Positions 1-64,000 of a stretch of 64,000 bases of DNA are shown one piece after another (the stretch's first letter is position 1; each line of letters begins with the position of its first letter). The notes below the pieces were generated by a model. The model had not been told where the DNA came from, did no database searches, and was given only the letters and a program-made list of their open reading frames with translations. The stretch lies in contig NZ_CANNDN010000001.1 of assembly GCF_947503465.1 (NCBI RefSeq), forward strand, positions 992,001 to 1,056,000. Reading direction: 5' to 3'. Both the position numbers and the translations under genes were made by a program. Source of the DNA: an uncultured Tateyamaria sp. (GTDB lineage Bacteria; Pseudomonadota; Alphaproteobacteria; Rhodobacterales; Rhodobacteraceae).

Positions 1-490
1 TGTTGACACCCATCATCCGGGGCTGGGACGGTCCATAGATATCTGCATCCAGCAAACCCACCTTGCGGCCCTGCTTGGCCAGCGCCACGGCCAGGTTGGA
101 CGATACGGTCGACTTGCCCACGCCCCCCTTGCCGGACCCGATGGCCAGGATGCGCTGGACACCCGACGGCTTGGTTGGCCCCTCTTGCGGCTTGGGATGA
201 CCACCGATCTTCAGGCTGGGCGGCGCCGCGGGCTTTGGCGCAGGCCCATGGGCCGTCAACGCCACGCGCGCCTCCGCCACCCCTTCCATATCGCGCACCA
301 TCTTTTCGGCGGCTGCACGAATGGGCTCCATCCGCGCGGCCATCTCGGGCGTTGGCGCTTCGATCACAAAGTGCACGGCATCGCCCTGCACCTGAACCGC
401 CCGAATCAAATCGCGGCTGATCAGGTCCCCCCCGTCCGGCATTCCGATGCTGGCCAGTGCGTCCATGACATTTTGTTTCGTGACGGCCAT
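1..490 (-). CDS. mrp: Mrp/ApbC-family Fe-S carrier P-loop ATPase (partial)
   Basis: N-terminal part of an Mrp/NBP35/ApbC-type ATPase; the gene runs off the left edge, leaving about 163 residues. Residues 1-90 form the small N-terminal MIP18/FeS-assembly-like domain. A deviant Walker A ([11 protein letters not shown]) follows at about residues 118-128, then a switch region with [17 protein letters not shown], which is diagnostic of this family. Members bind and transfer Fe-S clusters in the cytosol. The ATG at 490 starts a continuous family-like N-terminus. The gene is divergent from the DUF1127/sRNA operon, with about 200 bp between them. Confidence 0.93.
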
Positions 491-653
491 GCTCGAATTC
501 TCCGCGTTATGGCGCAAGAAATGGCACATTCCACGTCAGAGGCAAGGGCCCGCCGACTGCCCCGGCGTAAACGCCGCATCCTTGTGCGACTTGCCCAGCA
601 ATTCAACCGCAGGCCTATGCAAATGCTGCATGGCAGCATTGAATTGGTGTGCA

Positions 654-681
654 TTGTGCACCCGCAGCATTGGCTTATATT
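654..681 (+). promoter_or_regulatory. Candidate promoter of the DUF1127/CcsR operon
   Basis: TTGTGC (654-659) and TATATT (676-681) are separated by 16 bp just upstream of the DUF1127 gene. In R. sphaeroides the homologous operon is driven by RpoHI/RpoHII, whose -35 is CTTG-like, so this is only a candidate. A start point near 688 would favour translation initiation at 715 over the ATG at 694. Confidence 0.3.
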
Positions 682-714
682 TGGGTCAACGAAATGAGCA
701 TGAGGCAAAAAAAC

Positions 715-945
715 ATGGCCTATTACAATGATGTAGCACAGCGCAGCGATCTGGTGGAACGTATCCTCGGCTCCGCTGCACGTGTTTTCCAAGCCGCTGC
801 AGAGCGTCACGCGAAACAGCGTATCTTCCGCAGCACCTTTACCGAGCTGAACGCTTTGTCGAACCGCGAACTGGCCGATCTGGGCCTGCACCGGTCCGAA
901 CTCAAGCGCGTGGCCTGGGAATCTGCAAACGGCGAAACCGCCTGA
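715..945 (+). CDS. Small DUF1127 (YjiS-like) protein, CcaF1-like
   Basis: A 76-residue basic protein whose C-terminal half carries the DUF1127 pattern (TELNALSNRELADLGLHRSE). In R. sphaeroides the DUF1127 protein RSP_6037 (CcaF1) is encoded directly in front of the CcsR1-4 sRNAs and is described as an RNA-binding protein involved in sRNA maturation and RNA turnover. The arrangement here is the same: CUCCUCCC hairpins begin 16 bp after the stop codon. The ATG at 715 has GAGG nine bases upstream; ATGs at 694 and 700 are in frame but lack a comparable site. Function is inferred from family and context. Confidence 0.85.
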   Translation: MAYYNDVAQRSDLVERILGSAARVFQAAAERHAKQRIFRSTFTELNALSNRELADLGLHRSELKRVAWESANGETA

Positions 946-960
946 CACGAAACACACGAG

Positions 961-1036
961 ATCAGATGGCCCTCTCCTCCTCCCTGGGGCATCTGAAATT
1001 GGCGGCGGCGCCTTCCTCCTCCCTGGCGTCGCCGCA
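961..1036 (+). ncRNA. CcsR-type 'cuckoo' sRNA, unit 1
   Basis: Two adjacent stem-loops, each exposing a CUCCUCCC loop. Hairpin 1 (962-996) pairs TCAGATG with CATCTGA plus CCC/GGG. Hairpin 2 (1002-1035) pairs GCGGCG with CGCCGC plus CGCC/GGCG around a loop containing TTCCTCCTCCCT. Two hairpins with an anti-Shine-Dalgarno-like loop downstream of a DUF1127 gene is the layout of R. sphaeroides CcsR RNAs (cuckoo RNA family). Exact ends are processing products and cannot be read from sequence. Confidence 0.85.
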
Positions 1037-1052
1037 CCTTTAACACCGCGAT

Positions 1053-1136
1053 ACATCGCTGCACCGGTCCTCCTCCTCCCTGACCAGCGCGATGTTGCAA
1101 GGGCGGCGGCATTCACCTCCTCCCGAATGTCGCCGC
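1053..1136 (+). ncRNA. CcsR-type 'cuckoo' sRNA, unit 2
   Basis: Second copy of the two-hairpin unit. Hairpin 1 (1053-1095) closes with ACATCGC/GCGATGT and presents a loop with three CTC/CCT repeats flanked by GGT/ACC. Hairpin 2 (1103-1136) is almost perfect: GCGGCG, a G.U, then CATTC/GAATG, enclosing ACCTCCTCCC. The stem sequences differ from unit 1 while base pairing and the loop motif are kept, so the structure appears selected. Confidence 0.85.
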
Positions 1137-1160
1137 ACGAATACCGCACCACACCGGTGC

Positions 1161-1250
1161 GTCAGATTGCCTGACACGGTCTTCCTCCTCCCTGACCGCG
1201 GGCATGAAGAAGGCGGCGGTTCCCTCCTCCGGGGGATCGCCGCTTTTTCT
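1161..1250 (+). ncRNA. CcsR-type 'cuckoo' sRNA, unit 3
   Basis: Third unit. Its first hairpin (1168-1204) pairs TGCC/GGCA and CGGTC/GACCG around TTCCTCCTCCCT. A small extra stem GTCAG/CTGAC lies at 1161-1175 and would compete with it. The second hairpin (1212-1243) has the GCGGCG/CGCCGC stem of the other units with a shorter CTCCTCC loop and runs into a T-tract, so it doubles as the transcription terminator of the operon. Confidence 0.83.
1212..1250 (+). terminator. Rho-independent terminator ending the DUF1127/CcsR operon
   Basis: GC-rich stem (GCGGCG paired with CGCCGC, extended by TTCC/GGGA-type pairs) followed by TTTTTCTTT. It coincides with the last CUCCUCCC hairpin, leaving all three sRNA units on one transcript with the DUF1127 gene. 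Confidence 0.85.
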
Positions 1251-1280
1251 TTGTGGCACTCCAAAAAATCGCACCAAACC

Positions 1281-1307
1281 TGTCACAGCACGGTCCCCCG
1301 GCACGTC
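1281..1307 (+). promoter_or_regulatory. ECF41-type promoter of the AhpD-like/sigma operon
   Basis: TGTCACA (1281-1287), exactly 16 bp, then CGTC (1304-1307). This matches the published ECF41 promoter consensus TGTCACA-N16-CGTC. It lies about 200 bp before the AhpD-like gene, which overlaps an ECF41 sigma gene, so autoregulation is the obvious inference. It implies a long 5' leader. Confidence 0.8.
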
Positions 1308-1515
1308 ACTTCCCATGACACCGGCAAGGAAGGGACGACATGCTGTGCATTCCGTGGAAAATACGGGGCCCGTTTCATCGAACAGGTGGCAGGACATGCG
1401 TCCTGCCCATGGCGCGGCAGCGCCTCCCCCAGTGTCTGCGCGGCATACCTCGCCCGCGTCCGTACTGGACAAGCCCTGCCATCGCATTCTCAATACCCCT
1501 CAAGGAGCCTACGCC

Positions 1516-2064
1516 ATGATCCGCGCATTCCTGCATTCCGGCACCCGCCGCTTTGCCAAGCAATTCGGGTACAACGCCCGGTACCAGCATGACATCATCG
1601 ATACCGACTGGGGCGCCGGGGCCCGGTTGGCATTGTTCCAGGTGATCAGCAATTACGCCGGACCCAGATCCGCGCATCACATCCGCATGGGCGCACTTGT
1701 AGGTTCGGCCGTCGAAGGCGATTGCGGGCCATGCGCGCAACTGACGGTGGACATGGCATTGGCCTACGGCGCACGCGCCGCCGATATCCAGATTGCCCTG
1801 AACGGCGCCCCGGAGGCGGCGGGCGATTTCGGCCTTGGCTACCAATTTGCATGGGCCGCCATTCGCGGCGATGACACGCTGGATGACCTGCGCGCGCGGA
1901 TCGAAGCAGTCCACGGTCCCCGCGCGGTGATCGCGGCGTCGTTCGCGGCCGCCTTTGCGCGCACCTACCCGGTGATCAAGCGTGGCACGGGCCATGGCAA
2001 GCTGTGTCAGCGGCTGGACGTGAACGGCACCTCGATCACGCTGACCCACCCCACAGCCGCATGA
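1516..2064 (+). CDS. AhpD/carboxymuconolactone-decarboxylase-like protein
   Basis: A 182-residue protein with a GDCGPCAQ motif giving C70 and C73, the redox CxxC of the AhpD/CMD superfamily, in an all-helical context. Family members reduce peroxiredoxin partners or act as decarboxylases. ECF41 sigma factor genes are characteristically next to carboxymuconolactone decarboxylase, oxidoreductase or epimerase ('COE') genes, and this gene overlaps such a sigma gene by ATGA. The ATG at 1516 has AAGGAG nine bases upstream; the frame is open further upstream but without signals. The substrate is unknown; a redox role under sigma control is inferred. Confidence 0.8.
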   Translation: MIRAFLHSGTRRFAKQFGYNARYQHDIIDTDWGAGARLALFQVISNYAGPRSAHHIRMGALVGSAVEGDCGPCAQLTVDMALAYGARAADIQIALNGAPEAAGDFGLGYQFAWAAIRGDDTLDDLRARIEAVHGPRAVIAASFAAAFARTYPVIKRGTGHGKLCQRLDVNGTSITLTHPTAA

Positions 2065-2945
2065 CCGCCTGGGTCGATCAGTTCGAAGCACAGCGGCCGA
2101 TGTTGATGGCCCTGTGCTACCGCATGCTTGGCGAACGCGCCGCGGCCGAGGATGCGGTACAGGACACCTGGTTGAAGTGGTCCACAGCAGATCACGCCCG
2201 CATCCAAACACCGGCCGCGTGGCTGCGCACCGCCGCGACACGCGTGGCCATCGACAGCCTGCGCCGCGCCAAGACCCGGCGCGAAACCTATGTCGGCCCC
2301 TGGCTGCCCGAGCCACTGATCGTCGACGACACCACCGCCGAAGACGACTTTGCGCACGCGCAGGACTGCGAACTGGCGCTGCTTTGGATCATGGACACGC
2401 TCCCCACAAGCGAACGCGCCGCTTTTGTGCTGCGCGAGGCGTTTGACGCCTCCTATGACGAAATCGCGCAGACGCTTGGCAAATCGGAAGCCGCCTGCCG
2501 GCAATTGGTCAGTCGTGCCCACCGACGCGTGGCGCAGGCAACGCCCGACCTGTCGCAACCTGCTGGCAAGCGGGCGGCCCAGATCAGCGGCTTCCTGGCC
2601 GCCATCGCCAACAATGATCTGGACGCGGCCAAGACCTATCTGGCACCGGATGCGGTTTCGATCTCGGATGGCGGGGCCAAGGCGCGCGCGGCGCGACGCC
2701 CCCTGGTTGGCCCCGACGACATCATCGCCGTCTCGCATGCTGTCACGCAAAAGCTGGGCACCACATTGACCCCGACCCCGGTCACGGCCAACGGCCATCC
2801 GGCATTGATGCTGATGGAAGGCACGCGTGTCCATGCGCTGGTGTCGGCCGCGTTGAACGCCGCCGGGCAGATCTGCTGGATGTACACGATGCGCAACCCC
2901 GACAAGCTGGCCTTGCCGCGCGGACTTCAAGCCGCGCTGCCCTAG
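2061..2945 (+). CDS. ECF41-family sigma factor with fused SnoaL-like domain
   Basis: A 294-residue SigJ/ECF41-type sigma factor. Region 2 is at about 5-75 and region 4 at about 110-170, with a C-terminal SnoaL/NTF2-like extension (about 180-294) that replaces an anti-sigma factor. The ECF41 signature motifs are visible: WLPEPL in the linker (81-86), a DGG motif in the extension (SDGGAKARAA) and NPDKL near the end (279-283). It overlaps the AhpD-like gene by ATGA, and a consensus ECF41 promoter precedes the pair, so it probably transcribes its own operon. The inducing signal is not known. Confidence 0.95.
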   Translation: MTAWVDQFEAQRPMLMALCYRMLGERAAAEDAVQDTWLKWSTADHARIQTPAAWLRTAATRVAIDSLRRAKTRRETYVGPWLPEPLIVDDTTAEDDFAHAQDCELALLWIMDTLPTSERAAFVLREAFDASYDEIAQTLGKSEAACRQLVSRAHRRVAQATPDLSQPAGKRAAQISGFLAAIANNDLDAAKTYLAPDAVSISDGGAKARAARRPLVGPDDIIAVSHAVTQKLGTTLTPTPVTANGHPALMLMEGTRVHALVSAALNAAGQICWMYTMRNPDKLALPRGLQAALP

Positions 2946-5371
2946 AACGGAATGTCGTCCGTCCCCGAAACGAACCGGGACACGACTTTCTTCACCCCGG
3001 CCTTTTCAAACGCGACCTCCAGCTTGTCGCCTTCGATCCCGACAATCGCGCCATAGCCGAACTTCTGGTGGAACACCCGTTCGCCCACGGTAAAGGCGGA
3101 CACCGCGTTCAGGTCGATGACCGTGTTGCGGCTTTCCTGCGGTTGGCTCAGGGGGCGCTCGCCCGCCCGCGCCTGCAACCGCTTCCAGCCCGGCGAGTTG
3201 TAGACATTCGCCTCTGCCGCGGCCTGGTGCAGGCGCGATTCCCCGCCCATGGACGGCGCCGCCGCCCCAAAGCCACCGCCATAGAGACCGGGCGGGGTCA
3301 GCACATCCACATGATCCTCGGGCAACTCGTCCACAAACCGCGACGGCAGCGACGACTGCCACTGCCCGAACACCCGCCGGTTCGACGCAAAGGAAATGGT
3401 GCACACCTCTTCCGCCCGCGTGATGCCCACATAGGCCAGCCGCCGTTCCTCCTCGAGGCCCTTGACCCCGCTTTCGTCCATCGACCGCTGCGACGGGAAA
3501 AGCCCGTCTTCCCAGCCCGGCAGGAACACGCACGGAAACTCCAGCCCCTTGGCCGCGTGCAACGTCATGATGCTGACCTTGGCCTCAGCATCCTCGCTGG
3601 CGTTGTCCATCACCAGCGACACATGCTCCAGAAAGCCTTGCAAGTTCTCAAAGGATTCAAGGGCTTTCACCAGTTCCTTCAAGTTCTCCAACCGCCCCGG
3701 CGCCTCGGGCGTCTTGTCATTCTGCCAATGCGCGGTATAGCCGCTCTCGTCCAGGATGATCTCGGCCAACTCGATATGGCTGACGGGCGGCGGGCCGTAG
3801 TCAACGCGCAAGGGCGCCACGCCCTCGTCCAGCACGGCATCGTCCTGCGCCACCTCGATCCGGGGGCCACGCAGCTTGGAATTCCACCGCGCAATCCCGT
3901 CAACAAGGGTCCGCAACTCATTGCCGCCCTTGCCTTTTATCAATCCCTGCTCAACGGCCAGCCGCGCCCCTTCGACCAGTGACACACCATTGGCGCGGGC
4001 CGTGATCTGAATGGTCTGCTGCGCCTTGTCGCCCAGGCCGCGCTTGGGCGTGTTCACGATCCGCTCGAACGCCAGATCATCGTCCGGGCTGACAACCACC
4101 CGGAAATAGGCCATCGCATCCCGGATCTCCATCCGCTCGTAAAACCGCGGCCCGCCAATCACGCGATAGGGCAAACCGATGGTCAGAAACCGGTCTTCAA
4201 AAGCGCGCATCTGGTGGCTGGCGCGAACCAGAATTGCCATCTCTTCCAATGACATGGCGCGCACACCTCGTGTGCCCGACTGCGCCGCCTCGATCTCCTC
4301 CCCGATCCAGCGGGCTTCTTCCTCTCCGTCCCAATGACCGATCAGGCGCACCTTCTCGCCCTCGTTCTTGTCGGTCCACAGCGTCTTGCCCAGACGGTTC
4401 TCGTTGCCGTCAATGACGCCCGAGGCAGCCCCGAGGATATGCGGTGTCGACCGGTAATTCTGCTCCAGCCGCACCACATGCGCGCCGGGAAAATCCTTTT
4501 CGAACCGCAGGATGTTGCCCACCTCGGCCCCGCGCCAGCCATAGATCGACTGGTCGTCGTCGCCCACGCAACAGATGTTCTTGTGCCCCTGCGCAAGCAG
4601 CCGCAGCCACAGGTATTGGGCCACGTTCGTGTCCTGATACTCGTCCACAAGGATAAACGCGAACCAGCGCTGATACTGTGCCAGCACATCCTGATGCGTC
4701 TGAAAGATGGTGACCATGTGCAACAGCAGATCACCAAAATCGCAGGCGTTCAGCTCCTTCAGACGTGCCTGATATAGCGCGTACAATTCTACGCCCTTGT
4801 GGTTGTAAGCGCCTGCATCGGCGGCAGGCACTTTGTCCGGCGTCAGCGCCCGGTTCTTCCAGCCGTCGATGATCGACGCCAACTGCCGCGCAGGCCACCG
4901 CTTGTCGTCGATGTTCGCCGCGGACACCAATTGCTTCAGCAACCTGATCTGATCATCCGTATCCAGAATGGTAAAGTTCGATTTCAACCCCACCAGTTCC
5001 GCATGCCGCCGCAACAGCTTCACACAGATCGCGTGAAACGTGCCCAGCCAAGGCATGCCTTCGATCTGCTGGCCCAGCATCTGGCCCACGCGGTTCTTCA
5101 TCTCGCGCGCGGCCTTGTTGGTAAAGGTGACTGCCAAAATCTCGTTCGGACGCGCGCGCCCCGTGTTCAGCAGATGCACGATGCGCGCCGTCAGCGCCCG
5201 GGTCTTGCCTGTGCCCGCCCCCGCCAGCATCAGGACAGGCCCATCCAGCTTTTCCACCGCCTCGCGTTGCGCGGGGTTCAGCCCGTCCAGATAGGGTTGC
5301 GGCCGCGCCGCCATGGCCCGCGCCGACAGGGATGCGCCCTCGAAGGCGTCGAATTCGTCATAACTGCTCAT
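2942..5371 (-). CDS. uvrD: UvrD/PcrA-type ATP-dependent DNA helicase
   Basis: An 809-residue superfamily 1A 3'-5' helicase. The Walker A motif GAGTGKT lies at about 51-57. Other hallmarks are FTNKAAREMKNR (Ia), VDEYQDTN (II), GDDDQSIYGWRGA (III), QNYRST (IV) and VGITRAEE (VI). The last 50 residues form the Tudor-like PcrA/UvrD C-terminal module (GERVFHQKFGYG). It acts in nucleotide excision and mismatch repair and in replication restart. The ATG at 5371 gives a normal family N-terminus; the longer open frame is not credible. A LexA box lies 43 bp upstream. Its 3' end meets the sigma gene, overlapping by 4 bp. Confidence 0.95.
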   Translation of the reverse strand: MSSYDEFDAFEGASLSARAMAARPQPYLDGLNPAQREAVEKLDGPVLMLAGAGTGKTRALTARIVHLLNTGRARPNEILAVTFTNKAAREMKNRVGQMLGQQIEGMPWLGTFHAICVKLLRRHAELVGLKSNFTILDTDDQIRLLKQLVSAANIDDKRWPARQLASIIDGWKNRALTPDKVPAADAGAYNHKGVELYALYQARLKELNACDFGDLLLHMVTIFQTHQDVLAQYQRWFAFILVDEYQDTNVAQYLWLRLLAQGHKNICCVGDDDQSIYGWRGAEVGNILRFEKDFPGAHVVRLEQNYRSTPHILGAASGVIDGNENRLGKTLWTDKNEGEKVRLIGHWDGEEEARWIGEEIEAAQSGTRGVRAMSLEEMAILVRASHQMRAFEDRFLTIGLPYRVIGGPRFYERMEIRDAMAYFRVVVSPDDDLAFERIVNTPKRGLGDKAQQTIQITARANGVSLVEGARLAVEQGLIKGKGGNELRTLVDGIARWNSKLRGPRIEVAQDDAVLDEGVAPLRVDYGPPPVSHIELAEIILDESGYTAHWQNDKTPEAPGRLENLKELVKALESFENLQGFLEHVSLVMDNASEDAEAKVSIMTLHAAKGLEFPCVFLPGWEDGLFPSQRSMDESGVKGLEEERRLAYVGITRAEEVCTISFASNRRVFGQWQSSLPSRFVDELPEDHVDVLTPPGLYGGGFGAAAPSMGGESRLHQAAAEANVYNSPGWKRLQARAGERPLSQPQESRNTVIDLNAVSAFTVGERVFHQKFGYGAIVGIEGDKLEVAFEKAGVKKVVSRFVSGTDDIPF

Positions 5372-5413
5372 GTCCCCAATGTACTCTGCACGCGGCCGAA
5401 GGAAAACCCTGAT

Positions 5414-5428
5414 GTTCGCGCGATGTTC
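5414..5428 (-). promoter_or_regulatory. Alphaproteobacterial LexA (SOS) box
   Basis: GTTC-N7-GTTC read on the + strand (GTTC at 5414 and 5425, spacer 7), the direct-repeat SOS box of alphaproteobacteria. It sits 43-57 bp upstream of the helicase start codon in the divergent region between the helicase and the lactate-dehydrogenase-like gene. A DNA-repair gene is the expected target. Confidence 0.75.
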
Positions 5429-5539
5429 CACCCCTTCGCTGTTTCGAAAAATTTCCCCGGCAGGGCCAAGGGCCAAGGGCAGAGCCCAAGAAAACTCAAT
5501 GACTTGCGAGCACGCGCCGCGCTCGCCATAAACGCGCCC

Positions 5540-6682
5540 ATGGATCTCAACAGCCGCTATCCCGCCCTCAGCGACCTGCGCGCCCGCGCCCAAAGGCGAA
5601 TCCCGAAATTCGTCTGGGAATACCTGGACAGCGGCACCGGGGTCGAAGCCACGCGGCGCCGCAACCGGTCGGCGCTGGACCAGATCGGTCTGATGCCGTC
5701 GATCCTGCACGGCGAATTCGACCCGGATCTGTCAACCAACCTGCTGGGGGTGCACCGCCCCCTGCCCTTCGGCATCGCGCCCGTGGGCATGTCCGGCCTC
5801 ATGTGGCCCGACGCGGAACGTCATCTAGCCCAGGGGGCCGCGCGCCTTGGCATCCCCTATGCCCTGTCGACCGTCGCTGCCGCGTCGCCCGAAGATGTTG
5901 CGCCCCACCTGGGGGATGACGCGTGGTTCCAGATGTACCCGCCGCGCGACGAAGGCATTCGCCGCGACATGCTGGACCGGGCCAGGGCCGCGGGGTTCAG
6001 CACATTGATCCTGACGGTCGACGTGCCCGTGGCCTCGCGCCGGGAACGCCAGACCCGATCGGGCCTCACAAACCCGCCCCGCCTGACGCCGCGCCTGATG
6101 GCGCAGGTCGCCATGCGCCCGGCCTGGGCGATGGCGATGGCGCGCAAGGGGATGCCACATATGCGGATGCTGGATGCCTACACCACATCCGCCACCGAAA
6201 ACCTGCCCGTGACGGCGCATGTTGGCTACCTGCTGCGCACCTCGCCCGATTGGGATTACGTGTCGTGGCTGCGCGATGCGTGGGACGGCCCGTTTGTCGT
6301 CAAAGGTGTCATGCGCGGCACCGATGCCGAGCGGCTGGAGACGCTGGGCGTCGACGCGATCTGGGTGTCCAACCATGCAGGCCGCCAGTTTGACGCCGCC
6401 CCGGGCACAATCGAAGTGCTGCCTGCCATCCGCCGCGCCACCCAATTGCCGATCATCTTCGACAGTGGCGTCGAAGGGGGCCTCGACATCCTGCGGGCGA
6501 TGGCGTCCGGCGCTGATTTCGTGATGCTGGGGCGTGGCTGGCACTACGCCCTTGCGGCCCTTGGCCCGGACGGGATCGACCACCTTGCCCACATCCTGGC
6601 CGAAGATCTCAAGGCCAACATGGGCCAGCTGGGCGCGCGCACGCTCAACGATCTTCCACAGCCGATTTTGCGCACCGACTGA
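5540..6682 (+). CDS. FMN-dependent alpha-hydroxy-acid dehydrogenase (LldD-like)
   Basis: A 380-residue (S)-2-hydroxy-acid oxidase/L-lactate dehydrogenase family protein with an FMN TIM barrel. It has the N-terminal PKFVWEYLDSG motif, the FGIAPVG strand, and the active-site segment SNHAGRQFD. His and Arg there are the usual base and substrate-binding residues; the canonical version is SNHGGRQLD. The phosphate-binding region DSGVEGGLDILRA...GADFVMLGRG is also present. It oxidises a 2-hydroxy acid such as lactate and passes electrons to quinone or oxygen; the exact substrate cannot be read. ATG 5540 gives the family N-terminus, while upstream extensions are antisense to the helicase. Confidence 0.92.
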   Translation: MDLNSRYPALSDLRARAQRRIPKFVWEYLDSGTGVEATRRRNRSALDQIGLMPSILHGEFDPDLSTNLLGVHRPLPFGIAPVGMSGLMWPDAERHLAQGAARLGIPYALSTVAAASPEDVAPHLGDDAWFQMYPPRDEGIRRDMLDRARAAGFSTLILTVDVPVASRRERQTRSGLTNPPRLTPRLMAQVAMRPAWAMAMARKGMPHMRMLDAYTTSATENLPVTAHVGYLLRTSPDWDYVSWLRDAWDGPFVVKGVMRGTDAERLETLGVDAIWVSNHAGRQFDAAPGTIEVLPAIRRATQLPIIFDSGVEGGLDILRAMASGADFVMLGRGWHYALAALGPDGIDHLAHILAEDLKANMGQLGARTLNDLPQPILRTD

Positions 6683-6714
6683 TACCGCCCGCCAAAGCAG
6701 GCGCGCGACGCATC

Positions 6715-7158
6715 TCAGGCCGGTGGGACAAGCTTTGTCGCACCTACGCTTAACAAAAAGCTGCGCAAGATCGCATCCAGCCGCGCGTCAGGCACCGCGC
6801 CATTGGCCGACACCTCGACAAGGCGCGTCAGGGCAAAGACACTTTCCCGCGCCTCCGGTGACAGCTCCTTGATATCGCAGAACCCCATCCGCCAGCGCGT
6901 GAACAGGCGCTCTGTCACCTGTTCGCTGAGCAGTGGGCGCATCCGCCTGTGCCGTTCGTCCACTTCGATCCGGCGCAGACAGTCCTCGACCGCCGCGTCA
7001 GGTCCTTCCAGCACCTGCAAGAACCGGTCGTTGTGGTAGATCAGCATGCCCGTCAAACCGTCGCGCGCGTTGTTGCGCCGCGCCGTGTTCAGGATGTCCG
7101 ACAGCGCGGATGGATTTAAGGGGCCCAGAGACAAACTTGTGTACACGTGCCGGATCAT
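6715..7158 (-). CDS. BLUF-domain blue-light photoreceptor
   Basis: A 147-residue stand-alone BLUF (FAD-binding) protein. The conserved photoactive residues are visible: Tyr6 in HVYTS, Asn in RRNNARDGLTG (about 29-30), and Gln48 in FLQVLEG. There is no output domain, so it is a short BLUF that would signal through a partner. The start at 7158 has AAGGAG seven bases upstream. It is divergent from the pyruvate carboxylase gene and convergent with the LldD-like gene. In phototrophic relatives BLUF proteins (AppA) tune photosynthesis genes; whether this one does is unknown. Confidence 0.92.
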   Translation of the reverse strand: MIRHVYTSLSLGPLNPSALSDILNTARRNNARDGLTGMLIYHNDRFLQVLEGPDAAVEDCLRRIEVDERHRRMRPLLSEQVTERLFTRWRMGFCDIKELSPEARESVFALTRLVEVSANGAVPDARLDAILRSFLLSVGATKLVPPA

Positions 7159-7316
7159 CAAACGCTCCTTGCCGTAAATCACGACCTATATTCGGCAATC
7201 CCTTCAACGTGGTTAAAGCGACGGGTCCGGCATACCCACAACCACGTATTGTTTGCGTTGCACAAACGTCATAAAGGATGCTGCGACTGCAAAATACGGC
7301 CCCGGGGGGAGCTTAC

Positions 7317-10300
7317 ATGCCCGACTTCCAGAAAATCCTGATTGCCAACCGGGGCGAGATCGCCATCCGCATCATGCGTGCCGCGAACGAGATGGGCAAG
7401 AGAACGGTCGCCGTCTTCGCCGAGGAGGACAAGCTGGGCCTGCACCGGTTCAAGGCGGACGAAGCCTACCGCATCGGCGAGGGGCTGGGCCCGGTGGCCG
7501 CCTACCTGAGCATTGACGAAATGATCCGTGTGGCGCGCGAAAGCGGCGCCGACGCCATCCACCCCGGCTATGGTCTGTTGTCCGAAAACCCTGACTTCGT
7601 GGATGCCTGCGAGAAAAACGGCATCACCTTCATCGGCCCCAAATCCGAAACCATGCGCGCGCTCGGCGACAAGGCCAGCGCCCGCCGGGTCGCGATCGAA
7701 GCGGGTGTGCCCGTCATCCCCGCGACCGAAGTGCTGGGCGACGACATGGACGCTATCCGGAAAGCGGCGAAAGAGGTCGGGTACCCCCTGATGCTCAAGG
7801 CGTCCTGGGGCGGCGGCGGTCGCGGCATGCGCCCGATCCTTGCCGAAGACGAGGTCGAGGAAAAAGTGCTCGAAGGCCGCCGCGAGGCCGAAGCCGCCTT
7901 TGGCAACGGCGAAGGGTATCTTGAAAAGATGATCACCCGCGCCCGCCATGTCGAGGTGCAGATCCTGGGCGACAAGCACGGCGGCATGTACCACCTGTTT
8001 GAGCGCGATTGTTCCGTCCAGCGCCGCAACCAAAAAGTGGTCGAGCGCGCCCCCGCCCCCTACCTGACCGACGCCAAGCGCACCGAAATCTGCGAGCTTG
8101 GCTACAAGATCTGCAAACACGTGAACTACGAATGCGCAGGCACGGTCGAATTCCTGATGGATATGGAAACCTCCAAGTTCTACTTCATCGAGGTAAACCC
8201 CCGCGTGCAGGTCGAACACACCGTCACAGAGGAAGTGACCGGCATCGACATCGTGCGCGCCCAGATCCTGATTGCCGAAGGCAAGCCGATTGACGAAGCG
8301 ACGGGCAAGGCCAGCCAGAAGGACATCGTCCTGACCGGGCACGCCCTGCAAACCCGCGTCACCACCGAAGACCCGCAAAACAACTTCATCCCCGACTACG
8401 GCCGCATCACCGCCTACCGCTCGGCCACGGGCATGGGCATCCGTCTGGATGGCGGCACCGCCTATGCGGGCGGCGTCATCACCCGCTACTATGACAGCCT
8501 GCTGACCAAGGTGACGTCCAAGGGCCCGACACCCGAAATCGCCATCGCCCGCATGGACCGTGCCCTGCGCGAATTCCGTATTCGCGGCGTGTCGACCAAC
8601 ATCGCGTTTGTCGAAAACCTGCTCAAACACCCGACCTTCCTGTCGAACGAATACACCACCAAGTTCATCGACGAGACGCCGGAGCTGTTCCAGTTCCCCA
8701 AACGGCGCGACCGCGGCACCAAGGTGCTGACCTATATCGCCGACATCACCGTGAACGGGCACCCCGAGGTCAAGGACCGCCCCCGCCCCCGCGCCGATAT
8801 CAAGAACCCCAAACCGCCCACCTTGCAGGCCGACCCGTCGCACCAGATGGGCACACGCAACCTGCTGGAACAGAAGGGCCCGCAGGCGGTCGCCGACTGG
8901 ATGAAACAGCAACAGCAATTGCTGATCACCGACACGACCATGCGCGACGGACACCAGTCGCTGCTTGCCACCCGCATGCGCAGCTACGACATGATCAAGG
9001 TGGCGCCGGCCTATTCGGCCAACCTGCCACAGCTGTTCTCGATGGAATGCTGGGGCGGGGCCACGTTCGATGTCGCCTACCGCTTTTTGCAGGAATGCCC
9101 CTGGCAGCGCCTGCGCGACCTGCGCGAGCGTATGCCCAACCTGATGACGCAAATGCTGCTGCGCGGGGCCAACGGCGTTGGCTACACCAACTACCCCGAC
9201 AACGTGGTGCAGGAATTCGTGCGCGTGGCGGCGACCAGCGGGGTGGACGTGTTCCGCGTCTTCGACAGCCTCAACTGGGTCGAAAACATGCGCGTCGCCA
9301 TGGACGCGGTGCAGGACCAGAACAAGATCTGCGAAGGCACGGTGTGCTACACCGGCGACATCATGGACCCCGACCGGGCCAAGTATGACCTGAAATACTA
9401 TGTCGACATGGGCAACCAGCTGAAAGCGGCAGGCGCCCACATCCTTGGCCTCAAGGACATGGCGGGCCTTCTGAAACCCGCTGCCGCCACGCAACTGATC
9501 CGCGCGCTCAAACAAGAGGTGGGCCTGCCGATCCACTTCCATACCCACGACACCGCAGGCTCTGCCGTCGCCACCATCCTCGCTGCGTCCGAGGCAGGCG
9601 TGGACGCCGTCGATTGCGCCATGGACGCGCTGTCGGGCAACACGTCACAGGCCACGCTCGGCACCGTGGTACAGGCGCTGCAGCACACCGACCGCGACAC
9701 CGGGCTCGACATCGATGCGGTGCGCGACATCTCGGATTACTGGGATGCGGTCCGCGCCCACTACGCCGCGTTTGAAAGCGGCATGCAGGCCCCAAGTTCC
9801 GAAGTCTATCTGCACGAAATGCCCGGTGGCCAGTTCACCAACCTCAAAGCGCAGGCGCGCAGCCTCGGCCTTGAAGAACGCTGGCCCGAGGTCGCGCGCA
9901 CCTATGCGGACGTGAACCAGATGTTCGGCGACATCGTGAAGGTTACGCCGTCGTCCAAGGTGGTGGGCGACATGGCCCTGATGATGGTGTCCCAGGGGCT
10001 GACACGGGAAGAGGTCGAAGACCCCGCAAAGGACGTCGCCTTTCCCGACAGTGTCGTCGACATGATGCGTGGCAATCTGGGCCGGCCTCCGGGCGGTTTC
10101 CCGCAGGGCATCCAGCAAAAGGTGCTCAAGGGAGAACAGCCAAACACCGCCCGCCCCGGCGCGGACGTGCCCCCCGTTGATCTGGAAGACACCCGTGCCG
10201 ACCTCTCCAAACAGCTTGAAGGCAAGGCCGTCGATGACGAGGACCTGTCGGGCTACCTGATGTATCCCAAGGTCTTTCTGGATTACATGGGCCGCCACCG

Positions 10301-10763
10301 GATTTACGGCCCGGTCCGGGCGTTGCCGACCAACACCTTCTTCTATGGCATGAAACCCGGCGACCAGATCACGGCAGAGATCGACCCGGGCAAGACCCTC
10401 GAAATCCGCCTGCAAGCGGTGGGTGAAACCAACGAAGACGGCGAAGTGCGCGTGTTCTTCGAGTTGAACGGCCAGCCCCGCACCATCCGCGTGCCGAACC
10501 GCCTGGTGAAATCGCAAACCGTCTCGCGGCCCAAGGCCGAAGACGGCAACGCCTCACATGTCGGCGCGCCCATGCCGGGCGTTGTCGCCAGCGTGGGCGT
10601 CACAGCAGGCCAGGAGGTCTGCGAAGGCGATCTGCTGCTGACCATCGAGGCCATGAAGATGGAAACCGGCATCCACGCCGAACGCGACGCGGTGGTCAAG
10701 GCGGTGCACGTCGCGGCGGGCGGTCAGATCGACGCCAAGGACCTGCTGGTCGAACTGGAATGA
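7317..10763 (+). CDS. pyc: Pyruvate carboxylase
   Basis: A 1148-residue biotin enzyme making oxaloacetate from pyruvate and bicarbonate for anaplerosis. Domain order: biotin carboxylase (about 1-460, starting KILIANRGEIAIRI), carboxyltransferase (DTTMRDGHQSLLATRMR at about 540), the conserved PYC/OADA domain, and a C-terminal biotinyl domain with EAMKMET, the biotinylated Lys at about residue 1114. Length and order are normal for the single-chain enzyme. GGGGGAG precedes the ATG at 7317. Roseobacters rely on Pyc for anaplerotic CO2 fixation. Confidence 0.98.
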   Translation: MPDFQKILIANRGEIAIRIMRAANEMGKRTVAVFAEEDKLGLHRFKADEAYRIGEGLGPVAAYLSIDEMIRVARESGADAIHPGYGLLSENPDFVDACEKNGITFIGPKSETMRALGDKASARRVAIEAGVPVIPATEVLGDDMDAIRKAAKEVGYPLMLKASWGGGGRGMRPILAEDEVEEKVLEGRREAEAAFGNGEGYLEKMITRARHVEVQILGDKHGGMYHLFERDCSVQRRNQKVVERAPAPYLTDAKRTEICELGYKICKHVNYECAGTVEFLMDMETSKFYFIEVNPRVQVEHTVTEEVTGIDIVRAQILIAEGKPIDEATGKASQKDIVLTGHALQTRVTTEDPQNNFIPDYGRITAYRSATGMGIRLDGGTAYAGGVITRYYDSLLTKVTSKGPTPEIAIARMDRALREFRIRGVSTNIAFVENLLKHPTFLSNEYTTKFIDETPELFQFPKRRDRGTKVLTYIADITVNGHPEVKDRPRPRADIKNPKPPTLQADPSHQMGTRNLLEQKGPQAVADWMKQQQQLLITDTTMRDGHQSLLATRMRSYDMIKVAPAYSANLPQLFSMECWGGATFDVAYRFLQECPWQRLRDLRERMPNLMTQMLLRGANGVGYTNYPDNVVQEFVRVAATSGVDVFRVFDSLNWVENMRVAMDAVQDQNKICEGTVCYTGDIMDPDRAKYDLKYYVDMGNQLKAAGAHILGLKDMAGLLKPAAATQLIRALKQEVGLPIHFHTHDTAGSAVATILAASEAGVDAVDCAMDALSGNTSQATLGTVVQALQHTDRDTGLDIDAVRDISDYWDAVRAHYAAFESGMQAPSSEVYLHEMPGGQFTNLKAQARSLGLEERWPEVARTYADVNQMFGDIVKVTPSSKVVGDMALMMVSQGLTREEVEDPAKDVAFPDSVVDMMRGNLGRPPGGFPQGIQQKVLKGEQPNTARPGADVPPVDLEDTRADLSKQLEGKAVDDEDLSGYLMYPKVFLDYMGRHRIYGPVRALPTNTFFYGMKPGDQITAEIDPGKTLEIRLQAVGETNEDGEVRVFFELNGQPRTIRVPNRLVKSQTVSRPKAEDGNASHVGAPMPGVVASVGVTAGQEVCEGDLLLTIEAMKMETGIHAERDAVVKAVHVAAGGQIDAKDLLVELE

Positions 10764-10816
10764 CGCGCCCGTCAGCCCGGTAGACACGCCCGGACCGACC
10801 ATGCCAGACTTCGGGC

Positions 10817-11536
10817 ATGGTCCCGGATAGTGTCTTGTCCAATGCGCTCCCGATGGCGCAACTGTCTGCCTCCGTTTATCGGCTCAAGGGCTGCGTGAAC
10901 GTCAAGGGCGTCTTTCCCGACGCGCTGGACAGCAGGACATTCGAATTTGCGCGGTTTCGCGTTCGGTTCGTCTTTGTCGAACTCGAAGACAGGTACGTCG
11001 TGTGTTTCCGAGGCTCGATCCTGCGCAGGGCAAGCTGGAAACTGAACGTCAGCACGAAGCTTGCAAAGATACCTTTCGGCATCGGCTCTCGCATGCACTC
11101 AGGCTATATGCGTCAGGCGTTGCGGGCCTATCACGCTTTGAAAGGGCGCCTTGGACGGGACAAGCCCGTCATTCTCGCAGGCCACAGCCAAGGGGGCGCG
11201 CTGGCCCTGTGCCTGGCAACGCATCTGGTACGCTATCAGCATCGCACAGACATTGCCGTGATGTCGTTCGGTCAACCAAAGGTCGGTGACGCGGGCTATT
11301 GCCGATATCTCGACCTCTACCGCCCGATCGAGGTCCAGAGGTTCGTAAATCTGGGCGATGGCGTCGCGTTGTGCCCACCCGTGGCGTTTGGGTACCAACA
11401 CTGTGAAATGCCCCGGTATTTGCTGGGCAACCGCACCGCCACGGACAGCGCGCGGTTCCGGTTTGGCGCCATGCGAACGCTGAGGAAGCATCCCGTTGCC
11501 CTCTATGTTCAAAACCTCGAAGCGCCAACGCCTTAG
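10817..11536 (+). CDS. Lipase (class 3)-like alpha/beta hydrolase
   Basis: A 239-residue protein with the fungal-type lipase class 3 layout: oxyanion strand VVCFRGS (61-67), nucleophile elbow GHSQGG with Ser124, FGQPKVGD, then NLGDGVALCPP supplying the likely catalytic Asp, and a late His (RKHPVALY). No signal peptide is evident, so it may act in the cytoplasm. Substrate is unknown. An in-frame ATG at 10853 is an alternative start. The next gene begins 17 bp after its stop. Confidence 0.8.
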   Translation: MVPDSVLSNALPMAQLSASVYRLKGCVNVKGVFPDALDSRTFEFARFRVRFVFVELEDRYVVCFRGSILRRASWKLNVSTKLAKIPFGIGSRMHSGYMRQALRAYHALKGRLGRDKPVILAGHSQGGALALCLATHLVRYQHRTDIAVMSFGQPKVGDAGYCRYLDLYRPIEVQRFVNLGDGVALCPPVAFGYQHCEMPRYLLGNRTATDSARFRFGAMRTLRKHPVALYVQNLEAPTP

Positions 11537-11553
11537 GGATCGGGCAAAGCGTT

Positions 11554-12285
11554 TTGACCGTGCAACCGCCACCACTCTCCGCTTGGGCGCTTGATGCCAC
11601 GCCCCTCCCCCTGCCCGGCGGACACCGCAACACTGTGCTGCGCGTGGGCGACCACGTTCTGAAGACAACGCGCCGGTCCGAGGCCGGCATCTCGTGGCTC
11701 CTGCCGGTCTTTGATCTGCTGCAACAGCACGGCCTCCGTGCCCCGCGCCCGCTCCGCAGCGCCCATGGCACGCTGATCGTGGACGGCTGGACATGCGAGC
11801 CCTTCGTCACGGGCACCCCGTGCGACCCGGCCCATGTGCGCGCAATCTGGCCACACGTCAGCCGCTCCACGCGGCAGATCCGGCAACGGCCCGGTTTCTC
11901 TGCCGCACGGGCGCTGTGTCATGTGCCGCGCGGCGGTGACATCGACCTGACCCGCCTGCCTGCCCCGCTGGCGCGCGCGATCCGCCAAGCATGGCACGCG
12001 CTGCCACCCGAACCGTCCGGCGCCGTGCATGGCGACCTCACCCCATCCAACCTGATCCGATCGGGTAACCGGATCGCCGTCATCGACTGGGACGAGGCGC
12101 GGATGGATCACCCCGCCTTTGACCGCGTGGCACTGGGCACCGGAACGGAAACCGAACGGCACGCGGCAGCGGCTTGGGAAATCGCCTGCTCGTGGCACAT
12201 CGAACCGGATCACGCCCGCGCATTGGTCAAACCGTTTCTCGCACACCACAGGCGCATCAGAAAACCGGCCCGCCCCTCTTGTTGA
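11554..12285 (+). CDS. APH-like phosphotransferase/kinase
   Basis: A 243-residue aminoglycoside-phosphotransferase-like kinase. The catalytic loop VHGDLTPSNLI (Brenner motif HGDxxxxN) at about 165-175 and the metal-binding IDWDEARMD at about 184-192 are clear, as is a degenerate N-lobe (VLKTTRR). The small size suggests a metabolite or antibiotic kinase, not a choline kinase. The start is TTG (11554), with an in-frame GTG two codons later as alternative. Substrate cannot be inferred. Confidence 0.8.
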   Translation: MTVQPPPLSAWALDATPLPLPGGHRNTVLRVGDHVLKTTRRSEAGISWLLPVFDLLQQHGLRAPRPLRSAHGTLIVDGWTCEPFVTGTPCDPAHVRAIWPHVSRSTRQIRQRPGFSAARALCHVPRGGDIDLTRLPAPLARAIRQAWHALPPEPSGAVHGDLTPSNLIRSGNRIAVIDWDEARMDHPAFDRVALGTGTETERHAAAAWEIACSWHIEPDHARALVKPFLAHHRRIRKPARPSC

Positions 12286-12313
12286 ACGGCACAGGCTCGC
12301 GCACAACACCGAC

Positions 12314-12787
12314 ATGTTAAGCAAAACCCTCGGCACCAGCCGCTTCATGATCGTTCTGGCCGTCCTCGGCTCGCTGCTCGCGGCAGCGACCCTGCTGATC
12401 TACGGCCTTCTCGAAACCGGCCAACTGATCTGGGCCACCATCGAAAGCGGCGAGGTGTCGCGCAAGGGGGCCAAGGCGCTGGCGCTCGAGTTCATCGAGA
12501 TCGTGGACCTGTTCCTTTTGGGCACCGTGTTCTACATCATCGCGCTGGGTCTGTACGAATTGTTCATCAGCGCCGAGATCGACGTGCCCGGCTGGCTGTC
12601 GATCAAAACGCTCGATGACCTGAAGAACAAGCTGATCGCCGTGGTCATCGTCGTGCTGGGTGTGCTGTTTCTGGGCCAGGTCGTCGGCTGGGACGGCGAA
12701 ACGGACCTGTTGGGCTATGGCGCCTCCTGTGCGCTGGTGATTGCGGCGCTCACCTACTTCCTGTCGACCAAGACGGGGTCCAAATAA
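12314..12787 (+). CDS. YqhA-family (UPF0114) membrane protein
   Basis: A 157-residue inner-membrane protein with three or four hydrophobic segments (about 10-32, 55-80, 105-123, 130-148). It shows UPF0114/YqhA features: FMIVLAVLGSLLAAATLLIYG, and VDLFLLGTVFYIIALGLYELF followed by LDDLKNKL. Biochemical role is not established for the family. ATG 12314 gives the standard N-terminus; the upstream extension overlaps the kinase gene in another frame. Confidence 0.88.
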   Translation: MLSKTLGTSRFMIVLAVLGSLLAAATLLIYGLLETGQLIWATIESGEVSRKGAKALALEFIEIVDLFLLGTVFYIIALGLYELFISAEIDVPGWLSIKTLDDLKNKLIAVVIVVLGVLFLGQVVGWDGETDLLGYGASCALVIAALTYFLSTKTGSK

Positions 12788-12871
12788 GCCGCCACGCACA
12801 AGTGTTTGCAGACTGAAACAACCGGTCTCACCGCCCTTGCAAAGCTCACATGCTGCGGAAAGGGTGCGCGC

Positions 12872-14029
12872 ATGACCACCCTTCCCTCCAGCCGCGCCAC
12901 ATGGTTGGCCGTTTCCGCCATGTTCGTGCTGAACGGCGCGCTCTACGGCATGTGGGCCTCGCGTATCCCCGCCGCGGCCCGGCTGCACGCGCTGGACGAG
13001 GCCGATCTGGGGCTTCTCCTGCTGCTGCTTGCAGGCGGGGCCATCGCCGCGTTTCCGCTGGCCGGGCGCTGTGCCGACAGGTTCGGCGCGGCCCCCGTCA
13101 CGCTGGCCATCGCCGTGGCCTATGCGGGCGCGCTCTGCCTCATCGGACTTGCGCCTACGGTTCTGCTGCTCGCCCTTGCGCTGTTTTTCTTCGGGGCCAC
13201 CCACGGGGCCATGGACGTTGCCATGAACACCTGGGCGGGCGAGGCTGAAACACATATCGCGCGGCCGGTCATGTCGTCCTTCCATGCCATGTTCAGCCTG
13301 GGCGCAGGGCTCGGGGCCGCCTCGGGCTACGGGGCCGAGCGGCTCGGCATCGGCATCGCGCCGCATTTCCTTGTCGGATCGCTGGGCATCCTGGTGATCA
13401 CCGTCGCGCTTGCCCGTATCCCGTGGTCCGCGCCAGACCGGACATCGGTCGACGGCACACCGCTGTTTCCGATCCCACGCGGCCCGCTGATTGCCGTGGG
13501 CCTGATCGCGTTCTGCTCGTCCATGGGCGAAGGGGCCATGGTGGATTGGAGCGCGCTGTACCTCGTTGACATCGCGCAGGTGGATGCCGCCAACGCCGCA
13601 CTCGGCTATACCGTCTTTTCCATTGCCATGGTGATCACCCGCCTTCTGGGGGACCAGGTCACACACAGGGTGGGACCGGTGCGCACCGCGCGGATCGCCG
13701 GCGGTTTCGCGACGGCCGGCACTCTGTGCGCCGTGGTCTTTGCCAGCTACGGCATGGCGCTTCTGGGCTTTGCGCTCATGGGCGTGGGCTATGCCGTGAT
13801 CATGCCGCTGGCATTCTCGCGGGCGGCCCGCGACCCGCACCTGCCGCCCGGCACCGCCATCGCAAGCGTGGCGACGCTGGGCTATGGCGGTCTTTTGCTG
13901 GGGCCACCGATCATCGGGTTTGTCGCCCATGCCACGTCACTGCGGCTGGGCTTTGGCGTGCTGGCGGCGCTGGCCGCATTGATCGTCGTGCTGGCCTACG
14001 CCGTGCGCCGCCCTCACCCCTTGTTATAG
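12872..14029 (+). CDS. MFS transporter (YbjJ/FucP-like)
   Basis: A 385-residue major facilitator with 12 predicted membrane helices. The motif-A-like loop GRCADRFGAAPV lies between helices 2 and 3, and the N-terminus (MFVLNGALYGMWASRIPAAA) resembles YbjJ-type carriers, some of which move sugars or drugs. The start at 12872 has GGAAAGG upstream. Its last 16 bases overlap the convergent NTF2-like gene. Substrate unknown. Confidence 0.88.
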   Translation: MTTLPSSRATWLAVSAMFVLNGALYGMWASRIPAAARLHALDEADLGLLLLLLAGGAIAAFPLAGRCADRFGAAPVTLAIAVAYAGALCLIGLAPTVLLLALALFFFGATHGAMDVAMNTWAGEAETHIARPVMSSFHAMFSLGAGLGAASGYGAERLGIGIAPHFLVGSLGILVITVALARIPWSAPDRTSVDGTPLFPIPRGPLIAVGLIAFCSSMGEGAMVDWSALYLVDIAQVDAANAALGYTVFSIAMVITRLLGDQVTHRVGPVRTARIAGGFATAGTLCAVVFASYGMALLGFALMGVGYAVIMPLAFSRAARDPHLPPGTAIASVATLGYGGLLLGPPIIGFVAHATSLRLGFGVLAALAALIVVLAYAVRRPHPLL

Positions 14030-14364
14030 TAGAAGACCTCGCGGACGACCTTGCCGTCCTTCCACGTCTGAAAGGCGACCTGACGCTGGATGAACCGCGG
14101 ACCACCTTTCGGCTCCATGTCGAATTCCCACTCGACAGCGGCCTCATCGCCATCCACCGCGACACGGCCCACCCTGGCGCCGTGAAAGGTGACATTGGCG
14201 ACGAACTGCTCTTCGAAGGCGCGGTTGGCGTCCTTGCCAACGCGGTCCTCGACCCCGTTCTCGCTCATCACCACATCATCGGCATAATAGGCCTCGAAGG
14301 TTTCGAGGATCTCACCCCGCAGGGTGCCGTCAATCACGGCTTGTACGTCGTCACGAATGGACAT
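14014..14364 (-). CDS. SnoaL/NTF2-like small protein
   Basis: A 116-residue nuclear-transport-factor-2-like protein in a single alpha+beta cone: helical MSIRDDVQAVIDGTLRGE, FEAYYADDVVMSENG, and terminal strands VAFQTWKDGKVVREVFYYNKG. Such folds serve as small enzymes or ligand-binding proteins; this one has no diagnostic active site. It is convergent with the MFS gene and divergent from the VOC gene. Confidence 0.85.
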   Translation of the reverse strand: MSIRDDVQAVIDGTLRGEILETFEAYYADDVVMSENGVEDRVGKDANRAFEEQFVANVTFHGARVGRVAVDGDEAAVEWEFDMEPKGGPRFIQRQVAFQTWKDGKVVREVFYYNKG

Positions 14365-14435
14365 CTGGTGTCTCCTTGGTTAGCTGAGCGTCAGATAGGG
14401 CGCGCCCGTAACGCACACATCAGCAATAAATCCGC

Positions 14436-14828
14436 ATGAAAGGTGCAAATTTGCACATACAATGCTTCTCCATCCTCGTGCCGGACTATGACCAGGGTCT
14501 TTCATATTTCTGTGGTGTCCTTGGGTTCGAACGGGTTGCGGATATCGACCAGGGACGCAAGCGCTGGGTCGAAGTGCGCGCGCCCGGCGCGCAGACCTCC
14601 ATCGTTCTGGCCCGCGCCGACACGCCCGAACAGGTCGCTGCCATCGGTGCACAAGGCGGCGGCCGGGTCTGGCTGTTCCTGCATACCGATGATTTCGCGG
14701 CAGACCACGCCCGGCTCACAGCCAACGGTGTGACATTCGAAGAGGCACCGCGCACGGAACCCTACGGCACTGTCGCGGTGTTTCGCGATCCGTTCGGAAA
14801 CCGCTGGGACCTGATCCAGCGGACCTAG
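14436..14828 (+). CDS. VOC-family (glyoxalase/bleomycin resistance-like) protein
   Basis: A 130-residue vicinal-oxygen-chelate protein with two beta-alpha-beta-beta-beta modules. N-terminal His8 (NLHIQCFSILVPDYDQGL) and the C-terminal FRDPFGNRWDLIQ segment are typical, the latter providing the metal-ligand region. Function may be lyase, dioxygenase or antibiotic sequestration. Its stop codon overlaps the end of the convergent YHYH gene. Confidence 0.88.
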   Translation: MKGANLHIQCFSILVPDYDQGLSYFCGVLGFERVADIDQGRKRWVEVRAPGAQTSIVLARADTPEQVAAIGAQGGGRVWLFLHTDDFAADHARLTANGVTFEEAPRTEPYGTVAVFRDPFGNRWDLIQRT

Positions 14829-15718
14829 CGACGCTTGGCGAACCCCCGGCCCACGGCACCTTTCAGGCAACGCGGGATCACCGGATAGGTGTCCGTCAGA
14901 ATGTAGGCATAGGTGCCCTGTCGAAATTCTGCCGTCGTGATACGTGCCCCGTTGCAGACGTCCAGCATGCCCGCCCCCGCCACAAACGCATAGTCCTGCA
15001 TGAACGCGCCATCATACCGGCCGCCCGGTTGTGCCCCGCCCGGGCGCTGACCCGGCTTCAACCGATACGAAGACGTCATGCGGACAACCTTGCCATCCAC
15101 CTCTGCCGTCAGGGCGTAAATGGGAAACCCGTCCGCCGCAAAACCGATCAGGGGCGACGCTTCGTTTGCCGACCAGCCCAGTTGCTGCATCAGACCCACG
15201 GGCAGGCCATGATAGTGATAGGCGCCAGACGGCTGAACATGGGCGTAATTGGCATCCAGACCCAGCGGCACCGCCCCGCCCAGCGCGTTATAGGTCCAGC
15301 CCGAGCGCGGATCGCCCTGCCAGAACTCGGCGGCGTTGGGATCAAAGGGTACACCGTTCACGGCCACGCCAAAGGACGCGCCGCGCGGCAGATCGCGGAC
15401 CTGCCCGGCAGTTGGCCGCGCGGGCATTTCGAACCGGTAGGACTGCGCCGACACGCGGTGCGGGTTGCCGCGATTGGGAAAGGTCCCGATGGCGTGACCG
15501 GGCATCCCGTTCGAGGTGATGATGCGTGTGCCTCCGCGCACCTGCATGGACACCTGTGCCCCGCGCACGAACTGCCTTGCTGAACCCGGCGACACGGGCG
15601 CGGCATCGGTGGCGGTGTGCGCCCGCAATCGGGGCTGCGCGTCGCCGGATGCAACGCACCCGACAACGATGGACCCGGCCAGAACGAAAGACTTGATGGT
15701 TGAAACGGTAATGGGCAT
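14825..15718 (-). CDS. Secreted YHYH-domain protein
   Basis: A 297-residue exported protein. A hydrophobic signal segment (about 6-22, SFVLAGSIVVGCVASGDA) suggests Sec export, possibly as a lipoprotein at Cys. The YHYH motif appears as AYHYHGLP at about 193-200 and is followed by GFAADGFPIYAL, both diagnostic of the YHYH family. Start at 15718 has AAGGAG upstream. Proteins of this family are often near redox or metal genes but have no proven activity. The next upstream gene lies 26 bp away, also on the - strand. Confidence 0.85.
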   Translation of the reverse strand: MPITVSTIKSFVLAGSIVVGCVASGDAQPRLRAHTATDAAPVSPGSARQFVRGAQVSMQVRGGTRIITSNGMPGHAIGTFPNRGNPHRVSAQSYRFEMPARPTAGQVRDLPRGASFGVAVNGVPFDPNAAEFWQGDPRSGWTYNALGGAVPLGLDANYAHVQPSGAYHYHGLPVGLMQQLGWSANEASPLIGFAADGFPIYALTAEVDGKVVRMTSSYRLKPGQRPGGAQPGGRYDGAFMQDYAFVAGAGMLDVCNGARITTAEFRQGTYAYILTDTYPVIPRCLKGAVGRGFAKRR

Positions 15719-15744
15719 GACACTTCTCCTTGTTGCCAGGCCGT

Positions 15745-16119
15745 TCAAAACCCGGGGATGACGGTCACCGCCCCCTGCCCGGCCACCCCGAAATCCAGCA
15801 TCAGCGTGAAGATCGACGGCGGCCCACCGGCAAAGGTCAACCGGGCGGACACCGCCACATCCTGCGCAAATCCGATAGACACCGGACCGTCAAAGCGGAC
15901 ATCCGCGCCCGGCGCCCACACATCGCTCAGCACCAGCGGCGCACCCAGCCCCGTGACAACCAGATCGACCTCAAGGGCGCGCCCCGCCCCTGCGGCTCGT
16001 TCAACCCGGGCGATCATGTCCGGGCCGTGGGGCCCGTCATGGGCCGCACCGGGCCATGCCACCAGACAGGCACAGACACCGGCCAGCGCAGCGCAGAATG
16101 GACGTATGAAACGGCTCAT
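15745..16119 (-). CDS. Hypothetical periplasmic protein
   Basis: A 124-residue protein with a signal peptide (about 1-28, cleavage near AWPGAA-HDG) followed by an all-beta region. HDGPHGPD just after the signal could bind metal. It precedes the YHYH gene by 26 bp and is probably co-transcribed. The fold resembles small periplasmic copper-chaperone-like beta sandwiches (alternating strands VDLVVTGLG, VSARLTFAG), but the Met/His ligands of PCuAC are absent, so that name is not used. Start 16119 was chosen because it begins the signal peptide. Confidence 0.65.
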   Translation of the reverse strand: MSRFIRPFCAALAGVCACLVAWPGAAHDGPHGPDMIARVERAAGAGRALEVDLVVTGLGAPLVLSDVWAPGADVRFDGPVSIGFAQDVAVSARLTFAGGPPSIFTLMLDFGVAGQGAVTVIPGF

Positions 16120-16238
16120 GATCCTGTAACGGAACAGGCCCGGGTTTCTGTCGCGATCCTCCAAATTTTTTGCAATCACGCCGTTTTTCCTCTTGCAGGG
16201 CACGCCCGGTATAAGTATCTCACGCCTCACCCAAGGAA

Positions 16239-16313
16239 GCGGGCGTAGCTCAGGGGTAGAGCATAACCTTGCCAAGGTTAGGGTCGGGCGTTCGAATCGC
16301 CTCGCCCGCTCCA
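16239..16313 (+). tRNA. tRNA-Gly (GCC)
   Basis: Cloverleaf with acceptor GCGGGCG/CGCCCGC, discriminator T and encoded CCA. The anticodon stem TAACC/GGTTA encloses TTGCCAA, anticodon GCC. The T-arm has GTTCGAATC. A strong terminator follows 24 bp downstream. Confidence 0.97.
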
Positions 16314-16336
16314 ACATTCTCCCACACGGGAGCACG

Positions 16337-16370
16337 AAAAAAAGACCGCCAGCGCTGGCGGTCTTTTTTT
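16337..16370 (+). terminator. Terminator after tRNA-Gly
   Basis: Perfect inverted repeat: AGACCGCCAGC/GCTGGCGGTCT flanked by A7 on the left and T7 on the right, so it can work on both strands. It isolates the tRNA from the MBL gene. Confidence 0.95.
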
Positions 16371-16523
16371 GTTTCTTCTCAAACACTCGCAGCAATTGAC
16401 AAAACAGACGCAGGATTGTGAAAGATCGGGATCGGCGCCGTGTCTAGCCTGATTGACAGTTACCAACCTCACCGCGTCCCCCCCGAGGCTTGGATAACGC
16501 ACTCAGATGTCCGGAAGGTCGAA

Positions 16524-17453
16524 ATGCTGCTTGAACCCCAAATGTCGCACCCGGTGTCCCGCCGAAGCTTTGGCTTCGGACTTGGCGCGACAGCCTTGGC
16601 ACTGACTGTCCCCCAAGGCGCCAGTTCGGCATCTCCAAACCGCCTTCGTATCGGCGACATCTCCGTGACCGCTCTGTCCGACGGTCACTTCGACCTGCCT
16701 CCGGCTGCATTCTCCCCGCAGCCGGAGGCGACCTCACCCCAGATGCAATATGTCGGGGCCAACGCGTGGCTGATCGAAACCGGAACCCGGCGCATGCTGG
16801 TTGACACCGGGTCGGGCAGCACCCTGCGCGGCAAGTATCCCGACACCGGCCACCTGCCCATGGCGCTGGCCCGGGCAGGCGTGATGCCGGACCAGATCAC
16901 CGATATCCTGATCACCCACATGCACGCCGATCACATCGGTGGCCTGATGCACGGGGGGGCCGCGCGCTACCCCAACGCGATGCTGCATGTGTGCGAGGTC
17001 GAGTGGCGCTATTGGGCCGCCCCCGAACGGGCGCAACGGGTGGCCCCGGCCCAGCGCCCGCTGGCAAACCTGATTGCAGGGCTGATGGACCAGATGGCCT
17101 ACCGGATCGCCGTGCACAATCCCAACGGCGACATCGGCCAGGGCATCTGGCTCGAGGCCGCCCCCGGGCACACGCCCGGACACCAGATCGTGCATGTGTC
17201 GTCCGGCACCGACAGCCTGCTGTTGCTGGGCGACGTGCTGATCTCGGGCCCGCTCCAATTTGCGCAGCCCGACATCCACTATGTGCTGGACAGCGACCCG
17301 GCACAGGCGGCCGCCACGCGCAGCGCGCTGTTTGACCGGATCGCGACAGATGATCTGGCCTTTGCGGCGACACACCTCCTCCATGGCGGGCCACACCGGC
17401 TGACGGCGCGCGCCGGCACGGGCTACCGCGCCGAAGAAATGCACGCGATCTGA
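16524..17453 (+). CDS. Tat-exported MBL-fold metallo-hydrolase
   Basis: A 309-residue metallo-beta-lactamase-fold hydrolase. Twin-arginine signal SRRSFGFG at 12-19 is followed by a hydrophobic stretch and an AxA-like site, so it is exported folded. The metal motif THMHADHIGG supplies H132, H134, D136 and H137; GHTPGH and GDVLISGP are further ligand regions. It resembles quorum-quenching lactonase or sulfatase-like MBL enzymes, substrate unknown. The ATG at 16524 has GGAAGG seven bases upstream. An AraC regulator gene follows on the same strand. Confidence 0.9.
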   Translation: MLLEPQMSHPVSRRSFGFGLGATALALTVPQGASSASPNRLRIGDISVTALSDGHFDLPPAAFSPQPEATSPQMQYVGANAWLIETGTRRMLVDTGSGSTLRGKYPDTGHLPMALARAGVMPDQITDILITHMHADHIGGLMHGGAARYPNAMLHVCEVEWRYWAAPERAQRVAPAQRPLANLIAGLMDQMAYRIAVHNPNGDIGQGIWLEAAPGHTPGHQIVHVSSGTDSLLLLGDVLISGPLQFAQPDIHYVLDSDPAQAAATRSALFDRIATDDLAFAATHLLHGGPHRLTARAGTGYRAEEMHAI

Positions 17454-17570
17454 CCGCTGGCAGAAACAGTGCAAAATCCTGAAAGATAGTGTAAACAAAG
17501 GTTGACATATTGTTGGCTAACGGTTGCCCCACGCCCCGCTCGGACCAACCTTCACAACGAGGCCTCTGTC

Positions 17571-18524
17571 TTGCACGCGCATTCCTGTCTCCCCCAATCG
17601 ACGACCGATCATGCCTACGACCGCATGTACGGGTCGCTCTACGCGAACTTCCCCCAGGTGGCGCGGCCCATCGGGACGCCCAGGTTCTCCATGATCAAGG
17701 TGCACCAGGATGCCCACGCCACGACGGACCCGGCGGTGCCGCAACTGGTGCTGCGGTCGCTGTCGCGCAGCGCGATGACGCACAACACGGTCGATTGCGG
17801 CGAAGGTGTCAAATCCCTCTCGACCGTGCCGGGCGGCTTTTACGTGGCCCCCGCCAATGCGATCGCGGATTGGCAAAGCGACGGCGCCCACGACATCTCC
17901 CTGTTGGCCATCCCCGAGGATTACGTGTCCAAACTCCTGCCTGCCCCCCCCTCTGCCACATCGACAAACCCACTCACGCCCATGCTGAACACACAACTCG
18001 TGGACCCCGCCCTCGACCACCTGATGGAACAGATCTGGGAGGCCAGCGTCGAAGACAACCGCGGCAACGCGCTCCAGGTCGACGGCATGCTGCTCTGCAT
18101 CATCGGACGGCTCGTGGCGCACGCCGATGCCCGGTCAAAGGCCCAGAACAAGGCAACAGCGGCCAAGCCGCTGGACCCCGCGCGGCTGAAGCGGGTGATC
18201 GACTATATCGACGCGCGCCTGGACGAGGTGATCGCTATGCCGGATCTGGCGCGCGTGGCGTGCCTCTCGCAACACCACTTCGCCCGCGTGTTCCGGGCCG
18301 CCACGAACATGTCGCCGCACGCCTATGTCACGCACCGGCGCATCGAACGGGCACAGCACCTGCTGATCCGCACCGACACGCCACTGGTCCAGGTCGCGCT
18401 GATGTGTGGCTTTGGCACGCAGGCGCATTTTTCGACCGTGTTCAAAAAACATATCGGCGTCCCGCCCAAACGGTTCCGGATAGAACACAGTGGTCAGCGC
18501 AGGCTTGCGGCCGCGGCGGGCTAG
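17571..18524 (+). CDS. AraC-family transcriptional regulator
   Basis: About 317 residues: an N-terminal sensing domain and a C-terminal double helix-turn-helix with typical AraC sequences (DLARVACLSQHHFARVFRAA and VALMCGFGTQAHFSTVFKKHIGVPP). Effector unknown; the preceding MBL gene is a candidate target. The start is uncertain: TTG 17571 has GAGG at good spacing, ATG 17625 lacks a site but begins near the conserved domain, and the upstream TTG at 17502 looks more like a TTGACA promoter element than a start codon. Confidence 0.88.
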   Translation: MHAHSCLPQSTTDHAYDRMYGSLYANFPQVARPIGTPRFSMIKVHQDAHATTDPAVPQLVLRSLSRSAMTHNTVDCGEGVKSLSTVPGGFYVAPANAIADWQSDGAHDISLLAIPEDYVSKLLPAPPSATSTNPLTPMLNTQLVDPALDHLMEQIWEASVEDNRGNALQVDGMLLCIIGRLVAHADARSKAQNKATAAKPLDPARLKRVIDYIDARLDEVIAMPDLARVACLSQHHFARVFRAATNMSPHAYVTHRRIERAQHLLIRTDTPLVQVALMCGFGTQAHFSTVFKKHIGVPPKRFRIEHSGQRRLAAAAG

Positions 18525-18760
18525 AACACCTTGAACGTCATGGTGGTCAGCGACCGCTCGATCCCGTCGATGTCCAGCAGTTCGTCATTGATGTATTTGC
18601 CCACGTCCTGCCCCTCGGGGATATAGACCTTCATCATCAGGTCATAGTCACCCGAGGTCGAATACAGCTCGGAATGGATTTCGCGCAGCGCGATCTCTTC
18701 GGCGACCTTGTAGGTCGATCCGGGACGACAGCGGATCTGGATAAAGACGCAGGTGGTCAT
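18521..18760 (-). CDS. Stand-alone Lrp/AsnC ligand-binding (RAM) domain protein
   Basis: A 79-residue RAM domain without a DNA-binding domain (SGDYDLMMKVYIP is the typical core). Such SraA-like proteins bind amino acids and may modulate partners. It overlaps the stop codon of the convergent AraC gene by 3 bp. The start at 18760 has AAAGG upstream. It is divergent from the hisB-hisH pair. Confidence 0.88.
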   Translation of the reverse strand: MTTCVFIQIRCRPGSTYKVAEEIALREIHSELYSTSGDYDLMMKVYIPEGQDVGKYINDELLDIDGIERSLTTMTFKVF

Positions 18761-18903
18761 GGCGTGGCCTTTGCACAGCAGGAAGCGTGCCTCCGTAGTG
18801 GCACGTCTGCACAGGTCCCTGCAAGCGCTGCGGCACGCCCCTTGGCGCGGCGTACCCACCCGCCTATAGAGGCGCTCAACCACCCCTTTGCAGGAGGCGC
18901 GGC

Positions 18904-19491
18904 ATGCGCAGCAGCACCCTCACCCGCACCACGGCGGAAACCGACATCTCGGTCACGCTCGACCTGGACGGCACCGGTCAATACGACAATGACACCGGCG
19001 TGGGCTTTTTCGACCACATGCTGGACCAGCTGGCACGCCACGCCCTGATCGACATGAAGGTGCGCTGCAAGGGCGACCTGCACATTGACGACCACCACAC
19101 GGTCGAGGACGTGGGCATCGCCATCGGCCAGGCCCTGACCAGGGCGGTGGGCGACAAGACGGGCATCCGGCGCTACGGCGCGTGCCTGTTGCCCATGGAC
19201 GACGCGCTGGTGCGCACGGCGCTTGACCTGTCGGGCCGCCCGTTCCTCGTGTGGAACGTGGACCTGCCCACACCCAAGATCGGCACATTCGATACGGAAC
19301 TCGTGCGCGAGTTTTTCCAGGCCCTGTCGACCCATGGCGGCATCACGTTGCACGTGGACATGCTGCACGGGCTCAACAGCCACCACATTGCCGAGGCGGT
19401 GTTCAAATCCGTGGCACGGGCCCTGCGCACGGCACTCGAGGTTGATCCCCGCACAGCGGACGCCATCCCCTCGACCAAGGGCAGCCTATGA
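18904..19491 (+). CDS. hisB: Imidazoleglycerol-phosphate dehydratase
   Basis: A 195-residue monofunctional HisB, sixth step of histidine synthesis. Metal-binding His clusters [19 protein letters not shown] and [11 protein letters not shown] are all present. AGGAGG lies upstream of the ATG. It overlaps hisH by ATGA, so the two are translationally coupled. Confidence 0.98.
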
Positions 19492-20126
19492 GCCTGACGG
19501 TTCTGATCGACTACGAAAGCGGCAACCTGCATTCGGCGGAAAAGGCGTTCGAACGCATGGCGCGCGAGGCGGACGCGGGCACCGTGGTGGTGACCTCGGA
19601 CGCCGATGTCGTGGCGCGGGCCGACCGCATCGTGCTGCCCGGTGACGGGGCGTTCCCGGCCTGCGCCGCTGCCCTAGCCGCCTCTGGCGTTCAGGACGCG
19701 CTGATCGAGGCAGTCGAGGTCAGGGGCCGCCCCTTCCTCGGCATCTGCGTCGGCATGCAATTGATGGCGTCCCGGGGCCGCGAATATGCCGACACGCCCG
19801 GCCTCGGCTGGGTGGATGGCGAGGTGGTGCAGATCACGCCGTCCGATGCGACGCTGAAAGTCCCGCATATGGGCTGGAACGACCTGGTGCTGAATGCGGC
19901 GCATCCCGTCTTTGACGGCGTGGCGTCCGGCGATCACACCTATTTCGTGCATTCCTACCACTTCCAGGTGGCCGATCCGGCCCTGCGTCTGGCCCATGTG
20001 GACTACGGTGGCGATGTCACCGCCGTCGTGGGCCGCGACACCATGCTGGGGATGCAGTTCCACCCGGAAAAAAGCCAGGATGTGGGTCTGCGCATGATCC
20101 GCAATTTCCTGACCTGGGCGCCCTGA
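19488..20126 (+). CDS. hisH: Imidazole glycerol phosphate synthase, glutamine amidotransferase subunit
   Basis: A 212-residue class I glutaminase supplying ammonia to HisF. The nucleophile Cys87 is in GICVGMQ; the His/Glu pair is in FHPEKS near residue 192; the oxyanion loop LPGDGAF is present. Its partner hisF lies on the opposite strand about 0.5 kb away, facing it, an uncommon split of the HisHF pair. Confidence 0.98.
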
Positions 20127-20313
20127 CGGACAGGGCAAGGGGGCCCCGTCGCCGCGTGGCGGCAAGGCGCATTTCAAAGCGCCGCCTGCCGTTGTCGGGC
20201 AGTGTGCCATTCGCGTGGTTAAAATTGCCGAAACGCAGCGTGCGCCGCGCAAGCCCCTGACGACGCTTGCAAATCACAGATGCACTAAGAAACGGTTGGC
20301 CCATCGAACAGGC

Positions 20314-20352
20314 TGTCCCCGCGGGGACAAACCCCTGTCCCCACGGGGACAG
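20314..20352. terminator. Paired GTCCCC/GGGGAC hairpins between hisH and hisE
   Basis: Two tandem palindromes: TGTCCCC-GC-GGGGACA (20314-20329) and CTGTCCCC-AC-GGGGACAG (20335-20352), the second abutting the hisE stop codon. They lie between convergent gene ends and probably act as bidirectional terminators or 3' stabilisers. The same core recurs at 48239-48264. Confidence 0.6.
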
Positions 20353-20661
20353 CTACGTCCGCGCCGCCTTTTCAGCGATGCCGGAGGTGCCCTGACGGCG
20401 CGCCAGTTCCGCCATCACGTCCGACAGATCCACGTCCCGAGCAGCCAGCATCACCAGCAGGTGATACAGCACATCCGCCGCCTCTGATGTCAGCGCATCC
20501 TTGTCGTTCTTCACTGCCTCGATGATGGCCTCCACGGCCTCTTCCCCGAACTTCTCGGCGCATTTCTCCGGCCCCTTGGCCAGCAACTTGGCCGTCCATG
20601 AACTGTCGGGGTCCGCACCCTTGCGCGCCTCGATCGTGGCAAAAAGATCATCCAGGGTCAT
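20353..20661 (-). CDS. hisE: Phosphoribosyl-ATP diphosphatase
   Basis: A 102-residue MazG-fold enzyme, second step of histidine synthesis. The core [14 protein letters not shown] and [12 protein letters not shown] carries the acidic Mg-binding residues. It overlaps the hisF stop by ATGA, forming hisF-hisE. Confidence 0.97.
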
Positions 20662-21419
20662 GTCAGCCTCATCGGGATACCTGCCGCAGCCATATGGGCC
20701 TTGGCCTGGGCAATGGTGAAATCCCCAAAGTGGAAGATCGACGCCGCAAGCACGGCGGATGCCCCCCCTTCGGTCACGCCGTCGACCAGGTGATCCAGCG
20801 TGCCGACGCCCCCGCTTGCGATGACGGGAACCGAGACAGCATCCGAAATGGCGCGCGTCAGCGGCAGGTTGAACCCGGCCCGCGTGCCGTCGCGGTCCAT
20901 GGAGGTCAGCAGGATCTCTCCCGCCCCTTTCGCCGCCGCCGTCCGGGCAAACTCCACCGCGTCGATGCCCGTGGGCTTGCGCCCGCCATGGGTGAAGATG
21001 TCCCAGCGCCCCGGCGCGACCGTCTTGGCGTCGATGGCGCAGACGATGCACTGGCTGCCGAACTGATCCGCCGCGCGGGCCAGCACATCCGGGTCCGCGA
21101 CCGCCGCCGAGTTGAACGACACCTTGTCGGCGCCTGCCAGCAGCAACGCGCGCACATCCGCAACCGTTCGCACACCCCCACCCACTGTCAGCGGGATAAA
21201 GCACTGCTCGGCCGTGCGCCGCACCAGATCGAACATGGTGCCCCGGTTTTCGTGGGTCGCGTGGATGTCCAGAAAACACAGCTCGTCCGCGCCGGCCGCA
21301 TCATAGGCGCGCGCCGCCTCGACCGGGTCGCCGGCGTCAATCAGGTCGACGAAATTCACGCCCTTGACCACACGGCCATCAGCGACATCGAGACAGGGGA
21401 TGATGCGCGTTTTCAACAT
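20658..21419 (-). CDS. hisF: Imidazole glycerol phosphate synthase, cyclase subunit
   Basis: A 253-residue TIM barrel. Catalytic Asp11 is in [13 protein letters not shown] and the second Asp in CAIDAK. Phosphate-binding glycines appear in VGGGVRT and ASGGVG. Works with HisH. Start 21419 gives [11 protein letters not shown], the family N-terminus. A 40-bp tandem repeat begins 35 bp upstream of its start. Confidence 0.98.
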
Positions 21420-21454
21420 GCGGCTCTGGTAGCGTGGATTGAGGGACGGGGAAA

Positions 21455-21698
21455 GGGGCTCCGCCCTTGGACCGGAGGTCGAGTTCATTATTATCAGGGG
21501 GCTCTGCCCTTCGACCAGAGGTCGAGTTCATTATCAGGGGGCTCCGCCCTTCGACCAGAGGTCGAGTTCATTATCAGGGGGCTCCGCCCTTCGACCAGAG
21601 GTCGGGTTCATTATTGGGGGGCTCTGCCCTTCGACCAGAGGTCGAGTTCATTATTATTGGGGGGCTCTGCCCCCAGGGCCTGCGGCCCCTCCCCCGGC
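21455..21698. repeat. 40-bp tandem hairpin repeat (5 copies plus a degenerate one)
   Basis: Units begin at 21455, 21497, 21537, 21577 and 21616, with a partial unit from 21659. Each contains GGGGGCTCTGCCC (a GGGC/GCCC mini-hairpin), then TCGACC-AGA-GGTCGA (perfect 6-bp stem), then GTTCATTA with one or two extra TTA units. The last unit turns into a larger GC-rich stem (GGGGGGCTCTGCCCCC). It occupies the region between hisF and the DUF302 gene. No gene is supported in it; open frames through it only reflect lack of stops. Confidence 0.9.
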
Positions 21699-21804
21699 AT
21701 ATTGTCTTGAACAATGAAGGGGAAGTTTGCCTATCACGGAAAGGTGCATGGCGTATGGTCGCCTGTGTGTCAGGTTTGGACTATTGCAAAACGGGAGACG
21801 CAAG

Positions 21805-22257
21805 ATGCGGATTTTGATGGCTCTGATGACGAGCGTATTTTTGGCGGGAACAGCAATGGCAGGTGACAACGGGATCATCCGCAAGGAGGCCGCGGGCAGC
21901 GTGGTTGAGACGATGGACAAGTTGCAGGCCGCCCTTGAGGGCGCGGGCCTGACCATCTTTGCGCGCGTCGATCATGGCGCGGGCGCTCAGGGCGTGGGCG
22001 AAGATATCGGGGCGTCGCAGCTCTTGATCTTCGGCAACCCGAAACTGGGTACCCAGGCCATGCTGGACGACCGGACGGCGGCCCTGTTCCTGCCGATGAA
22101 GGTGGCCGTCTACGAGAACGAGAGCGGCGCGACCGTGATCGCCTACGAGGCGCCTGCCGAGATGCTGGGCCAGCTGGGCGGGATCGCGACGGATGCGGCC
22201 TATGTCCAGACCATGACCGGCGCGCTTGGCAAGTTTACGGACGGGGCCGCGCAATAG
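21805..22257 (+). CDS. Secreted DUF302 protein
   Basis: A 150-residue protein with a signal peptide (1-19, LMALMTSVFLAGTAMA) and a complete DUF302 domain (VDHGAGAQGVG, LLIFGNPKLGTQAM, PMKVAVYE). The family is widespread and functionally uncharacterised. The start at 21805 has GGGAG upstream. It interrupts the - strand his genes and points the other way. Confidence 0.88.
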   Translation: MRILMALMTSVFLAGTAMAGDNGIIRKEAAGSVVETMDKLQAALEGAGLTIFARVDHGAGAQGVGEDIGASQLLIFGNPKLGTQAMLDDRTAALFLPMKVAVYENESGATVIAYEAPAEMLGQLGGIATDAAYVQTMTGALGKFTDGAAQ

Positions 22258-22260
22258 CGC

Positions 22261-22548
22261 CTAGCCGCGCCGCCATGCGATCAGGTCGCGCAGCGCGCAC
22301 AGTGCCAGCGCCAAAAGGATCACGGCCCCAGCGGGGACCGTGATCAGCAAGAGCCAACCCATGACCCCCATGGCGTAGAGCGTGCCGCCCCAATCGACGC
22401 CGCCGATCACGCAAGGGGTCACGAACCCTTCGTGCAGGGTGCAATCGTAGGCATGTGCCACGGTTCCGGCGATGGCTGCGCTGACAAGGGGGGCGGCGCA
22501 GATCAGCAGGGCTGCGACCAGGCCTGCGTATTGCGCCCGGCGCGTCAT
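22261..22548 (-). CDS. Conserved small membrane protein
   Basis: A 95-residue protein with two hydrophobic segments (about 8-30 and 60-85). Between them is a Cys-containing region: [24 protein letters not shown]. The paired Cys face the periplasm and could form a disulfide. It overlaps the hisA stop by ATGA and is therefore in the hisA transcript. Function unknown; I know the motif only as a recurring uncharacterised family. Confidence 0.7.
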
Positions 22549-23261
22549 GCCAGCGCGCGCAACGCCGCCTGAAGGTCGATGGCCCCGTCATAAAGCGCGC
22601 GGCCCGAGATGGCGCCCGAAATGACCTGGGTGTCCTTCAGCGCCTTGAGGTCTTCGAGAGACGATACGCCGCCGCTTGCGATGACGGGGATGCGGACCGC
22701 TTGCGCCAGCGCCCGGGTGGCGGGAATATTTGGCCCGCCCATGGCCCCGTCGCGGTTGATGTCGGTGTAGATGATCGCGGCCACGCCTGCGTCCTCGAAC
22801 GACTTGGCAAGGTCGGTCGCGTCCACATCCGTTTCCGTGGCCCATCCCTTGGTCGCCACCTTGCCGCCGCGCGCATCGATGCCCACGGCCACGCAGCCGG
22901 GAAAGGCGCGCGCCGCGTCGCGCACGAGGTCGGGATTTTCCACCGCGACGGTGCCCAGGATGACCCGCGCGAGGCCCTTGGACAGCCACATCTCGATCGT
23001 GGCCATGTCGCGGATGCCGCCGCCCAACTGGGCCGGGACGTCGCATTGGGACAGGATCGCCTCGACCGGGGCGGCGTTGACCGGCGTGCCCGCAAAGGCG
23101 CCGTTGAGGTCCACCAGGTGCAACCAGGTGCAGCCGGCATCCACGAAGGCGCGGGCCTGTGCCGCTGGGTCTTCATTAAAGACCGTGACCTTCTCCATAT
23201 CCCCGTGGACCAGCCGCACGGCTTGCCCGTCTTTGAGGTCGATGGCGGGATAAAGGATCAT
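22545..23261 (-). CDS. hisA: ProFAR isomerase (HisA)
   Basis: A 238-residue TIM-barrel isomerase paralogous to HisF. It has [14 protein letters not shown] with catalytic Asp8, VGIDARGG with the second Asp, and [16 protein letters not shown] precedes the ATG at 23261. In many alphaproteobacteria hisHAFE form one run; here hisA is separated from hisF by the small membrane protein, the DUF302 gene and the tandem repeat. Confidence 0.98.
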
Positions 23262-23392
23262 GGTACCGGACCTTTCACTGTCAGATCGCGTCGTCGCACG
23301 GTCCCGTGAGATTCGCAACGCGACCCAAGGTCATTCTTGCCAGAAGGCGCCCCGATGGCTCACAGTCCGGCCCATTACGGAGGAGACCACTC

Positions 23393-23770
23393 ATGAAACA
23401 TCTTATCGCGGCCGCATGCCTGACTGTCGTTGGCGCAGGAATGGCGCTGGCCGAACCCGTGGCCGGCACGTGGAAAACCGAAACCGGCGATGGCGGCGGG
23501 TACCTGCATGTCACCATCGCGCCCTGCGGATCGAATATCTGCGGCACAATCGCCAAGGTTTTCAACAGCGACGACACATCGTCCGAAGGCAAGCCGATCA
23601 TCTGGGACATGAAGGCCAAGGGCAACGGCACCTATTCCGGCGGCAAGATCTGGGCCCCCGATGTCGACAAGACCTACCGGTCCAAGATGTCGCTGAACGG
23701 CAATGCGCTAAAAGTGTCGGGCTGTGTCGGCCCGATCTGCCGCGGGCAGACCTGGACGCGCGTGAACTGA
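23393..23770 (+). CDS. Secreted DUF2147 protein, copy 1
   Basis: A 125-residue periplasmic protein: signal peptide 1-20, then a lipocalin-like DUF2147 barrel (AGTWKTETGDGG, CGSNICGTI, SGCVGPICRGQTWTRV). Two Cys pairs (CGSNIC and CVGPIC) probably form disulfides. GGAGGAG precedes the ATG at 23393. A second DUF2147 gene lies about 120 bp downstream behind a terminator. Confidence 0.9.
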   Translation: MKHLIAAACLTVVGAGMALAEPVAGTWKTETGDGGGYLHVTIAPCGSNICGTIAKVFNSDDTSSEGKPIIWDMKAKGNGTYSGGKIWAPDVDKTYRSKMSLNGNALKVSGCVGPICRGQTWTRVN

Positions 23771-23794
23771 CCTGCCGATCAGGGCGGGATGAAC

Positions 23795-23833
23795 ACAGGC
23801 CCTGCGGCACTGCAGGGCCTGTTTTCGTTTTGG
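23795..23833 (+). terminator. Terminator between the two DUF2147 genes
   Basis: ACAGGCCCTGC/GCAGGGCCTGT stem with a six-base loop followed by TTTTCGTTTT. It makes the two paralogues separate transcription units. Confidence 0.9.
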
Positions 23834-23894
23834 CGCGCGTACCGATCACGCAAACGCGATGCAACTGTCGGCCGCGTCCGTGCGTTTGTCCTGC

Positions 23895-24296
23895 ATGACC
23901 TACTGCATCAAAACACCGCTTTCCGTCCTGACCGTCGCCATTTCCCTGATCGGGGCAAGTACGGCCATGGCCAACCCAACGGGTCTGTGGATGACAGAAC
24001 CGGACCGCAAGGGCCAGACCGCCCATGTGCGTGCCCAACCCTGTGACAACGGGTTTTGCGGCACGATTGTCGACGTTTTCGGCCCGAACGGCCAGGCCGT
24101 CGATGCACCGACCATCGGCACCCGCGTGTTCTGGAACATGACGCCCGAGGGGGGCGGCACCTATGAAGGCCAGGCCTATGTCCCGGCGCATGATCGCAGC
24201 TATCGCGCGGAGATGGAATTGACGGGCAACCGCATGGAAGTGTCCGGGTGCCTGGGCCCGATCTGCCAATCGCAGACCTGGACGCGTGTTCAATAG
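23895..24296 (+). CDS. Secreted DUF2147 protein, copy 2
   Basis: A 133-residue paralogue of the upstream gene with the same signature blocks (CDNGFCGTIVDVF, SGCLGPICQSQTWTRV) and a signal peptide of about 26 residues. Divergence is large outside the Cys blocks, so the duplication is old. No clear ribosome site exists for ATG 23895 or for the upstream ATG 23859; 23895 was chosen because it begins the signal peptide. Confidence 0.85.
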   Translation: MTYCIKTPLSVLTVAISLIGASTAMANPTGLWMTEPDRKGQTAHVRAQPCDNGFCGTIVDVFGPNGQAVDAPTIGTRVFWNMTPEGGGTYEGQAYVPAHDRSYRAEMELTGNRMEVSGCLGPICQSQTWTRVQ

Positions 24297-24302
24297 CGCC
24301 CG

Positions 24303-24776
24303 CTACAGTTTGGACGAGATGATGCCGGTGTTGAACCCGCCCATCCGCAGCTCTCCGAACAGGCGCTGATATTCGATCTTGGGGCAGCGGTTCTGGATCA
24401 CGGTCAGCCCGGCGGCGCGCGCCATTTGCGCGGCACCGTCATGTTCGACGCCGATTTGCATCCAGATGGTCCTGAGCGTGGGGATCTGCGCCATGGCCGT
24501 CTCCACGATCTCGGGTACGGCATCGGAGCGGCGGAAAATGTCGACCATGTCGACCGGGGCATCGATATCGTCGAACCCCGCGACGATCCGGCGCCCGAAC
24601 AACATGTCCCCCGCATAGACCGGGTTGACCGGGATCACCGTATACCCCTTGAGCGACAGGTACCGCGCCACATAGTAGCTGGGCCGCACCGGATTGGTGG
24701 ACACGCCCACAACCGCGATGGTCTTGGCGTTGGTCAGCACCTGTTTGAGGTGCGCATCTGTGTAGGATTCCGTCAT
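24303..24776 (-). CDS. CoA-binding domain protein (YccU-like)
   Basis: A 157-residue Rossmann-fold protein of the CoA_binding family. The nucleotide-binding turn is IAVVGVSTNPVRPSYYVARYL (with a GxS motif), followed by VIPVNP and WMQIGVEHDGAA. Members bind CoA; the reaction is unknown. It sits between the DUF2147 pair and a predicted - strand terminator. Confidence 0.9.
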   Translation of the reverse strand: MTESYTDAHLKQVLTNAKTIAVVGVSTNPVRPSYYVARYLSLKGYTVIPVNPVYAGDMLFGRRIVAGFDDIDAPVDMVDIFRRSDAVPEIVETAMAQIPTLRTIWMQIGVEHDGAAQMARAAGLTVIQNRCPKIEYQRLFGELRMGGFNTGIISSKL

Positions 24777-24791
24777 ACGCACCAGCTAGAC

Positions 24792-24825
24792 AAAAAATCG
24801 CCCCGATCGCAAAGCGAAAGGGGCG
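24792..24825 (-). terminator. Rho-independent terminator on the - strand
   Basis: Read on the - strand: CGCCCC stem, 15-base loop, GGGGCG, then ATTTTTTG. It ends transcription coming from rlmB and the zinc-ribbon gene or from a separate short RNA (see the next entry). Confidence 0.85.
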
Positions 24826-24905
24826 AAAAGGTGCGGAACGAGGGACAGTGAATTAACCTGCAGGAGTTCCAAGCCTGCGGTTCACTTCTACAGATATGGT
24901 GGTCT
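24792..24905 (-). ncRNA. Candidate intergenic sRNA or structured 3' UTR
   Basis: Upstream of the terminator on the - strand is a second strong stem at 24885-24848: GTGAA/TTCAC, AACC/GGTT and GCAGG/CCTGC around a nine-base loop. Together they give two ordered stem-loops ending in a U-run, in a 160-bp gap with no gene. It may be an independent sRNA or the structured 3' end of the rlmB transcript. The 5' end is a guess. Confidence 0.4.
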
Positions 24906-24986
24906 GCTCACTGAAAAAGACCCTCTCGCAAACCTGTGAACGAACCCTTAATCGCGGCATTTGATCGGGTTGGGCGCACGCCTGTG

Positions 24987-25280
24987 TCAGTCAAAGATAT
25001 CCTCAATGATATCAAAGGCGTCCTCGAACATGTCCTTCCAGCGCGACGTGCGTTTCTGGAATTTTTTCCGGGCGGATTTTGGCTGGCGCGGGCTTTGGAT
25101 GGCCGATGGGCGCACCAGGTCGCGGTCGCCGGCCTGTTTTTTCTTCGGCAGCATCTTGAGGTCGTGCAGGGGCGCGCCGCACGTGGAACAGGCCAGTTCA
25201 TGCCGGTCGCGCCCGCGCAGCACAAGCGCGGCGCGCGTGCCGCAATAGCAGCATGTGGCGATTTTCGTGGGGTGGGCGAT
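24987..25280 (-). CDS. Small zinc-ribbon protein coupled to rlmB
   Basis: A basic protein of about 97 residues with two Cys pairs spaced as a zinc ribbon: CCYCG near the N-terminus and CSTCG 20 residues later, then a Lys/Arg-rich tail ending in an acidic DAFDIIEDIFD. The Cys-containing N-terminus has no ATG, GTG or TTG. It directly follows the rlmB stop codon in the same frame, and GGAGG is placed five bases before ATC at 25280, so ATC initiation is suggested. The only standard start, GTG 25223, would delete the first Cys pair. Function unknown. Confidence 0.6.
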   Translation of the reverse strand: MAHPTKIATCCYCGTRAALVLRGRDRHELACSTCGAPLHDLKMLPKKKQAGDRDLVRPSAIQSPRQPKSARKKFQKRTSRWKDMFEDAFDIIEDIFD

Positions 25281-25289
25281 GATCGCCTC

Positions 25290-26066
25290 CTATCCGTGGT
25301 CCTTGGAGGCATATAAGGCGATTGCCGCTGCATTTGAGACGTTGAGCGAGCCAAACCCGCCCGCCGCGTCGATTTTGACCAACGCATCGCAGGTTTCACG
25401 GGTTTTCTGGCGCAGACCGGGTCCTTCGGCCCCCAGCACCAGCGCGACGGCGCGGTCCTTTTGACCGTGCAGCGTGCTTTCGATCGTGTGCTCTGCCGCG
25501 CCGTCCAGCCCCAGCACGATGTACCCCATGCCCTGCAAGTCCACGATCGCATCCGCGAGGTTGCGGACGCGGATGTAGGGTTGCCGTTCCAGCGCGCCCG
25601 AGGCGGTCTTTGCAAGCGCGCCCGTTTCGGGGGCGGCATGGTGGCGCGTGCCAATGACGGCGGACGCGCCCAGCACTTCGGCAGAGCGCAGGATCGCGCC
25701 CACATTGTGCGGGTCGGTGACGCGGTCCAGAAGGATCAGCCGGGGCGCATCCGCCCCGATCGCGACATCCGCAAGGCTGCCCCAATCGAGCGGCTTGACC
25801 TCGAGCGCGGCGCCCTGGTGGACCGAACCGGGATCAATGGGCGGGTTGAACCTGCGCGGGTCGATCACATCAGCGGCGATGCCCGCGGTTTCGATCGCGT
25901 CCGCCAGTTTGTTCCGGGCGTTCAGCGTCACCATCAGCTGCAATTTCTCGCGGGCCGGGTTCAACAGCGCATCGCGCACCGCGTGCAGGCCAAAGAGCCA
26001 GACGGTTGTGGCGGCATCGGCCTTTTTCGCCTGCTCTTTCGCGACGACCCATTTGGGCTTTTTCAT
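25290..26066 (-). CDS. rlmB: 23S rRNA (guanosine-2'-O)-methyltransferase RlmB (SpoU family)
   Basis: A 258-residue SPOUT methyltransferase: an N-terminal substrate-binding domain (VWLFGLHAVRDAL), then the three SpoU motifs DPHNVGAILRSAE, LVLGAEGPGLR and LNVSNAAAIALY that build the trefoil knot and SAM site. It methylates G2251 of 23S rRNA. GGGAC lies upstream of the ATG at 26066. The zinc-ribbon gene follows immediately. Confidence 0.95.
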   Translation of the reverse strand: MKKPKWVVAKEQAKKADAATTVWLFGLHAVRDALLNPAREKLQLMVTLNARNKLADAIETAGIAADVIDPRRFNPPIDPGSVHQGAALEVKPLDWGSLADVAIGADAPRLILLDRVTDPHNVGAILRSAEVLGASAVIGTRHHAAPETGALAKTASGALERQPYIRVRNLADAIVDLQGMGYIVLGLDGAAEHTIESTLHGQKDRAVALVLGAEGPGLRQKTRETCDALVKIDAAGGFGSLNVSNAAAIALYASKDHG

Positions 26067-26174
26067 CTTGCGTCCCTTTGGTGGTGCGGGGGGATTTTGT
26101 GCCTTGACCCCTGATATGCGTCCCGGTAATCACGCGCTCACGCCACCCGGGCCTGAAGGTCCTAATGGCGTAGT

Positions 26175-26258
26175 GGGCGACAGGCCGCAAGGTGTGGCAG
26201 GGGACTGTAACTCCCTCGCGGAGACGCACGCCTGGTTCGATTCCAGGGTCGCCCACCA
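26175..26258 (+). tRNA. tRNA-Tyr (GTA)
   Basis: Acceptor GGGCGAC/GTCGCCC with discriminator A and encoded CCA, anticodon stem GGGGA/TCCCT around CTGTAAC (anticodon GTA), a 14-base variable arm as in bacterial tRNA-Tyr, and T-arm CCTGG/CCAGG with TTCGATT. Position 8 is not T and position 14 is not A in this fold, which is unusual. Antisense frames across this tRNA are often mis-called as proteins in roseobacter genomes, which suggests the sequence is widely conserved. Confidence 0.85.
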
Positions 26259-26343
26259 TTTCTCTTTTCCGCGCATCCGCAAGATCGAACGGATTGGTCC
26301 GTCGCGTCGCACGGGGCTGAAAGACGCGCGCAGGGCGGCCCCT

Positions 26344-26509
26344 CTCGCGCATCGGCGGTGCCGATACGCTGCCGGAACTACGCGCGCCGCCGAAGGCGGC
26401 ACGCTGGTACGGATGGGCTTGATTGACGTTACAACTTGCATCCGCACTCGCGCATCGGCATTTGCCGATACGCTGCCGGGGCGACGCGCGCCGCCCAAGG
26501 CGGCACGCT
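26344..26509. repeat. Duplicated 62-bp double-hairpin element
   Basis: Two copies, 26344-26405 and 26447-26509, share CTCGCGCATCGGC..., TGCCGATACGCTGCCGG and GCGCGCCGCC.AAGGCGGCACGCT. Each has two stems: ATCGGC/GCCGAT and GCCGCC/GGCGGC. The second copy ends inside the stop codon of the gene at 26508. They may act as terminators for the - strand puc transcript. The 40 bp between the copies hold nothing recognisable. Confidence 0.75.
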
Positions 26510-27101
26510 AGAAGGGGTTGTACAGCATCCGTTTGCCGCCCGAGATCACCGATGTGCCCGACTTGCGCGACTTCAGCAGCGGGAAAGGCAATATTTTTTG
26601 CGACATGAATGTCGTGCCGGACCAGGCCGAATTGCGCGGCTTCGGGTCCGACAGCAGCTTCCAGTGCAGCGCGCGCGATACCAGGTCGCGGTTGGCATTG
26701 GCGCGTGGGTTCATGTCGCTGGACAGGAACCGCGGGTGATGCGTCATCACGCTGAGGCCGATGAACAGGTCGCGGTCCATCTGTTCCGAGATGTGGCGGT
26801 TTTCCTCTGTCCCCGGCACGCGGGTCGAGGTGACGCTGTCTGCGGCCGTCATGGCGGCGCGGGCGGCACCGAACGGAGTGACCGGGGCGCGGACAACCAT
26901 GAGGGCCATGTCACCTGACAATGCCCCGGCAAAGGCGTTGGCCGATGCCTCGTCCACGCGCGCCTCCATCAAGGTCTCGGCGCTGGTGCCTGCGGGAAAC
27001 ACATCCATCGTGTCCTCTGGAAATCCCTTCGATTGAAGGGTTGAGGTGATGCGCTTGGCGGTTGCGTCATCGGCGTAGAGCCGGGTGATTACGGTGGTCA
27101 T
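26508..27101 (-). CDS. Conserved hypothetical protein at the end of the puc operon
   Basis: A 197-residue protein overlapping the pucC stop by ATGA. Residues 1-90 look like a small ferredoxin-like alpha/beta fold (TTVITRLYADDATAKRITSTL, then LMVVRAPVTPFGAA), reminiscent of stress-induced YflT-type modules. The C-terminal half is basic and low in predicted structure, with several Pro/Asn-rich turns and KRMLYNPF at the end. No catalytic motif is visible. Its position suggests a role in LH2 assembly or its regulation, but it is not recognisably PucD or PucE. Confidence 0.7.
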   Translation of the reverse strand: MTTVITRLYADDATAKRITSTLQSKGFPEDTMDVFPAGTSAETLMEARVDEASANAFAGALSGDMALMVVRAPVTPFGAARAAMTAADSVTSTRVPGTEENRHISEQMDRDLFIGLSVMTHHPRFLSSDMNPRANANRDLVSRALHWKLLSDPKPRNSAWSGTTFMSQKILPFPLLKSRKSGTSVISGGKRMLYNPF

Positions 27102-28597
27102 TGTGCTGGTCGTCCTTCCGGTCGCTTGGGTTCGCGCCGGAGATGTCCGGCCGTTGGGTGCGCACTGTGGAACAACAGGCCCTCCGATGTCCCTTGGGAC
27201 ACAGGATAGCGTGAAGCGTCTGAATTTCGAGCCCGCGCGACGATGACCGGCAAGATGACGGCCAGCGCGGCGCAGAGGATAAGAATTTCCGATGAGAAAA
27301 CAGCGAGATAGGGCGTAGCGCTGTCTGCGTCCTGCAGGGAGCGGACCAGGTCACGCACCACACCGCCAAAGGCGACCCCTGCCCCGGCCGCGGTGGCCTG
27401 TACCGCCCCCCACGCGCCAAGGGCCAGCCCCGTGCGGGACCGGGGCGCGGTCGACAATGTCGCCGTCAGCGTGCCGTGACCGAAAAGCCCCGCGCCCAGC
27501 CCCGTCAGGAAGACGCCGGTCACGAACAGGACCTGCGCATCGGACCATGCGGCCAGAATGATGGCGCCAAAGCCCGGAATGCCGGCGGCGAGCCCCAGAC
27601 CCGCCACCGGCCACGGCCCTGTGCCGCGCGACATGGTGCGCGCGGCATAGCCGAAGCCAAGCAATGTGCCCAAGGCAAGCGTGGCTGTCAGCCGCGTCGT
27701 GTCGGCCACGGACAGGTGCAGGATCTGCCCGCCATAGGGTTCAAGCACGACATCGGCCATGCCGAATGCAAAAGTGCCCAAGGCGATGAGAACCAGCAGC
27801 CGCATGACCTGTGCCTGGGCGATGAAGTCGCGCCACGCGTCCGAGAAGCTGGGGCTTGGGGCAGGCACGTGCCCTTCGGGCGTGCGCACCCGCGCCTCTT
27901 GCTTCCACAGCGCGATGCCGTTCAGCAGGACCGTCAGGACGGCAACGCCCTGGATGCACTGGATCAGGCGGCCCGGCGTGTAGTTTTCCAGGATCAGGCC
28001 AAAGACCAGCGCCGACAGGACCATGCCAAACAGCAACATGACATACATCAGGCCCACGACCTTGGGGTGGTCCTGTTCCGGGACCAGATCGGTGGCCAGC
28101 GCCAGCCCCACGGTCTGCACGATATGCAGGCCCGCCCCCACCAGCAAAAAGGCCAGCCCGGCAGATGCAAGGCCAACCCAGCGCGGCGCATCCGCCGCCT
28201 CCTGGTAGCCGGAGAGGACCAGCAGCGCGAAGGGCATGATGGCAAAGCCGCCAAATTGCAGCAGCGTGCCACGATAGATGTAGGGAAAGCGTTTGAGGCC
28301 CAGCGCCGAGTGATGGGTATCGGACTTGTACCCCACCAGCGCGCGCAGCGGTGCAAAGAGCACCGGCAGCGAAATCATCAGGGCCACCAGGCTGGCCGGG
28401 ACATTCAATTCGACGATCATGACGCGGTTGAGGGTGCCCACCAGCAGCACCAATGCCATGCCCACCGTGACCTGAAACAGGGACAGGCGCAGCAGCCGTG
28501 ACAGCGGCACCGTTTCGGTCGCAACATCTGCAAAGGGCAGATATCGCGGCGCGAGGCGCGACAGCTTGTTCAAGGCAAAGGCGTGGTATTTGAACAT
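27098..28597 (-). CDS. pucC: PucC-family LH2 assembly/bacteriochlorophyll carrier protein
   Basis: A 499-residue 12-helix membrane protein of the PucC/LhaA/Bch2 branch of the MFS. Diagnostic stretches are LPFADVATETVPLSRLLRLSLFQ, GTLNRVMIVELNVPASLV and GYKSDTHHSALGLKRFPYIY, then FAIMPFALL. PucC is needed for LH2 complex assembly. It follows pucBA, separated by a stem-loop. The start at 28597 (MFKYHAFALNKL) matches homologues; in-frame ATGs at 28618 and 28627 are alternatives, none with a good ribosome site. Confidence 0.93.
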   Translation of the reverse strand: MFKYHAFALNKLSRLAPRYLPFADVATETVPLSRLLRLSLFQVTVGMALVLLVGTLNRVMIVELNVPASLVALMISLPVLFAPLRALVGYKSDTHHSALGLKRFPYIYRGTLLQFGGFAIMPFALLVLSGYQEAADAPRWVGLASAGLAFLLVGAGLHIVQTVGLALATDLVPEQDHPKVVGLMYVMLLFGMVLSALVFGLILENYTPGRLIQCIQGVAVLTVLLNGIALWKQEARVRTPEGHVPAPSPSFSDAWRDFIAQAQVMRLLVLIALGTFAFGMADVVLEPYGGQILHLSVADTTRLTATLALGTLLGFGYAARTMSRGTGPWPVAGLGLAAGIPGFGAIILAAWSDAQVLFVTGVFLTGLGAGLFGHGTLTATLSTAPRSRTGLALGAWGAVQATAAGAGVAFGGVVRDLVRSLQDADSATPYLAVFSSEILILCAALAVILPVIVARARNSDASRYPVSQGTSEGLLFHSAHPTAGHLRREPKRPEGRPAQ

Positions 28598-28645
28598 CGC
28601 GTCAGGGGGCCGTCGCATGGACGGCATCCAAAAAGGAAGGGATCA

Positions 28646-28669
28646 GCCGATGCGGGAAACCGCACCGGC
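28646..28669 (-). promoter_or_regulatory. Intercistronic stem-loop between pucA and pucC
   Basis: Ten-base-pair stem (GCCGGTGCGG/CCGCATCGGC on the - strand, one G.U) with a TTTC loop. A comparable hairpin after pucA in R. capsulatus and R. sphaeroides protects the abundant pucBA mRNA or limits readthrough into pucC. The same role is inferred here. Confidence 0.65.
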
Positions 28670-28695
28670 CCAAGAGCGCACTGTATATAGCCCCG

Positions 28696-29034
28696 TTACT
28701 TTTCGGGGAGGAGGTGCGTTGCCCGCGCCTCTTGATCGGGTTTGAGCGTGGCCAGGGCCGTGCTGCCATCCGGCATTTCGACCATGATGACTTGGGCGCC
28801 ATCATCGGTCGTTCCGGTCAGGTACGACGCCTTCTGGATCGCCTTGTCGGTCGATGCGTCAAGCGCCGCAGTCGCGCCCGAGCCCAGCTCTTGTCCCGAC
28901 AGGAAGTCGGACACCCAGGTCGTGTTGCTTAGAACCGCAACATGTACCGCGAAAGAACCGACCGCGACGGCGCTGAGAAACAGCGGAACGCCAACGGTTG
29001 GCTTCACGACAAGCCACATTTTCGAGTTGTTCAT
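28696..29034 (-). CDS. pucA: LH2 antenna alpha subunit with long C-terminal extension
   Basis: A 112-residue light-harvesting alpha polypeptide. Residues 1-47 are a normal alpha chain: MWLVVKPTVGVPLFLSAVAVG enters the membrane helix, and His31 in VHVAVLSNTTW is the bacteriochlorophyll ligand. Residues 48-112 form an extra hydrophilic, mostly periplasmic tail that ordinary PucA (about 54 residues) lacks; extended PucA is known from Rhodovulum sulfidophilum. It begins 12 bp after pucB, as in canonical puc operons. Confidence 0.95.
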   Translation of the reverse strand: MNNSKMWLVVKPTVGVPLFLSAVAVGSFAVHVAVLSNTTWVSDFLSGQELGSGATAALDASTDKAIQKASYLTGTTDDGAQVIMVEMPDGSTALATLKPDQEARATHLLPEK

Positions 29035-29046
29035 GACGTGTCCCCC

Positions 29047-29202
29047 TTACCCGAGCCAGGGCGTTGTGATCGCCACCAGGATGTGAGCAAGAAGGGCAAT
29101 CACGCCGAAAACGCGCGTGCCGTCAATGAGATAGCTGTGGACTTCCTCAGCTTCTCTCAGGGTCAGGCCGGTTGGCCATACCTTATCAGGATCATCAGAC
29201 AT
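29047..29202 (-). CDS. pucB: LH2 antenna beta subunit
   Basis: A 51-residue light-harvesting beta polypeptide. The N-terminus is acidic (MSDDPDKVWPTGLTLREAEE); His22 in EEVHSYLIDGTR binds the B800 site and His40 in LLAHILVAITTPWLG the B850 pair. GGAGG lies 6 bases before the ATG at 29202. First gene of the puc operon, followed by pucA and pucC. Two PpsR-type operators lie 125-165 bp upstream. Confidence 0.96.
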   Translation of the reverse strand: MSDDPDKVWPTGLTLREAEEVHSYLIDGTRVFGVIALLAHILVAITTPWLG

Positions 29203-29317
29203 CAAGTGCCTCCATGTCGATGGCCGTTACTTCCAATTCAACGCCAAAGATCATGAATTCATGTGTTCGAGCGCTCTTGCTGGCGGGGTCCCAACGGCCA
29301 AGGAGGAACCCAGCCAG

Positions 29318-29323
29318 TGTCAA
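29318..29323 (-). promoter_or_regulatory. Possible puc -35 element
   Basis: TTGACA on the - strand directly adjoining the first PpsR site and oriented toward pucB. No matching -10 is convincing at 16-18 bp, as is usual for activator-dependent photosynthesis promoters. Confidence 0.35.
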
Positions 29324-29325
29324 TG

Positions 29326-29343
29326 TGTCACACTAAACTGACA
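29326..29343. promoter_or_regulatory. PpsR/CrtJ operator 1 upstream of puc
   Basis: TGT-N12-ACA (TGTCAC...CTGACA), the PpsR/CrtJ consensus for redox- and light-dependent repression of photosynthesis genes. It lies 124 bp before pucB and 25 bp (TGT to TGT) from a second site. Confidence 0.75.
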
Positions 29344-29350
29344 CAATCAA

Positions 29351-29368
29351 TGTACTGATTGCGTTACA
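29351..29368. promoter_or_regulatory. PpsR/CrtJ operator 2 upstream of puc
   Basis: TGT-N12-ACA (TGTACT...CGTTACA). Tandem sites with short spacing are typical for cooperative PpsR binding at puc and bch promoters. Confidence 0.75.
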
Positions 29369-29665
29369 CCTCGCGCAATCGACCCCGGATTTGCCCCCAA
29401 GACCATGGGCAACACCACCAGTGCTATCCGTATGTTTGCAGAAAATTGCGCCTTTTTCGGCGGTTAGCCTTCGGCAGCATGTGCCCGGGCCGATGCGGGC
29501 GACAGGTGACATTTGTGTGGAAGATCGGCAGGTTCACGCGAAATTTGATCGCCCAGCCGCGACATCCGCTGCCGCATGGCACGCCCGCCGGGCCGGACGC
29601 AGCCCCGATCACGACTTGTCCTGCGTCAAGATTCGGCAGTTTTGTGCATATGGCGCGCGGTGCCG
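29369..29665. other. Intergenic region without recognisable gene
   Basis: About 300 bp between the puc control region and the proV stop. Short open frames on both strands have no ribosome site or family resemblance. It may hold further upstream puc control elements, but I see no TGT-N12-ACA, TTGAT-N4-ATCAA or terminator here. Confidence 0.5.
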
Positions 29666-30700
29666 CTAGGACCTGCGCCCGGACGCGACCCGGGGCACAA
29701 GCGCCCGCACCAGATCGGCCATGTGCAACTGCCCGACCACGGTATCACCTTCGCACACGCGGTAGGTGTGGTTGGTGTCCCCGTCCGACAGCGCGATCAC
29801 GTCTTCCAGCGTCGCGGTGGCGGCCACGTCGCCCTGGCAGGTCTGACCGTCATGGGCGGTCATCACCGACCGGACCCGCAGCACGCGGGCGCGGTTGATG
29901 TCGCTGACAAAGTCTTCGATATAGGGGTCGGCGGGGCGCAGCAGGATGCCCTGCGGCTCGCCCTGTTGCACCACGGCGCCATCCTTGAGGATCACGAGGT
30001 GGTCGGCCAGTTTCAGCGCCTCGTCCAGATCATGGGTGATAAAGACGATGGTCTTGTGCAGTTCCTTTTGCAGTTCCAGCAGCAGGTTCTGCATGTCGGT
30101 CCGGATCAGCGGGTCGAGGGCCGAGAACGCCTCGTCCATCAGCATGATGTCGGTGTTGGCGGTCAGCGCGCGGGCGATGCCGACGCGCTGCTGCATCCCG
30201 CCCGACAGTTGCGAGGGATAGCGATCCTCGAACCCTTCAAGCCCCACGCGCGCCAGCCATTTGCGCCCCTCGCTGTCGCAGGTGGCCTTGTCCGCGCCCT
30301 GCACGCTCAGCGGCAGCTGCGCGTTTTCCAGCACCGTCTTGTGCGGCAACAGGGCGAATTTCTGGAACACCATCGACATCTGTTTCTGGCGCAAGCTGCG
30401 CAGCGCGCCCTGCCCCAGCGTCATCACGTCCTGCCCATCGACAAGGATTTCGCCCGCCGACGGGTCGATCAGGCGGTTCAGGTGCCGGATCAGCGTCGAC
30501 TTGCCCGATCCCGACAGGCCCATGATCACCGTGATCTCGCCCGGCTGCATGTCGACGTTGATGTCGCGCAGGCCCAGCACGTGTTTGTGGCGTTCCAGCA
30601 GCGTGCCCTTGTCCATGCCTGCCTTCACATGGCGGACCATGGCCGCATCGTCGGGACCAAATATCTTGTAGAGCCCGCGCAGGGACACCTTGGCGGTCAT
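29666..30700 (-). CDS. proV: Glycine betaine/proline ABC transporter ATPase
   Basis: A 344-residue ProV/OpuAA-type ATPase. Walker A GLSGSGKST at about 63-71, signature LSGGMQQR, Walker B IMLMDEAFSALD, and switch His in FITHDLDEA. The C-terminus (about 280-335) is a CBS-like module used by OpuA-type ATPases as ionic-strength sensor. AAGGAG lies eight bases before ATG 30700. It follows proW with a 3-base gap between proW stop and start codon region. Confidence 0.95.
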   Translation of the reverse strand: MTAKVSLRGLYKIFGPDDAAMVRHVKAGMDKGTLLERHKHVLGLRDINVDMQPGEITVIMGLSGSGKSTLIRHLNRLIDPSAGEILVDGQDVMTLGQGALRSLRQKQMSMVFQKFALLPHKTVLENAQLPLSVQGADKATCDSEGRKWLARVGLEGFEDRYPSQLSGGMQQRVGIARALTANTDIMLMDEAFSALDPLIRTDMQNLLLELQKELHKTIVFITHDLDEALKLADHLVILKDGAVVQQGEPQGILLRPADPYIEDFVSDINRARVLRVRSVMTAHDGQTCQGDVAATATLEDVIALSDGDTNHTYRVCEGDTVVGQLHMADLVRALVPRVASGRRS

Positions 30701-30702
30701 CG

Positions 30703-31737
30703 TCAATGCTCCTTCCGGCCGGTGTCGACACGGGCCAGGGCCGCCTTGGACACCCGGTCAAGGATCACGGCCAGCAGCACGATCCCCAGACCCGCGACAA
30801 TCCCCACGCCCAGTTCCAGGTTGCGGATGCCGCGCAGGACCAGCACGCCAAGGCCGGGGGCGGACACGAGGGACGCGATCACCACCATCGCAAGGCTCAT
30901 CATGATGGTCTGGTTCACGCCCGCCATGATGTTGGGCAGGGCCAGCGGCAACTCCACGCGGCTGAGTTTTTGCCATGCGGTCAGGCCAAAGGCGTTGGCC
31001 GCCTCGATCACGTCGCGGTCCACGAGGCGGATGCCCAGATCGGTCAACCGGATCACCGGCACGATGGCGTAAAGGATGATGGCAATGCCATAAAGCTTTG
31101 ATTCCGTGACGGAAAACAGAAAGATCAGCGGGATGAGATAGACGAAGGTCGGCAGGGTCTGCAACAGGTCGAGGATGGGCACTATGGTGCGTTGGGCGGT
31201 GTCGGATTTCGACATGCCGATGCCGATGGGCACGCCCAGCAGGACCGACAGCCCGGTGCAGACAAAGACGATGGCCAGCGTCTGCATCGCGACCTCGTAA
31301 TGGTCGATGAACCCGAAGAACAGCAGCACGGCGGCCACGAACCCGGTCACGGATTTCGACCGGCTCACCCAGTAACTCAGCAGCAACAACGCGGGGATCA
31401 TGACCCACCACGGCGCGCTCTCGAACACCCAGAGCGTGCCGTCCAGCATCCACGACAGCGGTTGCGTGATGGGATCTAGGGCGAATTTCAGCTCGGACCG
31501 GATCGACAGGAACCCCTGTTCAATCCCGGCGGTCAGATCGCGGGTCTGGCCGATGCGCCCGCAGGCCTCGTGCAGCACGTCCAGCGATGGGAAGGGCAAG
31601 CCGCCCGTCTCTGCCGCCGCGTCGTCGCCGCCCGCCTGGGCCAGAAGTTGCGCCATGGACAGGGGCGCGTCTTCCTTGCCCACATCGCACCAGTCGCGCA
31701 GGCCAAGGCCGTCAATCACCCCGTCATAGGCTGCCAT
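30703..31737 (-). CDS. proW: Glycine betaine/proline ABC transporter permease
   Basis: A 344-residue ProW-type permease. A long N-terminal soluble part precedes the first membrane segment (about 103-122). The EAA loop region (AANAFGLTAWQKLSRVELPLALPNIMAGVNQ) and LLQTLPTFVYLIP are typical. Partner of ProV and ProX for osmoprotectant import. Confidence 0.95.
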   Translation of the reverse strand: MAAYDGVIDGLGLRDWCDVGKEDAPLSMAQLLAQAGGDDAAAETGGLPFPSLDVLHEACGRIGQTRDLTAGIEQGFLSIRSELKFALDPITQPLSWMLDGTLWVFESAPWWVMIPALLLLSYWVSRSKSVTGFVAAVLLFFGFIDHYEVAMQTLAIVFVCTGLSVLLGVPIGIGMSKSDTAQRTIVPILDLLQTLPTFVYLIPLIFLFSVTESKLYGIAIILYAIVPVIRLTDLGIRLVDRDVIEAANAFGLTAWQKLSRVELPLALPNIMAGVNQTIMMSLAMVVIASLVSAPGLGVLVLRGIRNLELGVGIVAGLGIVLLAVILDRVSKAALARVDTGRKEH

Positions 31738-31774
31738 GTCGTCCCCTCACGTTTCTTGATCTTGCGCCCGGCGG

Positions 31775-31808
31775 GGCGAGGTGCGCCGGGGTCAGCCCCC
31801 GGCGCGCG
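31775..31808 (-). promoter_or_regulatory. Stem-loop between proX and proW
   Basis: GCGCCGGGG/CCCCCGGCGC with a short loop, within the 73-bp gap. Such hairpins behind a binding-protein gene usually raise its mRNA relative to downstream genes. No T-tract, so it is unlikely to be a full terminator. Confidence 0.6.
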
Positions 31809-31810
31809 CC

Positions 31811-32776
31811 TTATTGCAGCAGGGCCGACAGGTTGCCGCGCGCGTCGTCGTTCAGCCAGCTGCCCCAGACATCCTTGTAGGTCGTCAGGAAATAGACAGC
31901 CGCCTCTTCGTTGGACGCCTCGTTGGCCTCCTGCCAGGCCAGAACCTCGCCCATCTGGGCGTTGGTGAAGGTCAGGTTCTGCATCAGGGCGGCCGCTTCG
32001 GGTTCGCGGTCGACAAAGGTCTGGGTCGCCGCCGTCACCACGTTCGACACCGGATAGGACGACAGGCCGGGTGTGGCGCAGTCTTCCAGACCGTTGCAGG
32101 TGTGGGTGTCGGCGTCATAGGCGGGCATGTCGACCTGCACCATCGGGTACTTGCCCAGAACGGATGTGGGCGCCCAGTAGTAGCCGAACCACGGCTCCTT
32201 CGCCTCGTAGGCGGCGGCAATCGCGGTGGCGAGGGTTTCGCCCGACCCGTGCTGGAAGCGTTCGACGCCCGCATCGGCCAGCCCTGCGGCCTTGAAGTTG
32301 TTGTGGTTGGTGATGTCACAGCCCCAGCCCGACGGGCAATCGTGGAACCGGCCCCCGACCAGCTGCGGGTTGGCCTTGATCCCTTCAAGCGTTTTCAGCT
32401 CGGGGTGTGCTTCGGCCAGGTAATCGGGGATCCACCAGGCCTCGACCCCGCCATCGGACAGGACCTTGGACATCTCGACCAGCTTGCCCTCGTCGCGCAA
32501 CTCTTCGTAGACCTCGGTATAGCTGGTCCACAGTTCGGTCAGGATGTCAGGTTCGCCCGTTTCGGCCACGGACGCCATGGCGGGCACGGTGGTGGTGGGC
32601 ACGACGGTGACGGAACAGCCATAGCCCTGCTCCAGCAGGAACTTGGCGACGTTGGTCACGACGGCGGCGGACGCCCAGTCCATTTCGGTGATCGACACCT
32701 CGCCACAGTCGGCGGCGGCGATGGACGCAACGGACGTGCCCATCATCAAAGTGGCGGCAAATGCGAGTTTTTTCAT
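31811..32776 (-). CDS. proX: Glycine betaine/proline periplasmic binding protein
   Basis: A 321-residue OpuAC-type substrate-binding protein with a signal peptide (1-22, ending SIAAA-DCG). The aromatic-rich ligand region includes WTSYTEVYEEL, AWWIPDYL and PWFGYYWAP. First gene of proXWV, read leftward. The choice among betaine, proline and choline cannot be made from sequence alone. Confidence 0.94.
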   Translation of the reverse strand: MKKLAFAATLMMGTSVASIAAADCGEVSITEMDWASAAVVTNVAKFLLEQGYGCSVTVVPTTTVPAMASVAETGEPDILTELWTSYTEVYEELRDEGKLVEMSKVLSDGGVEAWWIPDYLAEAHPELKTLEGIKANPQLVGGRFHDCPSGWGCDITNHNNFKAAGLADAGVERFQHGSGETLATAIAAAYEAKEPWFGYYWAPTSVLGKYPMVQVDMPAYDADTHTCNGLEDCATPGLSSYPVSNVVTAATQTFVDREPEAAALMQNLTFTNAQMGEVLAWQEANEASNEEAAVYFLTTYKDVWGSWLNDDARGNLSALLQ

Positions 32777-33012
32777 GTGTTTGCTCCCTGTTCTGGCGGC
32801 ATTTTCGCAGAATATGGCCCAAGTGATAGACCCAAACGGGCCGGAACTTACAGTCCAATTTCGATCCGGGCCGCAGGATATCGGCGGGACGACGCGCGGG
32901 GCCGATCACAATTTCGCACTGTCACGCACAATGGACAGTTTTGACTTGGGTCTGACGCGGTCGGCTTGTTAGGATCATCCCGGAACGACCGAAGCCGCAA
33001 GGAAGACACGAC

Positions 33013-33384
33013 ATGGACGTGGCACAGGCCCTCGTGATGGCACTGCAAACATGGGGGATGATCGGCGCGCTTGTGGCCGCCGTTTTCCTGACGATCGGAA
33101 TTGACCGCATCGACGAAGACGCGCGCGGCGCTTATATCTTTCGCCCGCTGCTGATCCCCGGCGTGTTGCTGATCTGGCCCCTTGTGCTGTGGCGCTGGTG
33201 GCAGATCGAAACAGAACGCGCCGCCTGGGCCGCCCGCTATCGTCCGGTCCGCGCCTCTTATGGTCTGGCCGTCGCGCTGATGAGCATCGGCATCGTCGTC
33301 ATCGTGATCACCGGCCTGAGCGTGCGCCAGACCTGGCCCGCCGACGCAGCCCCTGTGCAATTGTCCGAAGGGGCCAGCCAATGA
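33013..33384 (+). CDS. Small membrane protein of the Rieske/haem operon
   Basis: A 123-residue protein with three hydrophobic segments (about 8-28, 42-62, 80-102) and a Trp/Arg-rich cytoplasmic loop (WPLVLWRWWQIETERAAW). It overlaps the next gene by ATGA. No family is recognised. Co-translation with the ferric-reductase/Rieske fusion suggests it is an assembly or structural subunit. Confidence 0.75.
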   Translation: MDVAQALVMALQTWGMIGALVAAVFLTIGIDRIDEDARGAYIFRPLLIPGVLLIWPLVLWRWWQIETERAAWAARYRPVRASYGLAVALMSIGIVVIVITGLSVRQTWPADAAPVQLSEGASQ

Positions 33385-34454
33385 GCGTCAAGTACATCCC
33401 CGTTCAGTGGAACCCGAACAAATGGATCTATGATGCCGTGATGCTGGCGGGTGTGGCCGCGTTCCTGTGGGTGTTCCTGTACCTGACCCCCGGTGTGCTC
33501 AGCCACGAGCGCCCGATCAACCCGCAAATCCACAATGCCCGCGCCTTTGGCGCCTGTGCCTTTGTCATGCTGACCGTGATCCTGTGCATCGGCCCCGCCG
33601 CGCGGCTGGACCCGCGGTTCCTGCCCCTGCTCTACAATCGGCGCCATTTCGGTGTGATGACGGCCTTTGTCGCGCTGACCCATGCGGGCTACATCCTGAA
33701 CTGGTACTTCAATTTCTCCAGTTCCGACAAATATGTTGGCCTGCTCTATGCCAATTCCAGCTTTGGGCAGATCGCCGGATTTCCTTTTGAACTGTTTGGC
33801 ATCTTTGCGTTGGTTTGCCTGCTGATCCTGGCGGCGACATCCCATGACTTCTGGCTGAAATTCCTGACACCGCCGGTGTGGAAGCGGCTGCATTACCTGA
33901 TCTATGCCGCCTATTTCTCGGTCGCGGCGCATGTGTCGCTGGGCATCCTGCAGGACCAGCAGAACCACGTGTTCACCGCGCTGTTCATCGCGGGTGCGGG
34001 TGTCGTGATCGTTCTGCACCTGGCCGCATGGTGGCAAGAACGGGCCGAGGCCGCCGCCAAGGATGGCGCCTGGGCCGAGGTGGCCCGTGTGGGCGATTTC
34101 CGCGAAGGCTTTGCCAAGATCGCCAAGCTGGCCAGCGGCGACCGCGTGGCCGTCTACCTGATGGAGGGCAAGCTGAGCGCCATTTCCAATGCCTGCGCCC
34201 ACCAGAACGGGCCGTTGGGCGAGGGCAGGATCATCGACTGTCTTGTGACCTGTCCGTGGCACGGGTTCCAGTATGATGTGCGCACGGGCCGCTCGCCTGC
34301 GCCCTTCACCGAAAAGGTGCCCACCTACCGCGTCCGCATCGTGGACGGCATGGTCGAAGTGCATCCCGACGCCAACCCGCCCGGCACCTATGTCGAGCCT
34401 GTGCCCCTGCCAGCCCCGGCCCCCGAGCCGCCCGAGGAAGGAGCCCCGGCATGA
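33381..34454 (+). CDS. Ferric-reductase-like membrane protein fused to a Rieske domain
   Basis: A 357-residue fusion. Residues about 15-215 hold six hydrophobic segments with a ferric-reductase/MsrQ-like pattern and candidate haem-b His at 101, 155, 171 and 184. Residues about 230-340 are a Rieske [2Fe-2S] domain: C272-x-H274 (CAHQNGPLG) and C291-x2-H294 (CPWHGF). A Pro-rich tail follows. This places an Fe-S centre and b haems in one chain, so transmembrane electron transfer is likely; donor and acceptor are unknown. It overlaps genes on both sides by ATGA. Confidence 0.88.
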   Translation: MSVKYIPVQWNPNKWIYDAVMLAGVAAFLWVFLYLTPGVLSHERPINPQIHNARAFGACAFVMLTVILCIGPAARLDPRFLPLLYNRRHFGVMTAFVALTHAGYILNWYFNFSSSDKYVGLLYANSSFGQIAGFPFELFGIFALVCLLILAATSHDFWLKFLTPPVWKRLHYLIYAAYFSVAAHVSLGILQDQQNHVFTALFIAGAGVVIVLHLAAWWQERAEAAAKDGAWAEVARVGDFREGFAKIAKLASGDRVAVYLMEGKLSAISNACAHQNGPLGEGRIIDCLVTCPWHGFQYDVRTGRSPAPFTEKVPTYRVRIVDGMVEVHPDANPPGTYVEPVPLPAPAPEPPEEGAPA

Positions 34455-35206
34455 GCGAGAAACCGTTTTTCGTCGGCTACGCCCCCGCGCCCGGTCCGCT
34501 GCGGACTTTTCTGATCACCGCCTGTGCGCTGCTGATCGCGGGCCTTGGGGCTGCGGGCTTTCTGATGGGTGCCACCCAGGACGACCCCGGCCCGGGCGCC
34601 TTCCGCTTTGACTATGGCCGCCAGACGGTGACGGGCGTAGTCGAGATGACCCCGTATCCCGTCATCCACGTGGTCGAGGGCAATGACCGGATCAAACCGG
34701 GCGACAGTTTCATGATGACGGCGGGTGGCAAATCCGGCGTCGATGGCCGTGCCATGCCGCTTGACGGGCAACTGGCGCAGGTGTCGGGTATCGTGCTGGA
34801 GCGCGGCGACCTTTACATGATGCAGCTGCGCGGGGGCCGGAACGGCATTCAGGCCGCCGAGGGAGACGCGCCCGAGATCGTGCCGGAACCGAAAGGGCGC
34901 TGGCAACTGACGGGCGAGATTTGCGACGGCAAATGCCTGGCCGGGGCCATGCGCCCGGGCCGTGGCCTTGCCCACAAGGCCTGCGCCAACCTGTGCCTGC
35001 TGGGCGACGTGCCGCCCATCTTCGTGTCGACCCAGCCTGTCATGGGCGAGGAATTCCTGCTGGTCATCGGCCCGGACGGCACGCGCCTGCCGCGCGAGGC
35101 CTATGATTACGTGGCCCAGTTCATCACCGCCGAGGGCGAGATCACCAAACATGGCGACCTGCTGATCTGGGAGATTGACGTGGACAGCATCGAGGTGACG
35201 GAATGA
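34451..35206 (+). CDS. Membrane-anchored protein with conserved Cys/His motif
   Basis: A 251-residue protein: one N-terminal membrane helix (about 18-42), then a soluble, probably periplasmic, domain. A striking motif at about 155-190 combines GEICDGKC, GAMRPGRGLAHKACANLC and GDVPPIFV; its four Cys and one His could bind a metal or cluster. It is the third gene of the overlapping operon and a plausible redox partner of the Rieske fusion. No characterised family is recognised. Confidence 0.75.
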   Translation: MSEKPFFVGYAPAPGPLRTFLITACALLIAGLGAAGFLMGATQDDPGPGAFRFDYGRQTVTGVVEMTPYPVIHVVEGNDRIKPGDSFMMTAGGKSGVDGRAMPLDGQLAQVSGIVLERGDLYMMQLRGGRNGIQAAEGDAPEIVPEPKGRWQLTGEICDGKCLAGAMRPGRGLAHKACANLCLLGDVPPIFVSTQPVMGEEFLLVIGPDGTRLPREAYDYVAQFITAEGEITKHGDLLIWEIDVDSIEVTE

Positions 35207-35466
35207 AACGCATCCTCTGGCTGGTCATTGCCGCCCTTGCCGCCGCGATCCTCTTCTATGTCTCGCGGTTCTGGTATCTGCGGCTCTGGCCGCGCGACGG
35301 CCTTTTCGGCATCGACGCGCTGCGGCCCCAGGGCGGTCTTGTGGGCCAATGGCTGCGCGGCACGGATTTCGCCCCGTTCGAACTGCTGATCTGGGCCATC
35401 GGCGCGTTCTTGATCCTGACGGTCCTGCAAAAACTGTACGATCTGCTGAACCCACCGCCAGAATGA
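35203..35466 (+). CDS. Small two-helix membrane protein
   Basis: An 87-residue protein with two hydrophobic segments (3-22 and 58-78) and a basic loop (RLWPRDGLFG). It overlaps the previous gene by ATGA and is the last gene of the four-gene operon. Unknown function. Confidence 0.72.
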   Translation: MKRILWLVIAALAAAILFYVSRFWYLRLWPRDGLFGIDALRPQGGLVGQWLRGTDFAPFELLIWAIGAFLILTVLQKLYDLLNPPPE

Positions 35467-35545
35467 CCGATCTTCGGTCTTTTGCGATACACGCCTGCCG
35501 CGTATAGTGCCGCAAAACCGCGAAAACGCAGACCTACAGGCACCC

Positions 35546-36553
35546 ATGGCACGCAAGACCAAGAAAACGGCCCCCAAGACGTTCAACATCGCCCTTGTCG
35601 GGCAAGCGGGGCGATTGGGGTACGAGGCCCTGTTGTTCATGGCGTCGCTGCGCGCCAAAAGCCCCGGGTTCAAGGGTCGCATCCTGATTGCCGAACCGCA
35701 GCCCGGCCCGCTCTGGCCCAAGGACCCGCGCATGTCGGGTGATGTACGGGACGCGCTGACTGCCCTTGGCGCTGAAATCGTGCCGTTCCACAACCGGCAT
35801 TTCGGCGACGCCTATCCCTATGGCAACAAGATCGAGATGCTGACGGCCCTGCCCAAGGGCGCACCGTTTGTGTTCTTCGACAGTGACACGCTGGTGCTGG
35901 GCGATCTGGCCAAGGTGCCGTTTGACTTTGACTATCCCTCTGCGTCGCTGCGGCGCGAAGGCACCTGGCCGCAGATCGAGCTGTATGGCCCGGGCTATAC
36001 CGAAATCTGGAAGTCGCTGTATGACCGTTTCGATCTGGATTTCGAAAGCAGCCTGGACCTGTCCGAACCCGACGAATACTGGCAGCGCTACCTGTACTTC
36101 AACGCGGGTTTCTTCTTTGGCGCCTGCCCGCATGCCTTTGGTGAACGGTTTCTCCACTACGCCCTGTCCATCCGCGACGACGCCCCGGGCCCGTTGGTGT
36201 GCCAATCGCTGGACCCCTGGCTGGACCAGGTGGCGCTGCCCCTGGTGATCCATGGACTGGGCGGCGGGCGCGACAGTGCCGTCCATGGCCATCTGGATGG
36301 GGATGTGACCTGCCACTACCGCTTCTTCCCGCTGCTTTACGCCCGCGAAAGCGAGGCGGTCATCGCCACGCTGGAAGAGGTTACCGCCCCCAACAAGATC
36401 AAGAAGGTGCTCAAGGGCTATGACCCGATCAAGCGCATGGTGTTCCAGGGGCGCGGGGCCAAGGTGCGGGCGCTGTTTGACCAGGACGACATGCCGCGCC
36501 GCGAACAGGCCATCCGCAACCGGATCAAGTCCAACGGGTTCTGGATGCGCTGA
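35546..36553 (+). CDS. Glycosyltransferase-like protein (GT-A DxD motif)
   Basis: A 335-residue soluble protein. An N-terminal Rossmann-like start (FNIALVGQAGRLGYEALLF) and FFDSDTLVLGDL (about 110-121), a DxD-like metal site as in GT8-type transferases, support a nucleotide-sugar enzyme. A basic C-terminus (about 280-335) may bind nucleic acid or membranes. Closely related sequences are known to me only as hypothetical. The ATG at 35546 begins MARKTKKTAPKT; an upstream in-frame ATG at 35507 is less likely. Confidence 0.6.
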   Translation: MARKTKKTAPKTFNIALVGQAGRLGYEALLFMASLRAKSPGFKGRILIAEPQPGPLWPKDPRMSGDVRDALTALGAEIVPFHNRHFGDAYPYGNKIEMLTALPKGAPFVFFDSDTLVLGDLAKVPFDFDYPSASLRREGTWPQIELYGPGYTEIWKSLYDRFDLDFESSLDLSEPDEYWQRYLYFNAGFFFGACPHAFGERFLHYALSIRDDAPGPLVCQSLDPWLDQVALPLVIHGLGGGRDSAVHGHLDGDVTCHYRFFPLLYARESEAVIATLEEVTAPNKIKKVLKGYDPIKRMVFQGRGAKVRALFDQDDMPRREQAIRNRIKSNGFWMR

Positions 36554-36692
36554 CGCCCCCCGTGACGCTGCGTCATCGGGACGCGATGACCATTTTGAGA
36601 CGTTTGAGGTCGTTTTTCCCCTTACGCTAGGGCACGCCGGTTATTATTTGACCAGTCAATAAAACTTCAACCCCAACATTCGAAAGACTGAG

Positions 36693-37121
36693 ATGCCACA
36701 GTCCATGGAACGTTTTTTGACGCAACTTTCGCACGCCTTCTGCAACGACGCGCTTTTGCAGTTGGCGCAGAATTTCACCTATCCCCTGCCGCTTTACACG
36801 GAAGGCGAATTGTTGGTCTTTGGCGCGCCCAGCGCGCTGGTCGAGGCGCTGTCGCATTATCGCGACGCCGCCCGCAAGGCCGACATCACCCGCATCACGC
36901 CGCGGGTCATCGCATCGGGGCTACCGCACAAGGGGTACTCGAACCTGTGGGTGGAATGGGACCATTTCGACAGCGCCGACCGCCTGATCTGCAGCAGTCA
37001 GGTCCGCTATGCGGTGTTTCAGGACAAGATGGCGCTGTCGCCCAGGATCGAAATGATCGACTACAAGGCACTTGGGTTCCCGGAAGTGTCCGACGCCCTG
37101 CCCCTGATGAAGTCCGCGTGA
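36693..37121 (+). CDS. Hypothetical protein (NTF2-like)
   Basis: A 142-residue soluble protein with an N-terminal helix (FLTQLSHAFCNDALLQLAQNF), PLPLYTEGELLVFG and paired C-terminal strands (YSNLWVEWDHFDSADRLICSS, VRYAVF), resembling a SnoaL/NTF2 fold. No catalytic motif. Stands alone between the glycosyltransferase-like gene and metY. Confidence 0.7.
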   Translation: MPQSMERFLTQLSHAFCNDALLQLAQNFTYPLPLYTEGELLVFGAPSALVEALSHYRDAARKADITRITPRVIASGLPHKGYSNLWVEWDHFDSADRLICSSQVRYAVFQDKMALSPRIEMIDYKALGFPEVSDALPLMKSA

Positions 37122-37152
37122 GGGCGCACCCTGCCCTTGCCCCCCTCGGCGC

Positions 37153-37176
37153 CATTGCCTAACCATGCAGGCAATG
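37153..37176 (+). promoter_or_regulatory. Inverted repeat in the metY leader
   Basis: CATTGCCT, eight-base spacer, AGGCAATG: an 8-bp perfect stem 47 bp before metY. It could be an operator or a leader hairpin. It does not show the conserved core of the SAM-II or SAM/SAH riboswitches that often precede met genes in this group. Confidence 0.4.
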
Positions 37177-37222
37177 ACAGTGACCCGGCGCATCCCGCGC
37201 GCCGCAGGTGGGAGAGACAGAC

Positions 37223-38515
37223 ATGACCGACGGCCCCAAATACGGCTTTGACACCCTTCAAATTCACGCGGGCGCCCGGCCCGACCCGGCCACGGGCGCG
37301 CGCCAGACGCCGATCTACCAGTCGACCGCCTTTGTCTTTCGCGATGCCGAACACGCCGCCGCGCTCTTCAACCTGCAAGAGGTTGGCTACATCTACTCGC
37401 GCCTGACCAACCCGACGGTGGCAGTGTTGCAGGAACGTGTCGCCACGCTCGAAGGGGGCGTCGGTGCCGTCTGTTGTTCGTCGGGCCATGCGGCCCAGAT
37501 CATGGCGCTGTTTCCCCTGATGGCGCCGGGCCTGAACGTGGTGGTGTCCACCCGTCTTTATGGCGGCACGGTCACGCAGTTCAGCCAGACCATCAAACGC
37601 TTCGGCTGGGAGGCGACCTTTGTCGATTTCGACGATCTGGACGCGGTGAAAGCGGCGATTGATGACAACACCCGCGCCGTGTTCTGCGAGGCCATCGCGA
37701 ATCCCGGCGGCTACATCACCGATCTCGACGCGATTTCGGCGATCGCGGATGCTGCCGAAATCCCGCTGATCGTCGACAACACGTCCGCCACGCCGTACCT
37801 GTGCCGCCCCATTGAACACGGGGCCACGCTGGTGGTGCATTCGACCACCAAGTACCTGACCGGCAACGGCACTGTCACCGGCGGCGTGGTCGTGGACAGC
37901 GGCACCTTCGACTGGTCCGCCAATGACAAGTTCCCGTCGCTCAGCGCACCCGAGCCCGCCTATCACGGCCTCAAGTTTCACGAGGCATTCGGTCCGCTGG
38001 CCTTCACCTTCCACGGCATCGCCATCGGTCTGCGCGATCTGGGCATGACGATGAACCCGCAAGCGGCGCATTACACGCTGATGGGCACCGAAACCCTGTC
38101 GCTGCGCATGGACCGGCATGTGGAAAACGCGGTCAGGATCGCCGAATGGCTGGAGAAGGATGACCGCGTTGACTACGTCACCTATGCGGGCCTCAAATCC
38201 TCGCCCTACTATGACCGGGTGGCCAAGATCTGCCCCCGTGGCGCGGGTGGGCTGTTCACCTTCGCGGTCAAGGGCGGCTATGACGCCTGCGTCAAGCTGG
38301 TGAACGCGCTCGAGATCTTCAGCCACGTGGCGAACCTGGGCGACGCACGGTCCCTGATCATCCACTCGGCGTCCACAACGCACCGGCAATTGACGGTGGA
38401 CCAGCAACGCGCCGCAGGGGCCGCGCCAGAGGTGGTCCGGGTGTCCATCGGGATCGAGGACGCCGACGACCTGATCGCCGACCTTGACCAGGCGCTGTCC
38501 AAAGCGGTGAGCTGA
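37223..38515 (+). CDS. metY: O-acetylhomoserine aminocarboxypropyltransferase/cysteine synthase
   Basis: A 430-residue Cys/Met-metabolism PLP enzyme. The PLP Lys lies in HSTTKYLTGNG at about 208-218; PIYQSTAFVF, YSRLTNPTVAVLQERVA and EAIANPGG are MetY/MetZ hallmarks. It sulfhydrylates O-acetylhomoserine to homocysteine. GGGAG precedes ATG 37223. Confidence 0.95.
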   Translation: MTDGPKYGFDTLQIHAGARPDPATGARQTPIYQSTAFVFRDAEHAAALFNLQEVGYIYSRLTNPTVAVLQERVATLEGGVGAVCCSSGHAAQIMALFPLMAPGLNVVVSTRLYGGTVTQFSQTIKRFGWEATFVDFDDLDAVKAAIDDNTRAVFCEAIANPGGYITDLDAISAIADAAEIPLIVDNTSATPYLCRPIEHGATLVVHSTTKYLTGNGTVTGGVVVDSGTFDWSANDKFPSLSAPEPAYHGLKFHEAFGPLAFTFHGIAIGLRDLGMTMNPQAAHYTLMGTETLSLRMDRHVENAVRIAEWLEKDDRVDYVTYAGLKSSPYYDRVAKICPRGAGGLFTFAVKGGYDACVKLVNALEIFSHVANLGDARSLIIHSASTTHRQLTVDQQRAAGAAPEVVRVSIGIEDADDLIADLDQALSKAVS

Positions 38516-38528
38516 GCCGTTTCAGACC

Positions 38529-38554
38529 GGGCGCAGGGTCAGACACCTGCGCCC
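38529..38554 (+). terminator. Hairpin after metY
   Basis: GGGCGCAGG/CCTGCGCCC stem with an eight-base loop 13 bp after the stop codon, followed by a second GGGGC-AAA-GCCCC hairpin. No T-tract, so efficiency is uncertain; it separates metY from the convergent SIMPL gene. Confidence 0.55.
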
Positions 38555-38603
38555 GCAATGGGGCAAAGCCCCTCCAATCTGTCGTCGCGCAGCGGCCTTT
38601 GCA

Positions 38604-39281
38604 TCACGGCTCCAGCGCGAACTCCATCGACACCGTGGCGCGGATCGTCACCTCACCCGCTGCAATCGGCACATCCGCCGCACGCGCGGCAAACAGCTCG
38701 GGACGCGGGCCACCCGCGCCCCCTTCGCTCAACCTCAGCACCGGACCCAGGGTCAGGCCCGCCGCCGCACTCAACTGTTGCGCCTTCTCCAGCGCCTCCC
38801 GCACTGCCGCCGCACGCGCCTCCGCCTCGGCCGCGCTCGGGTCCTGCACCTGAAAGGACAGACCGTTGAACGTGTTGGCGCCCGCGTCCAGCACCTTGTC
38901 CAGCACCGCGCCCAACCCGTCCAGATCGCGCACCCGCACCGTCACCATGGTGCGCGCCTCAAACCCCGTGATCGTGCGCGGCCCGCTCGCGCGCGTGTCC
39001 CAGACCGGCCCGACACTCAGTTGCGACGTCTGGATATCCCGCGCCGCAACGCCTTCGCCCCCCAGCACGTCAATCAACGCCCTAGCATCCGCACCGACCT
39101 TGGCCATCGCCGCCCCGGCGGTCTTGTCCACATGCACAACACCCAAAGAGATCACGGCCATGTCCGGCACAACCGCCACCTGCCCTGCGCCCGACACCGA
39201 CAGGACAGGCGGGGCGGTCTCGGCCCAGGCCCACCCAACCAGCAAAGTCCACGCAATTGCACTGAATACGATCCGCCTCAT
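38604..39281 (-). CDS. Periplasmic SIMPL-domain protein
   Basis: A 225-residue exported protein: signal peptide 1-21 then a SIMPL/BP26 (DUF541) domain. Typical elements are VSGAGQVAVVPDMAVISLGV at the start, RTITGFEARTMVTVRVRD and a long helix rich in Ala/Glu (EAEARAAAVREALEKAQQLSAAAG). Family members are outer-envelope oligomers linked to oxidative stress. GGGAG precedes ATG 39281. Confidence 0.92.
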   Translation of the reverse strand: MRRIVFSAIAWTLLVGWAWAETAPPVLSVSGAGQVAVVPDMAVISLGVVHVDKTAGAAMAKVGADARALIDVLGGEGVAARDIQTSQLSVGPVWDTRASGPRTITGFEARTMVTVRVRDLDGLGAVLDKVLDAGANTFNGLSFQVQDPSAAEAEARAAAVREALEKAQQLSAAAGLTLGPVLRLSEGGAGGPRPELFAARAADVPIAAGEVTIRATVSMEFALEP

Positions 39282-39442
39282 GGCACGCTCCCTGTCCAAG
39301 ATGCCCCCACAGTGCCTTTGGCTGCGACGACGGTACACCCCCATCACACGGCTTTTTCTTTGCATGGGCAAAGACCTGCTTTATTCTTTGCCTAACCACT
39401 CTTTGTGTTCCGTTTGGGGCATCCACTTGCTATGGGCCGATC

Positions 39443-42028
39443 ATGAAGCCTGAATTCGCGCTTTCCTTGTCATTCGACGGGATCCGTCTGCTGCACCGCG
39501 CGGCAGGGGGCTGGCACGCGGTTGGATCGGTGGATGTCGGGACGGCCAACCTGAACAAGGACCTCGGTGCCCTGCGCAAAAAGGCGCACGCGGTGAAGAC
39601 CAAGCGGGTGCGGACCAAGCTGATCATTCCCGATGACCAGATCAAGTACCTGACCATCGACACCGGCGACGTGGACGACGACGCCCGCCGCGACGCGGCG
39701 CGGATCGCCCTGGATGGCGCAACGCCCTATCCCGTGGACGCGCTGGCCTTCGACATCTCGACCGAAGGGGCCAGGACGCATATCGCCGCCGTCGCCCGCG
39801 AAACCCTGACCGAGGCCGAAGCCTTTGCCGTGGAACATAAATTCCATCCGGTCAGTTTCGTGGCGGCGCCGGAGGGTGACGGGTTCCTGGGCGAGCCGTT
39901 CTTTGGCCAGACGGCATATGCCGTCAATGTTCTGCCTGACGGCGCCAAGGTCGAACCCGATGGCATCCGCGTCGTGGTCGTCGCGCCACCAGACCCGGAT
40001 CCCGAACCGGCCGAGACAGCGGAGACATCCGAAAGCGAACCGCAAAAGGACGCGGCCCCGGCACCGGACCCCGCCCAGGACGCGACACCGGCGGCACAGC
40101 CGGACGCCGCACCACGTCCGAAGCCGCAACTCCTTGAGAACCCGGTTGAGCCCGATCTCGCGGCCAAACCGGACGCAACGCCGGACGCGGCCCCCAAGGA
40201 CGACGAACAGCCCGACAGTGGCCCCGCCGCCCCGGACCAGGACCCGGACACCGACCCGGACCCGGCAGAGGATGTGGACGGTTCGGCCCTGATGGGCTTT
40301 GCCACGCGGCGGCGCGCCAATGGGGGCACGGCCGCGCCCTTGGGCGGCGTCACACGCGATCCACCCGCCAGGAAACCTGCCGCGCGTCTGACAGTCGGCG
40401 ATGCGCCGGCGGATGCCGACACGCCCACGCCCGTCCTCAATCCGCAACAGGCCGCCGCCGAAAGCCTGCGCGCGGCCCCGCCGATTGCCGCACTTCCCGA
40501 CGATCCGGTCCCGCCCCCGGTGGACAAGCCGGCGGACAAGGGGGGCTTCCTGTCGCGGCGCAAACCCAAACGGGTGCCGCCAGCGCCGCCCGCAGCCTCG
40601 GGCGCCCGCGCCGCGCGCACCGCGCAACCGGCCCCTGCCACCGGCGCCACGGCTGCCGAAGCGCAGCGGATGACCGTGTTCGGTGCACGCGCCGATGTGC
40701 AGGTCGGTGGCAAACCGCGCTTTCTGGGCCTGATCCTGACGGCCATCCTGCTGGTCTTTCTGGCCGGTGTGGCCGCCTGGGCGTCCGTCTTCCTGGATGA
40801 CGGGCTGGCCAAGCTGTTTCCAAAGCGCGAACGCACGCTGGCCTCGACCCTGCCTGCGGATGCCGTGGACGCGCTGGCCGAAGACGTGGGCGCGACAATC
40901 GACCTTGAACCGACCGGCGACAGCGGAGACGAATTGATCGTCGCCTCGCTGAATGAAGGGCTGAGCGACGGGCTGACGGCCGAAGACGCCGCCGTTCTGG
41001 ACGCGCTGCGCGACCCGCAACCGGACCCCGCCGCCCAACAGGAACTGGACAAGGCCGCGCTCGAAGCACGCTATGCCGTCACCGGCATCTGGCCCCGCGC
41101 GCCACAGACACCGCCGCCGCCCACGGACCTGATCCAGCTGGAAGACCTCTATATCACCGGCATCGATCCGATCAGCCCCGCGCTGGATGCCATCGCCCTG
41201 CCGGGCGCGGACAGCTTTCTGACCGATGTCGCCCTGCCCGACGTGACCTCGCCCCCGGCGGCGGGCACGAATTTCGCCTTTGACGAAAACGGGCGCATCG
41301 TGCCCACCGAGGACGGCGCGCTCAGCCCCGATGGGTTCACCGTGTTCCTGGGCCGCCCGCCCGTGGAACCACCCGCAGATGCACGCCAGCAGGCCGAAGA
41401 GACCCCGGACACGCAAACGGTCCCCGATGCGGCAACCCGGCAATTGGCGGCACAGCGCCCGCGCGCGCGGCCTGCGGACCTTGTTGAACAGAATGAACGC
41501 GCCACCCTGGGCGGTCTGTCCCGATCGGAACTGGCACTGTTGCGGCCGCGCCTGCGCCCCGCCGCCCCGCAAGAGGCCGAAGTGCCGCAGGACGTGGACG
41601 AACCTGACCTGGCAGAGGCCGAAGCCGCCGCCACGATCAGCCCGCTGGCGGCCGCGCAATCCTACCGGCCCCAGACCCGGCCCGGCAACTTCGACCGGAT
41701 TGTCGCCCGCGCCAGCCGCGCAGAGCCCACGCCTGCGCGTGTGGCAGCCGTTGCGCCGCGCACGGTAACGCCGTCAATCCCGTCATCGGCGTCCGTCGCG
41801 CGCGAAGCCACCGTGCGCAACGCCATCAACCTCAGCCGCGTGAACCTGATCGGGGTCTACGGCACGCCGTCCAACCGCCGCGCGCTGGTGCGGTTGAAGA
41901 ACGGACGCTACCAAAAGGTGAAGGTGGGTGACCGGTTTGATGGCGGACGGGTGTCGGCCATCGGCGACAGCGAATTGCGCTATCAAAAGGGCAACCGGAA
42001 CGTCGTACTCAAGATGCCCAGCGGGTGA
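39443..42028 (+). CDS. PilM-like/PilP-GspC-like single-chain membrane protein
   Basis: An 861-residue protein. Residues 1-150 resemble an ASKHA/PilM-type domain (FALSLSFDGIRLL, RTKLIIPDDQIKYL). About 180-420 is Pro/Ala/Asp-rich and disordered. One membrane helix lies at about 425-448 (GLILTAILLVFLAGVAAWAS). A second low-complexity part follows, and residues 790-861 form a PilP/GspC-like beta module (RVNLIGVYGTPSNRRALVRL, KVGDRFDGGRVSAI). Cytoplasmic and periplasmic modules in one bitopic chain could link inner-membrane machinery across the membrane. Roseobacter homologues are often mislabelled by their low-complexity region. Confidence 0.75.
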   Translation: MKPEFALSLSFDGIRLLHRAAGGWHAVGSVDVGTANLNKDLGALRKKAHAVKTKRVRTKLIIPDDQIKYLTIDTGDVDDDARRDAARIALDGATPYPVDALAFDISTEGARTHIAAVARETLTEAEAFAVEHKFHPVSFVAAPEGDGFLGEPFFGQTAYAVNVLPDGAKVEPDGIRVVVVAPPDPDPEPAETAETSESEPQKDAAPAPDPAQDATPAAQPDAAPRPKPQLLENPVEPDLAAKPDATPDAAPKDDEQPDSGPAAPDQDPDTDPDPAEDVDGSALMGFATRRRANGGTAAPLGGVTRDPPARKPAARLTVGDAPADADTPTPVLNPQQAAAESLRAAPPIAALPDDPVPPPVDKPADKGGFLSRRKPKRVPPAPPAASGARAARTAQPAPATGATAAEAQRMTVFGARADVQVGGKPRFLGLILTAILLVFLAGVAAWASVFLDDGLAKLFPKRERTLASTLPADAVDALAEDVGATIDLEPTGDSGDELIVASLNEGLSDGLTAEDAAVLDALRDPQPDPAAQQELDKAALEARYAVTGIWPRAPQTPPPPTDLIQLEDLYITGIDPISPALDAIALPGADSFLTDVALPDVTSPPAAGTNFAFDENGRIVPTEDGALSPDGFTVFLGRPPVEPPADARQQAEETPDTQTVPDAATRQLAAQRPRARPADLVEQNERATLGGLSRSELALLRPRLRPAAPQEAEVPQDVDEPDLAEAEAAATISPLAAAQSYRPQTRPGNFDRIVARASRAEPTPARVAAVAPRTVTPSIPSSASVAREATVRNAINLSRVNLIGVYGTPSNRRALVRLKNGRYQKVKVGDRFDGGRVSAIGDSELRYQKGNRNVVLKMPSG

Positions 42029-42106
42029 CACCTGCACGCCCCCCGGCGCGCATCACACCGTCGGGTGCGCATCCCCTGCGCGCCATGCGCGGGACGGTCT
42101 GCAAAA

Positions 42107-42178
42107 TCGGTGCGCAATAAATGCGCACCCTACGCCCCCCCGCGCATCACTCCGTAGGGTGCGCATTCACTGCGCACC
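42107..42178. repeat. 26-bp inverted repeat (GTAGGGTGCGCA family)
   Basis: The left arm GGTGCGCAATAAATGCGCAC..., an 18-base spacer, and the right arm CGTAGGGTGCGCATTCACTG... match at all but two or three positions. A degenerate partial copy (GTCGGGTGCGCATCCCCTGC) precedes it. GTAGGGTG.GCA repeats are dispersed in many bacterial genomes and resemble non-autonomous mobile or REP-like elements. Confidence 0.7.
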
Positions 42179-42180
42179 AC

Positions 42181-42222
42181 CACGCCCATCTCACCACGCC
42201 CATCTCACCACGCCCATCTCAC
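42181..42222. repeat. 14-bp tandem repeat, three exact copies
   Basis: CACGCCCATCTCAC repeated three times without interruption, followed by a degenerate fourth, ending 14 bp before the hpd stop codon. Confidence 0.9.
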
Positions 42223-42235
42223 CACGACGACAAAA

Positions 42236-43330
42236 TCACTCCGCCGCCAATTCCCCACTGTTGATCTGCTCCTGTTCGATGCTCTCGAACAGCGCCTTGA
42301 AATTCCCCTCGCCAAACCCGTCATCGCCCTTGCGCTGTATGAACTCGAAGAAAATCGGCCCGATCACGGTTTTCGAGAAGATCTGCAACAGGATCTTGGT
42401 CTCGCCCCCATCCACAACGCCTTCGCCATCAATCAGGATGCCGTGGCGCTTCATCCGGTCAATGGGCTCGTCATGGCCCGCAACCCGCTCTTTCGACAGG
42501 TCATAATAGGTGTCCGGCGGGCCCGGCATGAATTTCAGCCCATTGTCCGCAATCGCATCCGTACTGTCATAGAGGTCATCAGACCCCACCGCGATGTGCT
42601 GGATGCCCTCGCCATTGTACTTCTTCAGATACGCCACGATCTGCCCCGTCTCGCCCCGGTCCTCGTTGATCGGAATGCGGATACGGCCACAGGGCGACGT
42701 CAACGCGCGGCTGAACAGCCCCGTAAACTTGCCCGCGATGTCAAAGAACCGGATTTCGCGAAAGTTGAACAGATCGCCATAGAACCGGAACCACGTGTCC
42801 ATGTTCCCCTTGTGCACATTATGCGTCAGGTGATCGAGGTAGAAGAACCCGACGCCGCGCGGCTTTGACTGGGCCAGCCAGTCGTATTCATCGTTATAGG
42901 GCGAGGTGTCGTAATACTGATCCACAAAGTAGATCAGGCTGCCCCCGATCCCGTAGATCGCGGGCACATCCAGCACCTTGCCATCGCCCTCATAGGGCTT
43001 GGCCCCCAACTGCACCGCCCGCTCGAACGCGTGGTCCGCATCCACGACGCGCCATCCCATGGACGGCGCACAGGGCCCGTGTGCATCGGCGAACCGCGCC
43101 CCGAAACTGCCCGCCTCGGCATTCAGGACATAGGTGACGTCCCCCTGCTGCCACAGCTCGATATCCTTGGTCTTGTGCCGCGCCACCTTCTGATAGCCCA
43201 TGCGCGCAAAGAGCGCGCGCAATTCCTCCGGCTCGGGATGCGCGAACTCGACGAATTCAAACCCGTCCGTGCCTGCCGGATTGTCGGCGGTGATGACAGA
43301 TTTCGGTGCGCTGTGCGGGAACGGGCCCAT
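42236..43330 (-). CDS. hpd: 4-hydroxyphenylpyruvate dioxygenase
   Basis: A 364-residue VOC-fold dioxygenase converting 4-hydroxyphenylpyruvate to homogentisate in tyrosine degradation. The Fe ligands fall in DHLTHNVHKG, GIQHIAVGSDD and GPIFFEFIQRKGDDGFGEGNF, the last being the family signature. AAGGAGG precedes ATG 43330. A divergent Lrp-type regulator begins 137 bp away. Confidence 0.97.
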   Translation of the reverse strand: MGPFPHSAPKSVITADNPAGTDGFEFVEFAHPEPEELRALFARMGYQKVARHKTKDIELWQQGDVTYVLNAEAGSFGARFADAHGPCAPSMGWRVVDADHAFERAVQLGAKPYEGDGKVLDVPAIYGIGGSLIYFVDQYYDTSPYNDEYDWLAQSKPRGVGFFYLDHLTHNVHKGNMDTWFRFYGDLFNFREIRFFDIAGKFTGLFSRALTSPCGRIRIPINEDRGETGQIVAYLKKYNGEGIQHIAVGSDDLYDSTDAIADNGLKFMPGPPDTYYDLSKERVAGHDEPIDRMKRHGILIDGEGVVDGGETKILLQIFSKTVIGPIFFEFIQRKGDDGFGEGNFKALFESIEQEQINSGELAAE

Positions 43331-43467
43331 GGGACATCCTCCTTGAGACGGGGTTGCACCTGATATGGGGCCTGATCCGCGCGGTGACTGCGCAAAATTC
43401 AGCACATACCTTCCAATTCATGCGGACTTCCCGCACAGTTTCGCAAAATTCCAGGAAACCGCCGCAC

Positions 43468-43923
43468 ATGCTCGATTCCCTCGACATCCGCCTCCTCTCT
43501 GCGCTGCAAAAGAACGCCCACCTGACAGCGCAGGACCTCAGCGATATGCTGCACCTGTCGCCCAGCCAGGTGGGGCGCCGCCGTCAACGGCTCGAGGCCG
43601 ACGGATACATCGAAAGCTACATCGCCCGGCTGGATGCCAAAAAGCTGGGGCTGACGGTGCAGGGGTTCGTGCAGGTGCACCTGTCCGTGCATGGCCCCGA
43701 ACACGCCAACAGCTTTGCTCGGCTGATCCACTCGCAACCCGAAGTGACCAGCGCCTGGACCATGACAGGGGATGCCGATTACCTGCTGCGGGTCTACTGC
43801 GCCGACCTGTCGGCCCTCAACACACTGATCCACGAGGTGCTGCTGCCCCACCCCGCCGTGGCGCGGGTCCAAAGCCAGATCGTCATGGATCAGCTGAAAC
43901 GCGACGGGCCCTTGCCGACATGA
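43468..43923 (+). CDS. Lrp/AsnC-family regulator divergent from hpd
   Basis: A 151-residue Lrp regulator: winged helix at 1-60 (LDSLDIRLLSALQKNAHLTAQ, LSPSQVGRRRQRLEADGYI) and RAM ligand domain (TMTGDADYLLRVYC). The divergent position suggests control of hpd by an aromatic amino acid. The start at 43468 gives the family N-terminus. Confidence 0.94.
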   Translation: MLDSLDIRLLSALQKNAHLTAQDLSDMLHLSPSQVGRRRQRLEADGYIESYIARLDAKKLGLTVQGFVQVHLSVHGPEHANSFARLIHSQPEVTSAWTMTGDADYLLRVYCADLSALNTLIHEVLLPHPAVARVQSQIVMDQLKRDGPLPT

Positions 43924-44048
43924 ACGGCAATCGCGCACATCGCTGACATCATTCCGGTTTATCCCACGCTGCGGGGCCACGTCGCCTTGTAATTCCTCCG
44001 GGCTCAGGCATCCTGAGGCCCAAGACCACTCCCGCAAAAGGTCCCCCC

Positions 44049-45935
44049 ATGGAAAGCTTCCTGTACCAAGCCTCGATCTACCTCGCCGCCGCTGTCATCG
44101 CGGTGCCGCTGGCGGCACGGCTCGGGCTGGGATCGGTCCTGGGCTACCTTGCTGCGGGCATTGCCATCGGTCCCGTGCTGGGCCTTGTCGGGGCCGAAAC
44201 CGAGGATCTGCAACACTTTGCCGAGTTTGGGGTGGTGATGATGCTGTTCCTGATCGGTCTTGAACTCGAACCCAGGGCGCTCTGGGACATGCGGCACAAG
44301 CTGCTTGGGCTGGGCGGCATGCAGGTGCTGCTGTCGGCGCTGGCGCTGATGGGCGTGGCGATGGCCTATGATCAACCCTGGGGCGTGGCCCTTGCCATCG
44401 GCCTGACGCTGGCGCTGTCCTCGACCGCGATCGTCCTGCAAACCCTGTCTGAAAAGGGGTTGATGCAGACCAGCGGCGGGCGATCCGTGTTCTCGGTCCT
44501 GCTGACGCAGGACATCGCCGTGATCCCGATCCTCGCCTTCCTGCCCTTGCTGGTTGTGACGCTGCCCATGCAGATCGGCGCCGACGGATCCATCATCCGC
44601 GCCCATGGGGGCGATCATGGCGGCGATCACGGCCACCACGGCGCCGCGATGAGCCTGGTTGACGGCCTGCCCGCATGGGGCGTCACGCTTGTGACCATCG
44701 GCGCAGTCGGTGCGGTCATTCTGGCAGGCGTGTTCCTGACGCGCCCCGTCTTCCGCTTCATCCATGCCGCCCACCTGCGCGAGATGTATACCGCGCTTGC
44801 CCTGCTGATCGTGGTGTCGATCAGCTTTCTGATGATGCTGGTGGGCCTGTCGCCGGCCCTTGGCGCGTTCCTTGCGGGCGTGGTGCTGGCCAGCTCCGAA
44901 TTCCGGCACGAACTGGAATCGGACCTCGAACCGTTCAAGGGCCTGCTGCTTGGCCTTTTCTTCATCACGGTGGGCGCGGGGATCAACTTTGATCTGCTGT
45001 TCGAAGACTGGCCCGCCCTCGTGTCGATGGCGTTGCTGGTGATCGGGATCAAGGGCATCGTGCTCTACTGTCTTGCCGTGACGTTCAAGATCAAGGGCCG
45101 CGACAGCTGGCTCTTTACGCTCGGCCTTGCCCAGGCGGGCGAGTTCGGCTTTGTCCTTGTCGCCTTCTCGGTCGGTCAGGGTGTCATCCCGCAGGACGTG
45201 GCGGAAACCCTGCTGCTGGTGGTTGCGCTCACGATGCTGATTACCCCGCTTCTCTTCATCCTCTACGAATTGCAGTCGCGCCGCATGGGCGATGCCGGGA
45301 TCGAGGTCGAAGCAGATGAAATCGACGAAGACGGCCCTGTCATCATCGCCGGGATCGGACGGTTCGGGCAGATCGTGAACCGGCTCTTGCAGGGCTCCGG
45401 CTTCAACACCGTGGTGCTGGACCATGACATGGAAACGATCGCGCTGATGCGCCGCTTCGGGTTCAAGGGGTTCCTGGGCGATCCCAGCCGCCCCGACATC
45501 CTGCACGCCGCAGGCCTCGACACGGCGCGGGTTCTGGTGGTGGCGCTGGACAACAAGGATGCCGCCACGCGCCTTGTCGCCTATGCGCGCAAGACCCGGC
45601 CCGACATTCACATCATCGCCCGCGCCTATGACCGGGTGCACACCTACAGGCTCTACCAGGCGGGGGCCGACGATATCGTCCGCGAGATGTTCGACAGCTC
45701 CCTGCGCGCCGGGCGCTATGCGCTGGAACGGCTGGGCCTCACGGATTACGAAGCGGCCGAGGCCGAACGGGTGTTCTACGCCCATGACCGCGACGCGGTG
45801 CGGCAACTGGCCGAAGTCTGGGATCCCAATATCCCGGCCTCGAAGAACGACGCCTATGTGGAACGTGCCAAGACACTGGAAAAGTCGTTGGAGGCGGCGC
45901 TGTCCGAACGACAGGACGAACCCAAACGGGCCTGA
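44049..45935 (+). CDS. CPA2-family cation:proton antiporter with TrkA-N domain (KefB/C-like)
   Basis: A 628-residue protein. Residues 1-400 form 12-13 membrane helices with GYLAAGIAIGP and GAFLAGVVLA motifs. Residues about 425-545 are a TrkA-N/RCK nucleotide-binding domain (VIIAGIGRFGQIVNRLL, Gly-rich turn and terminal Asp). Likely a K+ or Na+/H+ exchanger gated by NAD(H) or a glutathione-type ligand. A His/Asp-rich loop at about 186-200 (GGDHGGDHGHHG) is unusual and may bind metal. Confidence 0.93.
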   Translation: MESFLYQASIYLAAAVIAVPLAARLGLGSVLGYLAAGIAIGPVLGLVGAETEDLQHFAEFGVVMMLFLIGLELEPRALWDMRHKLLGLGGMQVLLSALALMGVAMAYDQPWGVALAIGLTLALSSTAIVLQTLSEKGLMQTSGGRSVFSVLLTQDIAVIPILAFLPLLVVTLPMQIGADGSIIRAHGGDHGGDHGHHGAAMSLVDGLPAWGVTLVTIGAVGAVILAGVFLTRPVFRFIHAAHLREMYTALALLIVVSISFLMMLVGLSPALGAFLAGVVLASSEFRHELESDLEPFKGLLLGLFFITVGAGINFDLLFEDWPALVSMALLVIGIKGIVLYCLAVTFKIKGRDSWLFTLGLAQAGEFGFVLVAFSVGQGVIPQDVAETLLLVVALTMLITPLLFILYELQSRRMGDAGIEVEADEIDEDGPVIIAGIGRFGQIVNRLLQGSGFNTVVLDHDMETIALMRRFGFKGFLGDPSRPDILHAAGLDTARVLVVALDNKDAATRLVAYARKTRPDIHIIARAYDRVHTYRLYQAGADDIVREMFDSSLRAGRYALERLGLTDYEAAEAERVFYAHDRDAVRQLAEVWDPNIPASKNDAYVERAKTLEKSLEAALSERQDEPKRA

Positions 45936-45976
45936 ACTTGCGCCGTCGGCGTGTGTGCCGTGGCAGGATCACGCCC

Positions 45977-46250
45977 GGATGCTCCACGGTGTGGCTGACA
46001 GCTTTTGCATGCAAAAGCAGTCCTTGCCACCGATTGCGCCCGCCTGCGCGGTCGTGCACGGCTTGCGCCCGGATGCTCCACGGTGTGGCCGACAGCTTTT
46101 GCACGCAAAAGCAGTCCTTGCCACCGATTGCGCCCGCCTGCGCGGTCGTGCCTGGCCTGCGCCCAGATGCTCCACGGTGTGGCTGACAGCTTTTGCAGGC
46201 AAAAGCAGTCCTTGCCACCGATTGCGCCCGCCTGCGCGGTCGCAATCTCT
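45977..46250. repeat. 94-bp tandem repeat, three copies
   Basis: Copies start at 45977, 46071 and 46165, an exact 94-bp period. Each has CTCCACGGTGTGGC, then GCTTTTGC-NN-GCAAAAGC whose two centre bases differ between copies (AT, AC, AG), then AGTCCTTGCCACCGATTGC and GCCCGCCTGCGCGGTCG. Copies are over 90% alike. The block fills the gap between the convergent antiporter and cobT genes. A related TTTTGCGC/GCGCAAAA palindrome lies at 46353-46375. No gene is supported here. Confidence 0.92.
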
Positions 46251-46391
46251 TTGCCTCGGAGCCGCCTTCGCTTGATCTTCAAGAGACAGGGGCAATGGCT
46301 TTGCCTGGGTGAGCCCGAAGCGAAAACCGTCTCGGGGTCGGTGGGTGGGCGCCTTTTGCGCGCATGCGCAAAACAGGGCACCTGCCGCCCC
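46251..46391. other. Spacer between the 94-bp repeats and cobT
   Basis: Holds the CTTTTGCGCGCATGCGCAAAAC palindrome near 46353-46375 (core TTTTGCGC/GCGCAAAA) and otherwise no gene or clear terminator. The palindrome is close to the cobT stop and may serve as its terminator on the - strand. Confidence 0.4.
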
Positions 46392-47399
46392 TCACCCGTC
46401 CGACACGCCCGCCTCGGCAAAGGTCGCCATGCCCGAATGGCACGCGATCGCGCCTTTGAGGACACCAATCGCCAACGCCGCACCCGAGCCCTCGCCCAGC
46501 CGCAGTCCCAGCGACAGGAGCGGTTCCTTGCCAAGCGCGTCGAGCATCCGCCCATGCGCACCTTCGGCACTTTGATGTCCGGCCACCACGTGGTCCAGCG
46601 CACCGTCCTGCGTGCGCGCCAGACAGGCCGCAGCGGCCGTGCAAATGAACCCGTCCATGATCACGGGGATCCGCAGGCTGCGCGCCCGGGCGATGGCGCC
46701 GGCCATCCCCGCCAACTCGCGCCCCCCCAGACGCATCAGGACGTCCAGCCCGTCCGTCGCCACCCCATGCAGCGCCACCGCGTCGGCCACCACCTGCGTT
46801 TTCAGGGCCAGCGCCGCGGCCCCGACCCCGGTGCCGCGCCCGGTCCAGTCCGCCGCATCGCCCCCAAAAAGGCGCGCGGCAATCGCGGCGGCAGACGTGG
46901 TGTTGCCAATCCCCATCTCGCCCACGACCAACAGGTCCGCGCCGGGGTCAACGGCATCCCAGCCGGCGCGCAGGGCCGCGACGACCTCACCTTCCGTCAT
47001 GGCCGGGCCCTTGGTGAAATCCGCGGTCGGCTGATCCAGGTCCAACGGCACCACATCCATGCGGGCGCCAAAGGTCCTGGCCAACTGGTTGATCGCCGCC
47101 CCACCCTGTTCGAAATTCGCCACCATCTGCACCGTCACTTCGGGCGGAAAGGCGGACACGCCCCGCGCCGCGACACCGTGGTTGCCCGCAAACACAATGA
47201 CTTGCGGCGCGTCCAGGTCGGGCCGCGGCGTGCCACGCCAGCCCGCATACCATTGCGCCAGGTCTTCGAGCCGCCCCAGGGCGCCGGGCGGTTTGGTCAA
47301 CTGCCCGTTCCGCGCGGCAGCGCCCTCAAGGGCGGCCTGATCGGGGTCCGGCATCCCTGCCAGACGGGCGCGCAGCGCATCCAAACTGTCGAAGCTCAT
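46392..47399 (-). CDS. cobT: Nicotinate-nucleotide--dimethylbenzimidazole phosphoribosyltransferase
   Basis: A 335-residue CobT making alpha-ribazole phosphate for cobalamin lower-ligand assembly. Typical are [44 protein letters not shown] and [12 protein letters not shown], with the catalytic Glu in the last. AAGGAC precedes ATG 47399. Divergent from cobS with only 71 bp between them, too little for a cobalamin riboswitch. Confidence 0.97.
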
Positions 47400-47470
47400 G
47401 GGTCTTGTCCTTGCCTGTTGGTGCATCGGTCTTTACCCAATCGTGACGCACCCGCAAGTCAGGACCGGAC

Positions 47471-48232
47471 ATGGCGCAGAAAGATAACGACATCAGCCCA
47501 CCGGGGCGGCTCTGGGACATTCCGGCCGCATGTGTGCTGCTGACGCGCCTGCCCCTGCCCGCGCTGCCCGATCATGCCTTTGCCAACGGGGCCCGCGCGG
47601 TCTGGGCCTATCCGATTGTCGGTGCGGTGCTGGGGATTATCCTGTCGTGCCTTGATTTCCTCTTCAGCGGCGCGGGCCTGCCGGACATCGCCGTCGCGGG
47701 CCTGCTTCTGGGCGCGCTCTTGCTGCTGACCGGGGCCCTGCATGAGGACGGGCTGGCCGACAGCGCGGATGGGCTTTGGGGCGGCCACGACCGCAACCAG
47801 CGGCTGGAGATCATGAAGGACAGTCGCATCGGCGCCTATGGCGTGCTCGCGCTGATCGTCGTGATGGGCCTGCGCTGGGTGGGCCTTGCCGAGGTGCACT
47901 GGACGGGCATCATCGCCGCGCTGATGCTGAGCCGCGCGGCCATGCCGCCGCTGATGCTGGCCCTGCCACATGCGCGCAGCGGTGGCCTGTCCCATGGCGT
48001 GGGCGCGCCGGGATTGGGTGAGGTGATCATGGCGGTGCTGATCGGGGGGATCGGGGCCGTGGTCCTGGCAGGCGCGGCGGGGCTGGTCGCGGCGCTTGTC
48101 GCAGGTGGTGTGGCGCTGCTGATCGGAGCGGTCGCACGGGCCAGGATCGGCGGGCAGACCGGGGATATTCTGGGCGCGACCTGCGTGCTGAGCGAAGTGG
48201 CCGTGCTGCTGACGCTGACCACCTGGGGCTGA
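47471..48232 (+). CDS. cobS: Adenosylcobinamide-GDP ribazoletransferase (cobalamin synthase)
   Basis: A 253-residue membrane enzyme joining adenosylcobinamide-GDP with alpha-ribazole. The Mg-binding motif HEDGLADSADGLWGG lies at about 94-108; five to six hydrophobic segments follow. Functional partner of the divergent cobT. Confidence 0.95.
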   Translation: MAQKDNDISPPGRLWDIPAACVLLTRLPLPALPDHAFANGARAVWAYPIVGAVLGIILSCLDFLFSGAGLPDIAVAGLLLGALLLLTGALHEDGLADSADGLWGGHDRNQRLEIMKDSRIGAYGVLALIVVMGLRWVGLAEVHWTGIIAALMLSRAAMPPLMLALPHARSGGLSHGVGAPGLGEVIMAVLIGGIGAVVLAGAAGLVAALVAGGVALLIGAVARARIGGQTGDILGATCVLSEVAVLLTLTTWG

Positions 48233-48238
48233 AAAAAG

Positions 48239-48264
48239 AAACGTGTCCCCGCGGGGACACGTTT
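48239..48264. terminator. Palindromic terminator between cobS and carD
   Basis: Perfect 26-bp palindrome AAACGTGTCCCC/GGGGACACGTTT with an A-run before and TTT after, suited to both convergent transcripts. Shares its TGTCCCCGCGGGGACA core with the hairpin at 20314. Confidence 0.85.
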
Positions 48265-48299
48265 GGTTTCAACGACTTGCGATTTTCGTTAACCGGATT

Positions 48300-48812
48300 T
48301 TAAGCAGCAATCCGGCTGCTGAGCACGTCGTCCACCTCTTTGGCGGCGGCAATCTCGTCCCCGCCGGACACGGCGGCCACTTCACGGGTCAGGCGTTCCA
48401 GGGCCGCTTCATAAAGCTGACGCTCGGAATAGCTTTGTTCGCGCTGATCATCGGTGCGGTGCAGGTCGCGGACGACCTCTGCAATCGCGATCAGGTCGCC
48501 CGAATTGATCTTTTGCTCGTATTCCTGCGCCCGGCGGGACCACATCGCCTTCTTGACCTTGGCCTTGCCCTTGAGGGTCTTCATCGCCTGGCTGATGACA
48601 TCGGGGCTGGAGAGTGCCCGCATCCCGATCTCGGTCGCCTTATTGGTGGGCACACGCAGGGTCATCTTGTCCTTTTCAAACGTGATGACGAACAGTTCCA
48701 GCTCAATGCCGGCCACTTCCTGCTTTTCCACCGACGTGATCTGGCCCACGCCATGGGCGGGATAGACCACATATTCGTTGGGGCGGAAGTCGAGTTTCTT
48801 AGATTTTGTCAT
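48300..48812 (-). CDS. carD: CarD-family transcriptional regulator
   Basis: A 170-residue CarD/CdnL protein. The N-terminal RNA-polymerase-interaction Tudor domain (NEYVVYPAHGVGQITSVEKQ) precedes a helical DNA-binding domain (VISQAMKTLKGKAKVKKAMW, SRRAQEYEQKINSGD). CarD stabilises RNA polymerase open complexes at growth-related promoters. A TTTTGAC-A-GTCAAAA palindrome at 48847-48861 lies in its upstream region. Followed by the fdxA/S4/helicase cluster in conserved alphaproteobacterial order. Confidence 0.95.
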   Translation of the reverse strand: MTKSKKLDFRPNEYVVYPAHGVGQITSVEKQEVAGIELELFVITFEKDKMTLRVPTNKATEIGMRALSSPDVISQAMKTLKGKAKVKKAMWSRRAQEYEQKINSGDLIAIAEVVRDLHRTDDQREQSYSERQLYEAALERLTREVAAVSGGDEIAAAKEVDDVLSSRIAA

Positions 48813-48846
48813 TCCTGATCCTCATAACGACGCAGGGCGCGCCCAT

Positions 48847-48861
48847 TTTTGACAGTCAAAA
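48847..48861. promoter_or_regulatory. Palindrome upstream of carD
   Basis: TTTTGAC-A-GTCAAAA, a perfect 15-bp palindrome 35-50 bp before carD; TTGACT on the - strand could also serve as its -35. Confidence 0.45.
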
Positions 48862-49099
48862 CCGCATCAGGCGGGGCAGGTGATGCCACGTCTTGGTGCG
48901 GTTCAGGTCAAGATTTCATTCAGACCGGTCAGTGGTGCGACGGGTCCGGGCAGCGTCCATCTGTCTGTTGTTACATAAATATAGCACAAAAATCAGGGAT
49001 TCGGAAGTTTACCTAAAGGAAAGTTCCGGAAACCCCTGTTTTTCCAAGCCAAATCGTCTCGATTATGCGTACAGGAACGGGTGCGGACCCGATTCGACC

Positions 49100-49435
49100 T
49101 TACCCGCCCTCGCCCGCATTTTCCGAGAACAGCTCCATCTTGCCCGGCTTGCCGTCCATCTCCTCGGCGGTGGGCAGCGGATCCTTCTTGGTGATGATGA
49201 CCGGCCACATCTCGGAATATTTCCGATTGAACTCGACCCATTTTTCCATGTCCGGTTCCGTGTCCGGGCGGATGGCATCCGCGGGGCATTCGGGTTCACA
49301 CACGCCGCAATCGATGCATTCGTCCGGGTGGATCACCAGCATGTTCTCGCCTTCGTAAAAGCAGTCCACAGGGCAGACTTCGACGCAGTCGGTGTATTTG
49401 CAGGCAATGCAGGCATCGTTGACGATATAGGTCAT
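49100..49435 (-). CDS. fdxA: 7Fe ferredoxin (FdxA)
   Basis: A 111-residue ferredoxin with two cluster motifs: [18 protein letters not shown] for the 3Fe-4S/4Fe-4S pair and [12 protein letters not shown] for the second 4Fe-4S. The C-terminal extension (about 60-111) is typical of FdxA-type 7Fe ferredoxins. Located 51 bp after the S4 gene. Confidence 0.96.
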
Positions 49436-49486
49436 GCGGGCTGTCTCATCTTTGCGGTCGGGGCCTGAGTAAATGACGGGCCGCGA

Positions 49487-49873
49487 TCATTCAAGATGTC
49501 GTGCGCGTGACAGATCGCCCTGACGGCGGTCCTTTTTGCTGGGGCGGCCTTTTCCCTCGAACCGGGGGTTTTCCGGAACGGGCGTTTCCCTGGGCGGTGG
49601 TGGCGGGGACATATCCGTATAAAGCGCCTGCGCTTCGGGAGCCGGTCCCCGGCGATGCCCGATGGCCACGACCTCGATGATGCGGACCACACGACCTTGT
49701 GAAAAGGTCAGGACGTCGCCCGCCGTGATCGTGGTGGCACGTTTCGTGACCCGGTCGCCGTTCACGCGCACATCGCCTGCCGCAACGCGCGCTGCCGCGA
49801 GCGAGCGCGTCTTGAAGAAACGGGCGAACCACAGCCACTTGTCGAGCCGTAGTTTGCCTGCGTCTTCCGCCAC
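49487..49873 (-). CDS. S4-domain RNA-binding protein (Hsp15-like)
   Basis: A 128-residue protein: S4 domain at about 8-70 (LRLDKWLWFARFFKTRSLAA, GDVRVNGDRVTKRATTI) and a basic, Pro-rich tail. Hsp15/HslR homologues bind stalled 50S subunits. Its ATG lies immediately after the stop of the helicase gene, indicating translational coupling. Confidence 0.92.
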   Translation of the reverse strand: MAEDAGKLRLDKWLWFARFFKTRSLAAARVAAGDVRVNGDRVTKRATTITAGDVLTFSQGRVVRIIEVVAIGHRRGPAPEAQALYTDMSPPPPPRETPVPENPRFEGKGRPSKKDRRQGDLSRARHLE

Positions 49874-52759
49874 TTACTTGTCGTCCTTCAACCCCATGAG
49901 GGCTGCGGCAAATGGATTGTCGGGGTCGATCGCCTTTTCCTTCTTCGGCGGGCGGGCCGAGAAGTTCTGCGGCTTGGTGCCGCCATCGCGGCGTGGACCG
50001 CCCTTGCCCTTGGGTTTGCCTTTGGGTCCGCCCTTGCCACGCGGCTTGCCGCCCTGGTTGGGCCGCCGGTTGCCACCGGCACTGCGCCCCCAGGTGAAGG
50101 TATAGAACACTTCCATCTCGGTCTCGGCCGTGCCCGCGTCGGGGGCTGTGCCGGGGTCAATCTCCGTTTCGGAATTCAGGGGCACCTCAGGCGCCACTTC
50201 GGGCGTTTCCGCCGCTTCCTCGATGAGGGGCGCTTGGCCCACATCCGCGATGTCTTCGGTGCCTGCGGGCACATCGGCGGGCGCTGCGGCGTCCCCTTCG
50301 GGCGTGACCGGCGCCGTGTCGCCTGCATCCATGACCGGCGTGTCCGCCTCGGGCTTGGCGTCGAGGGCCGCATCCACGGCCTTGACCTTTTCGCGCTCGC
50401 CCTTCTCGGCCTTGTAGCCCAGACCCTGCATCAGGGTGGCGAACTGTTCCAGCGTCATGCCGGTGATCGACAGCATGTCGGCCTTGGCCTCGAACCCGCC
50501 ACGCGAATCTTCGGCCCGCAGCATGTCGGCCAGCCGTTCCAGCATGTCGATGCGGATCGCCCGGTCGCCTGCGTTGCGGTAGCCGGACATGGTGTCGGTG
50601 CCCTGCGGCGCATTTGTCATGGCGGGCACGGTCACCAGCCCGGGGGGCGGGGATTCGGGGAATTCCGACAGGCCATTGGCCAGCGACCACAGCACCAGCC
50701 GCAGCCGCGTGGGCGCGGGTTTCAGCAGCAGCGGCATGAAGATCGTGAACTGGCCAAACCGGATGCCGTGCTTGCGCAGAAGCCCGCGCGCGTCCTGATC
50801 CAGCGCCTTGACGTCATCCGCGACGGTTGCGCGGGGCAGCACGCCCATCGCTTCGACCATCTGGAAGGCGAACCCCTTGGCAAGGCCCGACAGCGCGTCG
50901 TCCCGTTGCATCGCCATCAGCGGTTCGAACAGGGCGGCGACCTTGCGATCGATGAAGTGTTGCAGGCGGCGTTGCACCTTTTGCGCAACCTCGGGCCCTG
51001 CGACATCGTCCACGAACACCTCGACCTGCGGTTTCAGCGCATCCTGCCCCCCCACCAGCTTGCCCACCGCCGAGCTGCCCCACATGAGGCCGCCCTGTTC
51101 GGTGAAATCCAGTTCGGTGTCGGGCGCGTTATAGAAGCGGTCAGCCCGAAGGTGGAAATGCGGGGCAAGCGCCTGCAATGCGGCGGTCTTGATCGTCTTG
51201 GCCTCGGCCGCGCCCGTCCCCTTGTCCTGGGAAAACCGGAACCCGTCCAACTTGCCGACGAACTCGCCTTCGACAGTCACTTCACCATTGTCATTTACTT
51301 CGGCCACCATGGCCTCCTTCTGGCCTAGCCGGCGCAACAAGACAGAGGTGCGCCGGTCTACAAATCTTTGCGTCAGTTTCGCGTGCAACGCGTCTGACAA
51401 GCGGTCTTCTACATGGCGTGTCTCGTTCCGCCAATGGTCTATCTCGTCCACCCACCCCTTACGCTGTGCGACGTAAGTCCATGTGCGGATAAACGCCAGC
51501 CGTTTCGAGATGGCGTCGATGTCCCCGTCCGACCGGTCGATGCGCTTGATCTGGCGCGCCATCCAGTCGTTCGGGATGCTGCCCCGTTCGTGCAGGTAGC
51601 GGAAGATAACGTCCAGCAGGTTCGAATGTTCCTGATGGCTGATGCCGCGGAAGTCGGGCACGCGGCACACATCCCAGAGCAGGCGGACCGAGGGCGCGTC
51701 GGTGCAGCGGGCCGTGACCTCGGCGCTTTGGGCCAGCGACTTGAGCGCCTGCAGGTCATCGGCCTCGCGCGCCTTGACCAGAACATCGCTGTTCGGGGCG
51801 GCCTCGAGGCTGCGGATCAGGGCGTCGATGGTGCCAAACTGCAGCGCGTGGTTGCGCCATTTCAGTTTCTGGATGGGCGTGAACCGGTGGTCCATGATGG
51901 CCTGCGCCGTGCCCTCGTCCAGCGGGCGCACGTCGCCGGTCACGCCAAACGTGCCGTCCTTTTGCCCCCGGCCCGCGCGGCCTGCGATCTGGGCCAGTTC
52001 GTTGGGCGCCAGCGGGCGCATGCGCCGTCCGTCGAACTTGGAGAGCGAGGAGAACGCCACGTGGTCGATGTCGAGGTTCAGCCCCATGCCGATGGCGTCG
52101 GTGGCGACAAGGAAGTCCACCTCGCCATTCTGGTACATGTCCACCTGCGCGTTGCGCGTGCGGGGCGACAGCGCGCCCATGACCACGGCCGCCCCGCCCT
52201 TTTGGCGGCGGATCAGTTCGGCGATGGCATAGACGTTGTCGACCGAAAAGCCCACGATGGCCGACCGGGGGCGCATGCGGCTGATTTTCTTCTGGCCGGA
52301 GTAGACCAGCTGGCTCATCCGGTCGCGACGCATGTACTGCACGCCCGGCACAAGGGCCGAGATCGGGCCGCGCATCGTGTCGGCGCCCAGAAACAGGGTT
52401 TCATGCAGGCCGCGCGCCCGCAGCAGGCGGTCGGTAAAGACGTGGCCGCGTTCGGGATCGGCGCAGAGCTGGATTTCGTCGATGGCCAGGAAATCACAGC
52501 CCATGCCTTCGGGCATCGCCTCGACCGTGCAGACCCAGTATTGCGTGCGGGGCGGGACAATCCGTTCCTCGCCCGTGACCAGCGCCACCACGGACGGGCC
52601 GCGCAGCGCGACGATGCGGTCATAGACCTCGCGCGCAAGCAGGCGCAGCGGCAGGCCGATCACGCCTGTGCGGTGGCCCAGCATCCGGTCGATGGCATAG
52701 GTGGTCTTGCCTGTGTTGGTGGGGCCGAGAACGGCCACCACCCGCGCGTCGCCCGACAT
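49874..52759 (-). CDS. Suv3-like RNA/DNA helicase
   Basis: A 961-residue superfamily 2 helicase like the mitochondrial degradosome helicase Suv3. Walker A GPTNTGKTT at 12-20, DEIQ at about 94-97 and QIAGRAGRG (motif VI) are clear; TDAIGMGLNLDI is motif V. A Suv3-type C-terminal region is followed by an acidic stretch (about 800-900) and a Gly/Lys/Arg-rich RNA-binding-like tail (about 910-945). Expected role: RNA unwinding and turnover. The first gene of the helicase-S4-fdxA-carD series. Confidence 0.92.
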   Translation of the reverse strand: MSGDARVVAVLGPTNTGKTTYAIDRMLGHRTGVIGLPLRLLAREVYDRIVALRGPSVVALVTGEERIVPPRTQYWVCTVEAMPEGMGCDFLAIDEIQLCADPERGHVFTDRLLRARGLHETLFLGADTMRGPISALVPGVQYMRRDRMSQLVYSGQKKISRMRPRSAIVGFSVDNVYAIAELIRRQKGGAAVVMGALSPRTRNAQVDMYQNGEVDFLVATDAIGMGLNLDIDHVAFSSLSKFDGRRMRPLAPNELAQIAGRAGRGQKDGTFGVTGDVRPLDEGTAQAIMDHRFTPIQKLKWRNHALQFGTIDALIRSLEAAPNSDVLVKAREADDLQALKSLAQSAEVTARCTDAPSVRLLWDVCRVPDFRGISHQEHSNLLDVIFRYLHERGSIPNDWMARQIKRIDRSDGDIDAISKRLAFIRTWTYVAQRKGWVDEIDHWRNETRHVEDRLSDALHAKLTQRFVDRRTSVLLRRLGQKEAMVAEVNDNGEVTVEGEFVGKLDGFRFSQDKGTGAAEAKTIKTAALQALAPHFHLRADRFYNAPDTELDFTEQGGLMWGSSAVGKLVGGQDALKPQVEVFVDDVAGPEVAQKVQRRLQHFIDRKVAALFEPLMAMQRDDALSGLAKGFAFQMVEAMGVLPRATVADDVKALDQDARGLLRKHGIRFGQFTIFMPLLLKPAPTRLRLVLWSLANGLSEFPESPPPGLVTVPAMTNAPQGTDTMSGYRNAGDRAIRIDMLERLADMLRAEDSRGGFEAKADMLSITGMTLEQFATLMQGLGYKAEKGEREKVKAVDAALDAKPEADTPVMDAGDTAPVTPEGDAAAPADVPAGTEDIADVGQAPLIEEAAETPEVAPEVPLNSETEIDPGTAPDAGTAETEMEVFYTFTWGRSAGGNRRPNQGGKPRGKGGPKGKPKGKGGPRRDGGTKPQNFSARPPKKEKAIDPDNPFAAALMGLKDDK

Positions 52760-52776
52760 GGGCTGTCCCCCGATAA

Positions 52777-53334
52777 TCAGAGCGTACGGCCGATGCCCTG
52801 GGCTTTCAGCTGCTCTAGCGCCTTGGTGGCGTTTTCGTGGTTGGGATGCAAGTCGAGAACCTTTTGAAAGGCCTGTTCCGCGCGGACGGTGTCGCCAAAT
52901 TCCTGGAACATGATGCCCAGGCCGAAGATGGCGTTGTAATTGTCGGGGTTCAGCGCCAGCGCACGCTCAAGATCGCTGAGCGCGGGGCCATAGAGGTCCT
53001 TCATGTAGAAGGCGGTGGCACGGGCGTGCCAGCCTTCGGCAAACTCCGGCGCATGGTCGATCAGGGCGCTGAAATGCTCGATCGCGATGTCCGGCTGCTC
53101 TTCCTCCAGCGCCTTGCGGCCCCTGCGCAACAGCATGTCCAGCGCGGTCGAGCCCGATTGCGCCCACTCCCGCTCGATCTCGCGCGTGAGGCGTGTGGCT
53201 TCGGCCGGTTCGGCGCCGCGCAGCGCGTCGAGCATCTCGTCAAGCGAGGATTGCGCGACTGCGGGTAAGGAATTCCCTACTGTCAGAAAAAGTGCCGTGA
53301 CGACAGGGTAGAGTTTACGCGTGTGAGTGCCCAT
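52777..53334 (-). CDS. Exported TPR-repeat protein
   Basis: A 185-residue periplasmic protein. Signal peptide 1-28 (ALFLTVGNSLPAVAQ) then about three TPR units (AIEHFSALIDHAPEFAEGWH, ALSDLERALALNPDNYNAIF and AEQAFQKVLDLHPNHENATK). A scaffold for protein contacts is likely. Its stop is 17 bp from the helicase start. Confidence 0.9.
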   Translation of the reverse strand: MGTHTRKLYPVVTALFLTVGNSLPAVAQSSLDEMLDALRGAEPAEATRLTREIEREWAQSGSTALDMLLRRGRKALEEEQPDIAIEHFSALIDHAPEFAEGWHARATAFYMKDLYGPALSDLERALALNPDNYNAIFGLGIMFQEFGDTVRAEQAFQKVLDLHPNHENATKALEQLKAQGIGRTL

Positions 53335-53408
53335 AAGTGTCAATGTAACAGGGCGGGCCGTGAAATCCAGACAGCGCACCCAACCACTGACCAAAAAGGG
53401 CATCAAAG

Positions 53409-53699
53409 ATGAGTGACACAGTGACCGAAGCCGTGGCCGTGCTGAACCAGAAGCTGGCAAGCGCGGATTTCGACGGAACCGCCAAGTTCGACATCGAAGG
53501 GGAAGGCGCGATCATGATGGACGCCTCGGGCGCACGTGCCGGGGATGAACCTGCCGATGTGACCCTGTCGGCGGATGCCGACACGTTCCGGTCGATCCTC
53601 GAGGGGGACACCAATCCCACCGCCGCGTTCATGACCGGCAAGCTCAAGGTCGATGGCGACATGGGCATGGCGATGAAACTGGCCTCTGTCCTGGCCTGA
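53409..53699 (+). CDS. SCP2 sterol-carrier-domain protein
   Basis: A 96-residue single SCP2 domain: KFDIEGEGAIMMDASG, ADVTLSADADTFRSILEGD, TAAFMTGKLKVDGDMGMAMKL. Binds lipid or acyl ligands non-enzymatically. Its stop overlaps the next start (TGATG), so it is coupled to the hydrolase gene. Confidence 0.93.
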   Translation: MSDTVTEAVAVLNQKLASADFDGTAKFDIEGEGAIMMDASGARAGDEPADVTLSADADTFRSILEGDTNPTAAFMTGKLKVDGDMGMAMKLASVLA

Positions 53700-54640
53700 T
53701 GACCCTGTCGGCTGCCCCTCTTTTCACGGATGTGTACCCCGCGCCGCTGGACGGTGCCGCCTATTGGGCGACCACGGCGGACGCTGTGCGCATTCGGCTG
53801 GGTGTGTGGCAGCCTGACGGCGCCAGGGGGACGGTTCTGCTGTTTCCCGGGCGCACCGAATACATCGAAAAATACGCGTCTGCCGCCGGTGATCTGGCGG
53901 CGCGCGGCTTTGCCACGCTGGCCGTCGACTGGCGGGGCCAGGGCCTAGCCGACCGGTTGCTTGACGATCCGCGCATGGGACATGTCGCGCAGTTCATGGA
54001 CTACCAGCTGGATGTGCAGGCCGCGCTTGAGGCGGCCCGCGCGCTTGCCCTGCCCGAGCCCTATTTCCTGCTGGGCCATTCCATGGGCGGCTGTATCGGG
54101 TTGCGGGCCCTGTACGAGGGGCTGCCGGTGTCGGCGGCCGCCTTTACCGGGCCGATGTGGGGTATCCGCATTTCCGCCCATCTGCGCCCCGTGGCATGGG
54201 CGCTGGGACGGATGATGCCGGCCCTGGGACAGGGCCACCGCCTGCCCCCCGGCACGATGATCGACAGCTATGTGCTGACCGCCCCGTTCGAGGACAATCT
54301 GCTGACCACGGATGCCGAGATGTATGACATGATGCGCGACCAGTTGACCGCGCATTCCGATCTGGCGCTTGGCGGTCCCAGCTTTGTCTGGTTGCGCGAG
54401 GCGCTGGACGAAACCCTGGCCCTGTCGCGGATGCCTGCCCCCAACCTGCCCTGCGACACCTTCCTGGGCACCAATGAACGCATTGTGCATGTGGGCCGCA
54501 TCCAGGCGCGCATGGACAGCTGGGAAGACGGGCACCTGCACCTGATCCAGCACGGCGAACACGAGGTGCTGATGGAAGATGCACGCACCCGTGCCGGTAT
54601 TTTCGACAGCATGGCCGCGCGGTTTGCCGACGCGGCCTGA
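53699..54640 (+). CDS. Alpha/beta hydrolase (PldB/monoacylglycerol-lipase-like)
   Basis: A 313-residue hydrolase with GHSMGG (Ser128), an acid in FLGTNERIV and a catalytic His in QHGEHEVLME. It resembles lysophospholipase L2/monoglyceride lipases. Coupling with an SCP2 lipid carrier supports a lipid substrate. Confidence 0.88.
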   Translation: MTLSAAPLFTDVYPAPLDGAAYWATTADAVRIRLGVWQPDGARGTVLLFPGRTEYIEKYASAAGDLAARGFATLAVDWRGQGLADRLLDDPRMGHVAQFMDYQLDVQAALEAARALALPEPYFLLGHSMGGCIGLRALYEGLPVSAAAFTGPMWGIRISAHLRPVAWALGRMMPALGQGHRLPPGTMIDSYVLTAPFEDNLLTTDAEMYDMMRDQLTAHSDLALGGPSFVWLREALDETLALSRMPAPNLPCDTFLGTNERIVHVGRIQARMDSWEDGHLHLIQHGEHEVLMEDARTRAGIFDSMAARFADAA

Positions 54641-54678
54641 GACTGGTCCGCCATCCGCGACATGCTAGGTTACGGCGC

Positions 54679-55680
54679 ATGAGCGCGCTGACCTTCACCC
54701 CTGCCGGCATCTATTGCGCGGCGGGCGATTTCTACATCGACCCCTGGAAACCGGTGGACCGGGCCCTGATCACCCATGGGCATGCCGATCATGCGCGGTG
54801 GGGGATGGGATCGTATCTGGCCACCGACATCGCCGCCCCGGTGATGCGCCACCGGCTGGGCGACGTGTCCATCGACACGGTGGGATACGGCGAACGGCTG
54901 TCCATCGGCGGTGCGACGGTGTCCTTTCACCCCGCGGGCCACGTGCCGGGATCGGCCCAGATCCGGGTCGAGGTCGCGGGCGAGGTCTGGGTCGCGTCGG
55001 GCGACTACAAGGTTGTGGATGACGGGCTGTCGACCCCGTTCGAGCCGGTCAAGTGCCACCATTTCATCACCGAAAGCACCTTTGGCCTGCCCGTGTTTCG
55101 CTGGCAGGATCAGGCGACGATCGCCCGTCAGATCAATGACTGGTGGGCCGGGTGCAAGGCGGCGGGCAAGACCGCGTTCCTGGGCTGCTACGCGCTGGGT
55201 AAGGCGCAGCGGCTGATGTCGATGCTGAACCCCGAAATCGGGCCCGTCCTGACGCATACGGCCATCGAAAACACCAACGCGGTGGTGCGCGCGCAGGGCA
55301 TCATCCTGCCCGACACGGTGCAGGCAGGGCCTGATCTGGTGCCCAAAGAGCATCCGGGCGCAATTGTGCTGGCCCCGCCATCCGCCCTGGGATCTGCCTG
55401 GGCCCGCAAGTTCGGTGCGCAGGAGACCGCCTTTGCGTCCGGATGGATGGCGGTGCGCGGCATTCGCCGCCGGCGCGCGGGCGACCGGGGCTTTGTCATC
55501 TCGGACCATGCGGATTGGACGGGCCTGTTGTCCGCCATCTCGGAGACGGGTGCCGAAAATGTATATGTCACGCATGGATACACGGATATCTTTACACGCT
55601 ACCTGAACGACCAGGGCTGGAACGCCCAGGTGTTGCAGACCGAATTCGGCGGCGAGGATGCCGAGGACGAAGCGGCATGA
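54679..55680 (+). CDS. Ligase-associated MBL-fold DNA exonuclease
   Basis: A 333-residue metallo-beta-lactamase/beta-CASP-type nuclease of the family found beside ATP-dependent DNA ligases. Metal motif HGHADHAR gives H33, H35, D37 and H38; YITESTFGLP-like and FVISDHADWTGL motifs follow. It overlaps the ligase gene by ATGA. It probably trims DNA ends for the ligase. Confidence 0.93.
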   Translation: MSALTFTPAGIYCAAGDFYIDPWKPVDRALITHGHADHARWGMGSYLATDIAAPVMRHRLGDVSIDTVGYGERLSIGGATVSFHPAGHVPGSAQIRVEVAGEVWVASGDYKVVDDGLSTPFEPVKCHHFITESTFGLPVFRWQDQATIARQINDWWAGCKAAGKTAFLGCYALGKAQRLMSMLNPEIGPVLTHTAIENTNAVVRAQGIILPDTVQAGPDLVPKEHPGAIVLAPPSALGSAWARKFGAQETAFASGWMAVRGIRRRRAGDRGFVISDHADWTGLLSAISETGAENVYVTHGYTDIFTRYLNDQGWNAQVLQTEFGGEDAEDEAA

Positions 55681-57269
55681 AACGCTTTGCCGCGTTGTTC
55701 AACGCCATCGACCAGTCGACCAAGACCACGGTCAAGGTCGCGGCGCTGACGGCCTATTTCCAGGACGCCCCCGAACAGGATCGCATCTGGACCATCGCCA
55801 TCTTTTCCGGGCGCCGTCCGAAGCGGGCCGTGAACACCACGCGCCTGCGGGAATGGGGGGCCGAAGTGGCCGGCATCCCCCTGTGGCTGTTCGAAGAAGC
55901 GTACCCGATCGTGGGCGATCTGGCCGAGACCATCGCGTTGGTCCTGCCGCCGCCGACAACGGAAACCGACCATGGCTTGTCCCATTGGATCAATGCCTTA
56001 CGGGGCATTGCCCATGGGCAAGACGACGACCGCAAGGCCTTTGTCCTGGACGCGTGGGCGTCACTGGATACCACACAGCGCTTTCTGTTCAACAAGCTGC
56101 TGACGGGTGGGTTCCGCATCGGGGTCAGTCAAAAGCTGATGACCCGCGCCCTGGCCCGCGCCACCGGCAAGGACGAGGCCGAGATGGCGCATCGCCTGAT
56201 GGGCGACTGGGACCCGGCCACGACCACATGGGCACAGCTGATCGAGGCGGATGATCCCGCCGCCAACGCCTCGCGCCCCTATCCGTTCTACCTGGCCTAT
56301 GCGTTGGATGACGCGCCGGAAAACCTCGGCAACCCAGGGGATTGGCAGGCGGACTGGAAGTGGGACGGCATCCGCGGCCAGCTGATCCTGCGCGGTGGCG
56401 CGCATTATGTCTGGTCGCGTGGCGAAGAGTTGATGACCGACCGGTTCCCGGAACTGGCCCGTGCCCGCGACTTTATCCCCGACGGCACGGTTCTGGATGG
56501 CGAGGTGCTGGCCTGGGGGGACGGCGCCCCGCAGAATTTCAACGCGCTGCAAAGGCGGATCGGTCGCAAGACGGTGCCGAAAAAGCTGCTGATCGAGGCG
56601 CCGGTGATCCTGTATGCCTATGATCTGCTGGAATGGGGCGGTGTTGATGTGCGACAAGAGCCGCTTTCCAAGCGCCGCGCAACGCTTGAGGAGCTTTGCA
56701 AGGCCTTGCCCACGGATGCGCCCGTGAAACTGTCTCCGACCGTGCCGTTCGACAGTTGGGACGCGCTGGCCGATATCCGCACCACCGCCCGCGACGCGCA
56801 GGCCGAAGGGCTGATGCTGAAGCGCAGGGGCAGCCCCTATCTGACCGGGCGCAAGAAAGGCGACTGGTGGAAATGGAAGCTGGACCCGCTGACCATCGAC
56901 GCCGTGATGATCTATGCGCAATCCGGCCATGGTCGGCGGGCCAACCTGTTCACCGACTTCACCTTTGCCGTCTGGAAAGGCAATGAACTGGTCCCCTTCA
57001 CCAAGGCCTATTCCGGCCTCACCGACGAAGAGTTCCGCAAGATCACGGCCTGGGTCAAAAAGAACACGCAACAACGCTTTGGCCCCGTGCGGCAGGTCAC
57101 GCCGCACCATGTGTTCGAGATCGCCTTCGAAGGGATACAGGCCTCATCCCGCCATAAATCGGGGGTGGCGCTGCGCTTTCCGCGCATGGCACGGTGGCGC
57201 CACGACAAACCCATCGCCGAGGCCAACAGCCTGGATGATCTGAACGAGATGCTCGAAATCTATGGATAG
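55677..57269 (+). CDS. ATP-dependent DNA ligase (cisplatin-type, LigC-like)
   Basis: A 530-residue ATP-dependent ligase. An N-terminal DNA-binding domain (1-190) leads to the adenylation domain with nucleophile Lys228 in KWDGIR; later motifs include VLDGEVLAW, EGLMLKRRGSPY and WWKWKLDP. The OB domain follows. Cells of this group use an NAD-dependent LigA for replication, so this enzyme serves repair with its linked exonuclease. The usual third partner, an Lhr-like helicase, is not next to it. Confidence 0.95.
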   Translation: MKRFAALFNAIDQSTKTTVKVAALTAYFQDAPEQDRIWTIAIFSGRRPKRAVNTTRLREWGAEVAGIPLWLFEEAYPIVGDLAETIALVLPPPTTETDHGLSHWINALRGIAHGQDDDRKAFVLDAWASLDTTQRFLFNKLLTGGFRIGVSQKLMTRALARATGKDEAEMAHRLMGDWDPATTTWAQLIEADDPAANASRPYPFYLAYALDDAPENLGNPGDWQADWKWDGIRGQLILRGGAHYVWSRGEELMTDRFPELARARDFIPDGTVLDGEVLAWGDGAPQNFNALQRRIGRKTVPKKLLIEAPVILYAYDLLEWGGVDVRQEPLSKRRATLEELCKALPTDAPVKLSPTVPFDSWDALADIRTTARDAQAEGLMLKRRGSPYLTGRKKGDWWKWKLDPLTIDAVMIYAQSGHGRRANLFTDFTFAVWKGNELVPFTKAYSGLTDEEFRKITAWVKKNTQQRFGPVRQVTPHHVFEIAFEGIQASSRHKSGVALRFPRMARWRHDKPIAEANSLDDLNEMLEIYG

Positions 57270-58119
57270 TGCCCCGCCGCCGCCCGCCCCGACCTTTGTC
57301 ACGACACCGCTGCCCGCCGGGGCCTGGGACGCCCACGTGCACCTGCTGGGCGGCCCCGAACATGCGCTGTCCCCAACCCGGGCCCAGGATCCGCCCTCGG
57401 GCATCACCTTCGAGGGCTGGCTGGGCCGCTACCGGGCACACCTACAGGCCCTGGGCTGCACCCGCAGCCTGATCGTGCATTCGATCCTGTATGGCACCGA
57501 CAATACCGTCACGCTCGAAGCGGTGCGCGCCATGGGCGACGGGTTCAAGGGCGTGGGCCTGCTGCCCGACGGCGCGGCCAGAGCGGACATCAGGCAGTTC
57601 GCAGAGAACAACATGGTCGCCGTGCGCCTGAACTATGTTCACGGCGGCGTGCTGACATGGGACGGGGCCAGGGCCATGGCACCCGCGCTGGCCGACCACG
57701 GCATGCATATCCAGATGCTGTTGCACGCCGACCAGCATATCGAACAGCTCGCGGACGACATCCGCGCCCTGCCCGTTCCGCTGGTCATCGACCATTGCGG
57801 CTGGCCCACGGACCTGAACCCGCACGCCCCCGGCGTCGACACGCTCTGCGCGCTGCTGGCCGAGGGGCACGTGCACGTCAAGCTGTCCGCCCCCTACCGG
57901 CTGACCGATGACATCACCGAAACACACCCGCTGATGCGCCGCCTGATCGACGCGAACCCCGAGGGGTGCCTCTGGGGGTCCGACTGGCCGCACATCATGC
58001 TGAACGGCGCGGAAATGCCGCAGGCGGCGACCCTGGCCGACGCCCTGTCGCAGATCACCACGCCCGATGAACGACACAAGATCCTTGTCGATACGCCCGC
58101 GCGCCTCTTCTTGCCCTGA
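57262..58119 (+). CDS. Amidohydrolase_2 family hydrolase
   Basis: A 285-residue TIM-barrel metal hydrolase. N-terminal WDAHVHLLGG supplies the HxH pair, VIDHCGWP a further His, and WGSDWPH the terminal Asp. It belongs to the PDC-hydrolase/lactonase branch, acting on cyclic dicarboxylates or lactones; substrate unknown. It overlaps the ligase end by 8 bp. Confidence 0.9.
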   Translation: MDSAPPPPAPTFVTTPLPAGAWDAHVHLLGGPEHALSPTRAQDPPSGITFEGWLGRYRAHLQALGCTRSLIVHSILYGTDNTVTLEAVRAMGDGFKGVGLLPDGAARADIRQFAENNMVAVRLNYVHGGVLTWDGARAMAPALADHGMHIQMLLHADQHIEQLADDIRALPVPLVIDHCGWPTDLNPHAPGVDTLCALLAEGHVHVKLSAPYRLTDDITETHPLMRRLIDANPEGCLWGSDWPHIMLNGAEMPQAATLADALSQITTPDERHKILVDTPARLFLP

Positions 58120-58151
58120 TCCCTCGTCATCTTGCCGGATAAACTCCGGGG

Positions 58152-58184
58152 GGTCTGGGGGGCTGGCCCCCCAGCCGGTCGCCG
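58152..58184 (+). terminator. GC-rich hairpin before the peptidase gene
   Basis: TGGGGGGCTGGCCCCCCA with outer GG.CTGGG/CCCAGCC pairs about 35 bp after the amidohydrolase stop. It is similar to the GGGGGCTCTGCCCCC element near 21659 and likely works as terminator or 3' stem without a T-tract. Confidence 0.5.
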
Positions 58185-58266
58185 CAGCGCACGCGCGGCG
58201 AAACCCTTGCCCCGACCCTCATGCCCCCATACCTATGGCGCAACACGTAACAAAAGGTGCTCAACG

Positions 58267-60087
58267 ATGTTCCAACTCCCCTTCCCCGTTCGCGACGCAA
58301 ATGCCTCTGCCGGGGATCAGCCCTTGGGCAACCTGCCGGAATGGAACCTCGACGATCTGTACACCGGCGAGGACGCCGCAGAACTGAAACGCGACCTCGA
58401 TTGGCTGGAGGACGCCTGCAAGTCGTTCGCGTCAGATTACGAAACCAAGCTGGATCAACTGGATGCAAAGGGCCTGCTGGACTGCATCCAGCGCCAGGAA
58501 CGGATCAACCAGGTGGCGGGACGGATCATGTCCTATGCGGGCCTGCGCTATTACCAGCTGACAACGGATGCCGGCCGGGCCAAGTTCATGTCCGACGTTC
58601 AGGAAAAGATCACAAACTTCACCACGCCGCTTGTCTTCTTCACGCTTGAACTGAACCGGCTCGAAGACGCCCACCTGGCCGGTCTGCTGGACCAGAACGC
58701 GGACCTGGCCCGCTACAAGCCGATCTTTGACAAGATCCGCGCGACGAAACCCTATCAGCTGTCGGACGAGATGGAGAAGTTCCTGCATGATCTTGGCGTC
58801 GTGGGCGACGCGTGGGAGCGTCTGTTTGACGAGACCATCGCCGGGCTGACCTTCGACATTGACGGCGATGCGTTGAACATCGAGGGCACGCTGAACTTCC
58901 TGACCGACCCGGACCGCAAGAAACGCGAGACAGCCGCGCGCGAATTGGCAGAGGTGTTTTCAAGCAATATCAAGATCTTTGCACGCGTGCACAACACCCA
59001 GGCCAAGGAAAAGGAAATCCTCGACCGCTGGCGCGGCATGCCCACGGCGCAGACCGGGCGGCACTTGTCGAACCAGGTGGAACCCGAAGTGGTCGAGGCG
59101 CTGCGCAATGCCGTGGTTGCCGCCTATCCCAAGCTGAGCCACCGGTATTACGAGCTGAAGCGCAAGTGGCTGGGTCTGGAAACCATGCAGGTCTGGGACC
59201 GCAACGCCCCCCTGCCCATGGAAGACCCCCGCATCGTGACCTGGGACGAGGCGGAAAAAACCGTCATGGACGCCTATAACGCGTTTGATCCACGCATGGG
59301 CGACCTTGCCCAACCGTTCTTCAAGAAGGGGTGGATCGATGCGGGCGTGAAACCCGGCAAGGCGCCGGGCGCCTTCGCCCATCCCACCGTCACGGATGTG
59401 CACCCTTACGTGATGCTCAACTATCTGGGCAAACCGCGCGACGTGATGACGCTCGCCCACGAACTGGGCCACGGCGTGCACCAGGTTCTGGCGGCGGGTC
59501 AGGGCGAAATGCTGTCTTCCACCCCCCTCACGCTGGCTGAAACGGCGTCGGTCTTTGGCGAAATGCTGACCTTCCGCAAGATGCTGGACGGGGCCAGGGA
59601 TGACGCCCAGCGCAAGGTCATGCTGGCGGGCAAGGTCGAGGACATGATCAACACCGTCGTGCGCCAGATCGCCTTCTATGATTTCGAATGCAAATTGCAC
59701 GAGGCGCGGCGCGGCGGCGAATTGACGCCCGAAGACATCAACGCGCTCTGGATGTCGGTGCAGGCGGAATCGCTGGGGCCCGCCTTTGAATTCATGGACG
59801 GGTACGAAACCTTCTGGGCCTACATTCCCCACTTCGTTCATTCGCCGTTCTACGTCTATGCCTATGCGTTCGGGGACGGTCTGGTGAACGCCCTGTACTC
59901 GGTCTACGCCGAAGGGGCCGAGGGCTTTGAAGACAAGTATTTCGACATGCTCAAGGCGGGCGGGTCCAAGCACCACAAGGCGTTGCTGGCCCCCTTCGGG
60001 CTGGACGCCTCCGACCCCACATTCTGGGACAAGGGGCTGAGCATGATCTCGGGCTTCATCGACGAGTTGGAGGCCATGGAAGACTGA
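58267..60087 (+). CDS. pepF: M3-family oligoendopeptidase (PepF-like)
   Basis: A 606-residue zinc oligopeptidase. HELGHGVH at about 398-405 gives the zinc His pair and catalytic Glu; the third ligand Glu falls in TPLTLAETASVFGE, and EFFVHSPFYVYAYAFGD-like sequence near the end is typical of PepF. It degrades short cytosolic peptides. The start ATG 58267 begins MFQLPFPVRDA; the frame is open further upstream but crosses a hairpin. Confidence 0.95.
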   Translation: MFQLPFPVRDANASAGDQPLGNLPEWNLDDLYTGEDAAELKRDLDWLEDACKSFASDYETKLDQLDAKGLLDCIQRQERINQVAGRIMSYAGLRYYQLTTDAGRAKFMSDVQEKITNFTTPLVFFTLELNRLEDAHLAGLLDQNADLARYKPIFDKIRATKPYQLSDEMEKFLHDLGVVGDAWERLFDETIAGLTFDIDGDALNIEGTLNFLTDPDRKKRETAARELAEVFSSNIKIFARVHNTQAKEKEILDRWRGMPTAQTGRHLSNQVEPEVVEALRNAVVAAYPKLSHRYYELKRKWLGLETMQVWDRNAPLPMEDPRIVTWDEAEKTVMDAYNAFDPRMGDLAQPFFKKGWIDAGVKPGKAPGAFAHPTVTDVHPYVMLNYLGKPRDVMTLAHELGHGVHQVLAAGQGEMLSSTPLTLAETASVFGEMLTFRKMLDGARDDAQRKVMLAGKVEDMINTVVRQIAFYDFECKLHEARRGGELTPEDINALWMSVQAESLGPAFEFMDGYETFWAYIPHFVHSPFYVYAYAFGDGLVNALYSVYAEGAEGFEDKYFDMLKAGGSKHHKALLAPFGLDASDPTFWDKGLSMISGFIDELEAMED

Positions 60088-60138
60088 CCATGCAGCAGAC
60101 GTGCACGCATGGGGGATGCGTGCACGCGGCGGTGTGGT

Positions 60139-60345
60139 CTATTGGGACACGGGCTGCGCCACCTTGTCCTCGATCGGGGTCGCGTCCGGGCGCGGGACTG
60201 CCGCCTTGGGCGCGCACAGCTTCATAAAGCCGCAGAACATCCCGTCTTCGGGATAGGTAGAGGGCACCTCGGCAGGCATGGTTTGCGCCTGGGCCTGGCC
60301 AAAGCTGGCCACAACAATTGCAAGGGTCAAGGCAAGTTCACGCAT
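60139..60345 (-). CDS. Small secreted protein
   Basis: A 68-residue protein with a signal peptide (about 1-20, ALTLAIVVASFGQAQA) and a short mature part containing two Cys (FCGFMKLCAP) that could form a disulfide. AAAGGAG precedes the ATG at 60345. No family recognised. Confidence 0.6.
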   Translation of the reverse strand: MRELALTLAIVVASFGQAQAQTMPAEVPSTYPEDGMFCGFMKLCAPKAAVPRPDATPIEDKVAQPVSQ

Positions 60346-60422
60346 GGGACATCTCCTTTGGCTGCTATGTCTGCCCCAGGAGATGTCCCCGGCCCGCCGC
60401 AGATGCGCGCCGGGTTTGAAAA

Positions 60423-61487
60423 TCAGTGCAGATTTGCCGGGATCGGCGATGATCCTTCGGAATCGGTGCAGCCCTCCGACAGCGCGTCGCGGCGAAATTC
60501 CGTCGGGCTGCATTCCATTTCGGCCCGAAAGGCCCGGTTGAACGGGCCCATCGACGCAAAGCCGACCTCGTAGGCAATCTCGAGCATGGTCGTATGCATG
60601 TGCGCCGGGTCCCGCAGCATGTCACAGGCCGCATCGATGCGCGCGCGGTTGATGAAGCTGGAAAAGTTGCGGTGTCCCAGCCCGCGGTTGATCGCGCGGC
60701 GCAACCGGTGCTCGGGCACCGCCAGCCGGGCCGCCAATGCGCCGATGGTCAGCCCCTCTTCCCGCCAGATGCCCGCCGACATCGCAGCCGTGATCCGCCC
60801 GATCAGCGCGGTATCCGGCCCCTCGCCCCCGGACATGGCCGGTGCGGGCGTCTCCCCCGTCTCGCCCGGCCACAGGCTTGCATCCGGGCGCAGCAACCAG
60901 ATGGCGAAGGCCACGCACACGACAAAGGCGCCCGAGGATTGCAGCAGCGCCAGCACCAGGGAACCTTGCTGCAACAGCCCGACGGCCTGCGCGCCGGTCA
61001 ACACAAAGGCCAGACCGGCAATTGCCACGGCAAAGGCCGGGCGCGCGCGGCATCTGCATTCCACCAGATCATCCCGCGCCGTCCACAGCGACAGGACCAC
61101 AAGCGCGCCATACAGCGCCACGGCGACGGTGCTGCACACGGGCAGCGTGCCCGGCGACATCAGCTCGACGTAAAACAGGCCCGACGCCACCAGGCCCGCC
61201 CCGATCCACGGCCACCGCCACGTGGGTCCGTCCAGAAAGATGCTGACGATAAACCAGGTCATCGCCACCGGCGTCAGCGCGGTCAGCAACAACAGGTTGT
61301 TCAAGACAAGTGTCGGCACCCCCAGTGGCAACGCGGTCTGCGTGACCAGCAGCGACGCCTTGGTCACCGCGATGGCCATCGCGGACAACCGCCCCTCCAG
61401 CCCGATGGGCGCGCGCCACAGCAACAGCGCCAGTAGAAACAGCAGCGTAATCGCCCCGCCGCGCAATGCCAGGTCCAGATACATCAT
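60423..61487 (-). CDS. Membrane-anchored AraC-type regulator
   Basis: A 354-residue protein: seven hydrophobic segments in residues 1-205 and a cytoplasmic AraC-type helix-turn-helix domain in about 235-340 (LTIGALAARLAVPEHRLRRAI and MLEIAYEVGFASMGPFNRAF). An integral-membrane sensor directly joined to DNA-binding, like the few membrane AraC proteins described. Signal unknown. Upstream of it to 61595 is a non-coding gap. Confidence 0.88.
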   Translation of the reverse strand: MMYLDLALRGGAITLLFLLALLLWRAPIGLEGRLSAMAIAVTKASLLVTQTALPLGVPTLVLNNLLLLTALTPVAMTWFIVSIFLDGPTWRWPWIGAGLVASGLFYVELMSPGTLPVCSTVAVALYGALVVLSLWTARDDLVECRCRARPAFAVAIAGLAFVLTGAQAVGLLQQGSLVLALLQSSGAFVVCVAFAIWLLRPDASLWPGETGETPAPAMSGGEGPDTALIGRITAAMSAGIWREEGLTIGALAARLAVPEHRLRRAINRGLGHRNFSSFINRARIDAACDMLRDPAHMHTTMLEIAYEVGFASMGPFNRAFRAEMECSPTEFRRDALSEGCTDSEGSSPIPANLH

Positions 61488-61595
61488 GGCCGGTCCCTCC
61501 TGATCCGAAAACAGCCCTACGCAATCCTAGCGCCGCCAGACCGGTGCAGCGCACCGATTTCTGAAAAAGGCGCGTCGATTCCTGAAATCAGGCGG

Positions 61596-61865
61596 TCACT
61601 TCAACTGGCTGTCCTTCGATCCCCGCCGGTTGATGCCGCCCCGCGCCTTGTACGCGGCGTCCCGCTCGGCCACGCATTCAACGCACAGTTTCACCCCCGG
61701 CACGGCCCTGCGGCGCGCCTCGGGAATCGGCTCTTCGCATTCGGCGCAATGGGTCAGGCTCTCGCCCACGAGGGCCTTGCGGGCCCGCATCCGCGCCAGC
61801 TTATCCGAGATCGACGCCTCGATCTGTTCGGACACCGCGCCATCCTTTGCCCAACCTCCAGCCAT
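61596..61865 (-). CDS. DksA/TraR-family C4 zinc-finger protein (YbiI-like)
   Basis: An 89-residue protein with a helical start and a DksA-type zinc finger, CAECEEPIPEARRRAVPG then CVECV (C4). Too short to have the coiled coil of DksA, so it is YbiI/TraR-like. ATG 61865 has AAGGAG seven bases upstream, better than the ATG at 61871. Confidence 0.88.
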   Translation of the reverse strand: MAGGWAKDGAVSEQIEASISDKLARMRARKALVGESLTHCAECEEPIPEARRRAVPGVKLCVECVAERDAAYKARGGINRRGSKDSQLK

Positions 61866-61912
61866 GTTCATGCTCCTTCATCTTGCAAGGAAAACTCTTC
61901 CCGAAGGGCCGA

Positions 61913-62896
61913 TCAGCCTGCCGCCGCACCGCCCGCCCTGGCAAAGACGGCATCGATCACCGCCTGCGTGCCGCGCGCGTCCTCAAGCTGCCAGGGATAG
62001 GACCCGCCCGACCTCAGATGCTGCGAAAACGCCTCGACCTGTAACACATAATGGTTTGCACCGGGAAACCGTTCCTCGATCACGCGCATGCCCTTGTGGA
62101 TCTCCAACCGGGCTGTGGCGAAGACGCCCGGGTTGAACGGCGCGGTCAACGTCATCACCCCCGCATCGCCGACAAACGTCATCTTCTGACATGGATGCAT
62201 CCGCATCGCATTGACCCAATGGGCCGAGAAGCCGGGAAACCGGGCCGACACACGTGCCACGACATCAACCCCGTTTTCGAAGTCGACATCCGCATGGGTG
62301 ATCGCGTCCGGCTCTTGACCGGTGAGCCACCGTGTGGCGCCGTAGGTATAGACCCCGATATCGGGAATGCCGCCGCCGCCCGTTTCCGGCCGGTTGCGCA
62401 CGTTGCCGGGATCGGCGGCGTTGTCATAGGCGAACAAGCCATCCACATGACGCAATGTGCCAATCGCCCCGTCCTGGTACAGCGCCCTGGCCCTTTGCCA
62501 TTGGGGGTGGTGCACGATCATGTAGGCTTCGGTCGCGAACAGGCCGCTGCTGTCGCGCGCGTCGATCAGCGCCTCATATTCCGCAGCGGCCATAGCCATC
62601 GGTTTTTCGCACAGGACATGCTTGCCCGCCGCCAGCGCCCTCAGCGACCACTCGACATGCAGATGGTTCGGCAGCGGGATATAGACCGCCTCAATCGCCG
62701 GATCGGCCAACAGCGCATCATAATCGTCATAGACAGTCAGGTCCGGGCAGACGGCCTGAAACTGGGCGGCCTTGTCGGCGCTGGACGTGGCAAGCCCCGC
62801 CAGCCGCGCCCCTGCCGCCGCGTGGATGGCCGGGCCCATATGTTCGCGCGCGAACTTGCCCGCGCCCAGAATACCCCAATTGACCGGATCAGCCAT
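61913..62896 (-). CDS. Gfo/Idh/MocA-family oxidoreductase
   Basis: A 327-residue NAD(P)-dependent sugar or inositol dehydrogenase-like enzyme. Rossmann start WGILGAGKFARE, CEKPMAMA (the EKP motif, catalytic Lys) and a C-terminal beta domain with GGGIPDIGVYTYGA. Substrate unknown. GGGGGA precedes ATG 62896. Divergent from the dipeptidase gene. Confidence 0.92.
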   Translation of the reverse strand: MADPVNWGILGAGKFAREHMGPAIHAAAGARLAGLATSSADKAAQFQAVCPDLTVYDDYDALLADPAIEAVYIPLPNHLHVEWSLRALAAGKHVLCEKPMAMAAAEYEALIDARDSSGLFATEAYMIVHHPQWQRARALYQDGAIGTLRHVDGLFAYDNAADPGNVRNRPETGGGGIPDIGVYTYGATRWLTGQEPDAITHADVDFENGVDVVARVSARFPGFSAHWVNAMRMHPCQKMTFVGDAGVMTLTAPFNPGVFATARLEIHKGMRVIEERFPGANHYVLQVEAFSQHLRSGGSYPWQLEDARGTQAVIDAVFARAGGAAAG

Positions 62897-63042
62897 CAAA
62901 CATCCCCCCGTTTCGGTTGCGTGTTGGCGCCACCTTATCGGCCCCGCATGTGGTGGCAAGTTCCGGCCTGCCGTACCGTCATGCTGGCCTGATGACATCT
63001 GGCCCGCTTACGATCAGGGCAACGCATGGGCGGGAGGGCAAG

Positions 63043-64000
63043 ATGAGAGCGATCAAACGGGGACTTCTGGGGCTGTTGGCCCTGCTGGTGGTGGCGGTTG
63101 GCCTTTTTCTGACCTTCGCGCCCGGCTTTGTCGAACGCGGGCGCAATGCGGTCGTGCCACATGCGCCCTACCCCGTCTCGGACACCGCGCAGGCGCTGCA
63201 TGACACGTTGATCGTCGGGGATTGGCATGCCGACAGCCTGTTGTGGAAGCGGGACATCAGCACCCGCGCCGACCGGGGGCATGTGGACGTGCCCCGCCTG
63301 ATCGAAGGCGGTGTGGCCCTGCAGGTCTTTGCCGCAGTGACAAAATCGCCGGCGGGCCAGAATTATGAAACCAACTCGGCCGAGGCGTTTGACAACATCA
63401 CACCCTTGGCCATCGGGCAGCTGTGGCCGCCGCGCACCTGGGGGTCACTGGCAGAGCGGGCCATTTATCAGGCCGAACGCCTGCACAGGGTGGCCGCGCG
63501 TGTGCCGGACCGGTTGACGGTGATCACATCGCGGGCCGAACTGGATGCCCATCTGGCGGCACGCGCCAATGGCAGTGGTGCCGTTGGCGGACTTCTGGGG
63601 ATCGAAGGGGCGCATGCGCTGGAAGGCGACATGGCCAACCTGGACCGGCTGCAGGCCGCAGGGCATCGCATCATTGGCCTGCAACATTTTTTCGACAACG
63701 AACTGGGCGGATCGCTGCACGGCACCCGCGACATGGGGCTGACGCCGTTCGGGCGCGAGGTTGTGGCAGAGATTGACGCCCGCGGCATGGTGCTGGACCT
63801 GGCACATTCGAGCCCCGCCGTGGCGCGCGACGTGCTTGAGGTGACCGACATGCCCGTTATCGTCAGCCATACCGGCCTGCACGGGTTTTGCCCCGTAACG
63901 CGCAATTTCGAGGACGACATCATGACGGCCGTCGCCAGCACCGGCGGCGTTATCGGGCTGGGCTATTGGGGCGACATCCTGTGCCGCGACGCCACGCCCG
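63043..64000 (+). CDS. Membrane dipeptidase, M19 family (partial)
   Basis: N-terminal 319 residues of a renal-dipeptidase-type enzyme, cut by the right edge. A membrane anchor at 6-26 is followed by the zinc His-x-Asp (H62, D64 in GDWHADSLLW), the bridging Glu in GIEGAHAL and His regions in LAHSSPAVARDVL and VSHTGLHG. It hydrolyses dipeptides, including some D-amino-acid-containing ones. GGGAGGG precedes ATG 63043. Confidence 0.94.
   Translation, partial: MRAIKRGLLGLLALLVVAVGLFLTFAPGFVERGRNAVVPHAPYPVSDTAQALHDTLIVGDWHADSLLWKRDISTRADRGHVDVPRLIEGGVALQVFAAVTKSPAGQNYETNSAEAFDNITPLAIGQLWPPRTWGSLAERAIYQAERLHRVAARVPDRLTVITSRAELDAHLAARANGSGAVGGLLGIEGAHALEGDMANLDRLQAAGHRIIGLQHFFDNELGGSLHGTRDMGLTPFGREVVAEIDARGMVLDLAHSSPAVARDVLEVTDMPVIVSHTGLHGFCPVTRNFEDDIMTAVASTGGVIGLGYWGDILCRDATP

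Follow-up and report, generated by a model that had tools for sequence, protein, structure and literature searches.

A three-unit CcsR/cuckoo sRNA array in a marine Tateyamaria bacterium and a conserved VtlR/LsrB-like box upstream of its DUF1127 gene

In R. sphaeroides, the DUF1127 gene ccaF1 (RSP_6037) is followed by the small RNAs CcsR1-4 (Rfam RF02791), an arrangement described as the CIN1 locus (PMC10253847). The ccaF1-CcsR operon is published as being driven by RpoHI/RpoHII, for which a promoter with TTG and TAT cores has been described, and its transcript is reported to be processed by RNase E with the DUF1127 protein and subsequently by PNPase. Neither a LysR protein nor a VtlR-like box is mentioned in those parts of the R. 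sphaeroides ccaF1-CcsR accounts that are drawn on here. The related cuckoo family includes the Sinorhizobium alpha-r14 RNA NfeR1 (RF02344), which in S. meliloti silences ntrB and two transporter mRNAs through its anti-Shine-Dalgarno (anti-SD) loops, and the nfeR1 promoter is bound and activated by LsrB at a TGCA-N6-GCAT site (PMC10746234).

The core consensus of LsrB is given elsewhere as GCAT-N3-TG-N3-T (PMC8844928). In Brucella, VtlR recognizes the motif CAATGCAGCCATGCA and acts as a positive regulator of the sRNA AbcR2 and of three DUF1127 genes (PMC12595884); the trxB-vtlR neighbourhood has also been published (PMC7486931), and LsrB is described as unique to Rhizobiales in a paper from 2025. 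We found no publication linking the CcsR/CcaF1 operon with VtlR or LsrB, and the primary CcsR, CcaF1 and cuckoo papers may mention the box; one article (PMC12501420) includes CcaF1 and a single LsrB item, the latter in its reference list. The literature basis further includes portions of PMC8625941, PMC3927594, PMC11975290, PMC10673084, PMC8307010 and PMC7866481.

The locus analysed here, located in a window (the whole stretch of DNA under study) of 64,000 nucleotides from a marine Tateyamaria bacterium, is a CcsR/cuckoo array, a kind of stress sRNA array that is already known. Six hairpins with CUCCUCC-type loops, arranged in three pairs, span positions 962-1243 directly 3' of a short DUF1127 gene (Table 1). 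The locus resembles ccaF1-CcsR1-4 in the DUF1127 gene, in the two-hairpin units with CCUCCUCCC loops and in the likely terminator at the end, but it contains three units rather than four. Like NfeR1, it combines the same loop motif in several hairpins of variable stem with an LsrB-type site upstream; unlike NfeR1, which is a single sRNA of three hairpins that is also repressed by NtrC, the RNAs here lie behind a DUF1127 gene.

Table 1 Features of the DUF1127-CcsR locus (positions of the window)
Feature	Position	Strand	Remarks
TGCA-N6-GCAT, form of the nfeR1 LsrB site	618..631	+	exact match; overlaps the VtlR-like box
VtlR/LsrB-like box CAATGCTGCCATGCA	627..641	-	14/15 identical to the Brucella VtlR motif
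Likely core promoter	654..681	+	TTGTGC (654-659), 16-nt spacer, TATATT (676-681); inferred from a 19-locus alignment
Second TGCA-N6-GCAT, within TTGTGCACCCGCAGCAT	657..670	+	exact match; overlaps the -35 element
DUF1127 protein gene, CcaF1-like	715..945	+	PF06568, E 1.9e-9; 76 aa from this start
Hairpin 1 (unit 1)	962..996	+	loop motif CCUCCUCCC at 976-984
Hairpin 2 (unit 1)	1002..1035	+	loop motif CCUCCUCCC at 1015-1023
Hairpin 3 (unit 2)	1053..1095	+	loop motif CCUCCUCCC at 1072-1080; lower stem ACAUCGC/GCGAUGU
Hairpin 4 (unit 2)	1103..1136	+	10-nt loop with CCUCCUCCC
Linker hairpin GCACC/GGUGC, junction of units 2 and 3	1146..1160	+	lacks the loop motif; in 10/10 three-unit relatives
GTCAG/CTGAC stem, rival of the lower stem of hairpin 5	1161..1175	+	in 1/10 three-unit relatives; not conserved
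Hairpin 5 (unit 3)	1168..1204	+	loop motif CCUCCUCCC at 1184-1192; lower stem UGCC/GGCA
Hairpin 6 (unit 3), probably the terminator	1213..1250	+	stem 1213-1243 followed by TTTTTCT; this species has a shortened anti-SD loop

The 311-nt array region folds at -148.1 kcal/mol, compared to -107.1 +/- 4.7 for shuffled sequences (z -8.7), and none of 100 shuffles folded as well. The double motif CCTCCTCC-N22..52-CCTCCTCC has five matches in the 4.1-Mb genome, all within the array locus; the backward-pattern control of this search carries no information because the motif is identical when read backwards. Six anti-SD loops had been claimed from the sequence alone. The six hairpins stand, and five of them carry the full CCUCCUCCC motif, but hairpin 6 has CCTCCTCC followed by G, and its loop is shortened, with five bases left unpaired in the minimum-energy structure; CCTCCTCCCTG is retained by the nine aligned relatives. 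The same hairpin is likely the terminator, as had been proposed, judging from its G+C-rich stem and the T-run TTTTTCTTTG directly 3' of it, but a simple terminator scan did not list it.

A lax Rfam search was required because at gathering thresholds the sole match in the window is a tRNA. In this search, unit 1 matches CcsR1 (RF02791) better than any other Rfam family, with 52.5 bits (E 6.9e-12); the same model matches units 2 and 3 with 28.4 and 28.0 bits, all three scores lying below its gathering score of 65.3 bits, which is a curator's threshold rather than a biological feature. The related ar14 model (RF02344) matches the array with 46.0 and 33.0 bits, likewise under the gathering score. 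The assignment to a three-unit array, first made in the sequence-only reading, thus agrees with the model matches to every unit, each sub-gathering, and with the DUF1127 gene upstream as in R. sphaeroides.

The search with the CcsR model across Rhodobacterales, which the same reading had suggested, shows a broad distribution of the family. A CcsR1 match at E<=0.01 is present in 372 of the 390 sampled genomes of the order, representing 135 of 139 genera, and is missing from the other 18. Only 12 of the matching genomes exceed the gathering score, so default annotation with RF02791 misses most arrays in the order. Among 14 control genomes, 12 had matches at E up to 10 and one, Thermus composti, at E<=0.01 with a score below the cut-off, and single weak matches therefore need care.

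For comparison of the gene and its surroundings, we collected 102 loci with a DUF1127 relative, which is found in all 20 Tateyamaria genomes, and retained 84 of these. The 18 copies dropped comprise 14 named duplicates of Tateyamaria genomes, two near-copies (L047 and L048) of locus L046, and two further DUF1127 matches from one genome (L029 and L030). The 84 loci are related to each other, with many from Ruegeria and 20 from Tateyamaria, so that the counts given below are not independent.

The region upstream of the DUF1127 gene contains a box close to the published VtlR motif and two dyads of the nfeR1 type (Table 1). The plus-strand letters of the box are TGCATGGCAGCATTG, and compared to the LsrB core consensus, the box is one base off (AG for TG). 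In the alignment of 19 Tateyamaria upstream regions, the conserved block reads TATGCAA[T/A]TGCTGCAT[A/G]GC[A/G]GCATTG, its start being CATGCAA in one row and CCATGCAA in some. The block is followed by ATTGTGCA-N3-GCAGCAT and then by a TAT-type -10 element, which a single row (L025) lacks. In the TTG/TAT core at 654/676, an RpoH-type and an RpoD-type promoter look alike, and a simple sigma-70 scan listed no promoter here.

The box is conserved in many genera. With up to three mismatches, 78 of the 84 loci have it at an unchanged offset (six lack it there), and in 65 of these 78 it is overlapped by TGCA-N6-GCAT; TTGTGCA-N3-GCAGC is present in 67 of the box-bearing loci. Anywhere upstream, the box is found at this stringency in 80/84 loci, compared to 1/84 mononucleotide shuffles and 0/80 downstream stretches (in four loci, the downstream stretch was too short). 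Of the 30 top CcsR1 loci in the order, 26 have a DUF1127 match and 25 of these 26 have a box with up to three mismatches; this set partly overlaps the 84 loci and comes without a shuffle control. The other DUF1127 matches of this genome offer a weak test, in which no clear box emerged (four mismatches at best, five mismatches, and no match).

The box pattern CAATGCNGCNATGCA is present at the DUF1127 locus in 20/20 genomes of the genus, with one to three matches per genome, and its backward version in 0/20. Across the order, the pattern occurs in 303 of the 390 genomes and the backward control in about three, with matches counted anywhere in the genome. Within the genus, 13 matches lie off the DUF1127 locus; all 10 that were inspected overlap an ORF of at least 45 codons, although not every one of these ORFs need be a gene. 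In two Tateyamaria genomes, a box off the DUF1127 locus (L165 and L167, at 1501) is identical to the published VtlR motif, with similar surroundings in both (TTTTTGCATGGCTGCATTGCGAAAA), and may mark another target.

We traced a candidate for the cognate regulator through trxB, which was found in 53 of 58 other alphaproteobacterial genomes. Among the 30 trxB loci examined for flanking LysR proteins, 15 have one that is similar to a LysR protein of this genome. For 14 of these 15, the best match is the product of G000:C1:812525-813457, with 37-51% identity and 200-299 bits, compared to 125-145 bits for the second-best LysR protein of this genome; the remaining one (L225) shows a distant similarity, with 24% and 95 bits. 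The DNA-binding domain of the protein is 63-87% identical to those of the 14, versus 39-47% for three other LysR proteins of this genome. In a tree of 47 proteins, it groups with the 14 at a support of 94/96, just under the mark for firm support.

With reserve, we regard this LysR protein as a candidate VtlR/LsrB orthologue, the reference proteins having been set by synteny with trxB and not by a named VtlR or LsrB sequence. A protein of this type is encoded in all 390 sampled genomes of the order, with one match per genome at E<=1e-70. The protein is a LysR regulator, as are VtlR of Brucella and Agrobacterium and LsrB of Sinorhizobium, and similar boxes precede DUF1127 genes in Brucella or the genes of AbcR1/2 and NfeR1; in contrast to the published neighbourhood, a search of the trxB flanks of this genome did not find the regulator gene there. 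Inasmuch as trxB-flanking proteins can stand in for the named VtlR and LsrB sequences, the results speak against LsrB being unique to Rhizobiales. Another LysR gene of this genome, at C2:162321-162786 (L252; HTH at 162321-162497, minus strand), lies near a weak DUF1127 match (162733-162786, plus strand) in divergent orientation, possibly forming a local pair of a regulator and a DUF1127 gene.

It appears probable that the DUF1127 gene and the three CcsR units constitute one operon, whose processed RNAs would silence ribosome-binding sites, under a VtlR/LsrB-like LysR protein that would bind and activate an RpoH-like core promoter. Stress, or a redox or nutrient signal, would be received by an RpoH-type core promoter together with VtlR/LsrB on the dyads at 618-641 and 657-670. 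The single transcript would comprise the CcaF1-like DUF1127 mRNA and three two-hairpin sRNA units, between which, by analogy with R. sphaeroides, RNase E with the DUF1127 protein and then PNPase would cut. Once freed, the two-hairpin RNAs would silence mRNAs by base-pairing at GGAGG-type ribosome-binding sites, as is reported for NfeR1; the action on many ribosome-binding sites that had been predicted from the loops fits the behaviour of NfeR1. In the accounts of the VtlR/LsrB regulons of Rhizobiales considered here, the sRNAs and the DUF1127 genes are listed as targets apart from each other, whereas here they would belong to one Rhodobacterales operon; our proposal is that a regulator with separate control of DUF1127 genes and of anti-SD sRNAs in Rhizobiales drives both here from one promoter. 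We propose that VtlR/LsrB and an RpoH-type core promoter jointly drive DUF1127-CcsR transcription across Rhodobacterales.

The principal alternative is an ordinary CcsR operon under RpoHI/RpoHII alone, in which the dyads would bind another regulator or extend the RpoH promoter. This is the form of control described in the R. sphaeroides literature, and the TTG and TAT cores of RpoHI/RpoHII promoters are present at 654 and 676. However, the box at 627-641 is upstream of the -35 element, is nearly identical to the VtlR motif and has been kept across many genera, and a matching regulator is present in all 390 sampled genomes; we consider this alternative rather unlikely.

Two things are added to what is known, namely, a conserved box of the VtlR/LsrB type and a candidate regulator present throughout the order sample. 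In the published accounts considered here, control of CcsR arrays in Rhodobacterales has been described via RpoH factors and in one species. Together, the box and the orthologue would join the literature on CcaF1-CcsR in phototrophs with that on VtlR/LsrB in symbionts and pathogens, would correct the view that LsrB is confined to Rhizobiales, and would connect a widespread anti-SD sRNA system to a redox or nutrient signal in a way that is directly open to testing.

The arrays themselves vary greatly in size. Within 900 nt downstream of DUF1127, the 84 loci contain 498 core motifs (CTCCTCC or CCTCCTC), of which 490 are placed in the loop of a hairpin if the motif is kept from pairing; for 388, the fold is more stable than in at least 95 of 100 sequences with shuffled flanks. 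Individual loci have between 0 and 16 core motifs, with four or six in 18 of the 20 Tateyamaria loci (one of the remaining has five, and one has none). These counts rest on the 7-base cores, with near matches merged, and are lower bounds because loci with low counts (L049, L100 and L046, with one, one and two) each hold further hairpins with degenerate loops of the CCTCCC type.

Very long arrays, with units that are identical or nearly so, are found in L086, L095 and L105. The largest, in Mesobaculum littorinae (L086), has 16 core motifs in eight units; that of Antarcticimicrobium sediminis (L105) has 15, and L089, L095 and L102 have 13 each. The best unit pairs inside L086 and inside L095 are identical, which suggests that tandem duplication of units in long arrays is recent. 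At the other extreme, a Tateyamaria locus (L028, genome G006) has the DUF1127 gene and a VtlR-like box with two mismatches but no CTCCTCC motif downstream. Because the box precedes a DUF1127 gene that lacks an array, its presence goes with the gene and not with the array; the primary link of the regulator may be with the DUF1127 gene, and the RNAs may come under it through the shared transcript.

Identical units and the spread from 0 to 16 core motifs per locus would also be expected if the array were a decoy or sponge for a protein or RNA that recognizes anti-SD sequences, with the number of units setting the dose. Known CcsR/cuckoo relatives, however, are described as controlling specific mRNAs (flhR, ntrB and two transporter mRNAs), and we deem such a role highly improbable. 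Returning to the operon under a VtlR/LsrB-like regulator, we favour, with somewhat less assurance than the operon model itself, a history in which Rhodobacterales has a VtlR/LsrB regulator with the DUF1127-cuckoo operon as its old core target, and in which the number of sRNAs varies by tandem duplication of units. The VtlR-DUF1127-sRNA circuit would then predate the split of the two orders.

The stems of the array hairpins vary in their letters and still pair. The MAFFT-based consensus fold of units 2 and 3 dropped hairpins 3 and 5, the lower stems of which were out of register, and an arm-swap test was therefore chosen. The native 3' arms pair better than swapped ones in 51/51 odd and 50/50 even hairpins of Tateyamaria (in the test within single genus positions, 15, 15, 15 and 19 of 19); outside the genus, this is true of 395/397 hairpins. 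The pair counts agree. In unit 1, five pairs are changed on both sides, and the covariation score was reached by 0/500 shuffles, although one of the five covariation measures (further pair types) was reached by 17/500; in the even hairpins of units 2 and 3, four pairs have both sides changed, with the covariation score matched by 0/500 shuffles and the number of pairs changed on both sides by 7/500. The sequences being related, these shuffle counts are not probabilities.

The compensating stem changes noticed at the outset are thus borne out, and the absence of covariation among relatives, named in the sequence-only reading as evidence that would count against it, was not what the arm swap and the pair counts revealed. 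The least probable reading of all, that the hairpins are a 3' stabilizer or multi-step terminator of the DUF1127 mRNA and not trans-acting sRNAs, would suit their position in the 3' UTR, the stable fold and the likely terminator at the end, but is opposed by the strong conservation of the loop while the stem letters change yet stay paired, and by the published action in trans of the R. sphaeroides and S. meliloti relatives.

Between the units, additional hairpins are common. Among the 129 inter-unit spacers counted over all loci, namely, those with 58-90 nt between motif starts, 99 have a hairpin of at least 5 bp, compared to 14.1 expected from shuffles. In the fold of the array region of this genome, the spacer between units 1 and 2 forms no linker hairpin. 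At the junction of units 2 and 3, the competing GTCAG/CTGAC stem pointed out earlier does exist and does compete with the lower stem of hairpin 5, but the conserved element at this junction is the adjacent GCACC/GGTGC. The arms of the competing stem are at 1161-1165 (GTCAG) and 1171-1175 (CTGAC), and the stem is part of the minimum-energy structure when a slightly longer region is folded. Its pairing probability is 0.02 in 946-1256, 0.39-0.42 in 1100-1256, 0.51-0.55 in 1140-1256 and 0.83-0.89 in 1140-1215; because it varies with the flank supplied, the two stems seem to be finely balanced.

Elsewhere in the window (1516-2945), the gene of a small CGPC-motif protein directly precedes that of a sigma-70-family (ECF-like) factor. 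The small protein has no Pfam match at E 0.001, and the factor shows a sub-threshold SnoaL-like match at its C-terminus. The pair presumably resembles ECF41 with its carboxymuconolactone-decarboxylase-like partner.
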